A stretch of 64,000 nucleotides of DNA from Oscillospiraceae bacterium (GTDB taxonomy: Bacteria; Bacillota; Clostridia; Saccharofermentanales; Saccharofermentanaceae): assembly GCA_902782235.1 (NCBI GenBank), contig CACZML010000001.1:1-64000 (forward strand), read 5' to 3'. Positions 1 to 64,000 of the stretch are shown here, one piece after another. The notes beneath the pieces were generated by a model, which saw only the letters and a list, made by a program, of their open reading frames with translations, was not told where the DNA came from and made no database searches. Position 1 is the first letter of the stretch. Every line of letters starts with the position of its first letter. The translations under genes and the position numbers were made by a program.

Positions 1-3000
1 GTCATGATCTCAAGCGTCTTGATGCCGCTCTTTGTCTCGATCTTCATGTGTCTCTTCTTGTGGCCGCGCTCATCGTACATGTACTTGGCAACGCATCTTA
101 TGGCGTTGCCGCACATCATGCCCTCGGAACCGTCGAGATTGTACATGATCATCTTGCAGTCCGCAACCTTTGAAGGAGCGATAAGAACGATACCGTCACC
201 GCCGACACCAAAGTGTCTGTCACTCATGTATACGGAGAGTGACTCAGGTGAGGATACCATGCTCTCCATGCAGTCGATGTAGATATAATCGTTTCCTGCG
301 CCCTGCATCTTGATGAAGTTGATCTTTCTTCTCTTGTCACGCATATTGTTGATATCAACGAGCTCTGTGTTAATCTCGGAGAAGTGGCTCATGAGTGAAT
401 CAGCAAGAGCGTCTGCAGTATCGATAGCCGTAAGGCACGGAATACCGAGCATGACTGCTCTTCTTCTGAGCTTAACGGAGTCTCTTGCAGGAAGTCTTCC
501 CTTTGCGGATGTGGAGATGATGTAATTGATCTTGCCGCTCTCAAGAAGAGTCATGGTGTTGTTCTCGTCAGATTCGTGGATCTTCTTGTCGGAATTTCTT
601 ACCGTGATGAATACGCCGCCGCGCTTGTACATCTTGTAGCCTGCCGCTACAAGGCCCTTGTACAGAGCTTCGGAGAGGTTTCTGCCTACGCCTAATACCT
701 CACCTGTGGACTTCATCTCAGGTCCTAACTGTGTATCAACGTCAGTGAGCTTCTCGAATGAGAATACAGGAACCTTAACTGCGGTATAAGGTGACTGTCT
801 GTAGAATCCTGTGCCGTAGTCCATATCTGCAAGAGGTGTGCCGAGGCTTACTTCGATGGCAACGTCTACCATCGGGATGCCCGTAACCTTGCTCATGTAA
901 GGAACTGTTCTTGATGCTCTCGGGTTGACCTCGATTACATAGATCCTGTTGTCCTTTACGATGTACTGGATATTTACGATACCTGTTGACTTAAGGCCGT
1001 CGCAGAGAGCGATCGTTGTATCTGCAAGCTTCTTGTACATATCGTCGTAGATATGCTTTGCAGGATACATTGCGATGGAGTCACCGGAATGGATTCCCGC
1101 ACGCTCAACGTGTTCCATAAGTCCGGGGATAAGGACATCCTTTCCGTCGTAGATAGCATCTACCTCGATCTCCTTGCCCTGGATGTACTTGTCGATGAGG
1201 ACAGGGTTCTCGATGCCCTGTGCGAGGATGATCCTCATGTACTCGTTAACGTCTTCGTCGTTGAAGGCAATGATCATGTTCTGACCGCCAAGAACGTAGG
1301 AAGGTCTCAAGAGTACAGGGTATTCCAGTGTGTTTGCAGCCTTGAGAGCTTCCTCAAGCGTGAGTACTGAGAAGCCCTTAGGTCTTGCGATTCCGAGGCG
1401 CTCCAAGAGCTCATCAAATCTCTCACGGTCTTCTGCCATGTCGATGGAATCAGCAGATGTACCGATGATGTTGATGTTGTTCTCGGATAATGTTTTCGTG
1501 AGCTTGATGGCTGTCTGGCCGCCGAATGCAACGACTACGCCGAACGGCTTCTCCTGATGAACGATGTTCATTACGTCTTCAGGTGTCAAAGGCTCGAAAT
1601 AAAGTCTGTCGCCTGTATCGAAGTCTGTGGATACAGTCTCAGGGTTGTTGTTTACGATGACTACCCTGTAGCCCAGGTCGCGGAGAGCGTGTACGCAGTG
1701 AACTGCAGCATAGTCGAACTCGATTCCCTGACCGATACGGATCGGGCCTGAACCGAATACGATTACAGTCTGCTTGTCCTTGTCGCCTGCCTTCTCAAAG
1801 TCTGCTTCATTCTCGCCGCCTTCCTCAGGTCTGTTGAATGTTGCGTAGAAGTAAGGTGTGTGCGCTTCGAACTCGCCTGCGCAGGTATCAACCATCTTGA
1901 ACGTAGGCTTGAGTTCATATGTTACGGGCTTTCCTGTGATCCTTGCGATAGCCTTGTCTGTGAAGCCGAGCTTCTTAGCCTTTACGTATTCATCGAAAGA
2001 GATGTCTCTGCCGGAGATGTTCTTTTCGAATTCGACGAGGTTCCTGATCTTGGAAAGGAACCACATGTCGATCTTAGTCTCTTTATTGATCTCCGCAATA
2101 TCTACGCCTCTTCTGATCGCCTCAGCGACATAGAAGAGTCGCTCGTCTGTAGGAGTTACGCAGCGCTCCATGAGGTCTTCATCTGCAACTTCCTCCATCT
2201 TCTTGAGGTGAAGTGTGTCAGCTGAGATCTCTGCGCCTCTTACGGCCTTCATGAGCGCGCTCTCGAATGAATCGGAGATCGCCATGACTTCGCCTGTAGC
2301 CTTCATCTGTGTACCGAGATTTCTCTTGGCATATACGAACTTGTCGAAAGGCCACTTCGGATACTTAACTGCGACGTAGTCCAGCGCAGGCTCGAAAGCT
2401 GCATATGTATGGCCCGTTACCGCATTTACGATCTCGTGGAGTCTGTAACCGATAGCGATCTTTGTAGCAACCTTAGCGATCGGATAACCCGTAGCCTTTG
2501 AAGCCAATGCAGATGATCTTGAAACTCTGGGGTTAACCTCGATTACCGCATATTCAAATGAGTTCGGATTGAGTGCGAACTGGCAGTTACATCCGCCTTC
2601 TACGCCCAATGCTTCGATGATGTTAAGTGATGCTGTTCTGAGCATCTGATACTCTTTGTCGGAGAGCGTTACTGCAGGAGCGATAACGATTGAGTCGCCT
2701 GTGTGAACGCCGACGGGGTCCAAGTTCTCCATGGAGCAGACCGTGATAACGTTGCCGTCCTTATCTCTGATAACTTCGAACTCGATCTCTTTCCAGCCTG
2801 CGATTCCGCGCTCGATGAGGACCTGTGTGATAGGAGACAATGCAAGACCGTTTCTTGCGATCTCGTGAAGCTCTTCCTCGTTGCTTGCGATACCGCCGCC
2901 CGTTCCGCCTAATGTGAAGGCAGGTCTTACGATGACGGGGTAACCGATCTCCTTAGCAAAATCCATCGCATCCTCAACTGTCGTTACAACCTTTGAAGGG

Positions 3001-3431
3001 ATGCAGGGCTGGCCTATTGCTTCCATCGTGTCCTTGAACATCTGACGGTCTTCAGCCTTGTCGATACACTCGGGAGAAGAGCCTAAGAGCTTAACGCCGT
3101 GTGATTCAAGGAAGCCTTCCTTGGCAAGCTGCATGCAGAGTGTGAGTGCTGTCTGTCCGCCAAGTCCTGAGAGAATTGAGTCAGGCTTTTCTGTCTCGAT
3201 GATTCTCTTAACTGTCGTAAGTGTAAGGGGTTCGATGTAGATCTTATCTGCCATCGACTTGTCTGTCATGATGGTAGCCGGGTTGGAGTTAAGGAGTACG
3301 ATCTCAATGCCGTCTTCTCTCAATGCGCGGCATGCCTGTGTGCCGGCATAGTCAAACTCTGCGGCCTGGCCGATTACGATCGGGCCGGATCCGATAACAA
3401 GGACTTTACGTATAGTTTTATCAAGCGGCAT
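1..3431 (-). CDS. carB: Fused carbamoyl-phosphate synthase large subunit - diaminopimelate epimerase (CarB-DapF), cut by the left edge
   Basis: One open frame from the ATG at 3431 to the window edge (1143 codons seen). Residues 1 to about 1012 are CarB, which makes carbamoyl phosphate for arginine and pyrimidines from bicarbonate, ATP and ammonia delivered by CarA; both ATP-grasp halves are present (start MPLDKTIRKVLVIGSGPIVI, second half near GSGPIRIGQGIEFDYA). After CLTAIDTADALADSL and a linker of about 17 residues, the same frame continues from Met1030 as DapF, which epimerises LL- to meso-diaminopimelate for lysine and peptidoglycan: INFIKMQGAGNDY, SDRHFGVGGDG, and the catalytic Cys1107 in GMMCGNAIRC. 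No stop, frameshift or good internal ribosome site lies at the join. The CarB allosteric domain is about 40 residues short after DKK950. The stop of carA is 1 base upstream, and a strong site AAGGAGGAG precedes the start. The DapF C-terminal half, with the second catalytic Cys, is outside the window. Confidence 0.93.
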   Translation of the reverse strand, partial: MPLDKTIRKVLVIGSGPIVIGQAAEFDYAGTQACRALREDGIEIVLLNSNPATIMTDKSMADKIYIEPLTLTTVKRIIETEKPDSILSGLGGQTALTLCMQLAKEGFLESHGVKLLGSSPECIDKAEDRQMFKDTMEAIGQPCIPSKVVTTVEDAMDFAKEIGYPVIVRPAFTLGGTGGGIASNEEELHEIARNGLALSPITQVLIERGIAGWKEIEFEVIRDKDGNVITVCSMENLDPVGVHTGDSIVIAPAVTLSDKEYQMLRTASLNIIEALGVEGGCNCQFALNPNSFEYAVIEVNPRVSRSSALASKATGYPIAKVATKIAIGYRLHEIVNAVTGHTYAAFEPALDYVAVKYPKWPFDKFVYAKRNLGTQMKATGEVMAISDSFESALMKAVRGAEISADTLHLKKMEEVADEDLMERCVTPTDERLFYVAEAIRRGVDIAEINKETKIDMWFLSKIRNLVEFEKNISGRDISFDEYVKAKKLGFTDKAIARITGKPVTYELKPTFKMVDTCAGEFEAHTPYFYATFNRPEEGGENEADFEKAGDKDKQTVIVFGSGPIRIGQGIEFDYAAVHCVHALRDLGYRVVIVNNNPETVSTDFDTGDRLYFEPLTPEDVMNIVHQEKPFGVVVAFGGQTAIKLTKTLSENNINIIGTSADSIDMAEDRERFDELLERLGIARPKGFSVLTLEEALKAANTLEYPVLLRPSYVLGGQNMIIAFNDEDVNEYMRIILAQGIENPVLIDKYIQGKEIEVDAIYDGKDVLIPGLMEHVERAGIHSGDSIAMYPAKHIYDDMYKKLADTTIALCDGLKSTGIVNIQYIVKDNRIYVIEVNPRASRTVPYMSKVTGIPMVDVAIEVSLGTPLADMDYGTGFYRQSPYTAVKVPVFSFEKLTDVDTQLGPEMKSTGEVLGVGRNLSEALYKGLVAAGYKMYKRGGVFITVRNSDKKIHESDENNTMTLLESGKINYIISTSAKGRLPARDSVKLRRRAVMLGIPCLTAIDTADALADSLMSHFSEINTELVDINNMRDKRRKINFIKMQGAGNDYIYIDCMESMVSSPESLSVYMSDRHFGVGGDGIVLIAPSKVADCKMIMYNLDGSEGMMCGNAIRCVAKYMYDERGHKKRHMKIETKSGIKTLEIM

Positions 3432-3432
3432 A

Positions 3433-4512
3433 TTATTTCTCCTCCTTGTTTTCCATCATGCTGATAAAGTTATCGAAAAGGAATTCCGTATCCTTAGGAC
3501 CACCGCATGCTTCCGGGTGGAACTGTACTGAGTAAGCGGGCTTATCAAGATACTTGATTCCTTCGTTTGTTCCGTCGTTTACGTTAACGAAATATTCTTT
3601 CGCGATACTGGTATCGATCGAATTGCTCAATACCTGATATCCGTGGTTCTGTGATGTGATATAGACTCTTCCTGTCTCAAGGTTCTTTACGGGGTGGTTT
3701 GCGCCTCTGTGACCGTACTTGAGCTTGGATGTCTTAAAGCCGTGAGCAAGCGCAAGGATCTGGTGGCCCAGGCAGATTCCCATGATCGGGATTCCTGAAT
3801 CCTTCAAGACCTTCATTGTCTCGATTGCTTTTGTGTTGTCCTCAGGATCTCCGGGGCCGTTTGAAAGGAAGATTCCGTCGGGTGCAAGTTCCATTACCTT
3901 TGCCGAATCAGTATCCGCGGGAAGGAGATGGACCTCGCATGATCTTTTCGCGAGCTCTCTTGCGATATTATTCTTGATTCCGAAGTCGAACATTGCGACT
4001 TTGAACTTTACTTCACCCTCAGGTGATACGATGGTCTCTTCGGGAGTTGTTACCTCTTCAACGGGGTCCTTGATCTTATATGCCTTGATCTCATCCAGGG
4101 TGAACTCATCGGGACGGTCGCAGATCGCACCGTTCATTGTGCCTGATTCTCTTAAGCACTTTGTGAGTGCTCTCGTATCGATTCCCTTAAGTCCGGGAAT
4201 GCCCTGTTCCTTAAGGAATGTATCAAGATCCGTCTCGCATCTGAAGTTTGAAGGAAGATCGCATACTTCCCTTACGATATAGCCCGATACATTAACCTTG
4301 GAGCTCTCCATATCGGGTGTGATGATTCCGTAGTTGCCTATCAGGGGGAAGGTCTGAACAACTGCCTGACCCTTATAACTGGGGTCTGTCAGTGTCTCAA
4401 GATAAGCTGTCATTGCCGTAGTAAACACTATCTCGGAAATGACGCTGCCTGAAGCGCCCATAGCTTCACCTTCGTAAACGTTGCCGTTTTCCAATACCAA
4501 ATACCGTTTCAT
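3433..4512 (-). CDS. carA: Carbamoyl-phosphate synthase small subunit (glutamine amidotransferase)
   Basis: CarA hydrolyses glutamine and passes ammonia through a tunnel to CarB. The N-terminal small-subunit domain is followed by a class I amidotransferase domain with the nucleophile in GICLGHQILALAHG (Cys247 counted from the chosen start) and the His/Glu pair in SVQFHPEACGGP. At 359 residues it has the usual family length. Two in-frame ATGs exist (4521 and 4512). The second is chosen because the AAAGGGGG site lies 10 bases before it but only 1 base before the first, and because the protein then begins MKRYLVLENG as is usual. It is cotranscribed with the CarB-DapF gene. A hairpin terminator lies only about 20 bases upstream, leaving hardly any room for a separate promoter, which suggests read-through or attenuation control. 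Confidence 0.95.
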   Translation of the reverse strand: MKRYLVLENGNVYEGEAMGASGSVISEIVFTTAMTAYLETLTDPSYKGQAVVQTFPLIGNYGIITPDMESSKVNVSGYIVREVCDLPSNFRCETDLDTFLKEQGIPGLKGIDTRALTKCLRESGTMNGAICDRPDEFTLDEIKAYKIKDPVEEVTTPEETIVSPEGEVKFKVAMFDFGIKNNIARELAKRSCEVHLLPADTDSAKVMELAPDGIFLSNGPGDPEDNTKAIETMKVLKDSGIPIMGICLGHQILALAHGFKTSKLKYGHRGANHPVKNLETGRVYITSQNHGYQVLSNSIDTSIAKEYFVNVNDGTNEGIKYLDKPAYSVQFHPEACGGPKDTEFLFDNFISMMENKEEK

Positions 4513-4532
4513 ATCAATCATGCCCCCTTTAT

Positions 4533-4564
4533 AAAAAAGGCTTTTCCGTTGGGAGAAAAGCCTT
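4533..4564 (-). terminator. Intrinsic terminator or attenuator between thrC and carA
   Basis: On the minus strand, AAGGCTTTTC - 8-base loop - GAAAAGCCTT is followed by six T. The stem is a perfect 10 bp. It sits between the thrC stop (4575) and the carA ribosome site, and so either ends the long dgt-thrC operon or acts as an attenuator for carA-carB-dapF. Confidence 0.85.
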
Positions 4565-4574
4565 AAAAATCAAA

Positions 4575-6080
4575 TCAATCAAGAAGGATCTTGCGCACCA
4601 TGCTCATCATCTGTTCCTTCTCGATAACATCCTTATGCCTGATTTCAAGAGATGGTAATTCTGAAATAGACTGAGGAATCTCAAGTCCGCTCTCTTCGGC
4701 AAGTTCGGCAATGATATCCGGTATCGACTTATTGTCGGAATAACCGGCTCCTCTTAAGGCGTCCATAACTGCCGGTGCAAACTTGAACGGAGATGCCGTG
4801 GACGCAAATACCGTCTTGCTCTCATCACCTGACCTGGTGTGATATCTTCCGTAGATGTTGAAGCCTACGGCCGTGTGAGGATCGATAACGTGATCCGTGC
4901 GGTCATAAACCTCGAGTATTGTCTTGGATACGCCTGTCTCATCGGCAAAGCCTCCGACAAAGAGTCTCTGCAGTGACTTCAATGTATCCTTGTCAACGCT
5001 GTACTTGCCCTTCTCGAAAAGATCCGTCATCCATTCTGTTACCTTCTGTGAATCCTTGTCCGTGATCTCGAAAAGAAGTCTCTCAAGATTGGAAGAGATA
5101 AGGATATCCATTGAAGGGGATGTGGTCTTGAAGAACTCTCTGTTGCGGTCGTAGATACCGCTGGAGAAGAAGTCGCACAAAACCTTATTGCGGTTGGAAG
5201 CGCAGATAAGCTTATGTACGGGAATGCCCATCTGCTTAGCGAACCATGCAGCAAGGATATTACCGAAGTTGCCTGTAGGAACTACGATATTGAAGGATTC
5301 TGTAAGATCCATCTTTCCTTTTCTGATGAGTTCGACATAAGAATAAACATAGTAAGCGATCTGAGGAGCAAGTCTTCCCCAGTTGATGGAGTTCGCAGAA
5401 GAGAGCATAACATCATGCTCATCGAGCGTAATGGCAAATTCCATGTCGCCGAAGATCTGCTTAACACCTGTCTGTGCATCATCAAAGCAGCCGTTAACTG
5501 CGATTACATGCGTATTGGATCCGCCCGTAGTTGTCATCTGAAGCTTCTGTGCTTCGGAAACGCCGCCTGTCGGATAGAATACGATGATCTCTGTTCCGGG
5601 AAGATCCTTGAAGCCCTCAAGTGCAGCCTTACCCGTGTCACCCGAAGTAGCCGTAAGGATGCAGATCTTCTTATGTGTGCCTGTCTTCTTTGCAGAAGCA
5701 GTCATGAGATGAGGCAGGAGCTGGAGTGCAACATCCTTGAATGCGCACGTAGGTCCGTGCCAGAGCTCTAAGATGTATTCCCTGTCGTTATATTCGTTCA
5801 TCTGAACGAGAGCAATGGGATTCTCGCCCCACTTCTCTTCAGCATAAGCCTGTCTTGTATATTCGAGGAGCTCAGCTTCGGTAAAATCAGTAAGGAACTT
5901 CGAAAGGACAAAAGCAGACAGTTCATAGAACTGCATTGTCTGCATTCTCTCAAGGTCTTCCTGTGTAAGCTGAGGTATAGTCTCAGGCACAAAAAGACCT
6001 CCGTCGGGAGCGATGCCCCTTATGATAGCTTCGCTTGAAGAAAACTTTCCTTCATATCCTCTTGTGCTTATATAGTTCAT
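4575..6080 (-). CDS. thrC: Threonine synthase
   Basis: Pyridoxal-phosphate enzyme converting O-phosphohomoserine to threonine and phosphate, the last step of threonine synthesis. The 501-residue protein opens with MNYISTRGYEGKFSSSEAII and has the PLP lysine in HGPTCAFKDVALQLL (Lys115), the conserved TATSGDTGKAALEGF phosphate-binding region and VVPTGNFGNILAAW, typical of the long (E. coli/yeast-like) class. Its ATG overlaps the stop of the preceding gene by 4 bases (ATGA), so translation is probably coupled. It is the last gene of the run that begins at dgt and is followed by a hairpin terminator. Confidence 0.95.
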   Translation of the reverse strand: MNYISTRGYEGKFSSSEAIIRGIAPDGGLFVPETIPQLTQEDLERMQTMQFYELSAFVLSKFLTDFTEAELLEYTRQAYAEEKWGENPIALVQMNEYNDREYILELWHGPTCAFKDVALQLLPHLMTASAKKTGTHKKICILTATSGDTGKAALEGFKDLPGTEIIVFYPTGGVSEAQKLQMTTTGGSNTHVIAVNGCFDDAQTGVKQIFGDMEFAITLDEHDVMLSSANSINWGRLAPQIAYYVYSYVELIRKGKMDLTESFNIVVPTGNFGNILAAWFAKQMGIPVHKLICASNRNKVLCDFFSSGIYDRNREFFKTTSPSMDILISSNLERLLFEITDKDSQKVTEWMTDLFEKGKYSVDKDTLKSLQRLFVGGFADETGVSKTILEVYDRTDHVIDPHTAVGFNIYGRYHTRSGDESKTVFASTASPFKFAPAVMDALRGAGYSDNKSIPDIIAELAEESGLEIPQSISELPSLEIRHKDVIEKEQMMSMVRKILLD

Positions 6081-7057
6081 GTCTGTGCTCCTTGAGACGA
6101 CGTTGTTGTTCCTGCAAGATACGGTGTCGGCTCTGTTGATGAAGTCGTTTCCGATGTGGTCGTCTCTGACTCGGAACTGCCTTCGACATCGATCATGTGC
6201 TTTGCCGTGTCAGAAGGCATATTCGCTGTGCTAAACGTGCCGAAGCTTGATTCATAAGCACTTACGAGCGCTGAAACCTCAGGATCATATCTGTTGCGAT
6301 AGAACTCTCTGTGGAGGTATTCGAGCTTGTCCTGTGCATTTCCTCCTGCTTCGATCTGGTTTACCAGAGGAATAATACCAAAGATAATAAGAAGCGTCAC
6401 TAGTAACATTGACAGAATTACAACGCCAACAACGACTAAACTTTTCATCCTCTCTCTAGGAGATTTTATATCCTCAATATCTATTGAATCATCGGGGAGC
6501 TCATCAGCGACTCCGCCCGAACGCATCATGATATCTCTTCTCTCCTTGGAAGACGCCATTTGAGGCGGTTCGGAGGTTTTCTGAGCCTTGGTAAGGATAG
6601 GTGCCTGGAAGTTAGCCCTTGCAGCAGGAGATGTTCCTGATGCCATCTGGGCATTCTTAAGCTTTCCGGCAATATCTGCAGGCGGCAGATCCGGCGGAGG
6701 ATTCTTGATGTCCTCTCTTACCATCCTCAATGCTTCCTGTGCGATCGTAAGATACTGCTCTGTTCCGAGCACACCCTGGATAGCGAAGGCCAGGCTGCCC
6801 TCAGCTCTCTTGAACTGTCCCTCTCTTGCAAGGCAAAGTCCGAAGATAAGAGCCGGATCTCCCCACTTCTGATACTGGGAGATAAGGGGCTTTAAGAATA
6901 TCTGTGCAACGTCAGTGCCTTCGCCCTGACTGTTCTGCAATGCTCTGTTGTACTGGCGTACGATACGTGCCTTCTCTTCATTGCTCACGTCGAAAAGAAT
7001 GAGACTCGACTCATTTATCGGCTGTATTAACATACATAAGCTCAGATAGTCGTGCAT
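6077..7057 (-). CDS. Single-pass membrane protein with TPR-like cytoplasmic N-terminus, function unknown
   Basis: 326 residues; I do not recognise a named family. Residues 20-115 look helical and TPR-like (ALIFGLCLAREGQFKRAEGS). A proline- and alanine-rich low-complexity linker follows to about 205, then one membrane helix (about 206-230, LVVVGVVILSMLLVTLLIIF), a short extracytoplasmic helical stretch and a Thr/Ser-rich tail from about 285. The start at 7057 is supported by AAAGGA 8 bases upstream; it overlaps the folC end by 16 bases, and its own stop overlaps the thrC start, so it is firmly part of the operon. The layout of a cytoplasmic repeat domain, one membrane helix and an outer tail suggests an envelope-linked scaffold or sensor; that is inference only. 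Confidence 0.75.
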   Translation of the reverse strand: MHDYLSLCMLIQPINESSLILFDVSNEEKARIVRQYNRALQNSQGEGTDVAQIFLKPLISQYQKWGDPALIFGLCLAREGQFKRAEGSLAFAIQGVLGTEQYLTIAQEALRMVREDIKNPPPDLPPADIAGKLKNAQMASGTSPAARANFQAPILTKAQKTSEPPQMASSKERRDIMMRSGGVADELPDDSIDIEDIKSPRERMKSLVVVGVVILSMLLVTLLIIFGIIPLVNQIEAGGNAQDKLEYLHREFYRNRYDPEVSALVSAYESSFGTFSTANMPSDTAKHMIDVEGSSESETTTSETTSSTEPTPYLAGTTTSSQGAQT

Positions 7058-8433
7058 TCAATCAATCCTTTCAATGTGGCTCTGATCTGGCCCGCAAGAT
7101 AAAGCGAACCGGTGGCAAGAATTATCATGCCGTCGCTGAGCGATTTTGAGTACGCTAGCCTCGTTCCTTCGCAGGCATCGGGGCATACCTCCAAATCGTC
7201 GCTGATATTATACACATTATTTATTTTATGTGCGAGAACATCAGCAGGTTCGCTTCTGGGATTATCAGGAGTAACCGTTACAGCGCTCTTTATGTTTATC
7301 CCGCAGGTCTTATAAGCATCAAGTATACCCTCAACATCCTTATCCGCCATGACTCCCATGAGAAGTCTTACAGGTTTGCCTCTAAGTGAACCGGCGAGCA
7401 CCTCGTTCATGGTGGCGCCGAGGCTTAATGCACCCTGGGGATTATGTCCGCCGTCGATAATGATCACGGGCTTCAGGCTCAAAAGCTCAGCTCTGCACTT
7501 CCATCTGGCAAGCGCAATGCCTTCCTTTATTGCATCTTCTGAGATACCACACTTTCTGCAGGCTTCGATCGCCGTGACGGCATTTCCTATCTGGTGCCTG
7601 CCGTTAAGGCATGTCGAATAAACAGTGCCGCCGTATGTGAATTCCATCCTGCCGTCTTCAGTAAAGCTTGCGCTGTCAAAAGCATCTTTGCTTCCGGCAA
7701 ATGAAATGTCTATTCCCTTTTCGGAGGCTTTCTCAAGAAGGGCAGCTCTTACGTCAGGCTTCATCTCCTCAGGGAGGATCATGAGATCAGGATCGTAGCA
7801 TACCGCAGGTGAACCTTCCTTGAAGATCCCTGCCTTCTCGCCTGTGATCTCCCTGATCGTGCTGCCGAGAACGCCCGTGTGGTCAAGTCCCATGGCGGTT
7901 ACTACCGTGACCACAGGATCCTTTATTATGTTCGTGGAATCGAGTCTTCCGCCAAGACCTACTTCGAGCACTGCCACATCGATCTTCTTCTCTGCAAAAT
8001 AGAGGAAGCAGATCGCCGTGATGAGTTCGAACTCAGTAGGCTCATCGCACAGGCCTTCAGAGACCATCTTTTCGCGTGCCTGCTTAACTTGTGAAGAATA
8101 CTTTTCGAGGTCTTCTGAAGATATCTCTCCATATGAATCATCGGATACATACTTATCCAGTCCGGCTTTGCCGTCGATTATCCTTATACGCTCCGAAAAC
8201 CTCTCAAGATAGGGCGAAGTGAATACACCTACAGTCTTATCTGATGCAGCCATTATAGATGATATGAAAGTGGCGACAGAACCTTTGCCGTTCGTGCCGG
8301 CTATATGGACAGACTTAAAACTGTCCTGGGGATTGCCCAGAAGGTTCATAAGAGTGGTGATACGTTCAAGTCCGGGTTTGATGCCGAATTTCAATGCTCC
8401 TTCTAAAAGCTCCGGCACCTTGGAATCAGGCAT
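7042..8433 (-). CDS. folC: Folylpolyglutamate synthase / dihydrofolate synthase
   Basis: Mur-ligase-type ATP enzyme that adds glutamate to folates, and dihydropteroate to dihydrofolate in bifunctional members. The P-loop HIAGTNGKGSVATFISSI lies near residue 44-61. The family signatures FTSPYLERFSERIRI, VLEVGLGGRLDSTN and IIDGGHNPQGALSLG are all intact, and 463 residues is a usual length. It overlaps the GtrA-type gene upstream by 8 bases and the TPR-membrane gene downstream by 16, so it is coupled inside the dgt-thrC operon. Whether it has one or both activities cannot be told from sequence alone. Confidence 0.95.
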   Translation of the reverse strand: MPDSKVPELLEGALKFGIKPGLERITTLMNLLGNPQDSFKSVHIAGTNGKGSVATFISSIMAASDKTVGVFTSPYLERFSERIRIIDGKAGLDKYVSDDSYGEISSEDLEKYSSQVKQAREKMVSEGLCDEPTEFELITAICFLYFAEKKIDVAVLEVGLGGRLDSTNIIKDPVVTVVTAMGLDHTGVLGSTIREITGEKAGIFKEGSPAVCYDPDLMILPEEMKPDVRAALLEKASEKGIDISFAGSKDAFDSASFTEDGRMEFTYGGTVYSTCLNGRHQIGNAVTAIEACRKCGISEDAIKEGIALARWKCRAELLSLKPVIIIDGGHNPQGALSLGATMNEVLAGSLRGKPVRLLMGVMADKDVEGILDAYKTCGINIKSAVTVTPDNPRSEPADVLAHKINNVYNISDDLEVCPDACEGTRLAYSKSLSDGMIILATGSLYLAGQIRATLKGLIECTTI

Positions 8434-9040
8434 CAGCGGCTTCCTTCCCGGCCGTAGCCTCTTCGGGCTTTTTATCTTCCGCGTTGTAATCCACCATGTC
8501 CTTCTTCTTGAAGACCATGAGCTTACTCATTACATAATTGGCGATCATGATGAATACCGAATTGATGAGCTTGCAGAGATATTCATATGTGAATGCGAAC
8601 GACCATGCAAAGATCTGCCATACCGTCATGGGTGTGTTGATCGGAAGGCCCGTAATGGAAACACATGCCCAGATCATGAGTGAATAAACGCCGATCTCGA
8701 GCACGAGGAAAGAAAGGATCCTCGCACCGGCAAAGGTCAGGAGTTCTCTTAATACGTTTCCCTTTGATCTGAATACCGTTACCCTGTTAAGGAAATAAGC
8801 AACAAGAACTGCAATGATCCAGCATACGATCTGGTTAATGATGAATTTCAAAGAGACTTCTTTGCCGAACAGATTTACCATCATGTCGGCTTTTACAAGC
8901 TTGTCGAAAGCTACATAGCAGATCCAGTTAACGGCAGTCGTAAGGCATCCGCTTACAAGATACATAAAGAGTTTACGTATCTTCTCCTGCTTCTCGGTAA
9001 GGCCCTCGCCGCCAACGATAATTGTCTTAATAATTCCCAT
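8426..9040 (-). CDS. GtrA-family membrane protein
   Basis: 204 residues with four predicted membrane helices. It has the GtrA hallmarks LFMYLVSGCLTTAVNWICY near the N-terminus and NYVMSKLMVFKKK after the last helix. GtrA-like proteins are thought to help move lipid-linked sugars across the membrane for surface glycan decoration; some act with a partner glycosyltransferase, and none is adjacent here. The C-terminus is a charged, probably disordered tail rich in Glu, Lys and Ala. The neighbours upstream are two cell-surface proteins, which fits an envelope role; that inference rests on context. Confidence 0.85.
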   Translation of the reverse strand: MGIIKTIIVGGEGLTEKQEKIRKLFMYLVSGCLTTAVNWICYVAFDKLVKADMMVNLFGKEVSLKFIINQIVCWIIAVLVAYFLNRVTVFRSKGNVLRELLTFAGARILSFLVLEIGVYSLMIWACVSITGLPINTPMTVWQIFAWSFAFTYEYLCKLINSVFIMIANYVMSKLMVFKKKDMVDYNAEDKKPEEATAGKEAADA

Positions 9041-9046
9041 TTTCCA

Positions 9047-10528
9047 TTACACCCTTTTTGGTCTAGGATTTGTCCTGTCAGAGACCATTCTCCTGATAAT
9101 ATAAACGGAGATGGTTACAATGACCGCTTCAATAATAGCAATAACGAGAAAAACGTCAAATAAATAAGAGTACAAAAGCTCGGCTTTTTTATCCGCAAAT
9201 CTGTATCTGCTGATAGTACCGGTGGTCTTGTCCAGATAGTAGAAATCTGCACTTCCGTCATCGTCGATCAGGTAACAGATAAAGTCCCCGTCGCCGTTCT
9301 CATAACCTGAAATGATCCTGCTGCCGGTATCAAATGTAGCCGGTTTAAAATCATCAGGAAGCACTACACCTGCAGGAACCTCAGCGAGCCTTAATAATGA
9401 AGATTCCTTGATGATGAGATTATCAGGCTCATATTTGATGACTTTTTTAGAACTGCTGTTATAAAAATACAGGCTTGACTCGTTTCCGTCATAGAGGAAC
9501 AGGATAACACTCGATACGCCGTCCTTAACGAAGACCGGAACGCTGTAGCCGTTTATTATCTTCATGGCCGGATAGAACCCGTCAGGAACTTTAGCATCTT
9601 CAGGGGGATCTAAGAATGTGTACGTTTTGCCTTCAAGATCCACAAGCGAGGAATTCTCAGGGATATTACTCTCTCGTCTTACAACATGCACGACATAATG
9701 CATGTGGTTAATACCGTTTTGCGCGGTAACGTCTATAGTGACTAAGTTATCACCGGTATTGAGGTGCTGGTTCCCGCCGATCTCGACGGCAGCCCAGAGA
9801 TTGCTCGACAGAACGGTTACCTGGACATCAGTTACAGATCTCTCGACAGAGCAGTTATATTCGGTGATATTCGGATTGAAGTCAGGTGATAAAGTTGTCC
9901 CTCTGATCTTAAGAGACGCAATAGTCGCATCAGATGAAAGACCCGTTCTTCTTACCGGAACTGTCAGTCCGCTTCCAATTCTGGCTGTTATCTTTTTGTC
10001 CGGCGCCTTGAAATCGCCGATGGACTTGAATGTGAATCTTACTTCTCCTGACACATCGGTTGCAAGTCTGAATGCAGCAGAGAATAAGACGACCTGTTCA
10101 TCCGAATAAAAAGATGCAGCGTTATCCTCATCGGCGCTTCCGTCATTACCTGAATTAATATTCTGATCCATGCCGGTGAAAACGATATCATCATTCTTCC
10201 TTTGTGCGTTGATATAGTATCTGCCGACAGTCTCTTTACCCTGATCGTAAGAAACATATTCAGCCTTATCGAGATCGTAACTGATCTCTATCGGTCCGAA
10301 CTCGGTAACACCCGGCATCTTGCTCGCGATAACGTCAACGATTACAACATCTCCGGGACCCACAAAGTTCTGATTAGTCGTAGCGGAAATTATGATCTCA
10401 GTATCCGCATTTACCGTAAGGGGATCTATGTTGGACAGGCAGAATACTGAACCAAAAACGAGCGCAAAGACCGCTGATGCAGCCTTTGCCAGTTTGATCT
10501 TTATTCCCCTGTCGTTCTTAATCCTCAT
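9047..10528 (-). CDS. Surface protein with cohesin-like domain, cadherin-like sandwich and C-terminal membrane anchor
   Basis: 493 residues. An N-terminal signal segment (about 12-40) is followed by a cohesin-type domain (about 42-190; FVGPGDVVIVDVIASKMPG, PIEISYDLDKAEYVSYDQG), then a Cadherin-like beta-sandwich (about 197-288; SLKIRGTTLSPDFNPNITEY...VTAQNGINHMHYVVHVVRR), a beta-rich region of unknown type, and one membrane helix near 462-482 with a basic tail. Cohesin domains bind dockerins or act as structural modules; the cadherin-like sandwich is common on clostridial surface proteins. Its start is joined to the stop of the glucosaminidase gene as TAATG, which points to joint production. 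No dockerin protein is seen in the window. Domain calls are by pattern recognition. Confidence 0.8.
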   Translation of the reverse strand: MRIKNDRGIKIKLAKAASAVFALVFGSVFCLSNIDPLTVNADTEIIISATTNQNFVGPGDVVIVDVIASKMPGVTEFGPIEISYDLDKAEYVSYDQGKETVGRYYINAQRKNDDIVFTGMDQNINSGNDGSADEDNAASFYSDEQVVLFSAAFRLATDVSGEVRFTFKSIGDFKAPDKKITARIGSGLTVPVRRTGLSSDATIASLKIRGTTLSPDFNPNITEYNCSVERSVTDVQVTVLSSNLWAAVEIGGNQHLNTGDNLVTIDVTAQNGINHMHYVVHVVRRESNIPENSSLVDLEGKTYTFLDPPEDAKVPDGFYPAMKIINGYSVPVFVKDGVSSVILFLYDGNESSLYFYNSSSKKVIKYEPDNLIIKESSLLRLAEVPAGVVLPDDFKPATFDTGSRIISGYENGDGDFICYLIDDDGSADFYYLDKTTGTISRYRFADKKAELLYSYLFDVFLVIAIIEAVIVTISVYIIRRMVSDRTNPRPKRV

Positions 10529-13059
10529 TAAGGCAGGCTCCCGTAAGAATCAGGCATATTGTTGTATACAGGAATCACGAATTCAAATGCGGCATCCGTC
10601 ATGCCGATCGAAGCATAACTTCTGTAATATCTCATACCCTCAGAATACGCCATCATGATATTCTGCGCATACTGGTGGTTGTACTTTTCCGTTCCGTCAT
10701 CAAGGACATCAAACTTCTGGAAATACAAAGTGTTCTGTCCCTTATCAATATAACCCGAAGCAATCCATTTTGCACCGCCCTTTATAGCCTTTTCCACAGA
10801 CGTCCAGGGCAACAGGTATGAAGCTTCGGTATCAGTTATCTCTTTGCCTTCCCAGTCTTTGCCCCACTGCGCATACTTCGCACCGTTGATAACGGCGCCG
10901 CCGGGTTCGGTCGTAGCATATGCTCCGATGTTATAGAAATTGTAATAACCTTCGTAACCGGTAAGATCGCCTCTGGACAGAGCAGACTCACCGTTGAAGC
11001 CCATCTCCTGGATTATCCTGCTCGCAAGGAAATAAGGTGATACGCCTGCTTCTTTTCCTGCCTCATAGATTATCTGTGCATAATCATAGTCAGCAGAGCC
11101 ATCCATGAATGAGCCCTTAATGATCTCCTTTACACCTTCAACCGTATGAACTTTTGAATCAAATCCGAGCATCTCAAAAGCAAAGATCTTCTCAGGCGTG
11201 AAGAAATTTCTCGGATCCATGAAATAACTTACGACTTCAGTCTTGGCAGCCATCCAGTCCGGCTTATCGTAGACCTTGCTGTTCGGCTTAACGTATTTCG
11301 GATAAGAAGACTTCTCGATAAGGCTTCTGCCGTAACTGTTCTCGGCATCTAAAGCATTACTGAATGAAAGATTTGTGTAGTACGGCGTAAAGATATAGCT
11401 CGGCTTAAGGCAGTGAAGGAGCCACAGGCCGCTGTAATAACTTTTCGGGAATTTGGAAAGAGTATTCTCATTGAAATCCCCCCTGTCATCTCCGTTCAGG
11501 AGATAGAATCTGTAGGAATCAGAAGAGCCGTCAAAGCTTTTTACCGTAAGGGTTATAACAGTCTCGCCCTCGGGGATCTCGAAAATCTCACCCTGGGTAA
11601 GTGATCTCTCGCTGCCGTTGGAATCGGCAACCATCGTTACTTCCGCGGAATAGCCTTCCAGAGCAGCACATCTTAACGCAATGCTGTTGGAACCCGAATT
11701 GCAGTATGCATAGTCGCGCGTGAGGAAATCGAACTTCGGATAGATATTTATCGCTTCAGCCGACTGTCCGTCCTGTATATAAAGGCTCGCAAGCGTGCCA
11801 TTGACCGGAACGATGCCGGCCTTCGCCCTCTCAACATCATAAGTGTTCTTATCCATGTCTGTGAGCTTTACATTGCTTACGCCGTCGCCACCGGTTACAG
11901 CCATATATGTACCGTCGAAATATGCGAACTCCCTGGACTGGATCATGGTGAAGTCGATGTCTTTCTCCATATCCAAGCCTGAGCCTGTTCTGCTGACGCA
12001 GACATAAAAGCAGTTCGAGACGCTCGTAATACCTGTCTCCTTAGCTACCGCATCAACATCCTGCTTCTTTCCCCTGAGCATCGCATAAGGGATTCCCGGG
12101 TTCTCGTTTGTACCGATAAGATCGCCCTTCAGATCGTAGAGCGACACCCTTATATCAGCAGATATTCCGGCAAAGTTGATAAAGCAGTCACTGTCTTTGC
12201 AGTCGATCATGTACCATGAATCGGATGCTCCGACAGCGATCGAAGTCTCCTCAACTGAATCAGGCTCTATCATGAGCTTAGCAGGTATCGTTATCTGACC
12301 TCCGGAGATAACAGTTCCCCTGCCGTCAGAGCTTCTAAGGAGTGCATATACTTCATGCCTTCCGGGCGCAACATCTGCAGTATCCCAGGACAGGATGAAT
12401 TCGCGGTAACTTGCGTTGCCCGTATTCTTGTTGTCAGTGAATTTCAGGTAACCGTAATAAAGTGATCCGTCAACGAAAAAGTCCGTTCTGACTTCATCTC
12501 CCGTCGCCGTGTACGAACCTGAGGATTCCCTGATTCCGACAGTATACTGTTCGGGCGAATCGATAGTTGATCCAAGACTAACATTCGATATAACGCTTCC
12601 CTGGCCTTCAGGAGTTCCGGAAGCCCTTAACTTTTTGCTTTCAGATGTAATAGCCTTATCGATCGCTACGACCCTGGAATTCTCCTTAAGGTCATTAAGT
12701 ATATAATTCACTTCATCCTGGCGGACCTCACCGTAAATGACATTGCAAAGGTCATTTGCAAAACGCTCGTCGGAGACTCCCGTGAGCAGATAATCAGGTG
12801 ATGTCATTACTGAGATAACATAGTCGCCGCAGGATATGAGTCCGTCTTCGACACGGGCTTTAGCGATCTCCACTTCGTCTCCGGAAATAGAAGTCAGTGC
12901 ACCTGCTCTTGCAACGATATCGTCAGCTTTCTTCAATGTCTTTTTGTCAGGATCGGAAATGCCCGTATCAAGGCTTATTGCCGTGAGAACAGAAGCGGCG
13001 ACCGCAAGGACACCGAAAAGCGCAGCTGCAACAAAATATTCGGGACGGCGTACGTACAT
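10528..13059 (-). CDS. Membrane-anchored N-acetylglucosaminidase with cadherin-like domains
   Basis: 843 residues. An N-terminal helix (YFVAAALFGVLAVAASVLTAI) acts as signal or anchor. The long middle part consists of beta-sandwich modules, one of the Cadherin-like type near 455-510. The C-terminal part (about 660-820) matches LytB/LytD-type glucosaminidases: VSPYFLASRIIQEMGFNGES with a candidate catalytic Glu685, YYNFYNIGAYATTEPGGA, WTSVEKAIKGGAKWIASGYI and QNTLYFQKFD. Such enzymes cut the GlcNAc-MurNAc backbone during growth or cell separation. It begins 3 bases after the yfbR stop and overlaps the start of the cohesin-like gene by one base. It is larger than standalone autolysins because of the extra modules. 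Confidence 0.88.
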   Translation of the reverse strand: MYVRRPEYFVAAALFGVLAVAASVLTAISLDTGISDPDKKTLKKADDIVARAGALTSISGDEVEIAKARVEDGLISCGDYVISVMTSPDYLLTGVSDERFANDLCNVIYGEVRQDEVNYILNDLKENSRVVAIDKAITSESKKLRASGTPEGQGSVISNVSLGSTIDSPEQYTVGIRESSGSYTATGDEVRTDFFVDGSLYYGYLKFTDNKNTGNASYREFILSWDTADVAPGRHEVYALLRSSDGRGTVISGGQITIPAKLMIEPDSVEETSIAVGASDSWYMIDCKDSDCFINFAGISADIRVSLYDLKGDLIGTNENPGIPYAMLRGKKQDVDAVAKETGITSVSNCFYVCVSRTGSGLDMEKDIDFTMIQSREFAYFDGTYMAVTGGDGVSNVKLTDMDKNTYDVERAKAGIVPVNGTLASLYIQDGQSAEAINIYPKFDFLTRDYAYCNSGSNSIALRCAALEGYSAEVTMVADSNGSERSLTQGEIFEIPEGETVITLTVKSFDGSSDSYRFYLLNGDDRGDFNENTLSKFPKSYYSGLWLLHCLKPSYIFTPYYTNLSFSNALDAENSYGRSLIEKSSYPKYVKPNSKVYDKPDWMAAKTEVVSYFMDPRNFFTPEKIFAFEMLGFDSKVHTVEGVKEIIKGSFMDGSADYDYAQIIYEAGKEAGVSPYFLASRIIQEMGFNGESALSRGDLTGYEGYYNFYNIGAYATTEPGGAVINGAKYAQWGKDWEGKEITDTEASYLLPWTSVEKAIKGGAKWIASGYIDKGQNTLYFQKFDVLDDGTEKYNHQYAQNIMMAYSEGMRYYRSYASIGMTDAAFEFVIPVYNNMPDSYGSLP

Positions 13060-13062
13060 CGG

Positions 13063-13698
13063 TTAAGCGTCCCTCCCGGTTATCTTATCCAATGTATATC
13101 CGTATGAAGGAACAAAGTGCTCCATAAAATAATCGACCTCAGGCATATTCATTTCCTTGATTATCCTGCCTGTTGATTCTTTGGCAGCGGCAAATTCCGC
13201 ATTGCCAGTACTCTCTTCTCTAAGGCACTTGATATAAGCCGCGATCTTGTCTGCAGCTTTAACGAGCCTGTGCATAAGCTTTTCTTCTTCTGTGTTCTGC
13301 GAAGGATCCAGAAGTTCCATATATTCAGATCTCATTTCAGGATCGTCCGGAAGGAGCTCAACAAGGCTTGCTGCAGCCTCAGACTCAACTTCCTTGTATG
13401 CTTTTGTTATCTCCTTGTTGCGGTACTTTATGGGCGTCGGAAGATCGCCTGTTAAGATCTCCGTGCAGTCATGGAAAAGTGCATATGCCTGAACCTTGTA
13501 AGGATCAGGTAAGACCGCGCCCTCCTTATCCTTCTCAAATCTGTTGTGAAGGATGGTAAGGCAATGTGCGATGACCGCAACGTCAAAGCTGTGCTCCTTG
13601 ATATTCTCTGTTCTGCTGTTGCGCATCAGTGCCCACCTTCCGATGTACTGCATGCGGTCGAGCATCGCGAAAAAGCCGTATTCTTCCCTGTTATCCAT
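13063..13698 (-). CDS. yfbR: YfbR-like HD-domain 5'-deoxynucleotidase
   Basis: 211-residue HD phosphohydrolase of the YfbR type, which removes the phosphate from deoxynucleoside monophosphates. The metal-binding histidines and aspartates are visible: RTENIKEHSFDVAVIAH (first His), ALFHDCTEILTGDLPTPIKY (the HD pair with the family-specific TGDLPTPIKY) and KAADKIAAYIKC (the last Asp). It lies 12 bases after dgt, another HD enzyme acting on deoxynucleotides, so the two probably work together in purging dNTP/dNMP. Substrate preference is known for the family and not shown by this sequence. Confidence 0.9.
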   Translation of the reverse strand: MDNREEYGFFAMLDRMQYIGRWALMRNSRTENIKEHSFDVAVIAHCLTILHNRFEKDKEGAVLPDPYKVQAYALFHDCTEILTGDLPTPIKYRNKEITKAYKEVESEAAASLVELLPDDPEMRSEYMELLDPSQNTEEEKLMHRLVKAADKIAAYIKCLREESTGNAEFAAAKESTGRIIKEMNMPEVDYFMEHFVPSYGYTLDKITGRDA

Positions 13699-13710
13699 TT
13701 CTTATCTCCA

Positions 13711-14940
13711 TTAACTCTTATAGATCTCGTTAAAGCTGCTGACCGCAAACGAATCCGTCATTCCGGCAATGTAATCGGAAACATAGATTGGGAGCGGAGT
13801 GTCGATACCGGCTTTGTATTCAGGATGGTTCTTGACGAATTCGGCGAACTTCCTGATCGAAGATGACTTCGAATCCTCAGCCTTTTCGAGATTTTTGACA
13901 GCTTCATAATATGCGTCGAAAAGTCCCTCGAGCATTACGTCGCAGTACTTCTCGTACGTCTTTACATTTCTTGCCGTATAGATCTTTGCAACATTCTCAT
14001 TGAGAGTGTGCTCGAGAGCGTCGCCTGCGTGATCGCTCATCATGATGCAGCCCTTGTCGATGCTGTTCTCAATGATGTCCTGAACAAGGAAATTGATGAT
14101 CTCGGAATTGGAGCTTCCGACGCCGTCAGTTACGACCGGCACATCAAACTCACTCGCGATAACGCCTGTTCTTAATGCGTCCTCAATATCTCTTCCGACA
14201 TAAGCGATCTTGTCCGCAAACCTAACGACACAGCCTTCCATCGTGGCTGGACCCTTGCGGAACTTCTTGGGGATCAGGTAAGACAGATCCTCTTCGGTCT
14301 TATCCTTGCAGGGAACGAGCTTTCTCTCGTCGTAATATTCACCGCAGTGTGAGATGATTCCGTCCCTGACTTCGAAAGTAAGATTGAGACCGAAATCATC
14401 ATTATGCTTCTCAAGGATATTGAGTACGCGGAGTCCGTTGGATTCATGCTCGAAATAGAGCTTTGGATCGATCTCTTTAAGCTTCCTGTTAAGGACCCTC
14501 TCTCCGCTGTGTCCGAACGGTGTATGTCCGATATCGTGACCCAGTGCGATCGCTCTGATAAGATCGACATTAAGATTCAGCGCGCTGCCTATAGTGGAAG
14601 CAATATAGTCAACATAAATAACGTGCTCAAGTCTTGAGCAGATATGGTCATTTGCGGGATTAAAGAAGACCTGCGTCTTGTGCTTGAGGCGTCTGAATGC
14701 CTGCGAGTATATGATCCTTCCCATATCACGCTCAAAGCAGTTCCTGACATCGCCGTCGTCTTCCCTGACGATACGGCCGCGTGACTCGGAACATTTGGTG
14801 GCATTGACGCTCAGGATCTTATCCTTCTGTTCCTGAAGCATCTTGATCTTCGCTCTGGTCGCCTCGGAGATCTTATCTGATTTGCCGAGACATGCAACAC
14901 TGTCGGCATAAAGATCCTGGAAACTGAGATTATCTGACAT
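13711..14940 (-). CDS. dgt: dGTP triphosphohydrolase-like HD protein
   Basis: 409-residue HD-domain protein of the deoxyguanosinetriphosphate triphosphohydrolase-like family, which splits dNTPs into deoxynucleoside and triphosphate. Motifs are FRRLKHKTQVFFNP, SRLEHVIYVDYIAS, ALGHDIGHTPFGHSGE (HD pair) and VRFADKIAYVGRDIEDALR (last Asp). The ribosome site AAGGAG lies 10 bases before the ATG. It starts the long operon, and a TATAAT element is present just upstream at 14975-14980. Homologues are known housekeeping enzymes and, in some bacteria, phage-restricting ones; the pairing with yfbR suggests dNTP pool cleansing. Confidence 0.9.
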   Translation of the reverse strand: MSDNLSFQDLYADSVACLGKSDKISEATRAKIKMLQEQKDKILSVNATKCSESRGRIVREDDGDVRNCFERDMGRIIYSQAFRRLKHKTQVFFNPANDHICSRLEHVIYVDYIASTIGSALNLNVDLIRAIALGHDIGHTPFGHSGERVLNRKLKEIDPKLYFEHESNGLRVLNILEKHNDDFGLNLTFEVRDGIISHCGEYYDERKLVPCKDKTEEDLSYLIPKKFRKGPATMEGCVVRFADKIAYVGRDIEDALRTGVIASEFDVPVVTDGVGSSNSEIINFLVQDIIENSIDKGCIMMSDHAGDALEHTLNENVAKIYTARNVKTYEKYCDVMLEGLFDAYYEAVKNLEKAEDSKSSSIRKFAEFVKNHPEYKAGIDTPLPIYVSDYIAGMTDSFAVSSFNEIYKS

Positions 14941-14974
14941 CAGTTGTAGTCTCCTTCTAAAAACGCGTTAAATT

Positions 14975-14980
14975 ATTATA
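14975..14980 (-). promoter_or_regulatory. Candidate -10 element for the dgt-thrC operon
   Basis: TATAAT on the minus strand, 35 bases before the dgt start, inside the only non-coding gap (76 bp) between pcrA and dgt. No convincing -35 box is seen 16-18 bases upstream. Confidence 0.45.
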
Positions 14981-15016
14981 CTACAAATGGTGTGCCCTAT
15001 TCTAAAATGCCTTATA

Positions 15017-17455
15017 TCAAGCCTTTGAAAGCCCCGCTGCGTTCGCGAGCATATTCTTCCTCATTCCGTCGAAATCGACCGTCACGAGCGCATCTCCTCC
15101 GACAGGCTCGACCTTGAGTATTACTCCCTCACCGAATCTCGGATGAACTACCTTCATGCCTTCGAAAAGATCATTCGGTCCGAGCTGTCCCTCGCGCATC
15201 TGCGTCTGCTTCTTCTTCTCGGCCGTGAACTGCGACTTGATAGCTGAAGCAATGGATTTCTTAGACTTCTCCCTCTGTGTCTCACCCTGCGGAACATCCT
15301 TAGGTGTCTCCCTCTTAGAGCCCATGAGATAAAGGAGTTCCGGATTGATCTCTTTTATGAATCTCGAAGGCTGGTTGCAGTTCGTCTGACCGAAGAGCAT
15401 TCTCTGCCTTGAGAGCACTATAAAGAGATTCCTCTTGGCTCTCGTGATCGCAACATACATGAGCCTTCGCTCTTCCTCAGTATCTTCCATGCTCTGGATC
15501 GATCTGTAGCTCGGGAAGACGCCCTCTTCAAGGCCTATGATGAACACTGCTCCGAACTCAAGACCCTTCGCGCTGTGGATCGACATGAGCTTTACAAAAT
15601 CGTCAGTATCGTTGAATTCGTCGCCTTCGGTAAAGAGCGAAGCATTCTCCAGATAAAGTCCCAAAATGCCTTCCGTCGTATCCGCTGTGGCAGTATCGAA
15701 GAAGAAATCCTCATCGACTTCGACAGGGAGCCCGTCACCGTCGTCGATCTCCAGAGTATCCATATCTACGGGCTCTGCGCGGTGCGCCTTATCGTATTCT
15801 GCGGCTTCTGACAAAAGTTCCTTTAAGTTCTCGACACGGTCGATTATCTCGCCCTTCTTCTCGCGCTGCTCGGTGATCTCTTCGATGATGCCGGATTCGT
15901 TCTCGACATAGTCAACGAAGTGCGCGAAGTCCATCTCATCTTCCCTGAGCTTCTCCTTCATCTCATTGATGAGGTCAGTGAAAGCGCAGATCCTGTTAGC
16001 CGATCTTACGAGTTCAGGATAATCAACTGCATGCTCGGCAACTTCAAACATACTGATATTGTCAGACAGTGCATACTGCCTGATCTTCTCGATCGTGGCA
16101 TCGCCGATGCCCCTCTTGGGCACGTTAATGATGCGCTCAAAAGCGATATTGTCCCTCGGGTCATTGATGAGCCTTAAATATGCGAGAACATCCTTGATCT
16201 CTTTACGGTCATAGAACCTCATGCCGCCATATACCCTGAAAGGAATGCCAAGATTATGGAGCGTGGTCTCTATGTTACGTGACAGCGCGTTCATTCTGTA
16301 AAGAACGGCGCAGTCAGAGAACTTGAACTTGCCCTTATCGACCATCATCTTTATGGTCCTGCCGACAAAGTCTGCCTCACCGGCGCTCGTATCGGCATTC
16401 ATGACGATTATCTTCTCGCCTTGAGATCCCTCTGTCCTTAAACTCTTGCTCTTGCGCTTCGTGTTATTCGAGATAACGCAGTTTGCCGCATCAAGGATAG
16501 TCTTTGTGGAACGGTAATTCTCCTCGAGCTTGATTACCCTGGCGCCGGGGAAGTCCTTCTCGAACTTTAAGATAAGCCTTACGTCAGCGCCTCTGAACGA
16601 ATAGATGGACTGGTCGTCGTCACCTACGACGCAGATATTGCCTGAACCTGATGCAAGCTTCATGACCGCACGGTACTGTGTCTCATTCGTATCCTGGTAC
16701 TCATCTACCATGATGTATCTGAACTTCGCCCTGTAAAGCTCGCATATATCAGGGTTCTGATCTAAGAGCTTTACCATGTTGACCAAGATGTCGTCGAAGT
16801 CCATCGCGTTATTCGCAACGAGCTTCTCCTGATATCTCTTATAGATCCTGGCAACAACCCCAAGGAAATACTCCTTGCCTGCAAGGAGCTGGTACTCCTC
16901 AACGCCGACAAACTTATTCTTGGCATTGGAGATCTCGATCTGGACGCTCTTGGGCTTGAACTGGCTGTCTGCGATATCAAGCTCCTTCATAGCTTCCTTG
17001 ATGAGCTTAAGCTGGTCATCGGTATCTATTATCGAGAAATTCTGTGAATATCCCAAAAGTTCGGCATGACGTCTTAAGAGCCTTGCGAAAATACTGTGGA
17101 AAGTGCCGCACCAGATATACTTGGAACGGTCGCCTACAAGTCCCTCGATACGCTGGCGCATCTCATTGGCAGCCTTATTGGTGAACGTGATCGCCAGGAT
17201 CGAAGACGGTGCCACATTGTGCTTCTTCATCATGTAGGCAATACGGTATGTGATAACCCTGGTCTTGCCTGAGCCTGCGCCTGCAAGTATGAGGAGCGGA
17301 CCGTCCAGATGGGTGACCGCAGCCTTCTGCTCCTTATTAAGACCCTCAAGAATCTCATCAGCGTCCTGTTCTATAGCTGTCTCAGGTCCCTGGCCGTATA
17401 TATCTTCGAGATCTCTGAAGAACTCGTCTGAATTACTGAAATTATCGTCTGCCAA
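15017..17455 (-). CDS. pcrA: UvrD/PcrA-type DNA helicase
   Basis: 812-residue superfamily 1A 3'-5' helicase acting in repair and in clearing replication obstacles. Visible motifs in order: Walker A LLILAGAGSGKTRVITYRIA, ILAITFTNKAANEMRQRI, Walker B-like IMVDEYQDTNETQYR, VVGDDDQSIYSFRGAD, LEENYRSTKTILDAAN, VKLMSIHSAKGLEFGAVFI, EERRLMYVAITRAKRNL. The C-terminal PcrA tail (VVHPRFGEGVILKVEPVGGD) is the RNA-polymerase-interaction Tudor-like domain of PcrA. The start is a TTG at 17455 with AGGAG 9 bases upstream; no in-frame ATG is better placed. It is divergent from ktrB and followed after 76 bases by dgt. Confidence 0.95.
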   Translation of the reverse strand: MADDNFSNSDEFFRDLEDIYGQGPETAIEQDADEILEGLNKEQKAAVTHLDGPLLILAGAGSGKTRVITYRIAYMMKKHNVAPSSILAITFTNKAANEMRQRIEGLVGDRSKYIWCGTFHSIFARLLRRHAELLGYSQNFSIIDTDDQLKLIKEAMKELDIADSQFKPKSVQIEISNAKNKFVGVEEYQLLAGKEYFLGVVARIYKRYQEKLVANNAMDFDDILVNMVKLLDQNPDICELYRAKFRYIMVDEYQDTNETQYRAVMKLASGSGNICVVGDDDQSIYSFRGADVRLILKFEKDFPGARVIKLEENYRSTKTILDAANCVISNNTKRKSKSLRTEGSQGEKIIVMNADTSAGEADFVGRTIKMMVDKGKFKFSDCAVLYRMNALSRNIETTLHNLGIPFRVYGGMRFYDRKEIKDVLAYLRLINDPRDNIAFERIINVPKRGIGDATIEKIRQYALSDNISMFEVAEHAVDYPELVRSANRICAFTDLINEMKEKLREDEMDFAHFVDYVENESGIIEEITEQREKKGEIIDRVENLKELLSEAAEYDKAHRAEPVDMDTLEIDDGDGLPVEVDEDFFFDTATADTTEGILGLYLENASLFTEGDEFNDTDDFVKLMSIHSAKGLEFGAVFIIGLEEGVFPSYRSIQSMEDTEEERRLMYVAITRAKRNLFIVLSRQRMLFGQTNCNQPSRFIKEINPELLYLMGSKRETPKDVPQGETQREKSKKSIASAIKSQFTAEKKKQTQMREGQLGPNDLFEGMKVVHPRFGEGVILKVEPVGGDALVTVDFDGMRKNMLANAAGLSKA

Positions 17456-17491
17456 AGCAAATCTCTCCTAAGTAAAATCCGATTCTAAGAG

Positions 17492-17497
17492 ATTATA
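17492..17497 (-). promoter_or_regulatory. Candidate -10 element for pcrA
   Basis: TATAAT on the minus strand, 36 bases ahead of the TTG start. The -35 region is not clear. It lies in the divergent gap between pcrA and ktrB. Confidence 0.4.
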
Positions 17498-17579
17498 ACA
17501 GTTCTCGAAAATATTAGCCGTCTATTAATGGGACAATTTTCGCTGCCGGACACTCCCTTAAGGATTATGGTCCGATTAC

Positions 17580-17610
17580 TTGAAAAATTTTAAAGAAAAA
17601 GATTTATAAT
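17580..17610 (+). promoter_or_regulatory. ktrBA promoter placed for a leaderless transcript
   Basis: TTGAAA (17580-17585), a 19-base spacer, then TATAAT (17605-17610). Only 8 bases separate the -10 box from the ktrB ATG at 17619, so the transcript would begin at or within a base or two of the start codon. No Shine-Dalgarno sequence is present. Confidence 0.65.
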
Positions 17611-17618
17611 ATCAACGT

Positions 17619-18956
17619 ATGAGTGATAGTGGAAAAAGACATTTCAGACTAAGCGGCGCCCAGACGATACTTTTGGGCTTTGTAGTATTGATCCTTGCAG
17701 GAGCCATACTTCTTATGCTTCCCTTCTCTTCGAGATCGGGAGAATGGACAAGCGTTACCGACGCTCTCTTTACGGCTACTTCGGCAAGCTGCGTTACCGG
17801 ACTGGTACTCTATGACACATGGACTCACTGGACATGGTTCGGCCAGCTCGTTATCCTCTCCCTGATCCAGATCGGCGGTATGGGCGTTGTCACCATGACG
17901 ACTGTCTTAAGCAAGCTCGTAGGCAAGAGGCTCGGCCTTCAGGCCAGGACCACGATGCAGGAAGCTGTATCTGCTCCGAACCTTGGCGAGATCATGAAAT
18001 ACACCAGGTTCATTTTCCTCGGATGTATCATTTTCGAGACTTTGGGAGCGGTAGCAATGTCTCCCGTATTCATCTCTGAATATGGCCCCGCAAAGGGCAT
18101 CTGGCTCTCAGTCTTCACATCCATCTCCGCATTCTGTAATGCAGGTTTTGACTTAAACGGCGCACACGGGGAGTTCTCCTCTATGACGCCTTACATGGAT
18201 AACCCTGTTATCGTTATAACTCTCGTATTCCTCATCCTCACGGGGGGCCTCGGCTTCCTTACATGGATGGATATCAGAAAGCACGGCTTTAAGTTCTACA
18301 AATACAGCACGCAGAGCAAGCTCATCCTCGTCATGGAAGTGATCCTTGTGCTGGTACCCATGGTCTATCTGTGGTTCGGTGAATATGGCGATTACCCTGC
18401 AGGCCCGAGATTCCTCGCATCACTTTTCCAGGCTGTAACGCCAAGAACTGCAGGCTTTAATACAACTGACTACAACAATTTCTCCGGCACAGGCGTAGTA
18501 ATGACTATTATCCTGATGCTCATAGGCGGCGCGCCGGGTTCTACGGCAGGCGGTATGAAGATCACTACGATCACGATCCTTTTCCTTACCATGCTCGCCT
18601 TCTTCAAGCGTGAGAAGTCACCGGCCATCTTTAAGCGCAGGATAACCACTGAAGCTATCTATGGCGCCGTTGCCGTCTGCATGCTCGATGTTATGCTCGC
18701 GGTATTAGGTTCCATGTCGATTGCCAAGATCGAACACCGTGCCTTCCTGACGGCGCTTTTCGAGAGCGCTTCCGCAGTTGGTACTGTAGGTCTTTCTATG
18801 GGCATCACTCCGGCATTGCATACTATTTCAAAGTTTATATTGATCATCTTGATGTACACGGGACGTGTGGGAGGCCTGACTCTCGTCTTTGCTGCCATAA
18901 CCAGAAAGTCGACAGGCAACAGGCAGTATCCCGCAGACAACATAGCGGTCGGTTAA
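17619..18956 (+). CDS. ktrB: TrkH/KtrB-type potassium transporter membrane subunit
   Basis: 445-residue multi-pass channel-like K+ uptake subunit. The four pore-loop glycine signatures of the superfamily are visible: TATSASCVTGLVL, SISAFCNAGFDLNG, AVTPRTAGFNTTDYN and ESASAVGTVGLSMG. It forms a dimer regulated by the cytosolic KtrA ring, whose gene follows 22 bases later. The N-terminus after the chosen ATG is short (MSDSGKRHFRLSGAQTI) and fits the family. There is no ribosome-binding site, and a good promoter ends 8 bases upstream, so translation may be leaderless. A start further in would lose the first membrane helix. Confidence 0.93.
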   Translation: MSDSGKRHFRLSGAQTILLGFVVLILAGAILLMLPFSSRSGEWTSVTDALFTATSASCVTGLVLYDTWTHWTWFGQLVILSLIQIGGMGVVTMTTVLSKLVGKRLGLQARTTMQEAVSAPNLGEIMKYTRFIFLGCIIFETLGAVAMSPVFISEYGPAKGIWLSVFTSISAFCNAGFDLNGAHGEFSSMTPYMDNPVIVITLVFLILTGGLGFLTWMDIRKHGFKFYKYSTQSKLILVMEVILVLVPMVYLWFGEYGDYPAGPRFLASLFQAVTPRTAGFNTTDYNNFSGTGVVMTIILMLIGGAPGSTAGGMKITTITILFLTMLAFFKREKSPAIFKRRITTEAIYGAVAVCMLDVMLAVLGSMSIAKIEHRAFLTALFESASAVGTVGLSMGITPALHTISKFILIILMYTGRVGGLTLVFAAITRKSTGNRQYPADNIAVG

Positions 18957-18978
18957 ACCGGCAGAAAGGAAACATTAT

Positions 18979-19632
18979 ATGAAGAGCGTACTCGTAATCG
19001 GAATCGGACGATTCGGCTATCACCTTATCGACCAGCTGAGCAAGGCAGGCGATGAGATCCTCGCAGTGGATTCTTCCGAGGAAAGATTGGAACCTGTATT
19101 GGGAATGGTTACAAGTTCCCTGATAGGTGATGCAACAAACGAGGCATTTATAAAGTCTTTGGGAGTTGAGAATTTCGATGTCTGCTTCGTAGCGATCGGC
19201 GACAACTTCCAGTCTTCACTCGAGACCACTTCCCTGCTCAAGGAATGCGGTGCTAAATATATCGTTGCAAGAGCTTCCAGATCAGTACAGAAGAAGTTCC
19301 TCCTTGCGACAGGCGCTGACTCCGTTGTCTTCCCTGAGAAGCAGCTCGCTGAATGGTCAGCTGTCCGTTACTGCTCCGCTGACGTTGTTGATTATCTTGA
19401 TTATCCGGGTGATTATTCGATCTTCGAAGTCAAAGTACCGGAAGCATGGATCGGCAAGAGCCTTGCTGAGCTCGGCATCAGGAACAAGCTTCATCTCAAT
19501 GTTCTCTCGATCAGGAGAGACGGCACTCCGACCCTTGAGTTCCCTGCAGACTTCGTCTTTATGGCGGGCGATACGGTAACAGTTTTCGGCGCCGACAAAG
19601 ACTTACAGAAGAACCTCGGCATTAAGTACTGA
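18979..19632 (+). CDS. ktrA: TrkA/KtrA-type potassium uptake regulator
   Basis: 217-residue cytosolic gating subunit of the Ktr potassium system. The RCK_N Rossmann domain begins LVIGIGRFGYHLIDQLSKAG with the nucleotide-binding GxGxxG pattern and the acidic residue after the second strand (ILAVDSSEERLE). The RCK_C ligand-binding domain (SIFEVKVPEAWIGKSLAELG) fills the C-terminal third. Family members bind ATP/ADP or NAD(H) and, in RCK_C, cyclic di-AMP in many Bacillota. It is the second gene of the ktrBA operon, has AAAGGA before its ATG, and is followed by a hairpin terminator. Confidence 0.94.
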   Translation: MKSVLVIGIGRFGYHLIDQLSKAGDEILAVDSSEERLEPVLGMVTSSLIGDATNEAFIKSLGVENFDVCFVAIGDNFQSSLETTSLLKECGAKYIVARASRSVQKKFLLATGADSVVFPEKQLAEWSAVRYCSADVVDYLDYPGDYSIFEVKVPEAWIGKSLAELGIRNKLHLNVLSIRRDGTPTLEFPADFVFMAGDTVTVFGADKDLQKNLGIKY

Positions 19633-19655
19633 AAAGTTTAATCTAAAAAAACTGT

Positions 19656-19689
19656 AAGGCGGTGTCTTCAAAAAGGCTCCGCCTTTTTT
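19656..19689 (+). terminator. Terminator after ktrA
   Basis: AAGGCGG ... CCGCCTT around a 16-base interior, then six T. It is the plus-strand end of the ktrBA transcript. Confidence 0.8.
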
Positions 19690-19890
19690 GTTCTGTAATT
19701 GCACTAGCTCCCAGGGTAAAGCTGTGTGTAATTTCCGATGATTTTGCCGTGTTTTCACGGGGTCGAAAACCTTGTTTATAGGGAACGGAAAAACTCATTT
19801 GAAGGCGTCGAAAAACACACCTACAGACATTTCTTCTTTTTTTCGCGTTTTTATCGATTTTGTCTGTAGGTGGTATTAAAACAGCACTCT
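19690..19890. other. Non-coding gap between the ktrA and ackA terminators with a 12-bp inverted repeat
   Basis: About 200 bp between two convergent terminators with no credible gene. CACCTACAGACA (19818-19829) and TGTCTGTAGGTG (19861-19872) form a perfect 12-bp inverted repeat around a T-rich 31-base loop. The tract GTCGAAAA occurs twice nearby. No promoter is evident. Confidence 0.6.
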
Positions 19891-19933
19891 TCACAATAAA
19901 ACAGGGCCGCCTCTTTTTAAGAGACAGCCCTGT
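19891..19933 (-). terminator. Terminator after ackA
   Basis: On the minus strand, ACAGGGCTGTCTCTT and AAGAGGCGGCCCTGT pair around a short A-rich loop, followed by TTTTATTG. It ends the pta-ackA transcript. Confidence 0.85.
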
Positions 19934-19957
19934 ATTATTGCGTGTAAGTATTAAAGA

Positions 19958-21154
19958 TTATTTAACGAGAGCTTCTGTTTCCTGTGCGATAGCGAGCTCT
20001 TCGTTTGTAGGGATAACGCAAACTGTTACCTTTGAAGAAGGCTTGGAGATGATTGCTTCCTTGCCTCTGAGGCCTGCGTTAACGGAATCGTCGAACTCAA
20101 CGCCCATGAACTCGAGGCCTTCACACATAGCCTTTCTCATGTGGTCTGTGTTCTCGCCGATGCCTGCTGTGAATACGATAACGTCAACACCGCCCATAGC
20201 AGCTGCATAAGAGCCGATGATCTTCTTGCCCTGGTAAGCGAACATGTCGAGTGCAAGTCTTGCTCTTTCGTTGCCTTCGTTAGCAGCCTTTTCGAGATCT
20301 CTGAAGTCGGAAGAAACACCGGAAACGCCCTGAACACCGGACTGCTTGTTGAGGAGGTTATCCATCTCATCAGCTGTGTATCTCTCGTTCTTCATAAGGA
20401 AAGGAACGATAGCGGGATCGATGTCACCTGTTCTTGTACCCATGCAGATACCTGCAAGAGGTGTAAGACCCATTGATGTATCCTGGCACTTGCCGTCCTT
20501 AACAGCAGCGAAAGAAGAACCGTTGCCGAGGTGGCATGTGATGATGCGGAGATCTTCATACTTCTTGCCGAGGAAATCAGCAACTCTGTGGCTTACATAA
20601 CGGTGGGATGTTCCGTGGAAACCATAGCGGCGGATGTCATACTTCTCGGAGATCTCATAAGGAAGAGCATATGTGTATGCCTTCGGGGGCATTGTCTGAT
20701 GGAATGCTGTATCGAATACTGCAACTTGAGGTGTGCCTGCAGGAAGAACGTCCTCGCATGCCTCAATACCGATGAGGTTTGCAGGGTTGTGCAAAGGTCC
20801 TAACGGGAAGCACTCTCTGATAACTCTCTTAACGTCGTCGTTAACGATAACTGAAGCGCTGTAGTACTTACCGCCGTGGAGTACTCTGTGACCTACAGCT
20901 GCGATCTCGGAAACGTCAGAGATTACGCCGTGCTCAGGATCAACGAGTGCATCGAGGATCATGCGGACAGCAACCTTGTGGTCAGGCATGGGTTCTGTTG
21001 AAACAAACTCATCCTTGCCGGCGGGCTTATATGTAAGCTTACCGTCGATTCCGATTCTCTCGGCATTACCCTTAGCAAGAACATCGCCTGTGTCGATGTC
21101 GAAAAGCTGGAACTTAGCGGAAGAGCTTCCGCAGTTGATTACTAAAATCTTCAT
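19958..21154 (-). CDS. ackA: Acetate kinase
   Basis: 398-residue ASKHA-fold kinase that converts acetyl phosphate and ADP to acetate and ATP. Signatures: VINCGSSSAKFQLFD at the N-terminus, AAVGHRVLHGGKYY, FDTAFHQTMP, RRYGFHGTSHRYVS, HLGNGSSFAAVKDG and VFTAGIGENTD. Full length. It is the second gene of the operon with pta, separated by 37 bases, and carries out the energy-yielding last step of acetate fermentation. A terminator follows directly. Confidence 0.97.
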   Translation of the reverse strand: MKILVINCGSSSAKFQLFDIDTGDVLAKGNAERIGIDGKLTYKPAGKDEFVSTEPMPDHKVAVRMILDALVDPEHGVISDVSEIAAVGHRVLHGGKYYSASVIVNDDVKRVIRECFPLGPLHNPANLIGIEACEDVLPAGTPQVAVFDTAFHQTMPPKAYTYALPYEISEKYDIRRYGFHGTSHRYVSHRVADFLGKKYEDLRIITCHLGNGSSFAAVKDGKCQDTSMGLTPLAGICMGTRTGDIDPAIVPFLMKNERYTADEMDNLLNKQSGVQGVSGVSSDFRDLEKAANEGNERARLALDMFAYQGKKIIGSYAAAMGGVDVIVFTAGIGENTDHMRKAMCEGLEFMGVEFDDSVNAGLRGKEAIISKPSSKVTVCVIPTNEELAIAQETEALVK

Positions 21155-21191
21155 AAGACTTTTCTCCTGTCTTTATACTTAACTGGTTTTA

Positions 21192-22280
21192 TCAGCCCTG
21201 TGCCTGAGCCTGAACAGCTGTGATAGCAACTGTACCAACGATATCGTCAGCATTGCATCCTCTGGAGAGGTCATTTACAGGAAGTGCGAGGCCCTGGAGG
21301 ACAGGTCCGTAAGCAGGAGCCTTAGCAAGTCTCTGAACGAGCTTGTAACCGATGTTGCCTGCTTCGAGTGAAGGGAATACCAATGTGTTAGCGTGGCCTG
21401 CAACCGGTGATCCGGGGGCCTTCAGCTGGCCGACTTCCTCAACGAGAGCTGCGTCGAGCTGAAGCTCGCCGTCAACTACGAGATCAGGATACTTCTCCTT
21501 AGCGATCTTAACAGCGTTGGATACCTTGTCTACGTCAGCGTGCTTTGCAGAACCGTAAGATGAATATGAGAGCATAGCTACCTTAGCGGGAGCGCCGATG
21601 AACTGCTCGAAAGACTCAGCGGAGAGCTTAGCGATCTCAGCGAGCTTAGCAGAATCTACGTCTGTGTTAACTGCGCAGTCAGCGAAAATGAAGAGACCAT
21701 GCTCACCGAGATCACAGTTAGGAACGTCCAAAAGGAAGAAGCCTGAAACGGAAGAAATGCCGGGCTTTGTCTTAAGGAGCTGGAGTGCAGGAAGGATCGT
21801 GTTGCCTGTGGAGTGGCATGCGCCGGATACAGCACCGTCAGCATCGCCGCACTTGCACATGAGGCATGCATAGTACATGTAGTCGGAGTTCATCTTCTCC
21901 TCAGCCTTCTCGGGTGTGATGCCCTTCTTCTGTGCGTCAGCGATGAGAGCAGCTGTCTCTTCCTCTGAAAGGCCCTTCTTCTCAGCCTTCTTCTTAGCAG
22001 CTGCTACCATGGTGTCTACACCACGGAGTTCAACGAACTTGTCGATGTACTTCTGCTTGTTGGGATCGTTGAAAGGGTCAACAAGTGTTGCGCCTGTAAT
22101 ATCAAAACCTTCGGAGTTCTTAGCGATCTCGTCGGGTGTACCGATAATGATAAGATTTGCCATATCTGCCTTAAGGATCTTCTCGGCAGCCTCAAAAGTT
22201 CTCTTGTCCATAGACTCAGGAAGAACGATAGTCTTCTTGTCTGCTTTTGCCCTGGCCATGATGTCATCAATAAATGCCAT
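21192..22280 (-). CDS. pta: Phosphate acetyltransferase
   Basis: 362-residue short-form Pta, which converts acetyl-CoA and phosphate to acetyl phosphate and CoA. It shows IVLPESMDKRTFEAAEKI, CLMCKCGDADGAVSGA, VAMLSYSSYGSAKHADVDKV, DGELQLDAALV, GHANTLVFPSLEAGNIGYKLVQR and the C-terminal GLALPVNDLSRGC. The family lysine and arginine around the CoA site lie in the last two segments. It has an AAAGGAGATG ribosome site and a clear promoter (TTGAAA, 17 bp, TATACT). With ackA it forms the standard acetate pathway of fermentative Clostridia. Confidence 0.97.
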   Translation of the reverse strand: MAFIDDIMARAKADKKTIVLPESMDKRTFEAAEKILKADMANLIIIGTPDEIAKNSEGFDITGATLVDPFNDPNKQKYIDKFVELRGVDTMVAAAKKKAEKKGLSEEETAALIADAQKKGITPEKAEEKMNSDYMYYACLMCKCGDADGAVSGACHSTGNTILPALQLLKTKPGISSVSGFFLLDVPNCDLGEHGLFIFADCAVNTDVDSAKLAEIAKLSAESFEQFIGAPAKVAMLSYSSYGSAKHADVDKVSNAVKIAKEKYPDLVVDGELQLDAALVEEVGQLKAPGSPVAGHANTLVFPSLEAGNIGYKLVQRLAKAPAYGPVLQGLALPVNDLSRGCNADDIVGTVAITAVQAQAQG

Positions 22281-22317
22281 ATATATTCATCTCCTTTTGG
22301 AATTTTTAGTCGTCAAA

Positions 22318-22346
22318 AGTATACTCGTAAACCTATATTATTTCAA
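22318..22346 (-). promoter_or_regulatory. pta-ackA promoter
   Basis: On the minus strand TTGAAA (22346-22341), a 17-base spacer and TATACT (22323-22318) give near-consensus sigma-A boxes 38 bases before the pta ATG. Confidence 0.75.
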
Positions 22347-22362
22347 ACAATAAATAAGGGTT

Positions 22363-23712
22363 TTATGAAGTAACGAGACGGGTGCTGAAATTCTCCCTCG
22401 CATAGAAGACATATCTCTCGCCCTCTTCCCTGAAGATCATGTAAAGAGCAGGGCTCGTAGACTTGGTTGCAACCCTCTTGCCGAGCGTGTCGGTAAGCCT
22501 CTCGTAGAGGTCCTTGTCGCCCATGCAGTAAGCGATCCTCATGCCGTCTGTATAAGCACCCATGGCCTCAACACCCGAATAGTTGCCTGTCAGCATTACA
22601 AACTCGGAATATATCCTTCCGTTATTCATGACGTTGCCCTTAAACTCGGCATAGGACTCGCTGTCAAGCTCGTTTACCTCAGCTAAGTTCTTCATGGTCT
22701 TAACATTCTGGGCAATATCGATCGAACCGATATTCTTTCCGGTGTAAATGTAATCACCGCAGTCCTGTGCTCCGGAAGTCGCATAAGCATAGAAGGAATA
22801 ACCTCCGCCTGCAAATCCGTCCTTTACGGCTTTCAGCGCCTTCTCGTAAGCACCTGCTGCTATAAGACCGTTTGTCTCCAGGTCCCTTATAAGTCTGAGA
22901 TTGAGATTGGACAGCAAAACGCCTTCAACATCTTCCATCTCCTCTTTGCTGTCGACCAGTTCGCTGTCGGAATCTCCCGAGAGCGTTCCGTAGCGCTGCT
23001 CCAGGGAACCTGCGTCACCTTCCTTGATGCTGCTTGTGTCTTCAAGCGCAACATAGAGCGTATCCGCATATTTGGCAACTGAGATCTTCTCAGGCTTAAG
23101 TTTTCCCTCGTTATCGAAAAGTGCCTCAATAAGGATCTTGATCTCCTTATAGTCAGGCTCACTTCCGTATGTGACATAGTATTCGAGCATCGCATCGAGC
23201 CAGTCGATCATGGCAGAAACGGTAACCACTTCTCCGGCCTTTGAAGGATCCTTATAAACATATGCCCTGTAAGAACCGTCAGGAAGCTGGAATTTCTTTA
23301 TAACAGCTTCTTTAACAGCTACGGCATTATTTCGGTCTCCTGCCCTGACATAACATTTAAGGAGCAGAGCCTGATCTGACAGTCCGTAGATCCCGGAATT
23401 AACCGCTTCCTCTGATACAAGGCGGCCTGCGATCGTATAGGAGGTAGCTGCGAGAACGCCGTCGCCGCCCTTCTCGACAATTAGCTTTTTGGATCTTGAA
23501 TAGAGATAATCGCTTACGATGTTATTGCCTGCAGCAAGGCTCGTCCACTCGTAACTCAAATGCGCAGGCTCGGTGATCTTGATCTTGTTGCCGCCGCCGA
23601 ATCTTCCGGAATAAAACATATAGAAAACGGTAGCGCCAAGAACAAGCGCGATTATTATCGCCCACGTTACGATCTTGCTGGTAGTAAATCCCGCGATTTC
23701 CTTGCGTTGCAT
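22363..23712 (-). CDS. Membrane-anchored (alpha/alpha)-barrel glycosidase-like protein
   Basis: 449 residues from the ATG at 23712 (AAGGCGGAG lies just upstream; a further in-frame start at 23748 is less likely). One membrane helix near residues 11-33 (VTWAIIIALVLGATVFYMFY) is followed by an outer domain rich in paired helices with repeats such as GLSDQALLLKCYVRAGDRNNAV and MIDWLDAMLEYYVTYG, the style of six-hairpin glycosidases such as GH8 and GH88. A poorly conserved acidic insertion lies in the middle. I cannot point to a proven catalytic acid, so enzymatic activity is uncertain. It is transcribed away from tmcAL from a shared divergent promoter region and lies downstream of no other gene. 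Confidence 0.65.
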   Translation of the reverse strand: MQRKEIAGFTTSKIVTWAIIIALVLGATVFYMFYSGRFGGGNKIKITEPAHLSYEWTSLAAGNNIVSDYLYSRSKKLIVEKGGDGVLAATSYTIAGRLVSEEAVNSGIYGLSDQALLLKCYVRAGDRNNAVAVKEAVIKKFQLPDGSYRAYVYKDPSKAGEVVTVSAMIDWLDAMLEYYVTYGSEPDYKEIKILIEALFDNEGKLKPEKISVAKYADTLYVALEDTSSIKEGDAGSLEQRYGTLSGDSDSELVDSKEEMEDVEGVLLSNLNLRLIRDLETNGLIAAGAYEKALKAVKDGFAGGGYSFYAYATSGAQDCGDYIYTGKNIGSIDIAQNVKTMKNLAEVNELDSESYAEFKGNVMNNGRIYSEFVMLTGNYSGVEAMGAYTDGMRIAYCMGDKDLYERLTDTLGKRVATKSTSPALYMIFREEGERYVFYARENFSTRLVTS

Positions 23713-23736
23713 AAACTCCGCCTTATGAAATATAAT
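23707..23736 (+). promoter_or_regulatory. tmcAL promoter
   Basis: TTGCAT (23707-23712), an 18-base spacer and TATAAT (23731-23736), 44 bases ahead of the TTG start. The -35 box lies over the start codon of the divergent gene. Confidence 0.55.
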
Positions 23737-23756
23737 CTTTACAACCAAAGATTATA
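23731..23756. promoter_or_regulatory. Perfect 10-bp inverted repeat carrying back-to-back -10 boxes
   Basis: TATAATCTTT (23731-23740) and AAAGATTATA (23747-23756) around 6 bases. Each arm holds a TATAAT: the left arm is read to the right for tmcAL, the right arm to the left for the glycosidase-like gene. The two -10 boxes therefore face away from each other with overlapping initiation regions. Confidence 0.6.
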
Positions 23757-23780
23757 CCAAAAGCAGAGGATTTACATAAA

Positions 23781-25064
23781 TTGCGGGTTATAGGAATTGT
23801 TGCGGAATTTAATCCATTTCATAACGGTCACGAGTACCTGATCAAAGAGGCCCGTAAGATCGTAAATGACCCCAGGGCAATAGTTATGCCCGTTATCTCC
23901 GGCTTTTTTACCCAGCGTGGTCTTCCCGCAATATGCCCGCCTTCCGTCCGTGCGAGACAGGCGCTCTTATGCGGCGCTGATGTTGTGCTCGAACTCCCCT
24001 TCAGTTTCTCCTGCGCACCATCTTCAAGATTTGCCGAAGGCGCCATCTCGGAACTCATATCAACCGGTGTCGTAACCGACATCGCATTCGGCGTTGATAC
24101 GGACGATACAGATCTTCTTAAGAAGCTGGCAGAGATAGACTTCACCGGTGAAGAATTCAACAACAAACTTAACGGATATATCTCAACAGGCATCAGCTTC
24201 CCGCAGGCAAGAGCTCAGGCCATCATGGATCTGGCAAAGGCTCAGGGCATCGAAGGCGATCTGGACAAGGCACTTGCAAGCCCCAATTCGATCCTTGCTC
24301 TGGATTATCTTGTCGCTCTTAAGAAGTTCGATAAGAAAACCAGGATCAATATCATCATGATAAGACGCGAAGGTGACGGCTATCACCAGGCTGATGCGGC
24401 CGGCGATTTCGCGAGCGCCACAGCGATCCGCAAGTTAATATCCGGAACCGCTGATACTTTCAGCAGATCCGAGATCGCATCCAGACTCACAGGTCTTATG
24501 CCCGATATGGCTCTGGGCGTTATGCTCGCAGCCAATTCAAGCGGAGTCTTCAGCTTCCCCGGCTATGTTGATTACATCAGGGACTGTATGCTGAAAGCCG
24601 CAGGCACCTCCATCGGCAACACCGCCTACATGACAGATGACCTGTCTGGCTACATAAAGAATTTTGCAAATGATATAAGACCTGACACTATACCTGATGA
24701 CGATCATGACCTTAAGGTTTTCGAGAGCAGGATATCGACCAAAAGATATACACTGTCCAGGATCGAGCGCGCCCTCGCGAGCCTTATTGCCGGACAGGAT
24801 GAATCATGCCTTGCGATCAAGCGTCCGCCCTACATCAGGGTTCTTGGCTTCAACCAGGAAGGCAAATATTGTCTTAAGATAATGGGAAAGTGTGCCAGAG
24901 TTCCTGTCATCAACAGGCCTTCTGACTGTCTGGAGCTTCAGTCATCAAATGAAGCTCTCAAAAAGATATTCGAGCTCGACATGAGAGCTGCTTCAGCCGG
25001 CTGGAAACTCTATGGCCGCGATACTGCAGCTGAGTGGGAATCAATACCCGTAATCGTTAAATAA
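23781..25064 (+). CDS. tmcAL: tRNA(Met) cytidine acetate ligase (TmcAL)
   Basis: 427-residue YlbM/TmcAL-family nucleotidyltransferase that adenylates acetate and acetylates the wobble cytidine of elongator tRNA-Met. The N-terminal motif GIVAEFNPFHNGHEYLIKEA (with the nucleotidyltransferase HxGH) is diagnostic; PVISGFFTQRGLPAICPPSVRA and FASATAIRKLISG follow. The start codon is TTG at 23781 with AGAGGA 10 bases upstream; the family N-terminus (MRVIGIVAEFNPFH) begins right there and no ATG is near. It stands alone and is convergent with rpsT. Confidence 0.93.
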   Translation: MRVIGIVAEFNPFHNGHEYLIKEARKIVNDPRAIVMPVISGFFTQRGLPAICPPSVRARQALLCGADVVLELPFSFSCAPSSRFAEGAISELISTGVVTDIAFGVDTDDTDLLKKLAEIDFTGEEFNNKLNGYISTGISFPQARAQAIMDLAKAQGIEGDLDKALASPNSILALDYLVALKKFDKKTRINIIMIRREGDGYHQADAAGDFASATAIRKLISGTADTFSRSEIASRLTGLMPDMALGVMLAANSSGVFSFPGYVDYIRDCMLKAAGTSIGNTAYMTDDLSGYIKNFANDIRPDTIPDDDHDLKVFESRISTKRYTLSRIERALASLIAGQDESCLAIKRPPYIRVLGFNQEGKYCLKIMGKCARVPVINRPSDCLELQSSNEALKKIFELDMRAASAGWKLYGRDTAAEWESIPVIVK

Positions 25065-25068
25065 GCAG

Positions 25069-25103
25069 AATAAAACCGTCCGCCGGCAAATACCGACAGA
25101 CGG
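25069..25103 (-). terminator. Terminator after rpsT
   Basis: On the minus strand, CCGTC and GACGG close an imperfect GC-rich stem (25103-25076) followed by TTTTATT. It may also slow plus-strand transcripts from tmcAL. Confidence 0.65.
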
Positions 25104-25128
25104 CTCTTGTTATTCTCTCAAAAACTAA

Positions 25129-25389
25129 TTAAGCCTTAGCAGCGTTAGCAGCCTTAGCAAGTCTGGACTTTGTTCTGGAAGCTGCGTTCTTGCTCATGTG
25201 GCCCTTAGCAGCAGCCTGGTCCAATGCCTTCTGTGTAGACTTGATTGTAGCATCAAGATTCTCGCCGTTAGCGATATCAGCCTTTGCCTTCTTAACAGTT
25301 GTGCGGATAGCACTCTTCTTGCTCTTATTGGCAGCAGCCTTCTTCTCGGAAACGCTTACACGCTTGATAGCTGATTTAATATTAGGCAT
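25129..25389 (-). CDS. rpsT: 30S ribosomal protein S20
   Basis: 86-residue basic helical protein of the small ribosomal subunit, binding 16S rRNA. MPNIKSAIKRVSVSEKKAAANKSKKSA at the N-terminus and KGHMSKNAASRTKSRLAKAAN at the C-terminus are the family ends. The codon choice is strongly biased, as in highly expressed genes. AAGGAG lies 11 bases before the ATG, and a near-consensus promoter overlaps the 3' end of the upstream methyltransferase gene. Confidence 0.97.
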   Translation of the reverse strand: MPNIKSAIKRVSVSEKKAAANKSKKSAIRTTVKKAKADIANGENLDATIKSTQKALDQAAAKGHMSKNAASRTKSRLAKAANAAKA

Positions 25390-25433
25390 CTCGTTCTCTC
25401 CTTTTTAGAGTTATATCTTCAAATTACCGAAGA

Positions 25434-25462
25434 ATTGTATCACGATTGTATTTTATTCGCAA
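25434..25462 (-). promoter_or_regulatory. rpsT promoter
   Basis: On the minus strand TTGCGA (25462-25457), a 17-base spacer, TACAAT (25439-25434). The -35 box lies inside the last codons of the upstream gene. Confidence 0.7.
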
Positions 25463-26172
25463 GCCTTTGTTGCTTCATAAAGTCCTATACTTGCGGCAAT
25501 TGTAATATTGAGGCTGTCGATGTTGGACGAATGCTCGATCCTGATGGGCCGGCCGATGTTTTTAAACGCCGGATCAAGGCCTGTCGCCTCGTTTCCCATA
25601 ATGAGCGAAAACGGTTTATTTATGGTCGTTTCCTGAAGTTTTGTACTGCCGTCGAGCATGAACGGATAAAGATTGTTCTCAGGGAACCTCTTCTGGTATT
25701 CGGAGAACTCGTCGAAAACTTCGATATTCACGCTGGCGCATGCACCCATGGACGCTCTTATCGTCCTGGGGTCACAGGGATCGGCTGAAGTCTTTCCCAC
25801 AATGGCAATATCAGTAACGCCGAATCCAAGGCAGCTCCTGACGATCGTGCCCAGGTTGCCGCAGTTGGACGGATTAACAAGGACCATGTGGTTGCCGTCG
25901 CGGATCTTTACCTTCTGCTTCTCTATCACAACGATCACAAAGCAGTTATCCTTTTTGGAGAGGATATTAAAAGGCTTCTCTTCCGTTGATACCGGGATGT
26001 CGCTGCCGCAGATGGTCCTGATCTTAGCGATCGTTTCCTCCGATCTGAAGCCCGGATGAAGGATCACAGCCCTTACAACTTCTCTCTTTTTGAGAAGATA
26101 TTCCATTGCAACGGTTGCGCCCAATCCGTATGTGTATATATTGTCGCTTTTGTAACTGGTAACTTTAATCAA
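25453..26172 (-). CDS. TrmH/SpoU-family RNA 2'-O-methyltransferase
   Basis: 239-residue SPOUT methyltransferase acting on rRNA or tRNA with S-adenosylmethionine. The three SpoU motifs are clear: VLVNPSNCGNLGTIVRSCLG (motif 1, with the N and R), SLIMGNEATGLDP (motif 2, knot entry) and HSSNIDSLNITIAASIGLYEA (motif 3). An N-terminal substrate-binding part of about 95 residues precedes them. The start is TTG at 26172 (AGGA 10 bases upstream). The specific RNA target cannot be read from sequence. It shares a divergent region with the DUF4870-type gene that contains an 18-bp palindrome. Confidence 0.9.
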   Translation of the reverse strand: MIKVTSYKSDNIYTYGLGATVAMEYLLKKREVVRAVILHPGFRSEETIAKIRTICGSDIPVSTEEKPFNILSKKDNCFVIVVIEKQKVKIRDGNHMVLVNPSNCGNLGTIVRSCLGFGVTDIAIVGKTSADPCDPRTIRASMGACASVNIEVFDEFSEYQKRFPENNLYPFMLDGSTKLQETTINKPFSLIMGNEATGLDPAFKNIGRPIRIEHSSNIDSLNITIAASIGLYEATKACE

Positions 26173-26229
26173 AATGTCTTGTTCCTGTCTAATATTTATA
26201 TGATATTATAACTTAAGCGGTTAATAATT

Positions 26230-26247
26230 GTTATATCGCGATATAAC
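26230..26247. promoter_or_regulatory. 18-bp perfect palindrome in a divergent promoter region (candidate operator)
   Basis: GTTATATCGCGATATAAC reads the same on both strands. It lies 26 bases before the start of the DUF4870-type gene and next to a minus-strand TATAAT (26210-26205) that would serve the methyltransferase gene. A dimeric repressor could control both. No regulator gene is adjacent. Confidence 0.6.
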
Positions 26248-26273
26248 GCTTTTCAAGTAAAGGAGCATTTACT

Positions 26274-26597
26274 ATGGCAGACAATCAGACACAGGTCAAC
26301 ACTTCAGAGCAGCTTCCCTCCAACGCTAAGTTGTTCTCAATCCTCGCTTACATCTCAGTTCTCTGGCTCTTGGGCCTCTTGATCACACCTGAGAAGACAT
26401 CACCTTTCGTAAAGAACCATGTTAACAACGGTATCGTTCTTTGCATCACAGGCGCTATCCTCGCTTGCATTCCTTTCATCGGCTGGATTGCAGAGATCGC
26501 TGTTGTTATCTTCATGGTAATGGGTATCATCGCTGCAGCTAAGACTCAGTACTACACACTTCCTCTCTTCCTCGGAAACTTCAAGATCGTTAAGTAA
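26274..26597 (+). CDS. Small DUF4870-like membrane protein
   Basis: 107 residues with three hydrophobic segments: LFSILAYISVLWLLGLLI, ITGAILACIPFIGWIAEIAVVIFMVMGIIAA and a short C-terminal one. The motif FVKNHVNNGIVLCI resembles the (F)xxxHxxQ stretch of DUF4870 proteins, whose function is not known. Codon choice is that of a strongly expressed gene, unlike its right-hand neighbour. AAAGGAG precedes the ATG, and a terminator follows. It stands alone behind the palindrome. Confidence 0.75.
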   Translation: MADNQTQVNTSEQLPSNAKLFSILAYISVLWLLGLLITPEKTSPFVKNHVNNGIVLCITGAILACIPFIGWIAEIAVVIFMVMGIIAAAKTQYYTLPLFLGNFKIVK

Positions 26598-26623
26598 TAC
26601 TGAGATTTTTAAGTAAATAAGCG

Positions 26624-26655
26624 GACCCGCATCACATGGTGCGGGTCTTTTATTT
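26624..26655 (+). terminator. Terminator after the DUF4870-like gene
   Basis: GACCCGCA and TGCGGGTC pair around an 8-base loop, followed by TTTTATTT. Confidence 0.85.
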
Positions 26656-26682
26656 GCAGATAATCTTCAAAACATATATAAT
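26654..26682 (+). promoter_or_regulatory. tRNA-Pro promoter
   Basis: TTGCAG (26654-26659), a 17-base spacer and TATAAT (26677-26682), 15 bases before the tRNA. It directly follows the preceding terminator. Confidence 0.6.
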
Positions 26683-26697
26683 TACCGCCGTAGACAA

Positions 26698-26773
26698 CGA
26701 GGTGTAGCGCAGTTGGTAGCGTACGTGCTTTGGGAGCATGGGGTCGCAAGTTCGAGTCTTGTCACCTCGACCA
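26698..26773 (+). tRNA. tRNA-Pro (anticodon TGG)
   Basis: 76 nt with encoded CCA. The acceptor stem CGAGGTG pairs with CACCTCG, followed by A and CCA. The D arm GCGC...GCGT, the anticodon arm CGTGC-TTTGGGA-GCATG with TGG at positions 34-36, and a TTCGAGT T loop are all visible. The UGG anticodon reads all proline codons by wobble in many bacteria. Confidence 0.95.
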
Positions 26774-26806
26774 TAATCAGCTCTGAAATTTCATAGGGGG
26801 AAACTT

Positions 26807-28267
26807 ATGGAATCCGCTAAACAAAAAGAGCATCTGATAAGATTTATGACAGTCTTTATGGCTGTCATACTTTTTATCAGCATAATTCCGGTTCTCATCT
26901 CATCTTTTTACTGTCATCCGTATGCTGATGATTTCCATTACGCAAGAAGCGTTTATCAGGCAGTGAATAGCGGCCAGGGCCCGCTTGGAGTCCTATCTGC
27001 CTGTTTCCATGAAGTCGGCAATACATATATGACATGGCAGGGTTCTTATTCCGCTGTTTTTATCTTCTGTCTGCAGCCGGCAGCATTTTCAGACAATCTT
27101 TACTTTATTACGACATTCGTGATGCTGGCAGCACTTATTTTTTCGACAGTGTTTTTTATTTATACAGTTTTTAAAGAGTTTAAGTTCGATAAAAAGCTTG
27201 GCCTCATCACATCCTTCATTATCCTGTTTTTGTCTGTCCAGTTTGTTTACAGCAAATTCCAGGCATTCTTCTGGTGGAACGGATGCTCTTATTACACGCT
27301 TTTTTATGCTTTCTCACTGCTGCTTTTTTCTTTTCTGATAAAGATGTATTTTGCATCAGGAAAAAGAAAGACCGCATTTTTCATCGCTTCACTTCTGCTT
27401 GCTGCCATAACCGGCGGCGGCAATTACTCAACTGCGCTTTCTGCTACAGTTATTCTTTTTACTTTGTCTTGTTTTATCTTTTCGAGAAATAAAAAACAGT
27501 TGCCTTATTACCTTGTTGTCTCCGGTGTATTGGCTGCAGGACTCATAATAAGCATGATCGCTCCCGGTAACAGCGTGCGTGCTGCAAGTTCAAATATGCA
27601 GTCACCTGTAGATGCAGTCATTGGCTCTATAGTCTATTCGATCATACTGATCGCCAGATGGACTGATCTGGCCCAGATCGCCGGCTTCATAATCATCGGT
27701 GCGATAGCAGTTATGGTAACAAAAGGATCACGCTTTCAGTTCAGGTATCCTTTGCTGATCATGCTGTTGACGTTTCTGTTATTTGCCACACAGCTTACGC
27801 CTCCCCTTTATGCTATAGGATATCCCGGTGCCGGCAGACAGATAAACATCTATTACTATTCTTATTATCTGCTCGTGTCGTTTAATATTTTCTATACAGC
27901 CGGATGGATCAACCGTAAAAAGCTTATAGAGATAAAGAAGGAACAACTAAAGCCGGCTTATATCATATCCGCTCTTGTATTGATACTTTGCCTGTTTGCC
28001 GGAGGCTGCATTAAATATGGTGCGGAGAACCTGACTTTTATTGATACTACATCCGCTCTATCCAGCGGCACAGCCAGGATATACAGTGAGGATTATATGG
28101 AACGCATAAGCGAACTCAAAAACGGACAGACCTCAATTTCAGAATTGGATACTGTCCCGGATTTCTTAACGCGTTTCGACATTTCGAAAAATCCGGAATA
28201 CTGGGTAAATCAGGACATGGCTGCTTATTACGGCCTTGAAGAGATCACGGCAAAACCCGCTGACTGA
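26807..28267 (+). CDS. Multi-pass membrane protein, DUF6056-like
   Basis: 486 residues with about ten hydrophobic segments and a C-terminal soluble tail. The segment CHPYADDFHYARSVYQAVNSGQGP after the first helix, with an acidic pair, resembles the outer loop of DUF6056 and other GT-C-fold membrane glycosyltransferases. No assigned reaction. The gene follows tRNA-Pro by 33 bases, is richer in T and A than its neighbours (many TTT, ATA and AAA codons), and stands alone, so it may have been acquired at the tRNA. It is convergent with hemZ with only 4 bases between the stops. Confidence 0.7.
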   Translation: MESAKQKEHLIRFMTVFMAVILFISIIPVLISSFYCHPYADDFHYARSVYQAVNSGQGPLGVLSACFHEVGNTYMTWQGSYSAVFIFCLQPAAFSDNLYFITTFVMLAALIFSTVFFIYTVFKEFKFDKKLGLITSFIILFLSVQFVYSKFQAFFWWNGCSYYTLFYAFSLLLFSFLIKMYFASGKRKTAFFIASLLLAAITGGGNYSTALSATVILFTLSCFIFSRNKKQLPYYLVVSGVLAAGLIISMIAPGNSVRAASSNMQSPVDAVIGSIVYSIILIARWTDLAQIAGFIIIGAIAVMVTKGSRFQFRYPLLIMLLTFLLFATQLTPPLYAIGYPGAGRQINIYYYSYYLLVSFNIFYTAGWINRKKLIEIKKEQLKPAYIISALVLILCLFAGGCIKYGAENLTFIDTTSALSSGTARIYSEDYMERISELKNGQTSISELDTVPDFLTRFDISKNPEYWVNQDMAAYYGLEEITAKPAD

Positions 28268-28271
28268 TCTT

Positions 28272-29687
28272 TCACATTCCGAAAAAGGCGATCTTCTTTT
28301 CCGCCATTTCATCTACTCTTTCGATATATGTAAGAGCATCCTTTATGGTCGGACATCTCTCGACCCTGTGCTTATAGAGCTCGCCTTCCTGGGCAAAGCA
28401 TCTCTTGCTCATTCCGCCTGCACCGAAAGATAATACATCCCTGCAGTCGCTCATCATGGCAACATTATAAAGGCTTCCTGTGTCGCCTTTTGCAAAGCCC
28501 GTATTCTCCAGGCCGTGGCCTGTATCCTTCTGGCGGTACATATAATACGGATGATATCCTGCCTCCATGAGGAGCCTGTAGCTTTCTGCCACGCACTCAT
28601 CCAAAGTGTCACGGGTCTTTTCCTTATCCATAACGGTGTCGCGGCTCATGGCAGCCCTTCTCTTCTTGTAGAGCGTATGTATGGTTATATTCGCAGGAGC
28701 AAGTTTTATCAGGCTCTTTGTCGACTCCACATGCTCTTCTGCATTCTCATAAGGAAGTCCTGCGATAAGATCCATGTTGATCAGGTCAAAGCCCATTTCG
28801 CATGCTTTGCTGTATACACGGACAGTATCTTCAGCAGTATGCTTTCTACCAAGCCTTAAGAGCGTCTCAGTTCTCATGGTCTGCGGATTTATGCATATCC
28901 TGGTAATGCCGTGTTCTCTCATCGCTTCGAGCTTGCCGTCCGTAATCGTATCCGGTCTTCCGGCTTCAACTGTAACTTCCGCATCAGAAGAGATCTTCAG
29001 ATTTGAATAGATGCAGTCAAGGAGTGACGCAAATTCCCGCTCTTCAAAAACCGTCGGCGTACCGCCTCCGACATAAAGAGACGCAACCGGGCGGTTGATC
29101 CTTTTCGCGATCAGCTCGATCTCACGCTCAAGAGCTTTTCCGTAATTTACGAGCCTGTCCATATGACACGAGATATCGGAAGATACAAATGAACAATACT
29201 CACACCTTGACGGACAGAACGGAATGCCGACATAGATATTAAGACTGTCTTCAGGAACCTTGGACAGGATCCTCTGCTCTTCCCTGGATGTCTCGAAAGC
29301 AAGCGCTGCCTTATCCGGCCTTACGAAGTATTTGTCCTCAAGATCTTTCGCGCTCTCTTCCTCGCATGCAACCAGTGTCGGTCTTATTCCGGTAAGGCAT
29401 CCCCACGGCATATCCTTCTTCGTGATACCGGATAAAGCCATATAAAGTGATCTTTTGATCTCTCTTCCGGGCTCTAAAAGTGCGCCTTTGAATTCGTACT
29501 CTTTACCATCGAAATATGTGATCGATCTTCCGTCAGGAAGAAGCTCATTTATGAGTGTAATGTCAGGTCCTTCAGGGGCAATGACTTTGCCTTCGTCCTT
29601 CAGTTCTTCGGGCACTCCCGCGAACATCCTGACGACATCTGATACGCCATAGTATTTGTCGTGACCTTTAAGTATTACTTCCAGCAT
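28272..29687 (-). CDS. hemZ: HemZ-type radical SAM coproporphyrinogen dehydrogenase-like protein
   Basis: 471 residues. A variable N-terminal domain of about 145 residues is followed by a radical SAM core with the cluster cysteines in IPFCPSRCEYCSFVS (Cys158, Cys162, Cys165), SLYVGGGTPTVFE and TVEAGRPDTI, characteristic of the HemN/HemZ group. HemZ members are annotated as oxygen-independent coproporphyrinogen III dehydrogenases; no other heme gene is in the window, so the true substrate may differ. It is the last gene of an operon with coaW, the DUF1624 and the DUF3810 genes; its start overlaps the stop of the DUF3810 gene. Confidence 0.88.
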   Translation of the reverse strand: MLEVILKGHDKYYGVSDVVRMFAGVPEELKDEGKVIAPEGPDITLINELLPDGRSITYFDGKEYEFKGALLEPGREIKRSLYMALSGITKKDMPWGCLTGIRPTLVACEEESAKDLEDKYFVRPDKAALAFETSREEQRILSKVPEDSLNIYVGIPFCPSRCEYCSFVSSDISCHMDRLVNYGKALEREIELIAKRINRPVASLYVGGGTPTVFEEREFASLLDCIYSNLKISSDAEVTVEAGRPDTITDGKLEAMREHGITRICINPQTMRTETLLRLGRKHTAEDTVRVYSKACEMGFDLINMDLIAGLPYENAEEHVESTKSLIKLAPANITIHTLYKKRRAAMSRDTVMDKEKTRDTLDECVAESYRLLMEAGYHPYYMYRQKDTGHGLENTGFAKGDTGSLYNVAMMSDCRDVLSFGAGGMSKRCFAQEGELYKHRVERCPTIKDALTYIERVDEMAEKKIAFFGM

Positions 29688-30868
29688 TATTTACCTGCGA
29701 TATGAGTAAGATAGAACCTGACATAGATGCTGTCAGGTACGGTATAAGTTACCACGCCTTCTTCACCATTGGATTTTAAGAATGCATCATTAACCCTGTC
29801 ACTGGTCTCTTCTATATCAACACCGGACCAGTTGTGAATGCGCTCGATCTCGTCTTCGATGCTCCACCAGTATATGCTGTATGCATCAAGATCCCTAAAT
29901 ACGGCATCCATCTCTGATGTGTAGATATACTGCGGGCAGACCTGGCCTGTCCCGTCAGCAATCTCTTCAGTCATGTAGTAGAGATCAAAGAATATTCTCT
30001 GGAAACCGCAATACCTGAAATCTGCTCTGGCTGATGAACAGCATGCCAGAGTGGCCAGAAGATTGCAGTCGGTCTCGCTCGCATATCCTTTTGCATGACA
30101 CAGTTCATGGCAGACGGTCGCCGGGAACTCTGTGACATTCATATCATCGGTATTGATGTTGGCCTCTCCCAGGAACATGTCATACATTCCGACAATACCT
30201 GTGTAGCTCCAGTAATGACTCAGCGATACGGGCTTTGCCCTTACATAATTCCTGCTTAAAGGAATGCCGTATTCATCACTGAAGCTGTCTAAAAGACTGC
30301 ATGCGTAGAGCGCAGTATTTTCGAAGCTGCTCTGCATATGTGCAACGCCGTTGAAATCTTCACCAAGATGGCTCCTGGCTTCTATCATGCCAAGATAAGC
30401 CCATTTAAGAGCAGCACAGTAATCCTCATAGGTGAGCTCTGCCTTGTCCGTGAGCTTCAGTTCCTTCTCTATGTCATCACGTCTGTAATTGATCCCGTGC
30501 ATAGCCTGGAAGATAACTGATCCGATTATGAGGATTATCATTAGATTTCTATATGACATGTAAAGATATGCGGCCGTTCCTTTGGTCATCATTTTCTTTA
30601 TAAGGATCACGAGCCAGCTTACAAGACATACAGCCAGCAAAGGAAAGCCGCACACGACTATTCCCTCAGTCAGTGAGTTGTGGAAAAGCATGTTAATACA
30701 CCCGGCAGGCATTGAGACATACGGGAACACCTTTGAACTGTAAAAGTTTGCAAAGCCTGACGGAATGAAGCTGTTAAAAGCAGATGCAAAAACAAACAGT
30801 GCTGTCAGAATTATGAGCAGTACTATCTTTAGTATTATCCTTCTCTTTTTCTTCCGCTTTATCTTCAT
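29687..30868 (-). CDS. DUF3810 membrane-bound zinc metallopeptidase-like protein
   Basis: 393 residues with three N-terminal membrane helices (about 11-30, 70-92, 108-122) and an outer catalytic-looking domain. HELCHAKGYASE (His254, Glu255, His258, downstream Glu265) matches a gluzincin-type zinc site, as in DUF3810 proteins. The substrate is unknown; a role in envelope protein turnover is a fair guess. The ATG overlaps the stop of the DUF1624 gene by 4 bases. Confidence 0.85.
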   Translation of the reverse strand: MKIKRKKKRRIILKIVLLIILTALFVFASAFNSFIPSGFANFYSSKVFPYVSMPAGCINMLFHNSLTEGIVVCGFPLLAVCLVSWLVILIKKMMTKGTAAYLYMSYRNLMIILIIGSVIFQAMHGINYRRDDIEKELKLTDKAELTYEDYCAALKWAYLGMIEARSHLGEDFNGVAHMQSSFENTALYACSLLDSFSDEYGIPLSRNYVRAKPVSLSHYWSYTGIVGMYDMFLGEANINTDDMNVTEFPATVCHELCHAKGYASETDCNLLATLACCSSARADFRYCGFQRIFFDLYYMTEEIADGTGQVCPQYIYTSEMDAVFRDLDAYSIYWWSIEDEIERIHNWSGVDIEETSDRVNDAFLKSNGEEGVVTYTVPDSIYVRFYLTHIAGK

Positions 30869-31650
30869 TGTGCCTGACGTATTAACCAGAAGATAACAAA
30901 CAGGATTCCGTAGATTACCGGCTGATGAGAAAGATAGATTATAAGTGAATGTCTGCCGATAAACTCCACAGGTCTTGAAATAGCACTCATTACTTTGCCT
31001 TTGCCGGCAAAGAGTGTCTTCTTATCCTTATAGCATGTCCTTCCTACAACGCAGCCGATCAGGAATACACCAAGCCACGGGAACAGGGGCATATAGTCAG
31101 CCATATAAGGTGCGCCTTCAATATCGAAACCGATCGGGATAAAGAGCAGGTTATCCGTAGAGTAGTTCATATAGCCGATATCGCATCCGCAGATAACGAT
31201 ATAGAGACCTATAAGTCCCATAACAAGATTAACGATCATCGGATTGACGCCGGTCTTGGATTCAATGAACTGTATAAGCGCATAGAGGAATATTCCGCAG
31301 GTAAGGACAGCCAGAACATTAAATATGATCAGACACTCGATGCCTGTAACCTTATAAATGATAAGTGTTCCTATATCAAGCGCGAGCGTCGCAGCCAGGA
31401 TCTTCAATCCTCTTTTAACGTTGCTTCTCGAAAATGTGCTGCATATTCCTGATACTCCTACGAAAAGAACAACGATCACAGGATGAACAAATGACCAGAA
31501 CCAGTTTGCCTCAAGATAAGAAAAAACAGGAACACAAAATTCATATCTGAAATCCCATGACATATGCATGAAGAGCATCATTATAAGAGCGATTCCTCTT
31601 AAGAAATCGAGCTCCCAGGCACGGTCTTTTGCTAATCTCTTTCCGCCCAC
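30865..31650 (-). CDS. DUF1624 / heparan-alpha-glucosaminide N-acetyltransferase-like membrane protein
   Basis: 261 residues with about seven membrane helices. The N-terminal RAWELDFLRGIALIMMLFMHMSWD is the typical first helix of DUF1624/YeiB-related acyltransferases, with the conserved Asp and His; the end SLIIYLSHQPVIYGILFV is also typical. These proteins are thought to pass acyl groups across the membrane onto sugars. The start is GTG at 31650 with AGG 7 bases upstream, overlapping the region right after the coaW stop. It is part of the coaW-hemZ operon. Confidence 0.85.
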   Translation of the reverse strand: MGGKRLAKDRAWELDFLRGIALIMMLFMHMSWDFRYEFCVPVFSYLEANWFWSFVHPVIVVLFVGVSGICSTFSRSNVKRGLKILAATLALDIGTLIIYKVTGIECLIIFNVLAVLTCGIFLYALIQFIESKTGVNPMIVNLVMGLIGLYIVICGCDIGYMNYSTDNLLFIPIGFDIEGAPYMADYMPLFPWLGVFLIGCVVGRTCYKDKKTLFAGKGKVMSAISRPVEFIGRHSLIIYLSHQPVIYGILFVIFWLIRQAQ

Positions 31651-31652
31651 TA

Positions 31653-32474
31653 TTAAGCCTGCCCTTCTGCAAGACAGCTGCCCAGAGCTGTAGCGAAAAC
31701 CGCGTCTTCAGGAACGATCATGTTTACGCCGTAAAGATCTTCAAACGGGATCAGGTATTTCTGGCACTCCTTAAGACCAGTCAGCTGGCCGGTAAATACG
31801 ATATCCTTAATGCCGCACTGCCTTGATGCCATAACTGCAACAGTACCGATAGACTGATATACAAGATTGAATACTCCTGCCATCTTATCTTCTCTGGAAA
31901 GATCATCGGCAGCTTTACCGAAATTGGATGCCGTAACATTCATCGGAAGTCCTGTAACTCCATCCTTGGTAATATCACCGATCGTAAGATCGCACTTCAG
32001 GACATCACCTTCAGTAGCCATGTCTGAAAGCTTTATGGCGTCACTTGTGCCTGCAACGGCAAGACCCAGACCTACAAGGGTTCCTCCGCCGACACCTGAA
32101 CCGATAATGTGTCTTACTCCCTCTTTACGTGCTTCGAGATAAGCAGTACCCGTTCCCATGCTGACTACAACAGCATGATCAAGTCCTGAAAGATAAAGAC
32201 CGCCAAGACCCGTAGCCTTGAATTCCTCAACAGCTACTGTCTTGATCCCGAGAATAGGGCCAGCCGGGAATCCGGATCCTACACCCGTTATATTGATCTG
32301 TTCGATATCACTTATCGAAAGTGAATTGTCATTGATAAGTTTTCCAACTGCTCCAAAAGCAGATGTGACCGGATCTGCGGCTCTGACTATATCCCTGGCA
32401 ATGATCTTGCCTTCCTTCATTCCGACGATCTTTGTCGTACTGCCGCCAATATCCAATCCGACCTTGATTTTCAT
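31653..32474 (-). CDS. coaW: Type II pantothenate kinase
   Basis: 273-residue ASKHA-fold kinase that phosphorylates pantothenate in the first step of coenzyme A synthesis. The phosphate-binding loop GLDIGGSTTKIVGM is at the N-terminus. VVSMGTGTAYLEA and GSGVGGGTLVGLGLAVAGTS are family signatures, and the length is close to that of staphylococcal CoaW. It is the first gene of an operon with DUF1624, DUF3810 and hemZ, transcribed from a clear promoter directly behind the pilus-operon terminator. Confidence 0.9.
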   Translation of the reverse strand: MKIKVGLDIGGSTTKIVGMKEGKIIARDIVRAADPVTSAFGAVGKLINDNSLSISDIEQINITGVGSGFPAGPILGIKTVAVEEFKATGLGGLYLSGLDHAVVVSMGTGTAYLEARKEGVRHIIGSGVGGGTLVGLGLAVAGTSDAIKLSDMATEGDVLKCDLTIGDITKDGVTGLPMNVTASNFGKAADDLSREDKMAGVFNLVYQSIGTVAVMASRQCGIKDIVFTGQLTGLKECQKYLIPFEDLYGVNMIVPEDAVFATALGSCLAEGQA

Positions 32475-32523
32475 AGATCCTGTCTTCCTTATTTTTTTAG
32501 TAATTCTATCAAATTAGAGCATA

Positions 32524-32552
32524 ATTATAAACCTTGCAGGGAAACGCAGTAA
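32524..32552 (-). promoter_or_regulatory. coaW operon promoter
   Basis: On the minus strand TTACTG (32552-32547), a 17-base spacer, TATAAT (32529-32524), 50 bases before the coaW ATG. Confidence 0.65.
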
Positions 32553-32555
32553 GAC

Positions 32556-32592
32556 AATAAAAAAGGCTCTGCAGAAAAAACTGCAGAGCCTT
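32556..32592 (-). terminator. Terminator of the pilus operon
   Basis: A 12-bp perfect stem, AAGGCTCTGCAG - TTTTTT loop - CTGCAGAGCCTT on the minus strand, followed by TTTTTTAT. It closes the minor prepilin genes. Confidence 0.9.
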
Positions 32593-32611
32593 AATTATTT
32601 ATCTTAAGTAA

Positions 32612-33358
32612 TTAACCCCAGAGGTAATTGATTCTTGAATAATAAGTAATCGTAGGATGTGAGGAAGTACCTTCAAGATCAGATTTGATCGAATCCAATG
32701 CCTTCTGGTTAAGAACACCCTGAGGATCCTTGCAGAAATCTGTCATCGTTGCCTCTGTCATAGGGGAAGATGATGTGTCTACAGAAATCTTTCTGTTTGC
32801 AGCTTCCGCTCCAGCGAGCTTTGCTCTCTCGTAGAAACGAGGTACCCAGAAGCTTCCATCATATCTGTAGATATAATCTGTTCTTGCGTAATTATCCTTG
32901 ATGTAGATACGGTACTTAACAAGAACTGAATTGAATGTCTCTTCTGCTCCTGATGCAGCCTTCTCTTCTACTGCGTAGAACATGATTACTGACCACTTGG
33001 AAGGTGTGGAGCTGTTACCGATGAACTTAGGTGTAAATACATTAGTTGCAGCTGCACTGGGCTTCTTTACCTTAAGTAAAGGTGCACCGCTAATGCCCTT
33101 GGGATTATCGATATACCATGACCATGTCTTACCCTTAGAGCCGGCACCCTGTGTGCAGTCAAGGAATGAATTCTCGAAAGCCTTAGCATATAACAACGCA
33201 TAGTCAGCAGAGTCATCAATGTTATATGTAGTAACGAATGAATTAGAAATCGAAACACATACTCCGCCGATTACACCGCCTATCATGCAGATGATAGCAA
33301 GTGACAAAAGCATTTCGACTAAGGTAAAACCTTTTCTGTTCTTAATTGTCTTCTTCAT
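32612..33358 (-). CDS. Minor prepilin (type IV pilus)
   Basis: 248 residues. The type III prepilin leader ends KNRKG and is followed by FTLVEMLLSLAIICMIGGVIGG, so the mature protein starts with Phe and has the conserved Glu5. After the N-terminal helix there is a globular domain of about 200 residues with no recognised fold. It is probably a minor or tip pilin, being the last gene of the operon and following another minor prepilin by 19 bases. A prepilin peptidase encoded elsewhere must process it. Confidence 0.85.
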   Translation of the reverse strand: MKKTIKNRKGFTLVEMLLSLAIICMIGGVIGGVCVSISNSFVTTYNIDDSADYALLYAKAFENSFLDCTQGAGSKGKTWSWYIDNPKGISGAPLLKVKKPSAAATNVFTPKFIGNSSTPSKWSVIMFYAVEEKAASGAEETFNSVLVKYRIYIKDNYARTDYIYRYDGSFWVPRFYERAKLAGAEAANRKISVDTSSSPMTEATMTDFCKDPQGVLNQKALDSIKSDLEGTSSHPTITYYSRINYLWG

Positions 33359-33377
33359 TGCTTTTCACCCCGCTCAC

Positions 33378-34067
33378 TTACTGACCAGAAGGTTTTGTGC
33401 CGCCGCCGAATGTTCTGTGGGCACCGCCAACCTGTCCGATAATATCGCTTGCGCCTAAGCCGCTAAGATCATAGTCATCAGCTACCTGGTATGTAGGAAG
33501 AACTACCCATTCATACTTAGGATTGCCGTTTGAATCTGTGGAAGTATAGTCTACTCTGATCGCGATCTTATACTTTGATGCATCAGCAGCTGCTCTCCAG
33601 TATTCCGGATAGTAAACGATAGACTTTCTGTTATCTACCAACTCATCAGAAGTACCATAGTGATTGCCGTCCTTAGGTGCATAATCTGCACTCTGGAAAG
33701 GCAGTGTACCAGGAACTGTATTATCCAATGTATATTCGGATACAACTTCAACGTAGAGGGGCTCGAGCTTGTAACTTGCGGGACAAACAAAAGTTAATTC
33801 CTTTGTGGATACACCGGTTCCGAGCTTCTGCTGACGGCTTGTCGTACCACGGTTAGGTAAAGAGTTATGCTCTGCAACTCGGCTCATACATGCTGCATAG
33901 TTATTAGCGCCTGACTTACTGTAAACTGAAGTCTGATATGAATAACCCATTGTAGCGATGAAACCATTTATAAGCATTGTTGAAATAACAACGAGAATAA
34001 ACGTAGCTAAAAGGGTCTCAACGAGGGTAAAACCCTTGCGATTAGTTTGTTTAACAACGCGTTTCAT
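33378..34067 (-). CDS. Minor prepilin (type IV pilus)
   Basis: 229 residues from the ATG at 34067, chosen because GAGGTG lies 8-9 bases before it and the leader then reads MKRVVKQTNRKG. Cleavage before FTLVETLLATFILVVISTML gives a mature protein with Glu5. The globular part of about 190 residues has an N-terminal PilV/PulI-like look (GYSYQTSVYSKSGANNYAACMSR) but no family can be proven. It is in an operon with the short prepilin upstream and the last minor prepilin downstream. Confidence 0.85.
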   Translation of the reverse strand: MKRVVKQTNRKGFTLVETLLATFILVVISTMLINGFIATMGYSYQTSVYSKSGANNYAACMSRVAEHNSLPNRGTTSRQQKLGTGVSTKELTFVCPASYKLEPLYVEVVSEYTLDNTVPGTLPFQSADYAPKDGNHYGTSDELVDNRKSIVYYPEYWRAAADASKYKIAIRVDYTSTDSNGNPKYEWVVLPTYQVADDYDLSGLGASDIIGQVGGAHRTFGGGTKPSGQ

Positions 34068-34085
34068 ATTTATGCACCTCAATAA

Positions 34086-34316
34086 TTAATTAGCAAATGA
34101 GTATGCGGCAAGTGTATTCTCACCACTATGGATCTGAGCACTGAGTGACTGGGAGGAAGCTACAACTGCATCGTTTGATTTGTTCGCCGTTCTGATCAGA
34201 CCGGCAACGCCAGCACCAACGACACCTGCAAGTATTACTATAATAGCAACAACGATTAATATCTCTAAAAGTGAGAAGCCACCCTTGGATACGTGTCTTT
34301 TATCTACTCTGCGCAT
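34086..34316 (-). CDS. Very short prepilin with almost no head domain
   Basis: 76 residues from the ATG at 34316 (GGAGGGG lies 3 bases upstream; an upstream in-frame TTG is not used). The leader MRRVDKRHVSKGG is followed by FSLLEILIVVAIIVILAGVV with Glu5. The mature protein is about 63 residues, little more than the N-terminal helix plus a 30-residue tail rich in Ser, Ala and Asn. Own promoter (TTGAAA, 16 bp, TATAAT). It is the first gene of the minor prepilin operon, immediately downstream of the major prepilin terminator. Confidence 0.85.
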   Translation of the reverse strand: MRRVDKRHVSKGGFSLLEILIVVAIIVILAGVVGAGVAGLIRTANKSNDAVVASSQSLSAQIHSGENTLAAYSFAN

Positions 34317-34361
34317 AAACCCCTCCAAATATAGAGTTTAATCTAATTCTTCCTTATTTGT

Positions 34362-34389
34362 ATTATACTGACTTCCGTGCAAATTTCAA
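34362..34389 (-). promoter_or_regulatory. Minor prepilin operon promoter
   Basis: On the minus strand TTGAAA (34389-34384), a 16-base spacer, TATAAT (34367-34362), 45 bases before the ATG. Confidence 0.7.
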
Positions 34390-34435
34390 CTGGAAAGTTA
34401 ATAATTTGTTAAAATTTTTCATAATTCATTAACAA

Positions 34436-34473
34436 ATACAAAAAATAGCGGAGAACCGAAGTTCTCCGCTATT
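34436..34473 (-). terminator. Terminator after the major prepilin
   Basis: A 13-bp perfect stem, AATAGCGGAGAAC - TTCG-type loop - GTTCTCCGCTATT on the minus strand, followed by a run of T. It separates the major prepilin transcript from the minor prepilin promoter. Confidence 0.9.
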
Positions 34474-34513
34474 ATTATTGCTTTTTAATCAGCAATCAGT
34501 TCTAGTTTGGTTA

Positions 34514-34717
34514 TTAGCCGAGAACTGCTTCGATCTCGCTGTTAACTACTTCTACAGAGCTGTTGTGCTCAACTACGGAAGAAGCTGCTGCCTTAGCCTT
34601 GTTGAGGTAAGCACCGATACCAAGAACGAGAACTGCTGCAAGGATAACGATGATAGCAATAACGAGTACCATTTCTACGAGGGTGAAACCCTTCTTTGAC
34701 TTCTGAATCTTCTTCAT
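34514..34717 (-). CDS. pilA: Short major prepilin candidate (headless PilA)
   Basis: 67 residues. The leader MKKIQKSKKG is followed by FTLVEMVLVIAIIVILAAVL with Glu5, giving a mature pilin of only 57 residues: the conserved N-terminal helix, then a short helical tail ending SEIEAVLG. It is shorter than the usual pilin of 130-170 residues and has no cysteines. The only aromatic residues in the mature form are Phe1 and Tyr27. A near-perfect promoter, an AGGAGG ribosome site and a strong terminator frame the gene alone, as expected for the abundant subunit. The assignment as major pilin is inference from these signals. Confidence 0.87.
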   Translation of the reverse strand: MKKIQKSKKGFTLVEMVLVIAIIVILAAVLVLGIGAYLNKAKAAASSVVEHNSSVEVVNSEIEAVLG

Positions 34718-34755
34718 TTTAGATTCCTCCTGTAAGTTTTTGAGTTTGTAGCCTG

Positions 34756-34784
34756 ATTATACAAGCTATTTTGAACAATTGCAA
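34756..34784 (-). promoter_or_regulatory. Major prepilin promoter
   Basis: On the minus strand TTGCAA (34784-34779), a 17-base spacer, TATAAT (34761-34756), 38 bases before the ATG. It is one of the best promoter matches in the window. Confidence 0.78.
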
Positions 34785-34819
34785 CACTTTTTTCAAAATT
34801 TTTCAATTTTTTGTCACAA

Positions 34820-35821
34820 TTAGTTCTTTTTGGTGTCCTGAGCCTGATCCTGAGCCTTCGGAGCTGCGCCGAAGTTCAGCATCTTCTTCATATTTCTTTC
34901 ATTCTTTTCATAAGCCTGGTTAAACAGGTAGTTAGCCCAGTATGTAGCGAACGGCTTATGAGCCTTGTAATCGATGCTGACGTTCTCGCAGCCATACCAC
35001 AAGCTATTCTCGTTATCACAGATGTAACCGAATCCGATGAAGCCGTTACACTCGATAGCAGATGCTTCAGGTCCAGCCCACTTGGTGTAAGGTTCTGTGC
35101 TGTTATCAATAGAAAGTCTGTTTCTGAGGCTTGTGCCGTAGAAGCTGATCTCAGCATTGAGTTCGAGATAAGCATTTACCTGAATAACTTCTACAGAGTT
35201 AACCTTGATGCAGGACTTATTTGCAGCGTTGATCGTCTTAACTGCTTCGATGAACTGGTCGTAACCTTTTCTGGGAGCGAAATCAGGATTTCCCATCTGC
35301 TCCTTCATCTTCAAAGCTACGACAGCAGGATTCTCTTTTGCACCGGCTGTGAAGTCAGGTGTTCTGTTATATCCGGGAACTGTATAACCGTCAGTAGATA
35401 CGTATTTAACGTTGATCTTAAGACATACAAGTCCGTCAGGTGAATTTGTTCCGTCAGGATATGTAACAGTAGGCATACCTGTATCAATAGCTGTGATGTT
35501 TGTAAGGTAAGGACAGCCTGCATCTTCAAATGTCTTAAGGACATAGTGCTCAATAGTCTCAGACTCAAGCACGTCGATGAAGGATAACTCCAACTCCTTA
35601 TTAGCTTCTTCGAGAGCCTTGATCTCTGTCTCCATGCTTGCATTGTTAGCTCTGATCTGTTCGAGATGTGCTTTTCTCTGCTCGAGAGCTGCTAACTGCT
35701 TCTTATAATCTTCGTATTTATTATTAAGTGTTCTGATTCCGAAGAAATAACCAAGGACAACGATAATCAACAAAGTGATTACATACATGAAGCCCTTTTC
35801 TCTTGCTGTAAGATTATTCAT
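34820..35821 (-). CDS. pilO: PilO-like type IV pilus alignment protein
   Basis: 333 residues with one N-terminal membrane helix (about 11-28, FMYVITLLIIVVLGYFFGI), a coiled coil (about 33-75, many Glu, Lys and Ala), then an outer ferredoxin-like domain in the manner of PilO/GspM. PilO pairs with PilN on the outer face and links the PilM ring to the rest of the machine. Sequence conservation in this family is low; the call rests mainly on topology and on its place after pilN. It is longer than proteobacterial PilO (about 210), with extra C-terminal sequence ending in a charged, Gln-rich tail. Confidence 0.78.
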   Translation of the reverse strand: MNNLTAREKGFMYVITLLIIVVLGYFFGIRTLNNKYEDYKKQLAALEQRKAHLEQIRANNASMETEIKALEEANKELELSFIDVLESETIEHYVLKTFEDAGCPYLTNITAIDTGMPTVTYPDGTNSPDGLVCLKINVKYVSTDGYTVPGYNRTPDFTAGAKENPAVVALKMKEQMGNPDFAPRKGYDQFIEAVKTINAANKSCIKVNSVEVIQVNAYLELNAEISFYGTSLRNRLSIDNSTEPYTKWAGPEASAIECNGFIGFGYICDNENSLWYGCENVSIDYKAHKPFATYWANYLFNQAYEKNERNMKKMLNFGAAPKAQDQAQDTKKN

Positions 35822-35842
35822 TGACTGTTTCCTCCTTTCCGA

Positions 35843-36790
35843 TTAACCCTGAGCGGCAGGTGCTGCTGCCTGGCTGGTAACAGGTGCATAGTACAATTTA
35901 ACCTCAGCGTTCTTACGAGCGACATCAGTAAACTTGCCATTTGCAACTATCTCAGCAAAGCTTGCTTCGTCAACGATAACGTCATCAACGTAGATCTTTG
36001 TGAGCTTGTACTCAACACCGGCATAAGTGAAGTTGGAAACATCAATATCATAAGAATCGCCGGCCTTAACGCTCATGTTCTCAGCCATACCGAGAACCTT
36101 TGTAGAATCAGCGACATCCTCATAACGGATAATATTGATGTGCGCATTGCTTACCAACATTCCGGAAATAGAGAACTTATAGTATGTGTTCATTACATCA
36201 ACAGAAACTGTCTTTGTCTTAGCGTCATACTTCTCGCCTGAAGACTCTGCTTCAACACGCTCTGTCTGGATCTGAGGTCTTGCTGTGAATACGTTCTTCT
36301 GATTCAGCAGGTAGATCATTTCAACAGGACTGTAATAAACGAAGGTATAGCCCTCGATGTCGAGCTGTGAACTTGTGATCAGATAATGTGAGATATATGA
36401 ATCACTGGGAATGCACTTAGCAATTACATCAGGAAGATCTGTAGGTGCAGCATCGATCTCATCTACAGTCTTACGCATCTGTGTAAGAGCATAGTTGTAA
36501 TTTGACATTTCTGTGAGTCTCTCTGTCAATCTCGCATACTCTGCTTCAAGGGTTGCATAATCAGGACTTGCAAGGAGATTCTCCATATCTCTGATCTGAC
36601 CCTTAATAATAGTATTTCTAATAAAGAATGCGACAATAAATGCAAGTACTACAAATACTACCAGGACACCGGCAGCAACACCGTATCCGAGCATTCTTGC
36701 AGCCTTTGCAGCATTAGCCGTAAACTCGGCAAAGAAGTTCATATCCTTCTTTGCCAATAATTTTTTACTTACTCCGCTAGCCTTTGCCAT
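35843..36790 (-). CDS. pilN: PilN-like type IV pilus assembly protein
   Basis: 315 residues with a short cytoplasmic N-terminus (MAKASGVSKKLLAKKDMNFF, the part expected to dock onto PilM), one membrane helix (about 37-58), a coiled coil (about 63-110) and an outer domain. Position between pilM and pilO and this topology fit PilN; the usual INLL motif near the N-terminus is not clear. A proline/alanine/glutamine-rich tail ends the protein. Confidence 0.78.
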   Translation of the reverse strand: MAKASGVSKKLLAKKDMNFFAEFTANAAKAARMLGYGVAAGVLVVFVVLAFIVAFFIRNTIIKGQIRDMENLLASPDYATLEAEYARLTERLTEMSNYNYALTQMRKTVDEIDAAPTDLPDVIAKCIPSDSYISHYLITSSQLDIEGYTFVYYSPVEMIYLLNQKNVFTARPQIQTERVEAESSGEKYDAKTKTVSVDVMNTYYKFSISGMLVSNAHINIIRYEDVADSTKVLGMAENMSVKAGDSYDIDVSNFTYAGVEYKLTKIYVDDVIVDEASFAEIVANGKFTDVARKNAEVKLYYAPVTSQAAAPAAQG

Positions 36791-36805
36791 AACGTGTACC
36801 CCTCC

Positions 36806-37918
36806 TTAATCGTGACGAATCAAAGCGCCACAACAATTTACGAACTGACCGAGTACAAAATCCTTAGGACCGTTAACAGTGCTAAGAGCCTTGAGAATCT
36901 CGACCTGCGTTCCAAGCTGACGCGCAAGTTCTTTGTCTATCTTCTTGTAGCCTGCACCTGAACCATAGAGGAAGCAAGTGCTGATAGCATCAATATGATA
37001 CTTAGCGATTGAGAACTGAGCGGTACGGGATACTGCATCAACAAGGCTCTTGAAGTATGCGTTAACAGCACTCTGAAGAGCAGGTGTCTCTGCTACTGTC
37101 TCGTTCCAAACATCGATATCCTCGATCGGTACGCTGGATTCAGCTTCCGATGTCGTGATATTAAGTCTTCTAGCCAAAGAGGACTGCTGGCTTCCGCTCT
37201 GGAGCTTCTTTACGGAATCAGCAACCTGTCTGATGTTGCCGTGACCGAACTGAAGTCTTCTGGAAAGAACCGGGAAACCCTTATCAAGAACAGTAACTGT
37301 TGTTGTCTTGCTGGAGAGCTCGATCAAAAGGATCGTAGCCTGCTTGATGTTAACGTTACCGTTGATGATTCCCTGCTCGAAAAGCTTTCTTACTGCGTTA
37401 GGGTTAACGTCAAGGGATACAGGTGTGAGGTCCATGTTCTTAAGGAATTCACGGTAATCCTTGATAACGTCTGTAGGAATAGCTGTTGCTCTGACCTGGA
37501 TCTTATCAGCGTTTGTCTCAGCATCCTTTGTTGTGCCGTAAACGAGATAATCGATAGACATATCTCTGTTGGAGCCCTGACCGAGGATCTCGTACTTAAC
37601 CATGTCCTTGAGCTGCTCTTCCTTAACTACAGGAAGTTCAAGGTCTCTGCTGTGTACGAAAGCACCTTCAGTTGTGAGGATGCAGCTCTTCATTCTGATG
37701 TCGAGTCTTGCAAGAGCGTGCTTAAGTGCCATTACGATTCCGAAAGAATCTGCAACTGCACCATCGTTGATAGCGTCACCTTCGAGAGGTACAACGCCCA
37801 TTTTATCAATTGTAATAGTTCCTGACTTGGGATTGTAATTTCCCACAGCGACTTTGAGATCTGAGCTGGAGCAATCGATTACCAGTTCATTTGATCCTCT
37901 TCCTAATGAAAAATCCAT
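36806..37918 (-). CDS. pilM: PilM-like actin-fold pilus assembly ATPase
   Basis: 370-residue cytoplasmic protein of the FtsA/PilM actin-like family. The N-terminal ELVIDCSSSDLKVAVGNYN phosphate-1 strand pair, the middle QATILLIELSSKTTTVTVLDKG (phosphate 2) and ISTCFLYGSGAGYKKIDKELA (adenosine motif) are visible. PilM forms a ring under the membrane and binds the PilN N-terminus. It begins 31 bases after pilC and leads into pilN. Confidence 0.87.
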   Translation of the reverse strand: MDFSLGRGSNELVIDCSSSDLKVAVGNYNPKSGTITIDKMGVVPLEGDAINDGAVADSFGIVMALKHALARLDIRMKSCILTTEGAFVHSRDLELPVVKEEQLKDMVKYEILGQGSNRDMSIDYLVYGTTKDAETNADKIQVRATAIPTDVIKDYREFLKNMDLTPVSLDVNPNAVRKLFEQGIINGNVNIKQATILLIELSSKTTTVTVLDKGFPVLSRRLQFGHGNIRQVADSVKKLQSGSQQSSLARRLNITTSEAESSVPIEDIDVWNETVAETPALQSAVNAYFKSLVDAVSRTAQFSIAKYHIDAISTCFLYGSGAGYKKIDKELARQLGTQVEILKALSTVNGPKDFVLGQFVNCCGALIRHD

Positions 37919-37948
37919 TTATTTTCTCCTTTCAAAACCTTGCGGGAA

Positions 37949-39157
37949 TTAGATAATCCACTGAGCCATTGTGAAGATAGGCATTGCGATACCGCCTACA
38001 ACTACACCGACGATGATAGCCATGATGATGATCATGATAGGCTCCAAAGCGGAAACCATCTTTGCTGTAGCTGCGTCTGCCTCGTCTTCAAAGTAGTCAG
38101 CAGCCTTCTGCAAAATCGTATCCAAAGTACCTGATTCCTCACCGATAGAAACCATTGCGTAGATCATCGGAGGGAACTCAGTGATATCTCTGATGGATCT
38201 TGAGAGGGATGTACCCTTTCTGATCTCGATACGAGCCTGAGCAAGCTTCTTCTGAAGTATAACGTTGTCGAGGGACTTCTCTGTGATCTCAACTGCCTGG
38301 AGTACTGAGATACCTGACTTAAGAAGCGTGGATACTGTTCTGGTAAATCTGGCTGAAGCATTCATTCTTGTTGCTTTACCGACTACAGGCATCTTGAGCA
38401 TGATCTTGGACCATGTCTCGGAACCCTTCTCAGAGTTCTTCCAGAGTGTGAAGCCGTAAATTGCAAGACCGACAACTGCTATATAAATGTACCAGAAATG
38501 CGTAAGTGAACTGGAAATGTTAAGCAAAGCCTTTGTCAGTTTCGGCAATTCACCGCCGAGGTCCTTGATCGTATCACCGATCTTAGGGACAAGGAATGTT
38601 AACAAACCGATTGATACTGCTGCAGTAAGACCAGCAAGGATCTTAGGATATACCATCGCAGAAGAGATCTTGTTCTTGAGCTTAGCTTCCTTAGCGAAGT
38701 GCTCAGCAAGTCTTTCCATAACCTCGTCGAGACGTCCGGATTCTTCTCCTGCTGCGATCATACTGATCATGATGTTCGGGATAACGCCCCTCTGTTCCTT
38801 GAAGGCTTCAGAAAGGGAACGACCGCTCTGAACTGATTCGTAGATCTCACCGACACACTTCTTAGCCTTCTTGGATTCAAGCTGCTGATAAAGCATATCG
38901 AGTGATCTTACTACGGTAATACCTGCAGACAAAAGTGAAGCAAGCTGTCTGGAGATGATAACAAGATCCTGGGTCTTAAGCTTAGGGCTTCCGACCTCCA
39001 TGTTCATAATGCCCTTACCCTTGTCTAAGGATAAGCTGGCAATATATTTGCCATCGGATTTAAGCTTTCTGGATGCTTCTCCAATAGAAGTAGCTTCGAC
39101 TATGCCTTCAGACATTTTACCGTTTGAATCGATAACTTGATATCTGAAATTAGCCAT
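37949..39157 (-). CDS. pilC: Type IV pilus inner-membrane platform protein PilC
   Basis: 402 residues with the duplicated T2SS-F domain layout: SRQLASLLSAGITVVRSLDML in the first copy and TRTVSTLLKSGISVLQAVEI in the second, each followed by GTSLSRS/GRSLSEA and the IGEESG-type motif (SMIAAGEESGRLDEV, MVSIGEESGTLDTI). Three membrane helices. An N-terminal domain (FRYQVIDSNGKMSEGIVEA) precedes the repeats. PilC anchors the motor ATPases PilB and PilT. Full length. Confidence 0.95.
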   Translation of the reverse strand: MANFRYQVIDSNGKMSEGIVEATSIGEASRKLKSDGKYIASLSLDKGKGIMNMEVGSPKLKTQDLVIISRQLASLLSAGITVVRSLDMLYQQLESKKAKKCVGEIYESVQSGRSLSEAFKEQRGVIPNIMISMIAAGEESGRLDEVMERLAEHFAKEAKLKNKISSAMVYPKILAGLTAAVSIGLLTFLVPKIGDTIKDLGGELPKLTKALLNISSSLTHFWYIYIAVVGLAIYGFTLWKNSEKGSETWSKIMLKMPVVGKATRMNASARFTRTVSTLLKSGISVLQAVEITEKSLDNVILQKKLAQARIEIRKGTSLSRSIRDITEFPPMIYAMVSIGEESGTLDTILQKAADYFEDEADAATAKMVSALEPIMIIIMAIIVGVVVGGIAMPIFTMAQWII

Positions 39158-39202
39158 CTAATATAACCCTCCTCTTATCAGAATTCTTTTTTAGCGCCTT
39201 TA

Positions 39203-40315
39203 TCAGGCAAACTCGAGATCACCGAACAACGGGCTGTTCGTCTGACCTGCGTTATTGATGAAACGCTTAAGATCTTCAGGGATTCTGCATCTCTGGAGAG
39301 CAGTATCTCTTGTGATCATATTACGCTTAACAAGCTCTGCAAGATAGAAATCGAGAGGGCACATACCCTGCTGAAGGCTCGTAGCGATCGTGGAGTCGAT
39401 CTGATATGTCTTACCTTCACGGATATTATTCTTAATAGCATCGTTGGAGATCATGATCTCGAAAGCAGCACATCTGCCTCCGCCGATTCTCTGTACGAGT
39501 GTCTGACAGATAACGGCAACAAGACATGTAGCGAGCTGAACTCTGATCTGATCCTGCTGATGCGGCGGGTAAACGTCGATGATACGGTTAACTGTATCAG
39601 CAGCTGAAGACGTATGGAGTGTTGAAAGAACGAGGTGTCCTGTCTCGGCTGCGGTAATAGCAGTGGAAATTGTATCGAGGTCACGCATTTCTCCTACGAG
39701 GATGATATCCGGATCCTCACGGAGAGCAGCTCTAAGAGCGTTAGCGAATGAAAGTGTATCCTCGTGAATTTCTCTCTGGTTGATCATAGCTTCTCCGTGC
39801 ATATGGAGATACTCGATAGGTTCCTCAAGAGTCAAGATGTGGCACTTCTTGCTCATGTTAACGTGACCGATCATTGCAGCCAGTGTTGTGGACTTACCGG
39901 AACCCGTAGGACCGGTAACGAGGATGAGTCCTCTAGGTCTCATAACCAATTCCTTGAAGATGTTAGGAAGACCCAACTGCTCACATGTAGGAATCTCATT
40001 TGTAATAGTTCTTGCAGCAAGAGCATATGTACCACGCTGCTTGAACACGTTACATCTGAAACGGCTGAAGTTCTCAACAATGTACGAGAAGTCGATCTCA
40101 CCTCTCTCGTTCAGATACTGCTGTCTTGATTTGTCGATCATTGACTTGCAAAGATACTCAGTATCTGCAGCTGTAAGCGGCTGATTACCTAACGGCATCA
40201 ACATACCGTCAACACGAATCATAGGCGGCAATCCTACCGTAATATGGGTATCGGATGCTCCCATCTTTACCGATTCAGCCAAAATCGATTCGATCGATAA
40301 ACTAAATCCTTCCAC
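39203..40315 (-). CDS. pilT: Type IV pilus retraction ATPase PilT
   Basis: 370-residue hexameric ATPase powering pilus disassembly and twitching. Walker A GPTGSGKST at residues 135-143, Walker B-region ILVGEMRDLDTISTAITAAE, and the His box HLVLSTLHTSSAADTVNRIIDVYP. It has the PilT-type start (an N2 domain beginning ILAESVKMGASDTHI) and lacks the tetracysteine motif of PilB. Its presence means the pilus is probably retractable. It is the second gene of the pilus operon. Confidence 0.95.
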   Translation of the reverse strand: MEGFSLSIESILAESVKMGASDTHITVGLPPMIRVDGMLMPLGNQPLTAADTEYLCKSMIDKSRQQYLNERGEIDFSYIVENFSRFRCNVFKQRGTYALAARTITNEIPTCEQLGLPNIFKELVMRPRGLILVTGPTGSGKSTTLAAMIGHVNMSKKCHILTLEEPIEYLHMHGEAMINQREIHEDTLSFANALRAALREDPDIILVGEMRDLDTISTAITAAETGHLVLSTLHTSSAADTVNRIIDVYPPHQQDQIRVQLATCLVAVICQTLVQRIGGGRCAAFEIMISNDAIKNNIREGKTYQIDSTIATSLQQGMCPLDFYLAELVKRNMITRDTALQRCRIPEDLKRFINNAGQTNSPLFGDLEFA

Positions 40316-40332
40316 GTTAAAAAACCTCCTTA

Positions 40333-41997
40333 TCAGTCAATCGTGTAAGCAACTCTGTTGAGCTCGCTGACCGTCGTAATACCTTCAAGTACGAGGTCTC
40401 TTGCGGAATCCTGAAGCATCTGTGTGCCTTCAGTGACAGCGAGTGCGCGCATCTCATCTTCGCTTGCTCTCTTCTCAAGCAAAGCCTTCATCTTCATTGT
40501 AATGATTACGATCTCATGGATAGCAATACGTCCCTTGTATCCCTTTTCATTACATTCTGTACAACCCTTACCACGATAGAGCTTCTGGCCCGGATCGAGT
40601 CTTAAGTACTCTCTGTCGTAAGCTTCAGGTTCATAAGATTCTCTGCAGTTAGTGCAGATACGGCGAACAAGACGCTGGGATACAACGCCAACCAGGGCTG
40701 AAGATACCATGTAAGGCTCCAGACCCATGTCGATAAGACGGTTGATGGAAGATACAGCATCGTTCGTGTGGATAGTACTGAATACAAGGTGTCCGGTGAT
40801 AGCAGCTCTCATAGCGATCTCAGCAGTCTCACCGTCACGGATCTCACCGACGAGGATGATATCAGGGTCCTGACGCAAGATGGATCTGAGGCCGCTCGCG
40901 AATGTCATTCCGGCCTTAGCGTTAACCTGGACCTGGTTCAATCCGGGGATCCTGATTTCTACAGGGTCCTCAACTGTGATGATATTAACTTCGTCTGTAT
41001 TCTTCTCTGAAAGGAGTGTGTAAAGGGTTGTTGTCTTACCTGAACCTGTAGGGCCTGAGATAAGGACGATACCCTGAGGGATCTTGATCATCTTGTCGAT
41101 CATCTCATTGTTACGATCGCTGATACCAAGATACTTTCTGTTCAAGTTAGCGTCATTCTTAGCAAGGATACGGATAACGGTCTTCTCACCGGTAACGCAG
41201 GGAAGAATGGATACACGCATGTCCACGTCCTCACCATTGATAACTGTCGTGATACGGCCGTCCTGAGGAATACGCTTCTCGGCGATGTTCATACCGCCAA
41301 GGATCTTGATTCTTGTTGTGATGGCGTCTTTTGCGGAAATAGGGTTGCTCATAACTTCCTGCATGACACCGTCGATTCTGATACGGACTCTTACTCGGTC
41401 TTCGAGAGGTTCGATATGAATATCGGATGAGCCTGAACGGATAGCATATTCGATCATTGAGTTAACGAGCTTAACAACCGGGGCGCTGTTAACTGCTTCT
41501 GAAAGTTCGTTGTCATCATCAAGGCTGTCATTTGCAAGGCTCGTACCGAGCTCTTCTGCAGCCTTGTTGGCGTTCTCTCTTCCGTAATGTACTTTAATAG
41601 CATCAATAATAGAAGTATGTGTTGCAAGCATCAGGGATATCTGGTATCCGGTCTGGAACTGCAACTCGTCTTCAATGGTAATGTTCATCGGGTCATCGAT
41701 AGCAACTACAAGGGTGTCACCATCGAAACCAATCGGGAAAACAACGTTCTCTTCACAGAATTTCTGTGTTAAAAGAGCTGTTGCCTTGGGGTCAACATCA
41801 ATACCTGACAGATCGATAATCGGATAATTATACTGGCTGGAAACCGCCCTCAAAATGTCGAATTCCGACATCAAACCGCTCTCAACGATAACTTCACCAA
41901 GACGTTTGCCGGTTTCCTTCTGAATACTAAGTACTTCTGCAAGTTCGGTAGCATTTAAGAATCCGCTCTCGACCAGAATATCACCTAATCTCTTCAT
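40333..41997 (-). CDS. pilB: Type IV pilus extension ATPase PilB
   Basis: 554-residue GspE/PilB ATPase powering pilus assembly. N-terminal MshEN-type domain (LGDILVESGFLNATELAEVL), Walker A ISGPTGSGKTTTLYTLL, ILVGEIRDGETAEIAMRAAITG, HLVFSTIHTNDAVSSINRL, and the zinc tetracysteine CTNCRESYEP...CTECNEKGYKGR. MshEN domains in some homologues bind cyclic di-GMP; whether this copy does is unknown. First gene of the operon with GGGAGGG upstream of the ATG. Confidence 0.95.
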   Translation of the reverse strand: MKRLGDILVESGFLNATELAEVLSIQKETGKRLGEVIVESGLMSEFDILRAVSSQYNYPIIDLSGIDVDPKATALLTQKFCEENVVFPIGFDGDTLVVAIDDPMNITIEDELQFQTGYQISLMLATHTSIIDAIKVHYGRENANKAAEELGTSLANDSLDDDNELSEAVNSAPVVKLVNSMIEYAIRSGSSDIHIEPLEDRVRVRIRIDGVMQEVMSNPISAKDAITTRIKILGGMNIAEKRIPQDGRITTVINGEDVDMRVSILPCVTGEKTVIRILAKNDANLNRKYLGISDRNNEMIDKMIKIPQGIVLISGPTGSGKTTTLYTLLSEKNTDEVNIITVEDPVEIRIPGLNQVQVNAKAGMTFASGLRSILRQDPDIILVGEIRDGETAEIAMRAAITGHLVFSTIHTNDAVSSINRLIDMGLEPYMVSSALVGVVSQRLVRRICTNCRESYEPEAYDREYLRLDPGQKLYRGKGCTECNEKGYKGRIAIHEIVIITMKMKALLEKRASEDEMRALAVTEGTQMLQDSARDLVLEGITTVSELNRVAYTID

Positions 41998-42086
41998 CGA
42001 ACCCTCCCGATAATTCTAAAAGAATATATACTCAAGTAATGCACACAAAACAAACAGGCGCACTTCGCCCAAGCATAGATGTTAGA

Positions 42087-42115
42087 ACTATACAACAGAA
42101 TTGAGTAAATAACAA
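42087..42115 (-). promoter_or_regulatory. Pilus operon promoter
   Basis: On the minus strand TTGTTA (42115-42110), a 17-base spacer, TATAGT (42092-42087), 89 bases before the pilB ATG, giving a leader of about 80 bases. Confidence 0.6.
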
Positions 42116-42197
42116 GTTTAAAAGACAAACTGCACAAAAAATATATTTGACAATCTTATGTCGGAGGAATGACAGCCCCTAACTTTTCATTTGCTGT

Positions 42198-42226
42198 TTG
42201 GTATCTCCATAAAAAGATTGTATAAT
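42198..42226 (+). promoter_or_regulatory. yebC operon promoter
   Basis: TTGGTA (42198-42203), a 17-base spacer, TATAAT (42221-42226), 40 bases before the yebC ATG. It is divergent from the pilus promoter. Confidence 0.65.
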
Positions 42227-42266
42227 ATTTGATTATATTAATAAGATTACATTTGGAGGAATGTTA

Positions 42267-42992
42267 ATGTCAGGTCATTCTAAGTGGAGCAACATCAGAA
42301 GAAAAAAAGAGGCATCAGATGCAGCTAAGGGAGCTGTATTCACAAAGATTGCCAAAGAGATAGCTGTAGCAGTTAAGGCCGGAGGTCCTGACCCTGATGG
42401 CAATTCAAGACTTAAAGTAGTAGTGGCAAAAGCAAAGGCTGCCAATATGCCTAATGACAATATCAACCGCGCCATTAAGAAGGCTGCAGAAGCCGGTGAA
42501 GGTGACGATTATGAAGAGATCACATATGAAGGTTATGGTCCTGCAGGCGTTGCCATCATGGTCAAGACTCTGACCAACAACCGCAACCGTACGGCAGCAG
42601 ATCTCAGACACATCTTTGATAAGAACGGCGGCAACTTGGGTGTTGACGGTTCCGTTTCCTTCCTCTTCAACGAGAAGGGTACCATCCTTATTTCCAAGGA
42701 AGATTATGAAGATGAGGATCAGGTCATGGGCGATGCGTTGGACTGCGGCGCAGCTGATTTTGATTCAGATGACGAATACTATATCATCTCTACTTCCCCT
42801 TCTGATTATTATTCAGTCCGCGAGGCTCTCGAAGCTAAGAACTATGTGATCGCTGACTCAACTCTCGGCCCTGTTGCCATGACTACCGCTGAGGTTACAG
42901 ATCCCGATGCGATTGCCCAGCTCGAGAAGATGCTCGACATGATGGATGAGAACGAGGATATCCAGGAAGTCTTCCATAACTGGAACGGTTAA
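42267..42992 (+). CDS. yebC: YebC/PmpR/TACO1-family protein
   Basis: 241 residues beginning MSGHSKWSNIRRKKEASDAAKGAVFTK, the invariant family start. Of two in-frame ATGs (42261, 42267) the second is chosen, because it gives 6 bases from GGAGGA and the canonical N-terminus. YebC-family proteins are called transcription regulators, and more recent work ties them to translation of proline-rich stretches on the ribosome; both views come from other species. It heads an operon with three accessory genes. Confidence 0.93.
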   Translation: MSGHSKWSNIRRKKEASDAAKGAVFTKIAKEIAVAVKAGGPDPDGNSRLKVVVAKAKAANMPNDNINRAIKKAAEAGEGDDYEEITYEGYGPAGVAIMVKTLTNNRNRTAADLRHIFDKNGGNLGVDGSVSFLFNEKGTILISKEDYEDEDQVMGDALDCGAADFDSDDEYYIISTSPSDYYSVREALEAKNYVIADSTLGPVAMTTAEVTDPDAIAQLEKMLDMMDENEDIQEVFHNWNG

Positions 42993-43003
42993 GGACACTA
43001 GAA

Positions 43004-44080
43004 TTGGACAACCATGACGAATTAAAACAAGAGCAGATCCAGACACAGAGCGCTCCGGCAGCGCGAAAGACTTTGTTGTCTGAATTTCGTGGAACTCTTA
43101 AACGATTCGACAGGTCTAATCCGTCAAACCAGAATACCTATTCAGACCCTGCCCAAAGCTTCGAACGTAATGCGGAGCTTATACTTTCGAGCGAACAGTT
43201 GACCCGCGAAGTGTTATCAAACATCGCGGTCATTGCTTTCGTCGGTGCTTCAGGAACCGGTAAAAGTACCAGGGCTATCAAGGTAGCCAGAGATAATAAC
43301 ATCTATTACATAATTGACGACGGTCTTCTCATTAACGGAAGTCGTATCGTTGCCGGCACTTCTGCCAAGAAGGCTCCGACCAAGATGGAGTCCGTAAGGC
43401 AGGCGATCTTTGTCGATCCCACAAGATCCGCAATGATGCGCCGTGCATTGATCGAATCCATGCCCAGAGCTCTTATGATCCTGGGCACATCAGATTCCAT
43501 GCTCAGCAAGATCTGCGAAAACCTCTGGCTCAACCAGCCATCGATGCTCATCAGGATCGAAGACGTTTCCACCGAGGAAGAAAGACGTCTGGCACGTACA
43601 ACCAGAGTAACCGAAGGTATGCATACGATCCCTGTTCCGAGCATGGAGATCAAGCACGAGTTCTCCGGATATTTCTCGGATCCTTTCAGCAAACTGAGAC
43701 AGAGATTTGACCGTGAGCGTGGTGTTACTCCCCTGGCTCCTGATTCAGACAGGACCGTAGTAAGACCCACCTTCTCTTCACTGGGCTCTTATTCTATTTC
43801 GGATGAAGCTATCCTCGATCTGATAAAGATCGTTTTAAGAGACGTTCCCGGTTTTGCGGAAGTTACTTCATTTAAAACTGAGAAACAGACTTTCGGCGTT
43901 ATGATCAGCCTTGATCTGGCGCTTTACTACGGCTACGATGCCCAAAAAGTTCTGGAGACAGCACAGCAGAAGGTTGGAAACGCTGTCGAGGAATTCACTT
44001 CTATAACTATGAATGGTGTAAATGTCAGGGCGAACCGTCTCATGCATTTACCTAAACCATTAACACCGGAGGATAATTAA
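43004..44080 (+). CDS. P-loop NTPase fused to an Asp23/Gls24-like domain
   Basis: 358 residues. After about 65 residues of charged N-terminus comes a Walker A motif in IAFVGASGTGKSTRAIKVAR (81-89); the region to about 250 looks like a small P-loop NTPase with a DVSTEEERRLARTTRVTEG stretch. Residues about 264-345 (SISDEAILDLIKIVLRDVPG ... GVNVRANRL) resemble the Asp23/Gls24 alkaline-shock domain. The start is TTG at 43004 with AAGGA 8 bases upstream; no other start gives the N-terminus. It lies 11 bases after yebC and its stop overlaps the next ATG by one base. Function unknown; domain calls are by pattern. Confidence 0.78.
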   Translation: MDNHDELKQEQIQTQSAPAARKTLLSEFRGTLKRFDRSNPSNQNTYSDPAQSFERNAELILSSEQLTREVLSNIAVIAFVGASGTGKSTRAIKVARDNNIYYIIDDGLLINGSRIVAGTSAKKAPTKMESVRQAIFVDPTRSAMMRRALIESMPRALMILGTSDSMLSKICENLWLNQPSMLIRIEDVSTEEERRLARTTRVTEGMHTIPVPSMEIKHEFSGYFSDPFSKLRQRFDRERGVTPLAPDSDRTVVRPTFSSLGSYSISDEAILDLIKIVLRDVPGFAEVTSFKTEKQTFGVMISLDLALYYGYDAQKVLETAQQKVGNAVEEFTSITMNGVNVRANRLMHLPKPLTPEDN

Positions 44081-44841
44081 TGGAAAAGATCTACATGATC
44101 CCCGTCAACGATGCTTATAACGAGCATGGCGGTTGCCCAATCTGCAGACTTCGTGATAAAGCTGAGAACAATTATCTCGAATATTATCTCGGACCTTCGC
44201 TGATGGAACCTGATACCCGTAAGATCACCAACAAGACAGGTTTTTGCCCTGTTCACATGGGCAAGCTCAATAAAGCAGTCACCAACAGGCTGGGCTTGGG
44301 CCTTGTTATGCATACGCATCTTAAGGATTTCAATGAGGAATTGAATCCAAAGCTTCAGTCTGCTATTCCGGCGAAGGCCGGTCTGTTAAAGGGCAGAAAT
44401 TCCGAATACAAGCAGAAGCTTAACAATGTAGCTGACCTCCTCGAAAAAAGGATCAGCCTCTGCCCTATCTGCGATAATCTCAACGATGCAATGGGACATT
44501 ATGTTGAAGTCATTTGCTGGATGTTCTCACATGATAAGGACTTCAAGGATAAGTTCATAAATGCTGAGTTCCATTGTCTGCCTCATACTGCTTTACTGTT
44601 AAGGCAGGCAGCAAAGCTCTCACAGAACGAGGCATCTGATTTTGTTGAGGCGCTTTATACCAACAACACTGCAACATTTGATGCCCTGATCTCTGATGTC
44701 GAATATTTCACGCTTAAATTCGACTACAGAAATACTGACAAGCCTTGGGGAACCAGCAAGAATTCCATCCAGCGCTCTATGCGTTTCTTATCTTCCGACG
44801 GGAGGGATTTTGATGAACAGCAATCCAAGAAACAGTCTTGA
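44080..44841 (+). CDS. DUF6062-like protein with two zinc-site modules
   Basis: 253-residue cytoplasmic protein. Two similar modules each pair a CPIC knuckle with a CxxH: GGCPICRLRD (Cys19/Cys22) with FCPVHMGKL (Cys56/His59), and later LCPICDNLND with FHCLPHTALL. The pattern suggests two CCCH zinc sites from an internal duplication. This corresponds to DUF6062, common in Clostridia, with no known reaction. It is translationally joined to the P-loop/Asp23 gene (one-base overlap) and overlaps the following gene by 29 bases. Confidence 0.82.
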   Translation: MEKIYMIPVNDAYNEHGGCPICRLRDKAENNYLEYYLGPSLMEPDTRKITNKTGFCPVHMGKLNKAVTNRLGLGLVMHTHLKDFNEELNPKLQSAIPAKAGLLKGRNSEYKQKLNNVADLLEKRISLCPICDNLNDAMGHYVEVICWMFSHDKDFKDKFINAEFHCLPHTALLLRQAAKLSQNEASDFVEALYTNNTATFDALISDVEYFTLKFDYRNTDKPWGTSKNSIQRSMRFLSSDGRDFDEQQSKKQS

Positions 44842-45259
44842 TTATCAGGGAGCTCAGCTGGAACAGCTGTCTGATGTGTCTTTGCTTGAAGTAATGCAGG
44901 AAAAGACTGATGAGGAGACTTCTACAAAGTATGTGCTCATCAAGCACGATTTCTATTCATCTGATTCAGATCACGGACGCGAACTGCTCTCCGGTTTTCT
45001 TGACGGTCTGAGCGAATCATCATTTAGTTCAGTGGTCGTATATCTTATAGATAAAGGAACAAAGCTTCTTGATGAGACAAATCCTCTTCATGACAGCATG
45101 CTCCGTCTGATTGAGAAATCCGAGATGGTTATTGCTGCAGCTGATAGCATCTCTTTTTATGAGGTGACATATGACAGCAATTCCAAAATAGTTGAACAGT
45201 CTTCACGTTCTATTGCTGAAGACATTATTTATTTGCCCGGTCTTTTTGTTCTGGAATAA
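44813..45259 (+). CDS. YedF/DsrE-like protein without the cysteine motif
   Basis: 148 residues from the ATG at 44813 (GGGAGGG 6 bases upstream; the longer open frame back to 44696 overlaps the previous gene and is rejected). The body has the fold pattern of the C-terminal domain of YedF-type proteins: YVLIKHDFYSSDSDHGRELL, FLDGLSESSFSSVVVYLIDKGTKLL, LIEKSEMVIAAADSISFYEV. In YedF this last stretch normally carries a CGTC pair; here it reads AAADS. So the protein is not expected to relay sulfur or selenium by that site. Last gene of the yebC operon, followed by a terminator. Confidence 0.7.
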   Translation: MNSNPRNSLDYQGAQLEQLSDVSLLEVMQEKTDEETSTKYVLIKHDFYSSDSDHGRELLSGFLDGLSESSFSSVVVYLIDKGTKLLDETNPLHDSMLRLIEKSEMVIAAADSISFYEVTYDSNSKIVEQSSRSIAEDIIYLPGLFVLE

Positions 45260-45305
45260 TTAATTCTTAACTTTCGGTCTTTACTAAATATATCTGCAAA
45301 TGAAT

Positions 45306-45342
45306 AGGGGCTGCTCCATTGGAGCAACCCCTTTAACTTTTA
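45306..45342 (+). terminator. Terminator of the yebC operon
   Basis: AGGGGCTGCTCC - ATT - GGAGCAACCCCT, followed by a T-rich tail on the plus strand. The minus-strand tail is weaker. Confidence 0.8.
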
Positions 45343-45371
45343 ACTTAAACCGCTGTCAGTTCGTAACCGTA

Positions 45372-47540
45372 TTAGTAGTAGTAAGTAATATCTGCTACAG
45401 AGTACTTAGATTTAGCGATTCTCTTCTTAGGCATTGTGTCCTCAGATGTCGGCTGCGGGCAGTAAGGCATTGCGAAGTCACCTACCGGGTTATCATAACC
45501 AGCGATTGCAAAAGATGCATCCTGCTTATATGTATGGAATTCCTGGCACTCGATTCTGCCGTAGATCTGCTGGCATTCGCTTGCACCGTCGATAGGTCCG
45601 AAGCAGGAACCGCCATAGAGACCGATGTATGCTTCAAGTGTTACGCTCTTACCGAGGCAGATAACGTTATTCTTTACACCATAGATGAACATAGCAGGCT
45701 TAACGATGTTGTCATAGTACTTGGAGTAAGTAGATCCGGCCTGAGTTCCGTTGTAATCTGTGTACTTCGGATTCTTAACTGTCTGTGCTTCTGTGTTGTA
45801 TGTCTTTGTATGAACATAACTGATCATGTTAGCAGAAGTGTCACAGCCAGGTCTTGTAGCTACAGAAAGGAATCCTGCAGAGCAGAGGCAGTGGCCGCCG
45901 CCAAGACCATCGTTGTTGTGTGAAAGCTGAATCTTCGCACCATCTTCAAGGATGAAGAGAACAGGCTTGTTTGAATCTGCGTTAAATACTGCAAATACGA
46001 GACCTCTGAGGAGGAAGTTATGTCCGCCAGCGAAATAGAAGCGGTATTCGTCTCCTCTAGAACCATCGATAGTAAGAACGATCGGGTTGTATCTGTAAGC
46101 TTCACCACCACCGGTTACATTTGTACCGTTACCTGTTACATAGTAGTAGCCGGGCTCAAGATACTGTGAAGAAGAAACAGAACTGAGGTTAAGTGTCTTC
46201 TCATAATTTGATCCGTTCTTTCTATATGAAGGATAGGATGTAGTTACAGGGTTAACAATGTACTTTGAGCCTGCAGGAATAGTCGTATTAGCATTATATG
46301 TCTTAGAACCATCCGGGCTGTAAGTTGTATATGAAAGTACTGTATCTGCAGCTGCTGTAGTAACCTTACCATCGGGGCAGAGCTTCTTAAATACTGTGGA
46401 AGCTGACGGGAATGCATTGGAAGAACCATAGTTCCAGGAGAGATATCTCTTAACGTTCTTCTTACCATCAGTGCTCAAAGCGTTTGTCTGAGCATAGTTG
46501 CTGATCGTGTAAGAGAAGGAACCGGAAGCCTTACCCTTTGCAATATCAGGGCTTGCGCCTAAGCTGTTACCATTGCCGTCAACGAAGTAGATCTTGTGAG
46601 AGTTGTTCTTTGTAAGAGCATCATAGATCTTCTTGTTTGTGTCGTTATTATCGTTCTGAACTTTTCTTCCTGAGAAGATGAAGCTGTTCTTCTGGCCTGC
46701 GAGGTTGTCCCAAAGACCAGCCTGGCTGGAATCCTTAAGTGCCAAGCCGGCGCTCTTATCTGTACCCATGAGGTAAACATCACCATAAACCAAAGCGCTT
46801 GAACGGCAGTTCATCTGTGCGCCCTGGAGGAAGATCATCTTTCCGTAGAATTTCTCACCACCGCCGAGCTGGACGTTGGAGGAATCCTGACCGAATACTA
46901 CGTCAGAGAAGTAAAGTGTGGAAGATGTCTGGCCCTTGTAGTTGCCTCTTAATACGATAGTGTTGTCTGTAGGTTCAGAGATCTTATCCTTATTCCACAT
47001 ACCAACGCCTTTTGTAAATCTCAACTCGCCGATACCAACGCCGCCTGCAACTTCTACCTGGTTCTTAAACTGTGAACCGTAAGCAGGCTCATCTTCTTCA
47101 GCCTTAAGAACTACCTGAACATTCTCGGTGCTTGAACCGATAACAGTTGTGAAATCGCAGTAAACGTAATCAGGAGTGGATGCACTTGTATAAATATCAA
47201 GCCATGTGCAGTTGTCAGTAGCTTCAGACATACCAGGAACGCCAGGAACAACCATCTTGACTCTTGTCGCGCCGGTACCATGAGTCTTGTTCATGATCTT
47301 CTCGAGCTGGACGTCGGTGATTTCCTGTGTCTTAAGTGCTTCCAGGAAAACTTCGGAAGCTGATGTAACCGTAAGTCTTGCCTGGCTGGACATTGTCTGT
47401 GAATACAGACGGCGTCTTGTAGCCTGGGTAAGCATCATAGCGGATGCAATAAAGATCATTGCAAGAGCCAGGATGAGAACAACGATTACAAGGATAGCAC
47501 CCTGCTTGTTCTTCTTTGCCTTATTCAATCTTTTAATCAT
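45372..47540 (-). CDS. Large PilX/GspK-like pseudopilin with beta-rich outer domain
   Basis: 722 residues from the ATG at 47540 (AAGGAAGG 8 bases upstream; a GTG at 47549 is the alternative). MIKRLNKAKKNKQG is followed by AILVIVVLILALAMIFIASA, like the PilX/GspK N-terminus: leader-type glycine, then a hydrophobic helix with no Glu at position 5. The rest of about 680 residues is beta-rich, with glycine- and asparagine-rich stretches (VYGDVYLMGTDKSAG, FYFAGGHNFLLRGLVFAVFN) suggesting a beta-helix or polymer-like domain. A large tip pseudopilin or adhesin is the best guess. Own promoter; separated from the main pilus operon by the yebC operon. Confidence 0.77.
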   Translation of the reverse strand: MIKRLNKAKKNKQGAILVIVVLILALAMIFIASAMMLTQATRRRLYSQTMSSQARLTVTSASEVFLEALKTQEITDVQLEKIMNKTHGTGATRVKMVVPGVPGMSEATDNCTWLDIYTSASTPDYVYCDFTTVIGSSTENVQVVLKAEEDEPAYGSQFKNQVEVAGGVGIGELRFTKGVGMWNKDKISEPTDNTIVLRGNYKGQTSSTLYFSDVVFGQDSSNVQLGGGEKFYGKMIFLQGAQMNCRSSALVYGDVYLMGTDKSAGLALKDSSQAGLWDNLAGQKNSFIFSGRKVQNDNNDTNKKIYDALTKNNSHKIYFVDGNGNSLGASPDIAKGKASGSFSYTISNYAQTNALSTDGKKNVKRYLSWNYGSSNAFPSASTVFKKLCPDGKVTTAAADTVLSYTTYSPDGSKTYNANTTIPAGSKYIVNPVTTSYPSYRKNGSNYEKTLNLSSVSSSQYLEPGYYYVTGNGTNVTGGGEAYRYNPIVLTIDGSRGDEYRFYFAGGHNFLLRGLVFAVFNADSNKPVLFILEDGAKIQLSHNNDGLGGGHCLCSAGFLSVATRPGCDTSANMISYVHTKTYNTEAQTVKNPKYTDYNGTQAGSTYSKYYDNIVKPAMFIYGVKNNVICLGKSVTLEAYIGLYGGSCFGPIDGASECQQIYGRIECQEFHTYKQDASFAIAGYDNPVGDFAMPYCPQPTSEDTMPKKRIAKSKYSVADITYYY

Positions 47541-47581
47541 AAGAAGCACCTTCCTTCTTTATGGTCTAAAGTTACTTATTT

Positions 47582-47610
47582 ACTGTATTTAGCGGGAATA
47601 CCCCGCACAA
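47582..47610 (-). promoter_or_regulatory. Promoter of the large pseudopilin with an inverted repeat in the spacer
   Basis: On the minus strand TTGTGC (47610-47605), a 17-base spacer, TACAGT (47587-47582). The spacer holds GCGGG-GTATT-CCCGC (47606-47592), a possible operator. Confidence 0.55.
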
Positions 47611-47690
47611 TTTGCCTAATTATCTGAGCCTATTTTAAGGCATATGAATTCAAATTTCAACAGAAAATTCGAATTTTGCTAACTTTTTTT

Positions 47691-47725
47691 ACATAGTTTG
47701 TTAACATTTTGTTTACAAACTATGT
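47691..47725. repeat. 11-bp inverted repeat at the end of the exonuclease gene
   Basis: ACATAGTTTGT (47691-47701) and ACAAACTATGT (47715-47725), perfect arms. It contains the exonuclease stop codon. The T-run lies on the wrong side for a minus-strand terminator. Confidence 0.55.
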
Positions 47726-48709
47726 TTCATTCTCTTCTTCCTCGGTTTTCTCGGCAGGTTTGCCCTTTTCGCCGTATTTATCAAATTCTTCTTTTTTAGA
47801 AGCTACTAACCAATAATCATTCTGTGTGGCAAATCTCATTACGGATGCTGCGTAGTAATTTCCTGCCCTGTTCTTCTTGACCCTGGTCCTTGAGAACAGC
47901 TCTCCGTGTTCCCTGCACTCGAGCAGTGCATACTGGGATTTGCGGATCCTGAAGCTCGGGATCTTTACGGTAAGCTTGCTGTTGCAGAGCGGGCAGTTGG
48001 TCATGAAATTCTTTGAAGTCGCAAAAGCGCTTACAGCATCAAGACACTCGGGACCAACAAAGCTGAAATCTGAAGGGATATCCGGATCGATAGATGAACT
48101 TGAGATCGCAGATATTACTTCTGAAGGCTTGTTATGCTTAAAGATCTCTTCAAAGACCGCACCTGTATAATGGGCGTCGGCAGTAGCGCTGTGGAAGATC
48201 TCATTCTTATCTATATTATAGAAATCAACGGCAGCCTCCACGCTCCTCTGAGTTCCCTGAAGGCCTGCGAAAAGCGAGAATATTGGCTGGAGATCAAGGA
48301 AGAACAGATTTAACTTGGGATCCATCTCAAAGAACTCAAGGTTCATCTTGAGCATGGACGGGTCAGAACTTCCCCACCCTACCAGGATAGCGTCACCGAT
48401 GAAACTCCTGAATTTCCTGTAGGCATCCTGAAAAGGCTCACCCTTCAGAAGATCTGCATTCTTTTTATGAGTTACTTTTTTAACGTGGTAATGAAGCTTG
48501 GTGTATTTTACGGGTGCGATATCCACAGAGAATGAATCCTTGTATAACAGTTCTCCGTTATCGTATACGTACTTGAAAGCACCAATCTCAATGATCTCGC
48601 CGGTGAGTCTGCTGACATCAAAGGGGTATTCTTTACCCGGCATCGGCTGATTCCATTCCATATCGAACACAACGAACTCGGTGCCGTCTATGATCTTCTT
48701 GCTAAGCAT
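47720..48709 (-). CDS. DEDD-family 3'-5' exonuclease
   Basis: 329 residues from the ATG at 48709. The exonuclease core begins TEFVVFDMEWNQPMPG (first Asp/Glu), continues IIEIGAFKYVYDNGELLYKDSFSV, LVGWGSSDPSMLKMNLEFF, and ends HSATADAHYTGAVFEEIF (AxxDAxYT, the last catalytic Asp and His region), as in KapD/inhibitor-of-sporulation-type exonucleases. A C-terminal region with CPLCNSKL may bind metal. The start is uncertain: an upstream ATG at 48748, inside the previous gene, is also possible. It overlaps the YfhO gene end by 8 bases. Confidence 0.82.
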   Translation of the reverse strand: MLSKKIIDGTEFVVFDMEWNQPMPGKEYPFDVSRLTGEIIEIGAFKYVYDNGELLYKDSFSVDIAPVKYTKLHYHVKKVTHKKNADLLKGEPFQDAYRKFRSFIGDAILVGWGSSDPSMLKMNLEFFEMDPKLNLFFLDLQPIFSLFAGLQGTQRSVEAAVDFYNIDKNEIFHSATADAHYTGAVFEEIFKHNKPSEVISAISSSSIDPDIPSDFSFVGPECLDAVSAFATSKNFMTNCPLCNSKLTVKIPSFRIRKSQYALLECREHGELFSRTRVKKNRAGNYYAASVMRFATQNDYWLVASKKEEFDKYGEKGKPAEKTEEEENET

Positions 48710-50981
48710 TCTTATTGTTCCCTTCGGCGCATCTTCTCTTCTTTTCATTATACCTTTGGGATATAGGAATTGCGACAAGGCATAAAACTGCGAGAACGCT
48801 CAATATGGTTCCGGGCAGGATACCGTTTGCTTTCTGCTCAACCGAGACTTCCATCTGTCCGTTGCCGCTGTAGTTAAACGATGCACAGAGTCTGCCTGCA
48901 TATTCGAATGTTTTGCAGTAGCTTCCGTTTACCTTAACCTTTGTATCGTCAAATGTATAAGGCAGGATGATCGTGTATTCGCCCGCTTTGCCCTTGGGTT
49001 CGATCTTGAATCTGGAAGAACCCGCATCACCTGAATAAGCAAGGAGGTCGCTGTAAGCTTTGCTGTTAAGCTTGAAAAGTGCGATATGGCAGATCTCTTC
49101 GCCATCTGATTCGATCTCGAAATTGAGCTTTACCTCACCCGAATCAGAATCCAGCTCTGTAAGGAACGGTCCGGTAAATACCCTTGCGCCTACTTCTTTC
49201 TCAGTCTCGATATCGACCGCAGCTCCGCACATTGCAGTGCAGTATAAGAAGATGCGCTCGTCAGTGCTGATCCTGAAAGGGCTGAACGGCAGATAATTAG
49301 TGCCCGCATCAAGACCGAATCTGTCAGGATCCTTCTGGTTAACTTCTGCATCTGCTGAAGGAGTAATGTAGATCTCGTCAAAGAGATTGACTCCGGAGAT
49401 TCTCTCTGACAGGAAGTTTACGTCGTCGATCGGATAGCTGCCGCGTTCATAAAGGTCGATGTCTTCAGGAACTATCAGGTAATTGCCGCCATTTAATGCA
49501 GCAAGCTCAAACTCATCGTCATAGATAAGAACCTGGGCATCCTCATCACCATATTCAGGCTGGAAATATTCATCGGTGGACATTTTCGAGATCGTATTAT
49601 TGAACATTATGAATGAGGCGTTGACTCCGACAAAAACGAAGCCCAGAACAAGAACTGTTACCTTCGCAAAACCCGAGAGCTTATCCCTTGCAATGCCGTA
49701 GACCAAAAGAGCCTCAAGAATGACTGCAATAAATGTGGTTATAAGGATGACACTCGAAAGGGACGTTTGGGAAGAAGAATTATTCGAAACGATCAGGAAT
49801 GCAAGAGGAATAAGGGCGACCGCAATAAATCCGCCTCTTTCAAGGCTTCTGATATTCTTGAGGCCTATTCCTGCAATAACGAAAAGCAGTACCTCAAGAC
49901 AGATAAGTCTGGAGGATGTAATCAACGGTGAAGTTCCAAAGATGCTGATCGTCTCGTTTACGAATGTTGAGCAGCAGACGATGTAGAAAACAGAAGTCAG
50001 GACTGCTGCAGTAACCTTAAGTCTCAACGGTATCTCTTCATTTATCATGAAAGCCACTAAGGCAGCCAATGTAAGAATTCCGATATAAAAAGACGAGACC
50101 ATGTTCGCTGTTATGCTGCCTGAACGGAGCATGAACATTGCCCTGAAAAGATCCATAACAGTATAGGAGACTTTCGCATTTTTAACGCTTTCTGCAAGGT
50201 TGATATCGACCTTCATAACAATAAGGCCGGGAATGGAAAAAGCTGCCGTCGTGATAAGACCTGCAACCAGACCGGACAGTACCTTGAGCCAGGAGTTAAA
50301 GGCCATCTTTGAATTCTCATAAAGGCCGATGGCCATTAATAAACTGATAAAAACAGCAGCCGGTATTCCTGTAAGAAGTCCGTAACCGCCGGATGCGCCG
50401 ACTGCAAATGAAGCGATCCAGATAAACGAAAAAGACTTCCAGGTTCTGGTCTTATAATATGAGTCTATTGAGGACAGGAGCACAGGCAAAAATATAGCCA
50501 TGTTCATGACCGATGAGAACTGCGCTGTGAAAATGACCTGCGAAGAGAATGCGTACATAACGGCAAACAGTGCAGCCGGGAGCTTTGAAAGCTTAATGTG
50601 CTTATCCATGAAGTAATACATTGCCGAGCAGCAAAGGCCGAACCTTACATAGAATCCTGCCATGAGAATGGTCTTGGCTGCCTTAGGGATCAGCAATGCC
50701 AGATAGAAGAACAGATCCAGATGGATAAACGTAAGAAGTCTCCAGACATTCTGGCCTGCACTGCCTGATCTGATGAGACTGATGTCGTCCAAAGCGTTGT
50801 CTATTCCGCCGAGGATATTCTCGCTGATCTTGTCAGTACGCATGGTAAGACCTTCCGGCAATATCTTGCCGGGCTCAACGTTACGTCCGATATAAAGCGC
50901 AATAAATGCTATCAGAACTGCTGCAAAAAAGCAGAAAAGCTCGCCTTGATATGCCTTCAGTTTTCCTTTGGTGTTATTCAT
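48702..50981 (-). CDS. YfhO-family membrane protein (second of two)
   Basis: 759 residues from the ATG at 50981 (GGAGG 6 bases upstream; the longer open frame back to 51032 lies inside the neighbour). About twelve membrane helices in the N-terminal two thirds, then a soluble beta-rich outer domain and a final helix (GTILSVLAVLCLVAIPIS). YfhO proteins belong to the GT-C superfamily and are linked to lipoteichoic-acid glycosylation in Bacillus. It overlaps its larger paralogue upstream by 8 bases; the two probably arose by duplication and have diverged strongly. Confidence 0.85.
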   Translation of the reverse strand: MNNTKGKLKAYQGELFCFFAAVLIAFIALYIGRNVEPGKILPEGLTMRTDKISENILGGIDNALDDISLIRSGSAGQNVWRLLTFIHLDLFFYLALLIPKAAKTILMAGFYVRFGLCCSAMYYFMDKHIKLSKLPAALFAVMYAFSSQVIFTAQFSSVMNMAIFLPVLLSSIDSYYKTRTWKSFSFIWIASFAVGASGGYGLLTGIPAAVFISLLMAIGLYENSKMAFNSWLKVLSGLVAGLITTAAFSIPGLIVMKVDINLAESVKNAKVSYTVMDLFRAMFMLRSGSITANMVSSFYIGILTLAALVAFMINEEIPLRLKVTAAVLTSVFYIVCCSTFVNETISIFGTSPLITSSRLICLEVLLFVIAGIGLKNIRSLERGGFIAVALIPLAFLIVSNNSSSQTSLSSVILITTFIAVILEALLVYGIARDKLSGFAKVTVLVLGFVFVGVNASFIMFNNTISKMSTDEYFQPEYGDEDAQVLIYDDEFELAALNGGNYLIVPEDIDLYERGSYPIDDVNFLSERISGVNLFDEIYITPSADAEVNQKDPDRFGLDAGTNYLPFSPFRISTDERIFLYCTAMCGAAVDIETEKEVGARVFTGPFLTELDSDSGEVKLNFEIESDGEEICHIALFKLNSKAYSDLLAYSGDAGSSRFKIEPKGKAGEYTIILPYTFDDTKVKVNGSYCKTFEYAGRLCASFNYSGNGQMEVSVEQKANGILPGTILSVLAVLCLVAIPISQRYNEKKRRCAEGNNKNA

Positions 50982-53871
50982 GGTCCGCCTCCGGCTGCTC
51001 TTGAGGATCAGCGTCTCCGCCTTCATTCTCATTCTTCTCTGTATCTTCAGAAGGAAGGCCCGTCAGGGCTTCTTCAAAACCGCTGTCATCAACGGCTTCA
51101 GTTCCCGGGATAACTTCGGTAACAGGAACCTCTTCTATGGATGCTGAAGGAGCTTCTTCAGCTGCAGTGCCTGCAGCAAGAGCCTTTGCGGCTTTCTTTT
51201 TGCCGGCAACAGAGGAGATCATTATATATGCTGCAATAACCGCGATTGAAACTATGGTTACGATGCAGCCGGGCTTAAATCCTGCCGGTGTGTACTTGAG
51301 CTTAATGTCGTGGCTTCCCTTCTGGAGCTTTATGCCCATAAAAGCATCCTGGACAGATGTGATCTCACCCTTTTCGCCGTCGATCTCAACAGTCCAGCCC
51401 TCTGCATAAGGGATCGAGAGGAACAGCAGTCCGTCTTCCTTGACATCTACATGTCCGGAAAGTGATGTGGAGTCATAATCTGTTACCTGTAGCTGCTCAT
51501 CGGAGAACTTCGCGAGCATCTGTTCGTAGCCTGCCCTGTCGAGCTGGTATCCGTAAACAGCAAGTGATGAACCGGGATTCTCGGAATACTTGACGTTGAT
51601 GTTAATGGGAGTTCCGTCGAAAACGCCTGCCGTGATGATCTGGAAGCTTCTGATCTCGAACCTTCTTGTGGTATCACCGCACTTGATGGTGACGGTTCCG
51701 CCCTTCTTGGAATTGGCGTAAATGTATACATCAGAACCGATATCGGCATTGTCGACGGTAAGGTTATATGAATACTCATTGCTCTGCATGTTGCTTGTGG
51801 AAGTGAGATTCAGGACCTTGCCGCTGGTGGTGGCAGAAGCAAATCCCTGTGAGCTTTCCACGTTCAAAACGACCGGCTTATACACATCTCCGGCGCCCAT
51901 GCTCTTAATCCAGGCATTTGTCTTATCGAAAACATCGAGATCATTATCATAATCGGGCGCATAATCGATAACGGCGGTATCAGTCATGTAGCCGACGCTG
52001 AGTGCGTCTTTGTTAGCCCAGGAAGTAATGGTGCCGTCTGTGTATTCCTGCTCGAAAAGATACGGAACCGCCTGCGTCTTGTCGATCTCAACCAGGTTCC
52101 TGACATTAAAAAGAGTTGCCGTAACGCGTGTAAGACCGGCATTTCTCAAGCCGTTGATATTGTTGTTATGGAAGCCGTAGTTCCTTGTGTACTTAACGAA
52201 GCTCTCTCTTGCCGTGGAAGAGAATATGGAAAGACCCTTTACGTTATAAAGAGACTGGAGGTCGCAGATATTATTCGGGAAGAGCTCCGAACGCTCGAAG
52301 TTCATATGGCCTTCAGATCCTTCAACCTTCTCCACATATGCGTGGACCTGGGTATAGTTTCTTCCGTAAGGCTTATAGCTCGTGAAGCCCTCATGGTTGC
52401 AGACAAGACCTATCGTGATGAGAGAAGCTGCAAACATCTCGACCATCATCGTGACAGTAAGGAGTGTCTCGCAGAAGAAGCCGGACTTTTTGGTATGGAT
52501 ATTGCTTACCGTATGAAGAGCAGCGCCCTGGATAATGAGGAACAGAAGTGTCGTGCCGATCTGAAGATAGCCCTCGTTGCCTGAGCCGAACTTTTCGTAA
52601 AGTATAAGGAAAGCAGCCATGCTGAGCACTGCACCCGTAATGTACTTAACGCCAAGGCTCCTTATTCTCCTTATAGTCAGGAATGCAACAAATACAAGGA
52701 GGAAGCTCATTATAAATGACTCTCTGTAAGGGATCTGGTTCGGGAAGTGCATTCCGTGCCAGATGAAATTGAGAGTGCGGTTCGAGAAGCTCAGATACAT
52801 GATGGCAATGAGAAGTCCGAATACGATCTTGTGCTTGAGCTTGATGCCTGTTCTCTTAGGAAGAAGGAAGAACAGGGGCAGCAAAAGAGCGATGACGATG
52901 CCGCTGTATACATTGGCCATACCGTCTCTGATATTCGGATTTGCCGATACCATGAGCCTTCCCAAAAAGTCGAAAAGATTGTTCTGGAGCGCATAATCAA
53001 CCTTAAGCTTGTCGCCTGTGGCAGAGCAGTTCTTAAGGATCAGATATGTCGGAACAGTGAGTGCAGCTGATACGCCGGCCGCAATAATGCTCGAAAATGC
53101 AAAACGGAGCGCCGCACCGATAAATGTCTTGAAACAAAGCCTGCCGGGATCGCCCTTGGGCTTCTCTCTTGAGAACAGGCAGATATAGTAGGAAGGCGCA
53201 AAGAGCACCATGAAAAGGCAGAGGAAGTAACCTGCGTAATAGTTGCTCAGAATGGAAATTGCAAGAGCAACCGTGTAAAGAGTGCATTTGCGTTCCACAA
53301 GCAGCATGCGCAGGCCCAAAGCGATCAGCGGGAGCATTACGACGGCGTCGCACCACATAATGTTCCAGAAGAATGAAATGAACCAGCCGCAAAGAGCATA
53401 AGATGAGCTGAATATTACGGTAATATTGTCGATCCTTCTGTTATCGTTGGAGGATAAGAAAAGGAGCATGAATACTGAAGCGAGACCCGCACGGAGGCAT
53501 GTAACGAATTCGATGAACACCGGCATGGTCTTCGCAGTAAAGAACAATGAGAATATATTAAGCGGGCTTGCTGCATAGTTGGCATAAGCTGCGTAATATT
53601 CCTGTCCCAGACCGTCATTCCAGCTGTAGAAGAGCGAATCGCCTGAGAGGACCTTGTCCCTGAAAGCGACAAGGAAAGGACAATACTGGTGATAAAGGTC
53701 AACTGTAAGAATAGTTCTCTCACCGAACGGAAAGCATCCGGTAACCGCAAATGCTGCAAGAACTGTAAGCGTCGGGAACAGGAATGCTAACAGGAACTGA
53801 GGCCAGTTTGCTTTCAAGCGGCTGAAAGTGCCACTTTTTTCTTTCAATATTGGACTAGGTTTTCCCCACAT
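50974..53871 (-). CDS. YfhO-family membrane protein (first of two)
   Basis: 965 residues with about thirteen membrane helices. FPFGERTILTVDLYHQYCPF after the first helix is the YfhO hallmark, in the outer loop that holds the catalytic-type Asp of GT-C enzymes; GNGLGQEYYAAYANYAASPLN-like sequence follows. The outer domain includes AVYGYQLDRAGYEQML and PYAEGWTVEIDGEKGEI, typical of the YfhO C-terminal part. A cytoplasmic acidic tail rich in Glu, Pro and Ala follows the last helix. It acts probably in sugar transfer from lipid carriers to surface polymers. It starts the three-gene operon with the second YfhO and the exonuclease. Confidence 0.9.
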   Translation of the reverse strand: MWGKPSPILKEKSGTFSRLKANWPQFLLAFLFPTLTVLAAFAVTGCFPFGERTILTVDLYHQYCPFLVAFRDKVLSGDSLFYSWNDGLGQEYYAAYANYAASPLNIFSLFFTAKTMPVFIEFVTCLRAGLASVFMLLFLSSNDNRRIDNITVIFSSSYALCGWFISFFWNIMWCDAVVMLPLIALGLRMLLVERKCTLYTVALAISILSNYYAGYFLCLFMVLFAPSYYICLFSREKPKGDPGRLCFKTFIGAALRFAFSSIIAAGVSAALTVPTYLILKNCSATGDKLKVDYALQNNLFDFLGRLMVSANPNIRDGMANVYSGIVIALLLPLFFLLPKRTGIKLKHKIVFGLLIAIMYLSFSNRTLNFIWHGMHFPNQIPYRESFIMSFLLVFVAFLTIRRIRSLGVKYITGAVLSMAAFLILYEKFGSGNEGYLQIGTTLLFLIIQGAALHTVSNIHTKKSGFFCETLLTVTMMVEMFAASLITIGLVCNHEGFTSYKPYGRNYTQVHAYVEKVEGSEGHMNFERSELFPNNICDLQSLYNVKGLSIFSSTARESFVKYTRNYGFHNNNINGLRNAGLTRVTATLFNVRNLVEIDKTQAVPYLFEQEYTDGTITSWANKDALSVGYMTDTAVIDYAPDYDNDLDVFDKTNAWIKSMGAGDVYKPVVLNVESSQGFASATTSGKVLNLTSTSNMQSNEYSYNLTVDNADIGSDVYIYANSKKGGTVTIKCGDTTRRFEIRSFQIITAGVFDGTPININVKYSENPGSSLAVYGYQLDRAGYEQMLAKFSDEQLQVTDYDSTSLSGHVDVKEDGLLFLSIPYAEGWTVEIDGEKGEITSVQDAFMGIKLQKGSHDIKLKYTPAGFKPGCIVTIVSIAVIAAYIMISSVAGKKKAAKALAAGTAAEEAPSASIEEVPVTEVIPGTEAVDDSGFEEALTGLPSEDTEKNENEGGDADPQEQPEADHE

Positions 53872-53925
53872 AAATACCCTTTATTTATTATTTTTAGATT
53901 ACAAACGTGTTAATAATAGCACAAA

Positions 53926-53953
53926 TTGACCGTGTTGTTTCTTCTTTTATGAT
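53926..53953 (+). promoter_or_regulatory. Promoter of the PrsA/SurA-like gene
   Basis: TTGACC (53926-53931), a 16-base spacer, TATGAT (53948-53953), 39 bases before the ATG. Confidence 0.65.
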
Positions 53954-53992
53954 AAAGTGACACTAACCTGTATCTTATTTAAAGGGGAGAAT

Positions 53993-55741
53993 ATGAAGGG
54001 TAAACGTAACAAGAACAATGACAATAAAGCCCGTAAGCCTGAGGTTAACGGGGAGATTATAAATTCCGAAGTCCTTGAGTCAAAGGAAGGCACGCCTACC
54101 GATGATTTCATGGAAGGACCTGTAGAAGCACCCAGAAAGAGTGTTACTTTAAGCGAACTCGCAGACATCGATCCCGAGCTCCTTACCGGTAAGTCACAGG
54201 ATCTGCCTGTAGCTCCCGTTATTCCTGCTCTGCCTGATACCAAGGACACCAAAGCTGAGGTATCGTTATCCGAAGAGATCCCTACCGAGATCAACCTTGA
54301 TAAGAATGAGAGCGCTTTTGACGATCCGAACTTTAAGCGCAACGCCGGATTCGCCTTTGTTATCCTGGGCGTCATCATTGTTGCGGCGATCGCAGTCATG
54401 ACATTTTTCCTTGATTCCGGAATGGACAAGTCGTTCATAAGCCCGTTGACGATCAAGGACAGGGATATCTCGAGCGCTGAATTCAGCTTTATGTATCATT
54501 ACGAGCTCTTAAGCGAAGGCGTCGACCTTTTCGCTGCCGACGCGGAAGAGAAGCTCTCCTCCCCTTATCTTGATGACGAGAATTTCGCAAATTACAGAGA
54601 ATACTTCAGATTCGTAACGGCTCAGGACCTCCAGAAGATGGAGATCCTTTACGACGATGCCACAAGCCAGGGCTATAATATCGAGCAGCCTCACTACGAC
54701 CGCGCCAACGCCTATATCAACTGGCTCAAGGGCAAGGCTGACGAACTCGGCGTTCCTCTCGACACTTACATCAAGGGCGTTTTCGGAAGCCAGGTCGATG
54801 AACAGTGCATCATCAACACATTAGCAAAGAAGTATTTCACAGAAGACTATGCTGACGGCGAGAAGCTCATCCAGCTCTCAGCATCTGATGAGCAGGCCGA
54901 AGAAGCATACAACCAGTCCAGAAATATCTACGACCTCGTAAGCTACAAGATCTTAAGAATGACTTTCGAACAGAGAGACAAGTCATTTGTTGATACAGCT
55001 AACCTCAGATGCCAGAAGATCATCGATGCAATGGACAGAGATCCTTCCAAGTTCGAATCCTGCGCAGCTCCTTACTTCTCAGGCGTCGAAAAGAACACTC
55101 TCGAGCAGAAGGACTCCACTCTTGTTCCCAACTGCCGCTATGAGGATATCTCCCATGACGATTTCAGGGACTGGCTCTTTGACGAGGCCAGAAAAGACGG
55201 TGATTCCGTAATCCTTCACGATGAGGACGGATTCCCTATTATCCTTGTATTCGTATCAAGAGTACGTATGTCAGAGCAGCTCCGCAACTGCTACATCATC
55301 GCTGCAAATGTCCAGACGGGCGAAGGCGATCAGATAGCACCCGACATCGTAGCAACACAGGCTCTGTCACAGGAGATCTACGATTGTATTGATGATGCAG
55401 ACAGCTGCAACGAAGTTGAGAACCTTTATAACGACTATATCCTTGCAGGCCAGATGTCCGTAATTCACGACAGCCAGATCTACAAGGCTAAATACCAGGC
55501 TGCCCTTGCCGACTGGATCTTCGCTGCTGACAGACAGCTTGGCGATAAGACCCTGATCGAAGTTGACGGCACATTCTACGTCATTTACTTCATATCCGAA
55601 TCGCCTAATCCCGAATGGTATGACATGGTCAACAGCTTCCTGAGCATGAACAACCTCCAGCAATTCATCCAGTCAAAAGCCGGTGAATACATCTGGAAGT
55701 TCAATAACGACGGATTAGCCCAGATAAAGGATGTTCCTTAA
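53993..55741 (+). CDS. Membrane-anchored PrsA/SurA-like protein with degenerate parvulin domain
   Basis: 582 residues from the ATG at 53993 (AAAGGGGAG directly upstream). A charged cytoplasmic N-terminus of about 115 residues, with proline- and glutamate-rich stretches, is unusual; then one membrane helix (about 120-142, FAFVILGVIIVAAIAVMTFFL) and an outer helical domain in SurA-N style (SSAEFSFMYHYELL, DLQKMEILYDDA). The region about 315-435 (YKILRMTFEQ ... SCAAPYFS ... DGFPIILVFVSR) has a parvulin outline, but the conserved substrate histidine and GGDLG turn are missing. It is likely a chaperone or foldase for exported proteins, not an active isomerase. It lies between the YfhO pair and the convergent HtrA gene. 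Confidence 0.72.
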   Translation: MKGKRNKNNDNKARKPEVNGEIINSEVLESKEGTPTDDFMEGPVEAPRKSVTLSELADIDPELLTGKSQDLPVAPVIPALPDTKDTKAEVSLSEEIPTEINLDKNESAFDDPNFKRNAGFAFVILGVIIVAAIAVMTFFLDSGMDKSFISPLTIKDRDISSAEFSFMYHYELLSEGVDLFAADAEEKLSSPYLDDENFANYREYFRFVTAQDLQKMEILYDDATSQGYNIEQPHYDRANAYINWLKGKADELGVPLDTYIKGVFGSQVDEQCIINTLAKKYFTEDYADGEKLIQLSASDEQAEEAYNQSRNIYDLVSYKILRMTFEQRDKSFVDTANLRCQKIIDAMDRDPSKFESCAAPYFSGVEKNTLEQKDSTLVPNCRYEDISHDDFRDWLFDEARKDGDSVILHDEDGFPIILVFVSRVRMSEQLRNCYIIAANVQTGEGDQIAPDIVATQALSQEIYDCIDDADSCNEVENLYNDYILAGQMSVIHDSQIYKAKYQAALADWIFAADRQLGDKTLIEVDGTFYVIYFISESPNPEWYDMVNSFLSMNNLQQFIQSKAGEYIWKFNNDGLAQIKDVP

Positions 55742-55754
55742 AAAGTAATAGTGA

Positions 55755-55886
55755 TTACTGAATGCCGCTCATGCTGAGCTGCTGGATAAGTACGACTATG
55801 ATCGCGAAAACAAACGTCAGGAGCATAGCTCCGATCAATATCCAAGCCATGATCTTGGTTCCTGCTTTTTTGCCGTCTGTTCTCAT
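55755..55886 (-). CDS. 43-residue single-pass membrane peptide
   Basis: ATG at 55886, TAA at 55755. A basic N-terminus (MRTDGKKAGTKIM) precedes one membrane helix of about 24 residues (AWILIGAMLLTFVFAIIVVL). The ribosome site AAGGAAG lies 7 bases before the ATG, and the gene starts 25 bases after the htrA stop on the same strand. The orderly charge pattern and spacing suggest a real gene cotranscribed with htrA. Function unknown. Confidence 0.65.
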   Translation of the reverse strand: MRTDGKKAGTKIMAWILIGAMLLTFVFAIIVVLIQQLSMSGIQ

Positions 55887-55911
55887 ATAAGTACTTCCTT
55901 GTTCAGATTAT

Positions 55912-57183
<1,272 letters not shown>

Positions 57184-57269
57184 GACACTATTCCTTTTGT
57201 GATACTTAACTTAATAAGTCTATCCCGTTTGCTTCACTTATTTTGGGCGATTTTAGATCAAATCGCAAG

Positions 57270-57911
57270 TCAGGAGAGCGGAACTTTGGGTCCCTTCATC
57301 AGGAGTTTATCCGGGTCTTCCAATACCAGCGTGCCTCCCGTTAAGTCCAGGCAGTACCTCTTGATATCATTTTCAGCTTCTTCAGGAACAAGAATATCAA
57401 AGGCGACATCCTGGCCGTATTCGATGTTTTCGACAGTCCATCCGGAAGATGAGGCTTTTCTCGAGAGCATCTCGAAAGCAGGATAGGAACAGTTCCTTCT
57501 CCATTTGAGAGCAGGGATCAGGGTTACGGGTTCACCTGCTTCAAGTGCCAGCCTGCCGCTGTCGGTATAAGCTCTTCTAAGGCCGCCCGTTCCAAGGAGC
57601 GTGCCTCCGAAATATCTGGTCACGCATATCATTGAATCTGTAAAACCGTTTGAGGTAAGAAGTTCTAACAAAGGCTGCCCTGCCGTTCCCTGAGGCTCAC
57701 CGTCGTCGCTCGATTTCTGTCTGGAATTCTCCCCTCCGATCACCCATGCATAACAAAGGTGCCTTGCATCAGGATATTTCTTGCGTTCCTGCGCCAGGTA
57801 TTCTGCTGCCTCTTCAGGGGATGTGATATGGAAGCTCCTGCCAATAAAGACCGACTTCTTAACTTCGATCTTTGAATCACCGGTCTTGCTCAGAGTAATG
57901 TTAGGGCTCAA
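57270..57911 (-). CDS. yigZ: YigZ/IMPACT-family protein
   Basis: 213 residues with the UPF0029 N-terminal domain (EVKKSVFIGRSFHITSPEEAA, HLCYAWVIGGENSRQKSSDDGEPQGTAG near 50-80, GTLLGTGGLRRAYTDS), followed by a ferredoxin-like C-terminal domain. The eukaryotic relative IMPACT affects translation control; the bacterial role is not settled. The start is a TTG at 57911 that overlaps the Nudix gene stop (TTGA); no ATG is available near the family start. Confidence 0.9.
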   Translation of the reverse strand: MSPNITLSKTGDSKIEVKKSVFIGRSFHITSPEEAAEYLAQERKKYPDARHLCYAWVIGGENSRQKSSDDGEPQGTAGQPLLELLTSNGFTDSMICVTRYFGGTLLGTGGLRRAYTDSGRLALEAGEPVTLIPALKWRRNCSYPAFEMLSRKASSSGWTVENIEYGQDVAFDILVPEEAENDIKRYCLDLTGGTLVLEDPDKLLMKGPKVPLS

Positions 57912-58333
57912 TCCTTAATGCTCTCCCTGTACTTCTGATAAGCCATCATAAGAAGGGATTTATCCTGACTGTATGTGATCTCATCAAGCGCCTGTCCCAC
58001 TTCAACGAACTTGCAGTCGACCGTGCCGGATTCAGCAAATGCCTCACACTGGTCGCTCTCTGTCTTCATAACAAACCATGAGATATTGTTATGGACAGGC
58101 TTTCTTCTGGAAATCGAATAGAACTCGTAATTGGTCTTCCCGCACGGAGCTATGACTTTTGCTTCGACATTAGTCTCGATACGGACTCTTTCTCTCGCAA
58201 AGTCGGAAAGAGACAGATCTGCCGTTCCCTTAACAGCGCCTTTGGGGAATCCCCATTCATGCTTATCATTGCAGACAAGGAGGACCTTATCCCCGGTAAA
58301 TACGATTCCGCCTGAACAATTACGAACGATCAT
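57908..58333 (-). CDS. Nudix-fold protein with decayed Nudix box
   Basis: 141 residues. The fold start (NCSGGIVFTGDKVLLVCNDKHEWGFPKGAVKG) is normal, but the box read as GX5EX7REUXEEXGU is damaged: the Arg-Glu pair is present in FARERVRIETN, while the two metal-binding Glu that should follow are Arg and Ile, and the glycine near the start is shifted. A pyrophosphohydrolase activity is therefore doubtful. It starts at 58333 with AGGA 10 bases upstream, is divergent from the DUF4015 gene, and is coupled to yigZ. Confidence 0.8.
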   Translation of the reverse strand: MIVRNCSGGIVFTGDKVLLVCNDKHEWGFPKGAVKGTADLSLSDFARERVRIETNVEAKVIAPCGKTNYEFYSISRRKPVHNNISWFVMKTESDQCEAFAESGTVDCKFVEVGQALDEITYSQDKSLLMMAYQKYRESIKD

Positions 58334-58409
58334 ATCCTGCTAATCCTAGTAAAATCAAATGTTTATACCCCGATTTTATCACACGTCCACAGGCTTTGCG
58401 TGGAGTTAT

Positions 58410-58438
58410 TTGTTCTTTTTGAGGCAGGTCTGTATAAT
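58410..58438 (+). promoter_or_regulatory. Promoter placed for a leaderless DUF4015 transcript
   Basis: TTGTTC (58410-58415), a 17-base spacer, TATAAT (58433-58438). The ATG follows 6 bases after the -10 box, so transcription should begin at about the start codon. No ribosome site is seen. Confidence 0.65.
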
Positions 58439-58444
58439 TGTCCT

Positions 58445-59794
58445 ATGCTAAATAATAATAACTTAAATAACGATCCTACTAATCCGGACAATCTTGAGCT
58501 GGCAAAACTCAGAAGATTGCTTACGATCCTGCTCTCCGTGGCAGCGATCCTTGCTGTCGTTCTGGTAACTTTGGGAATCACAAAGATAATAAGCCACGTC
58601 AACACCGGAGAGACTACTGTAAACATTCCTATCCTCGTAACTATCAACTCTGAGAGCACGACTGTTACAGATCCCGTCAACTATCACACAGAGCAGTTAG
58701 TCTCATCCGAGCTTGCCGAGAGTTACTGGCGCCCGCTCCCCGAGATCGCGGAAGAGGATGTTAAGAAGCCTGAGCACTTTGAGGTAAAAGGCCTTTATAT
58801 AGGAACCTGTTCCAACCTTGATAAAGCCATCGAGCTTTGCAAGAACAGCGAGATGAATTCCGTTGTAATCAACCTTAAGCAGGAATACGGTATCCCTTTC
58901 AAGACAAAGAATGAGACAGCCAGAGAGATCGGTTATGTCTGGGACGCTTATGACATCGACAAAGTAGTCAAGAAGTGCCATGACAACGGCGTCAGGGTAA
59001 TCGGCCGTGTCGTTTGCTTCAACGATTCACTTGCCGCAGAGCACTTCCCTAAAAGAGCCATAACCGATGTATCAGGTAATGTCGTACGATTCAGCAACGA
59101 AGGAAACAACCCCTTCTTAAGCCCCTATAACACCGAGAACTGGGATTACCTGATCGAGATCGCCTTGGAAGGCGTTGAGCATGGTGTTGATGAGATCCAG
59201 TTCGACTACGTGCGTTTCCCTGCAGGCTCCACCAAGAACAAGGCTAAGCCTTACTATGGCGAGGAAGGCCAGACACCTACAAAGGCTGAAGCAGTTAACA
59301 GATTCCTTCAGGAAGCAAGGATCAAGATCCAGGATACACACGGCATTCCCGTATCAGCAGATATCTTCGGTATCGTTCTTACTTCAGAGCTTGATGCCGG
59401 CATCATCGGCCAGGATTTCGCGACTTTGGGCATGACCGAGATCGATTCGTGCTGCCCGATGTTATATCCTTCGCACTATGCTCTTGGAACGATGCTCGCA
59501 GGCCATGTTTTCAAGACTCCGGACAAAGAGCCTTACCTTATCGTCTACAGCGTACTTCATGAATGCCGGTCGACCTATGTCCAACCCGGCTTTACGACTA
59601 TGAGGCCGTATCTGCAGGCTTTCACAGCGTCTTATATCGGCAAGGGCAATTACATGGAATACGGCTACAGAGAGATCAATTCACAGATCAAGGCGATCCA
59701 TGACGCAGGTATAACAGAATTCATCCTGTGGGACCCTAAATTCAACTATCCGTCAGGCAACTACGACGGAAATATGTCAGTTCAGACAGATTGA
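58445..59794 (+). CDS. DUF4015 putative glycoside hydrolase, membrane-anchored
   Basis: 449 residues from the ATG at 58445. A low-complexity Asn-rich N-terminus precedes a membrane helix (about 27-49) and a linker, then an outer TIM-barrel-like domain: VKGLYIGTCSNLDKAIELC, MNSVVINLKQEYGIPF, VRVIGRVVCFND, VDEIQFDYVRFPAG (a likely catalytic Asp region), PVSADIFGIVLTSE, CCPMLYPSHYALG. This matches the DUF4015/putative glycosyl hydrolase family; substrate unknown. The longer frame back to 58400 starts ahead of the promoter and is rejected. It is probably translated from a leaderless mRNA. Confidence 0.87.
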   Translation: MLNNNNLNNDPTNPDNLELAKLRRLLTILLSVAAILAVVLVTLGITKIISHVNTGETTVNIPILVTINSESTTVTDPVNYHTEQLVSSELAESYWRPLPEIAEEDVKKPEHFEVKGLYIGTCSNLDKAIELCKNSEMNSVVINLKQEYGIPFKTKNETAREIGYVWDAYDIDKVVKKCHDNGVRVIGRVVCFNDSLAAEHFPKRAITDVSGNVVRFSNEGNNPFLSPYNTENWDYLIEIALEGVEHGVDEIQFDYVRFPAGSTKNKAKPYYGEEGQTPTKAEAVNRFLQEARIKIQDTHGIPVSADIFGIVLTSELDAGIIGQDFATLGMTEIDSCCPMLYPSHYALGTMLAGHVFKTPDKEPYLIVYSVLHECRSTYVQPGFTTMRPYLQAFTASYIGKGNYMEYGYREINSQIKAIHDAGITEFILWDPKFNYPSGNYDGNMSVQTD

Positions 59795-59819
59795 AACTGA
59801 CGGCTTCAAAGACTAAAAT
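59791..59819 (+). promoter_or_regulatory. serS promoter
   Basis: TTGAAA (59791-59796, over the stop codon of the upstream gene), a 17-base spacer, TAAAAT (59814-59819), 30 bases before the serS ATG. Confidence 0.65.
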
Positions 59820-59849
59820 ATGTAGGTTATTTATATAAGAGGTGACATC

Positions 59850-61136
59850 ATGCTTGATATTAAATTCTTACGTACCAATCCGGACATCGTTAAACAGAAC
59901 ATCAAGAACAAGTTCCAGGACGAGAAGCTTCCCCTTGTAGATCAGGTCATTGAACTTGATAAGGAGTTCAGAGAGAGCAAGACACGTGCTGAAGCTTTAA
60001 GAGCTAACCGCAACAAGGTCAGCAAGCAGATCGGCGCTCTCATGGCTCAGGGCAAGAAGGACGAAGCTGAAGCAGTTAAGAAGCAGGTCACAGATATGGC
60101 TGACGAGCTCGAAGCACTCTCTGCAAAGGAGACTGAGCTCGAGGAACAGATCAGAAAGATCATGCTCGTTATCCCTAACATCATCGATCCTTCCGTTCCG
60201 ATCGGCAAGGACGATTCCGAGAACGTTGAGATCGAGAAGTTCGGTGAGCCTTTCGTTCCTGACTTCGAAGTTCCCTATCACGTTGATATCATGGAAAAGC
60301 TTGACGGTATCGAGCTCGACCAGGCAAGAGAAACATCCGGCAACGGCTTCTATTACTTAAAGGGCGACATCGCAAGACTTCACTCTGCATGCCTCTCTTA
60401 TGCAAGAGACTTCATGATCGACAGAGGCTTCACATATTACATCCCGCCTTACATGATCAGATCTTCCGTCGTTACAGGCGTTATGAGCTTTGCTGAGATG
60501 GAGAACATGATGTACAAGATCGAAGGCGAGGACCTCTACCTCATCGGTACTTCCGAGCACTCCATGATCGGTAAGTTCATCGACACGATCACAGATGAGG
60601 ACCAGCTCCCCCAGACACTCACATCCTACTCTCCCTGCTTCCGTAAGGAAGTCGGTGCTCACGGCATCGAGGAGCGTGGTGTTTACAGAATCCACCAGTT
60701 CGAAAAGCAGGAGATGATCGTTGTCTGCAAGCCTGAAGATTCCATGACATGGTACAACAAGCTCTGGCAGAACACAGTAGATTACTTCCGTTCACTCGAC
60801 ATCCCCGTAAGAACGCTCGAGTGCTGCTCCGGCGACCTCGCTGACCTTAAGGTCAAGTCCTGTGACGTTGAGGCATGGTCTCCCAGACAGAAGAAGTATT
60901 TCGAAGTCGGTTCCTGCTCCAACTTGGGCGATGCTCAGGCAAGACGTCTCAAGATCAGGATCAGAGGACCTGAGGGCACATACCTTGCCCACACTCTTAA
61001 CAACACATGCGTTGCTCCTCCGAGAATGCTCATCGCCTTCTTAGAGAACAACCTCAATGAAGACGGCTCCATCAGGATCCCTGAAGCATTAAGACCTTAC
61101 ATGGGCGGCAAGTCCGTAATCGAAGTTAAGAAGTAA
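59850..61136 (+). CDS. serS: Seryl-tRNA synthetase
   Basis: 428-residue class II synthetase charging tRNA-Ser. N-terminal long coiled coil (about 25-105) that grips the tRNA long variable arm; catalytic motifs follow: LIGTSEHSMIG, SPCFRKEVGAHGIEERGVYRIHQFEKQEM (motif 2, Arg), SCDVEAWSPRQKKYFEVGSCSNLGDAQARR (serine and ATP site), and LNNTCVAPPRMLIAFLENN (motif 3 with the final Arg). Motif 3 reads NNTCVAPPR where most serS have NGSGLAVGR; a similar NNTA form is common in other Clostridia and Bacteroidota. No T-box leader, as only 30 bases separate promoter and start. Confidence 0.96.
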   Translation: MLDIKFLRTNPDIVKQNIKNKFQDEKLPLVDQVIELDKEFRESKTRAEALRANRNKVSKQIGALMAQGKKDEAEAVKKQVTDMADELEALSAKETELEEQIRKIMLVIPNIIDPSVPIGKDDSENVEIEKFGEPFVPDFEVPYHVDIMEKLDGIELDQARETSGNGFYYLKGDIARLHSACLSYARDFMIDRGFTYYIPPYMIRSSVVTGVMSFAEMENMMYKIEGEDLYLIGTSEHSMIGKFIDTITDEDQLPQTLTSYSPCFRKEVGAHGIEERGVYRIHQFEKQEMIVVCKPEDSMTWYNKLWQNTVDYFRSLDIPVRTLECCSGDLADLKVKSCDVEAWSPRQKKYFEVGSCSNLGDAQARRLKIRIRGPEGTYLAHTLNNTCVAPPRMLIAFLENNLNEDGSIRIPEALRPYMGGKSVIEVKK

Positions 61137-61160
61137 TTCTGTTAACAACATAAGACTTAA

Positions 61161-61197
61161 AAGGGGTTGTCTCAAAATGAGCAACCCCTTTATTTTT
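61161..61197 (+). terminator. Terminator after serS
   Basis: AAGGGGTTGTCTC - AAAAT - GAGCAACCCCTT, followed by TATTTTT. Confidence 0.9.
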
Positions 61198-61430
61198 CCT
61201 GCCGTCTGTAGAATTCCTTAGTTCCAACTTTCACTGTTTTGTTGACTAAGTCGTGCGGGAAAGCCAACTTTTCCTCAATGTTGACCGTTTGGGTACCTGT
61301 TTTCGCTAAAACAGTCAACCAAACAGGTACTTTTGCCCAATGTTGACTGTTTGGGTACCTAAATCTCGAAAAACAGGTATCAATTTAGTCAACAAGGGGG
61401 CGCTTGTTGCAGAAACTATCCGGTCATATG
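61198..61430. repeat. Structured repeat element with five GTTGAC boxes between serS and rpmB
   Basis: No gene here. The perfect 11-bp inverted repeat TTGTTGACTAA (61239-61249) and TTAGTCAACAA (61385-61395) bounds a 157-bp stretch. Inside are two 23-bp direct copies of CAATGTTGACYGTTTGGG+TACCT (61276-61298 and 61338-61360, one mismatch), an inverted pair GTACCTGTTT/AAACAGGTAC (61293-61302, 61321-61330) and the small hairpin TGTTTT-CGCT-AAAACA (61299-61314). It could be a folded RNA, a multi-site operator or a small transposon-derived element. I see no reading frame or promoter. Confidence 0.65.
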
Positions 61431-61431
61431 C

Positions 61432-61464
61432 AAAAAAGAGGTCGCCTCATATGAGACAACCTCT
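61432..61464 (-). terminator. Terminator after rpmB
   Basis: On the minus strand, AGAGGTTGTCTC - ATAT - GAGGCGACCTCT, followed by TTTTTTG. Confidence 0.88.
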
Positions 61465-61488
61465 CGGATACTACTTTAGCAAAGAACC

Positions 61489-61686
61489 TTACGCTCTTTC
61501 AACCTTGCCGGAACGAAGGCAACGTGTGCAAACGTTCATTGACTTGGGGGTGCCGTCAACAACAACCTTAACTCTGTGTACGTTAGCCTGCTGCGTAGTA
61601 AGCGCGCGTCTTGAAATCTGTGAACGCGTGATTCTAATCTTTCTGCCGAAGAACATATCTTTCTGGCAAACTTCACACTTAGCCAT
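61489..61686 (-). CDS. rpmB: 50S ribosomal protein L28
   Basis: 65 residues, the zinc-binding form: MAKCEVCQKDMFFGRKIRITRSQ with Cys4/Cys7, and MNVCTRCLRSGKVERA with two more Cys near the end (CTRC). Binds 23S rRNA late in large-subunit assembly. The AGGAGGTG ribosome site and a near-consensus promoter (TTGCAC, 17 bp, TATTAT) precede it. The paired Cys show that this genome's L28 is the zinc-plus type. Confidence 0.97.
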   Translation of the reverse strand: MAKCEVCQKDMFFGRKIRITRSQISRRALTTQQANVHRVKVVVDGTPKSMNVCTRCLRSGKVERA

Positions 61687-61721
61687 GCAAACACCTCCTG
61701 TTAGAATTCAAATGCCTAAGA

Positions 61722-61750
61722 ATAATACCACAACCGATTTAAGAGTGCAA
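61722..61750 (-). promoter_or_regulatory. rpmB promoter
   Basis: On the minus strand TTGCAC (61750-61745), a 17-base spacer, TATTAT (61727-61722), 35 bases before the ATG. Confidence 0.65.
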
Positions 61751-61773
61751 CAAGTTTTTCGCTTATTTTCAGG

Positions 61774-63027
61774 TTATATTACCTTACTGCTGAATAAGCG
61801 TCTTATCGTTACGATTCTTTCGCATATTGCGTCGCCGGAAGAGAAGTTGCGGAGCTTCAACGTGGTCCTCGCAGGCGAGAGCATAAAGAGCGTTCCGGTA
61901 TCGGTGCAGACGGCCATCTCATAGATCTTCTTGTCGTTCGGATCCTTTGGATTCGACAGGAATAATATATCGCCCGGCAGGATCTGGTCGACCATGATCT
62001 TACCAGTAACGGCATCCGGTTCAGGGACGATCTCTGTTCCCGCCTTTGCCTGTTCTTCCATAGTTCTGGGGATCCTGATACCGTTTACTTCAGCGCAGAC
62101 ATAAACAATGCCGTTAACTGAAGCTCCGTTTATGGACATGCCGTTCTGGATATATCTGCTGTTAACGAACGTCAGCACCGAGCTGACGAAGTAACGGCTC
62201 GATACCTCTTCGGTCTCTTCTCTCGGTGACAGCTCGATAACGCCGGATGAACCGATCCAGCCTGAATCTCCGCCCGGGAGCGCAACCTGATAAACGCCTT
62301 CTCTCTTGATATCAGCGTAGAGCACCGTGTTCATCATGACCTTCTTGATCAAGGTACCGTTGCTCGCGTGCGTCATGACGTTCTTGGAAGGGTCAGACAC
62401 TATGAGCTTGTACTGATGTAAGTCAGGCTCGATGGAATTTTTATCCTTTACAAGACTCGATTCCTTAACAAAGCCGGAGATACCGTCAGCTGTCTCTATC
62501 TTGCAGTATCCGTCCTTAGCGGGAGATACATATTTTACAGGCTCATTGTAAAGGACTTCGGCGATCCTTGCAGAAGCAGGATCAGGTTCGGTCATGAGGG
62601 CAATTGTGCTCTCCTTTACTACCCTGTAGCTTTCATCTTCGAATTCGAGATTAATTACAGGCTCAACGAAGAGTTCGATGTTGGTACCTTTGAAGAGGTC
62701 AGGCAATACTCTAGGGAGAATGTAGAAGACGCCTACGATAAGAAGGATAAAAGCAGCGATCGCAATAGCGAGGCTTACGATCTTCCTCTTCTTGACGCCG
62801 CCTAAATTGGCCTGCTTCGCGGAAAGCCCCCACTTCTCCTCCATGTCCTCTGCGCTGCCGTACTGTTCCTTGTCCTCATCCATATCCTTAAGGAAAGGCA
62901 GGTTTACAGGGCGCTCTAAGTGCCTGATGGTCTTGGTTGGCAGTTCGCCGCCTACCTGAGGCTTTTTCTTGGGCTCGAAAATCTTGAAGATTCCGCCTGA
63001 TTCAGTTGTCTTCTCGCGTCTCTTCAT
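61774..63027 (-). CDS. Membrane protein with SH3-like domains and a catalytically dead NlpC/P60 domain
   Basis: 417 residues from the ATG at 63027 (TGATG overlap with the acpS stop; GGAGAAGGA upstream). A charged cytoplasmic part of about 80 residues precedes a membrane helix (about 83-105); outside are two SH3-like domains (about 135-195, 205-265) and a C-terminal NlpC/P60-like domain (about 278-410). The latter keeps the fold pattern (FVNSRYIQNGMSINGASVNG, IRIPRTMEEQAKAG, QILPGDILFLSN), but the Cys of the usual DCSG is Val304 and the position of the catalytic His is Glu370. So it should bind but not cut peptidoglycan stem peptides. Neighbours acpS and a DnaC-like ATPase give no clear link. 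Confidence 0.78.
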   Translation of the reverse strand: MKRREKTTESGGIFKIFEPKKKPQVGGELPTKTIRHLERPVNLPFLKDMDEDKEQYGSAEDMEEKWGLSAKQANLGGVKKRKIVSLAIAIAAFILLIVGVFYILPRVLPDLFKGTNIELFVEPVINLEFEDESYRVVKESTIALMTEPDPASARIAEVLYNEPVKYVSPAKDGYCKIETADGISGFVKESSLVKDKNSIEPDLHQYKLIVSDPSKNVMTHASNGTLIKKVMMNTVLYADIKREGVYQVALPGGDSGWIGSSGVIELSPREETEEVSSRYFVSSVLTFVNSRYIQNGMSINGASVNGIVYVCAEVNGIRIPRTMEEQAKAGTEIVPEPDAVTGKIMVDQILPGDILFLSNPKDPNDKKIYEMAVCTDTGTLFMLSPARTTLKLRNFSSGDAICERIVTIRRLFSSKVI

Positions 63028-63425
63028 CAATCCTTCTCCACCAGCATTACGCAGTAAGCAGCTGCCATTCCGCCGTCATGGGACAGGCTTATCGAGACAG
63101 AACTCATTCCTAATTCATCTGCATGGGAAAGTGCGCCGCCGTAAAGCTTTATCCCGGGCATGCCTCTCTCATCTTTTATAACTTCTATATCGTGCATTCC
63201 GACGCCTTCGCTCAGAAGTCCCGTGCCAAGAGCCTTGCCTACAGCTTCTTTTGCAGCCCATCTGGCCGCAAAGCGCTCTGCCTTCTTCTTGAGGTCCTTG
63301 GATGAATTGCAATAAGCGATCTCGTCTTCCGTAAAGCACTTATCAAAGAAAGCCGTGTTACCGTCTTCCAAATTCTTTACAAACCTGGTGATATCTACGA
63401 TGTCGATTCCGCAGCGTACTTTCAT
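63027..63425 (-). CDS. acpS: Holo-[acyl-carrier-protein] synthase
   Basis: 132-residue AcpS that transfers 4'-phosphopantetheine from CoA to the serine of acyl-carrier protein. Conserved motifs: RCGIDIVDITRF with the first Mg-binding Asp, and FAARWAAKEAVGKALGTG with the Glu. The start at 63425 (MKVRCGIDIV) is chosen; a longer in-frame run reaches into the upstream ATPase gene and is not needed. The stop overlaps the next ATG. Confidence 0.93.
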   Translation of the reverse strand: MKVRCGIDIVDITRFVKNLEDGNTAFFDKCFTEDEIAYCNSSKDLKKKAERFAARWAAKEAVGKALGTGLLSEGVGMHDIEVIKDERGMPGIKLYGGALSHADELGMSSVSISLSHDGGMAAAYCVMLVEKD

Positions 63426-63436
63426 CGGAAGTGTTC

Positions 63437-64000
63437 TTACCTGCCTTCCGAAGAAATCGTCTTTGCAGACTGGAGCTTGCCGCTGATCCTCATGTCGCAC
63501 TTCTTGATAAGTTCAGCAACAGGGAAAGGCGTAACGAGCACTGTCGGAAGCTTGGATGCAGCTCTGGTCTCCAGAATGGAATTCAAAACAGAGCCTACGT
63601 TGTTATAAAGTGTAACGCTGTCAGCAAAATCATCGATTATGAGGAAATCAATGTGCTTGATATCATCTAAAGTATCTGTGCCGATAGATGCCAGATCCTC
63701 GCATTTTGCGTAATATGCGCTCTTGCCGAGATTAATGGCAGTCTTGCAGACAACTATAGCAAGGAATGTCTTTCCGGTCTGAGGTGCAGCGGAAAAAACG
63801 CATAAAGGCGATTCATTTTCTTCATTCTGACCGGACATGAATCTTAAAAGTTCACTCCTGATCTTCTCGCGTTTCTTTGCATCACCTAAATAATCGGCTC
63901 TGTAATTCTCGATCTTATAAGAAGAATAGTCAGCCATTCCGCTGTGTTCATAGCAATCATCAAGTTCTTTGCTTCTGCACGGACACACCTTCTGGAAGCC
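63437..64000 (-). CDS. DnaC/IstB-like helicase-loader ATPase, cut by the right edge
   Basis: 187 residues seen; the reading frame is still open at 64000 and the N-terminus is outside. The visible start GFQKVCPCRSKELDD has the cysteines of a zinc knuckle as found in DnaC/IstB-type loaders. A Walker A-like SAAPQTGKTFLAIV (first Gly replaced by Ala) and Walker B HIDFLIIDDFADSV follow, with PTVLVTPFPVAEL as the sensor-1 region. Loads the replicative helicase, or serves a related DNA task. Its stop is 12 bases from the acpS start. Confidence 0.8.
   Translation of the reverse strand, partial: GFQKVCPCRSKELDDCYEHSGMADYSSYKIENYRADYLGDAKKREKIRSELLRFMSGQNEENESPLCVFSAAPQTGKTFLAIVVCKTAINLGKSAYYAKCEDLASIGTDTLDDIKHIDFLIIDDFADSVTLYNNVGSVLNSILETRAASKLPTVLVTPFPVAELIKKCDMRISGKLQSAKTISSEGR

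Follow-up and report, generated by a model that had tools for sequence, protein, structure and literature searches.

Asp23 proteins are abundant and widespread, and the accessible parts of two papers that treat them state that their molecular job is unclear (PMC5437119; PMC6954212). In Staphylococcus aureus, Asp23 assembles into filaments and is held at the membrane by AmaP, the alkaline shock response membrane anchor (PMC6954212). In Bacillus subtilis, the family member YqhY has been proposed to restrain acetyl-CoA carboxylase, and a yloU-yloV operon has been described (PMC5437119, in the part available). These sources already describe the family, the anchor at the membrane and the connection with lipids (PMC5437119; PMC6954212). 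Described here is a branch of the family in which the Asp23 domain is fused to a nucleoside triphosphatase (NTPase), members of which databases already list under the Asp23 name, a naming that hides the NTPase half. No paper on the P-loop/Asp23 protein or on its NTPase half was found in the open-licence PMC literature, which is weak evidence of absence, and the protein was not found in the accessible parts of PMC12548448, PMC5437119, PMC11244957, PMC11728337, PMC6954212, PMC6459899 and PMC11350273.

The gene, from a gut clostridium, lies at 43004..44080 on the plus strand of the window (the whole 64,000-nucleotide stretch of DNA that was analysed), coordinates that include the stop codon. Its open reading frame encodes 358 amino acids from a TTG start, which is preceded by a ribosome-binding-site-like AAGGA. 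The original prediction had joined an NTPase, with a Walker A motif at residues 81-89, to an Asp23-like domain at about 264-345 in one polypeptide, and both halves are confirmed; the fusion proves to be the regular build of a large family of this phylum. The motif found is G81-x-x-G84-x-G86-K87-S88 (GASGTGKS, 81-88), and the Asp23 domain extends over about residues 261-347. In a full-length structure model with 42 sequences (mean pLDDT 67.2), an alpha/beta NTPase takes up about residues 75-212, and a domain of alpha-beta-beta-alpha-beta order follows at about 267-347. Structure models and invariant residues delimit the NTPase domain at residues 75-212 (43226..43639, plus strand), and Pfam, hhalign and loop spacing delimit the short-loop, AmaP-like Asp23 domain at residues 261-347 (43784..44044, plus strand). 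The N-terminal extension, residues 1-70 (43004..43213, plus strand), is weakly conserved, as indicated by the model and by the starts of divergent reading frames: pLDDT is low in much of residues 1-52, and many divergent members begin directly with the first NTPase strand, with GKS about 12 residues past the start. A fusion member from the same order (L150, 7529-9022, minus strand) is a 498-residue reading frame with GKS at about 205, and this much longer extension indicates that the part before the NTPase differs strongly among members. No NCBIfam model passes its cut-off on the window protein.

The fusion is widely distributed. A scan of contigs found 150 relatives, of which 80 were kept at 62-98% identity, mostly from rumen or gut Saccharofermentans-like genomes, and the gene was present in 56 of the 59 relatives searched. 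Across the phylum, a full-length profile built from 25 sequences matched 176 of 398 genomes at E<=0.001, and 167 remained as strong matches (E<1e-30) once nine weak ones (E>1e-10) were dropped. Every match among those listed, which do not include the weakest, extends to at least position 320 of 334. With a profile restricted to the NTPase, 176 of the 398 genomes were again matched and, after nine weak matches had likewise been dropped, the same 167 strong genomes were recovered, as judged by reading the two listings, which indicates that the two parts are kept together; with this profile no stand-alone NTPase lacking the Asp23 domain was seen among the 398 genomes. Most of the 167 genomes carry a single copy. 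The alignment of divergent members comprises 36 of the 45 targets found, eight near relatives and L150 having been left out, and 35 of the 36 are 29-66% identical to the window protein. Since 167 of 398 phylum genomes carry the fusion, chance or a local artefact is rejected. Within the same class the distribution is patchy, with strong matches in 2 of 15 genomes (its own and G352) versus 165 among the phylum's other 383 genomes. A sporulation protein is not favoured: Spo0A is present in 345 of the 398 genomes without following the fusion, and at least five genomes that carry the fusion (G087, G104, G129, G150 and G167) have no Spo0A match. One scan of viral contigs yielded no relative that would suggest phage cargo, and a plasmid search matched a single record, a 286-kb Monoglobus replicon. 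A further member, WP_158648977.1 from Monoglobus pectinilyticus (Clostridia), is 44% identical to one divergent member (L136) over 94% of the query and carries the automatic NCBI name 'Asp23/Gls24 family envelope stress response protein'. The family is widespread, single-copy and clostridial, apparently unstudied, and no oddity of a single genome.

Sensitive profiles, whose failure to detect Asp23 at 264-345 the original prediction had named as the outcome that would count against it, gave the opposite result. Pfam Asp23 (PF03780) matched residues 296-343 of the window protein (E=1.7e-7; 32 bits, above the cut-off of 28), and hhalign yielded a 93-column alignment with stand-alone Asp23 proteins (probability 98.9%, E=2e-17), giving a complete domain that runs from the G-x-I-x-I start at G261 through the last strand; the NTPase half, aligned with the same proteins as a control, reached a probability of 0.3%. 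The Pfam model was matched by 36/36 divergent members at E<=1. In a structure comparison of residues 264-348, the top matches were the C-terminal cytosolic domains of cation-diffusion transporters (VIA Z 11.5, rmsd 2.0 A, 79 residues aligned). Since both Pfam and hhalign assign the domain to Asp23, we reject this other fold and read the likeness as a shared alpha-beta-beta-alpha-beta arrangement. An Asp23-family entry was not seen among the structure matches listed, which excludes nothing. In the spacing of its conserved positions the domain resembles that of AmaP. From the first glycine to the Y of the YG motif there are 66 residues in all 30 stand-alone Asp23 proteins compared (the 30 best-scoring Asp23 loci, not a random draw), 46-53 in 36/36 fusions, and 49 in the genome's own AmaP; the 18-residue loop between the first helix and the following strand, typical of the stand-alone Asp23/YqhY type, is absent from the fusions.

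The same genome possesses a normal Asp23-AmaP pair. On contig 41 a gene for an Asp23 protein of 122 residues is followed by amaP and then by a gene that we take to be nusB-like, so that the fusion constitutes a third Asp23 module in the genome. This AmaP scores 74.6 bits against the NCBIfam model anchor_AmaP (NF033218; cut-off 55), whereas the window protein gave no match to that model up to E=10, and two divergent fusion members reached 19.6 and 29.2 bits (the latter E=6.8e-7), both under the cut-off. The peak 19-residue hydropathy of the window protein is 1.21 versus 2.59 for the genome's AmaP, and values of at least 1.6 occur in 3 of the 36 fusion members, never N-terminal of the P-loop. 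The fusion protein shows no obvious transmembrane segment and would be soluble. It resembles an AmaP in which the NTPase has replaced the membrane helices, and the docking model set out below rests on this resemblance. Asp23 domains were found in 390 of the 398 phylum genomes. Four fusion-bearing genomes have a single Asp23 match (G077, G167, G203 and G343), the first three of them being about 80% complete.

The NTPase half is the better conserved of the two, with a mean majority fraction of 0.61 versus 0.41 for the Asp23 half. In the full-length model, the Walker A sequence GxxxxGK[ST] sits on a strand (75-80), loop and helix (87-97). G81, G84, G86, K87, S88, D105, D106, G107, G118, K122, T162, S163, R201, H207 and P210 are invariant in all 36 divergent and all 81 order-level sequences, a set that includes Walker A (81-88), a DDG motif (105-107), K122, a TS pair (162-163), R201 and H207. 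Invariance of the P-loop, DDG, K, TS, R and H argues for a live active site. Affinities of the fold are less sharply defined. Modelled alone, the NTPase has a mean pLDDT of 72.7 and a pTM of 0.66; Foldseek ranks adenylate kinases first, with E about 1e-3 (one at E=9.5e-4), and VIA Z scores of at most 7.1, a level that the tool calls common, were obtained with GPN-loop GTPases, Clp1 and adenylate kinases (Z 6.5 for an adenylate kinase, at 4.0 A over 118 residues). P-loop Pfam models all fall below their cut-offs, AAA_33 (PF13671) at 15.8 bits against 27, and in the Pfam and NCBIfam scans the NTPase fits no curated family. Alignment with profiles built from relatives' proteins was weak for adenylate kinase (PF00406; 21% probability) and short for HPr kinase (PF07475; 16%), where 32 columns cover the P-loop and DD motif only. 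The models thus support a P-loop, kinase-like class and, the structural matches being weak, no subfamily; from the P-loop class we infer that the fusion binds ATP or GTP.

Directly upstream of the fusion, across an 11-base gap, lies yebC (TACO1/YebC family; 42261..42992, plus strand; Pfam Transcrip_reg 6.9e-55, TACO1_YebC_N 8.1e-31). Downstream, a gene for a DUF6062 protein (44080..44841, plus strand; Pfam DUF6062 9.8e-79) begins within the fusion's stop codon, the stop and the next ATG overlapping as TAATG. Among 80 order-level loci, one of which was short of flank on each count, yebC is directly upstream in 79/79 and the DUF6062 gene directly downstream in 79/79. In a separate neighbourhood set (45 of 50 loci; L128, L133, L138, L146 and L155, in which the target was uncalled, were omitted), yebC adjoins the fusion in 16/16 order-level loci and occurs within seven genes in 0/29 loci outside the order. 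The link to yebC that had been suggested is therefore strict within the order and does not extend beyond it, which points to a local operon and neither to a constant partner nor to a general functional clue. Conservation of the DUF6062 gene as a neighbour is likewise confined to the order. In the loci examined, the genes adjoining the fusion include no obvious lipid gene. Neighbours vary outside the order, none of them forming an obvious envelope or lipid gene cluster; the Monoglobus locus, for example, has Rex upstream and a DNA glycosylase and an aldolase downstream.

Several other features of the surroundings may be recorded here. The DUF6062 protein carries CxxC/CxxH-like motifs (CPIC, CPVH, CPIC, CLPH) suggesting metal binding. 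A reading frame at 44696-45259 (plus strand) overlaps the DUF6062 gene, its true start probably lying inside the listed frame; Pfam gave it no match, and its resemblance to YedF of selenium metabolism is weak (residues 67-158; 25.5 bits against a cut-off of 110). On the minus strand at 37949-41997 are three reading frames reminiscent of genes for type IV pili or secretion (an inner-membrane protein and two ATPases), and relatives of the 554-residue ATPase-like frame among them lie near yebC in several order-level loci (cluster C3). Elsewhere in the genome (contig 99, L199; 5508-9818, minus strand) are a gene for a Dak2 protein of 268 residues and then a 251-residue frame that may be a separate gene for the Dak2 C-terminal half. 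Nearby frames are presumably DegV-like and acyltransferase-like, and no Asp23 (yloU) gene was found beside this Dak2 gene.

It is tempting to speculate that the fusion is a soluble regulator of the kinase type, dependent on ATP, which docks on the cell's Asp23/AmaP assembly, a reading that we prefer tentatively and regard as possible rather than probable. The protein would be a P-loop kinase-type enzyme or switch permanently joined to a short-loop Asp23 domain, and the invariant residues together with the kinase-like fold predict that ATP is used for phosphoryl transfer or for a nucleotide-driven switch. The Asp23 domain may then dock on the assembly that the cell's separate Asp23 and AmaP form, a role that the similarly shaped domain of AmaP may also have; this is the weaker step of the argument. 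With the NTPase in the position of AmaP's membrane anchor, the fusion would supply the Asp23 layer beneath the membrane with an ATP-dependent activity, or perhaps control Asp23 assembly. Several observations count against this reading: the NTPase belongs to no curated family and has only weak fold matches, the window protein gives no hit to the AmaP model, the varied neighbours outside the order include no obvious envelope or lipid cluster, and four genomes with the fusion show a single Asp23 match, although three of these are about 80% complete. Or, more specifically, a kinase-type controller might sit on Asp23 filaments by its AmaP-like domain and phosphorylate, remodel or disassemble them, although we consider this version unlikely. 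If such a role is true, nucleotides would control what Asp23 does in a large share of the phylum.

A different reading, which we hold to be doubtful, is that the fusion is a kinase of central metabolism, acting on small molecules or proteins, with no envelope link; its Asp23 fold would be a generic module that serves only for dimerisation or oligomerisation, or for sensing a ligand. In small-molecule kinases an acidic motif follows strand 2, and the DDG of the fusion sits at that position; P-loop kinase-like folds also head the Foldseek list, metabolic genes are among the neighbours outside the order, as in Monoglobus, and in the structure comparison the C-terminal domain is similar to the cytosolic part of cation-diffusion transporters. 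The fact that 36/36 members still match the Asp23 family speaks against an incidental domain, and the studied proteins of this family, in the accessible parts of the papers, act at the membrane or on lipid synthesis (PMC5437119; PMC6954212), which likewise counts against a purely metabolic kinase. Lipid synthesis itself could be the target, the fusion regulating fatty-acid synthesis in the manner of B. subtilis YqhY or YloU-YloV, with the NTPase half providing ATP dependence. The YqhY link to acetyl-CoA carboxylase and the yloU-yloV operon lend this some plausibility (PMC5437119, in the part available), and the genome's own Dak2 gene has no adjoining Asp23 gene, so that the fusion could fill the YloU role. 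We nevertheless judge such a regulator quite unlikely, given that no obvious lipid gene adjoins the fusion in the loci examined and that a separate yqhY-like Asp23 gene exists near what we take to be nusB.

The strand 3 sequence (LMILGTS) has no obvious canonical Walker B aspartate and no curated enzyme model matches the family, as would suit a nucleotide-binding relic or sensor without catalysis. A relic would not be expected to keep DDG, K122, TS, R201 and H207 unchanged in 36/36 and 81/81 sequences, as a working site would, or to be more conserved than the Asp23 half to which it is joined, and we consider this improbable. A translation-linked factor acting with YebC from the same operon is very improbable: the constant upstream position of yebC and the short gaps within the order suggest it, yet the fusion protein is conserved in the 29 loci outside the order, where yebC is never within seven genes.

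An Asp23 domain is here permanently tied to a catalytic-looking module, so that the substrate of the NTPase would reveal the purpose of at least one Asp23 domain. The family, with a candidate active site that is fully invariant and generally a single copy in each genome, offers an assay for Asp23 function. The named member WP_158648977.1 is shorter than the window protein (coding sequence of 870 bases versus 1077); it belongs to the fusion family although its annotation covers the Asp23 half only. Compared with P-loop kinases and NTPases such as adenylate kinase, gluconate kinase, GPN-loop GTPases and Clp1, the fusion has the P-loop fold in common, but structural and profile likeness is weak throughout. 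Its C-terminal domain, on the other hand, belongs to the Asp23/Gls24 family (Asp23, YqhY, YloU) and aligns over its full length, the fusion differing from the 30 stand-alone Asp23 proteins in the missing 18-residue loop and in the added N-terminal P-loop NTPase. With AmaP it shares the short-loop, C-terminal Asp23 domain; where AmaP has N-terminal membrane helices, the fusion has none, and an NTPase stands in their place.
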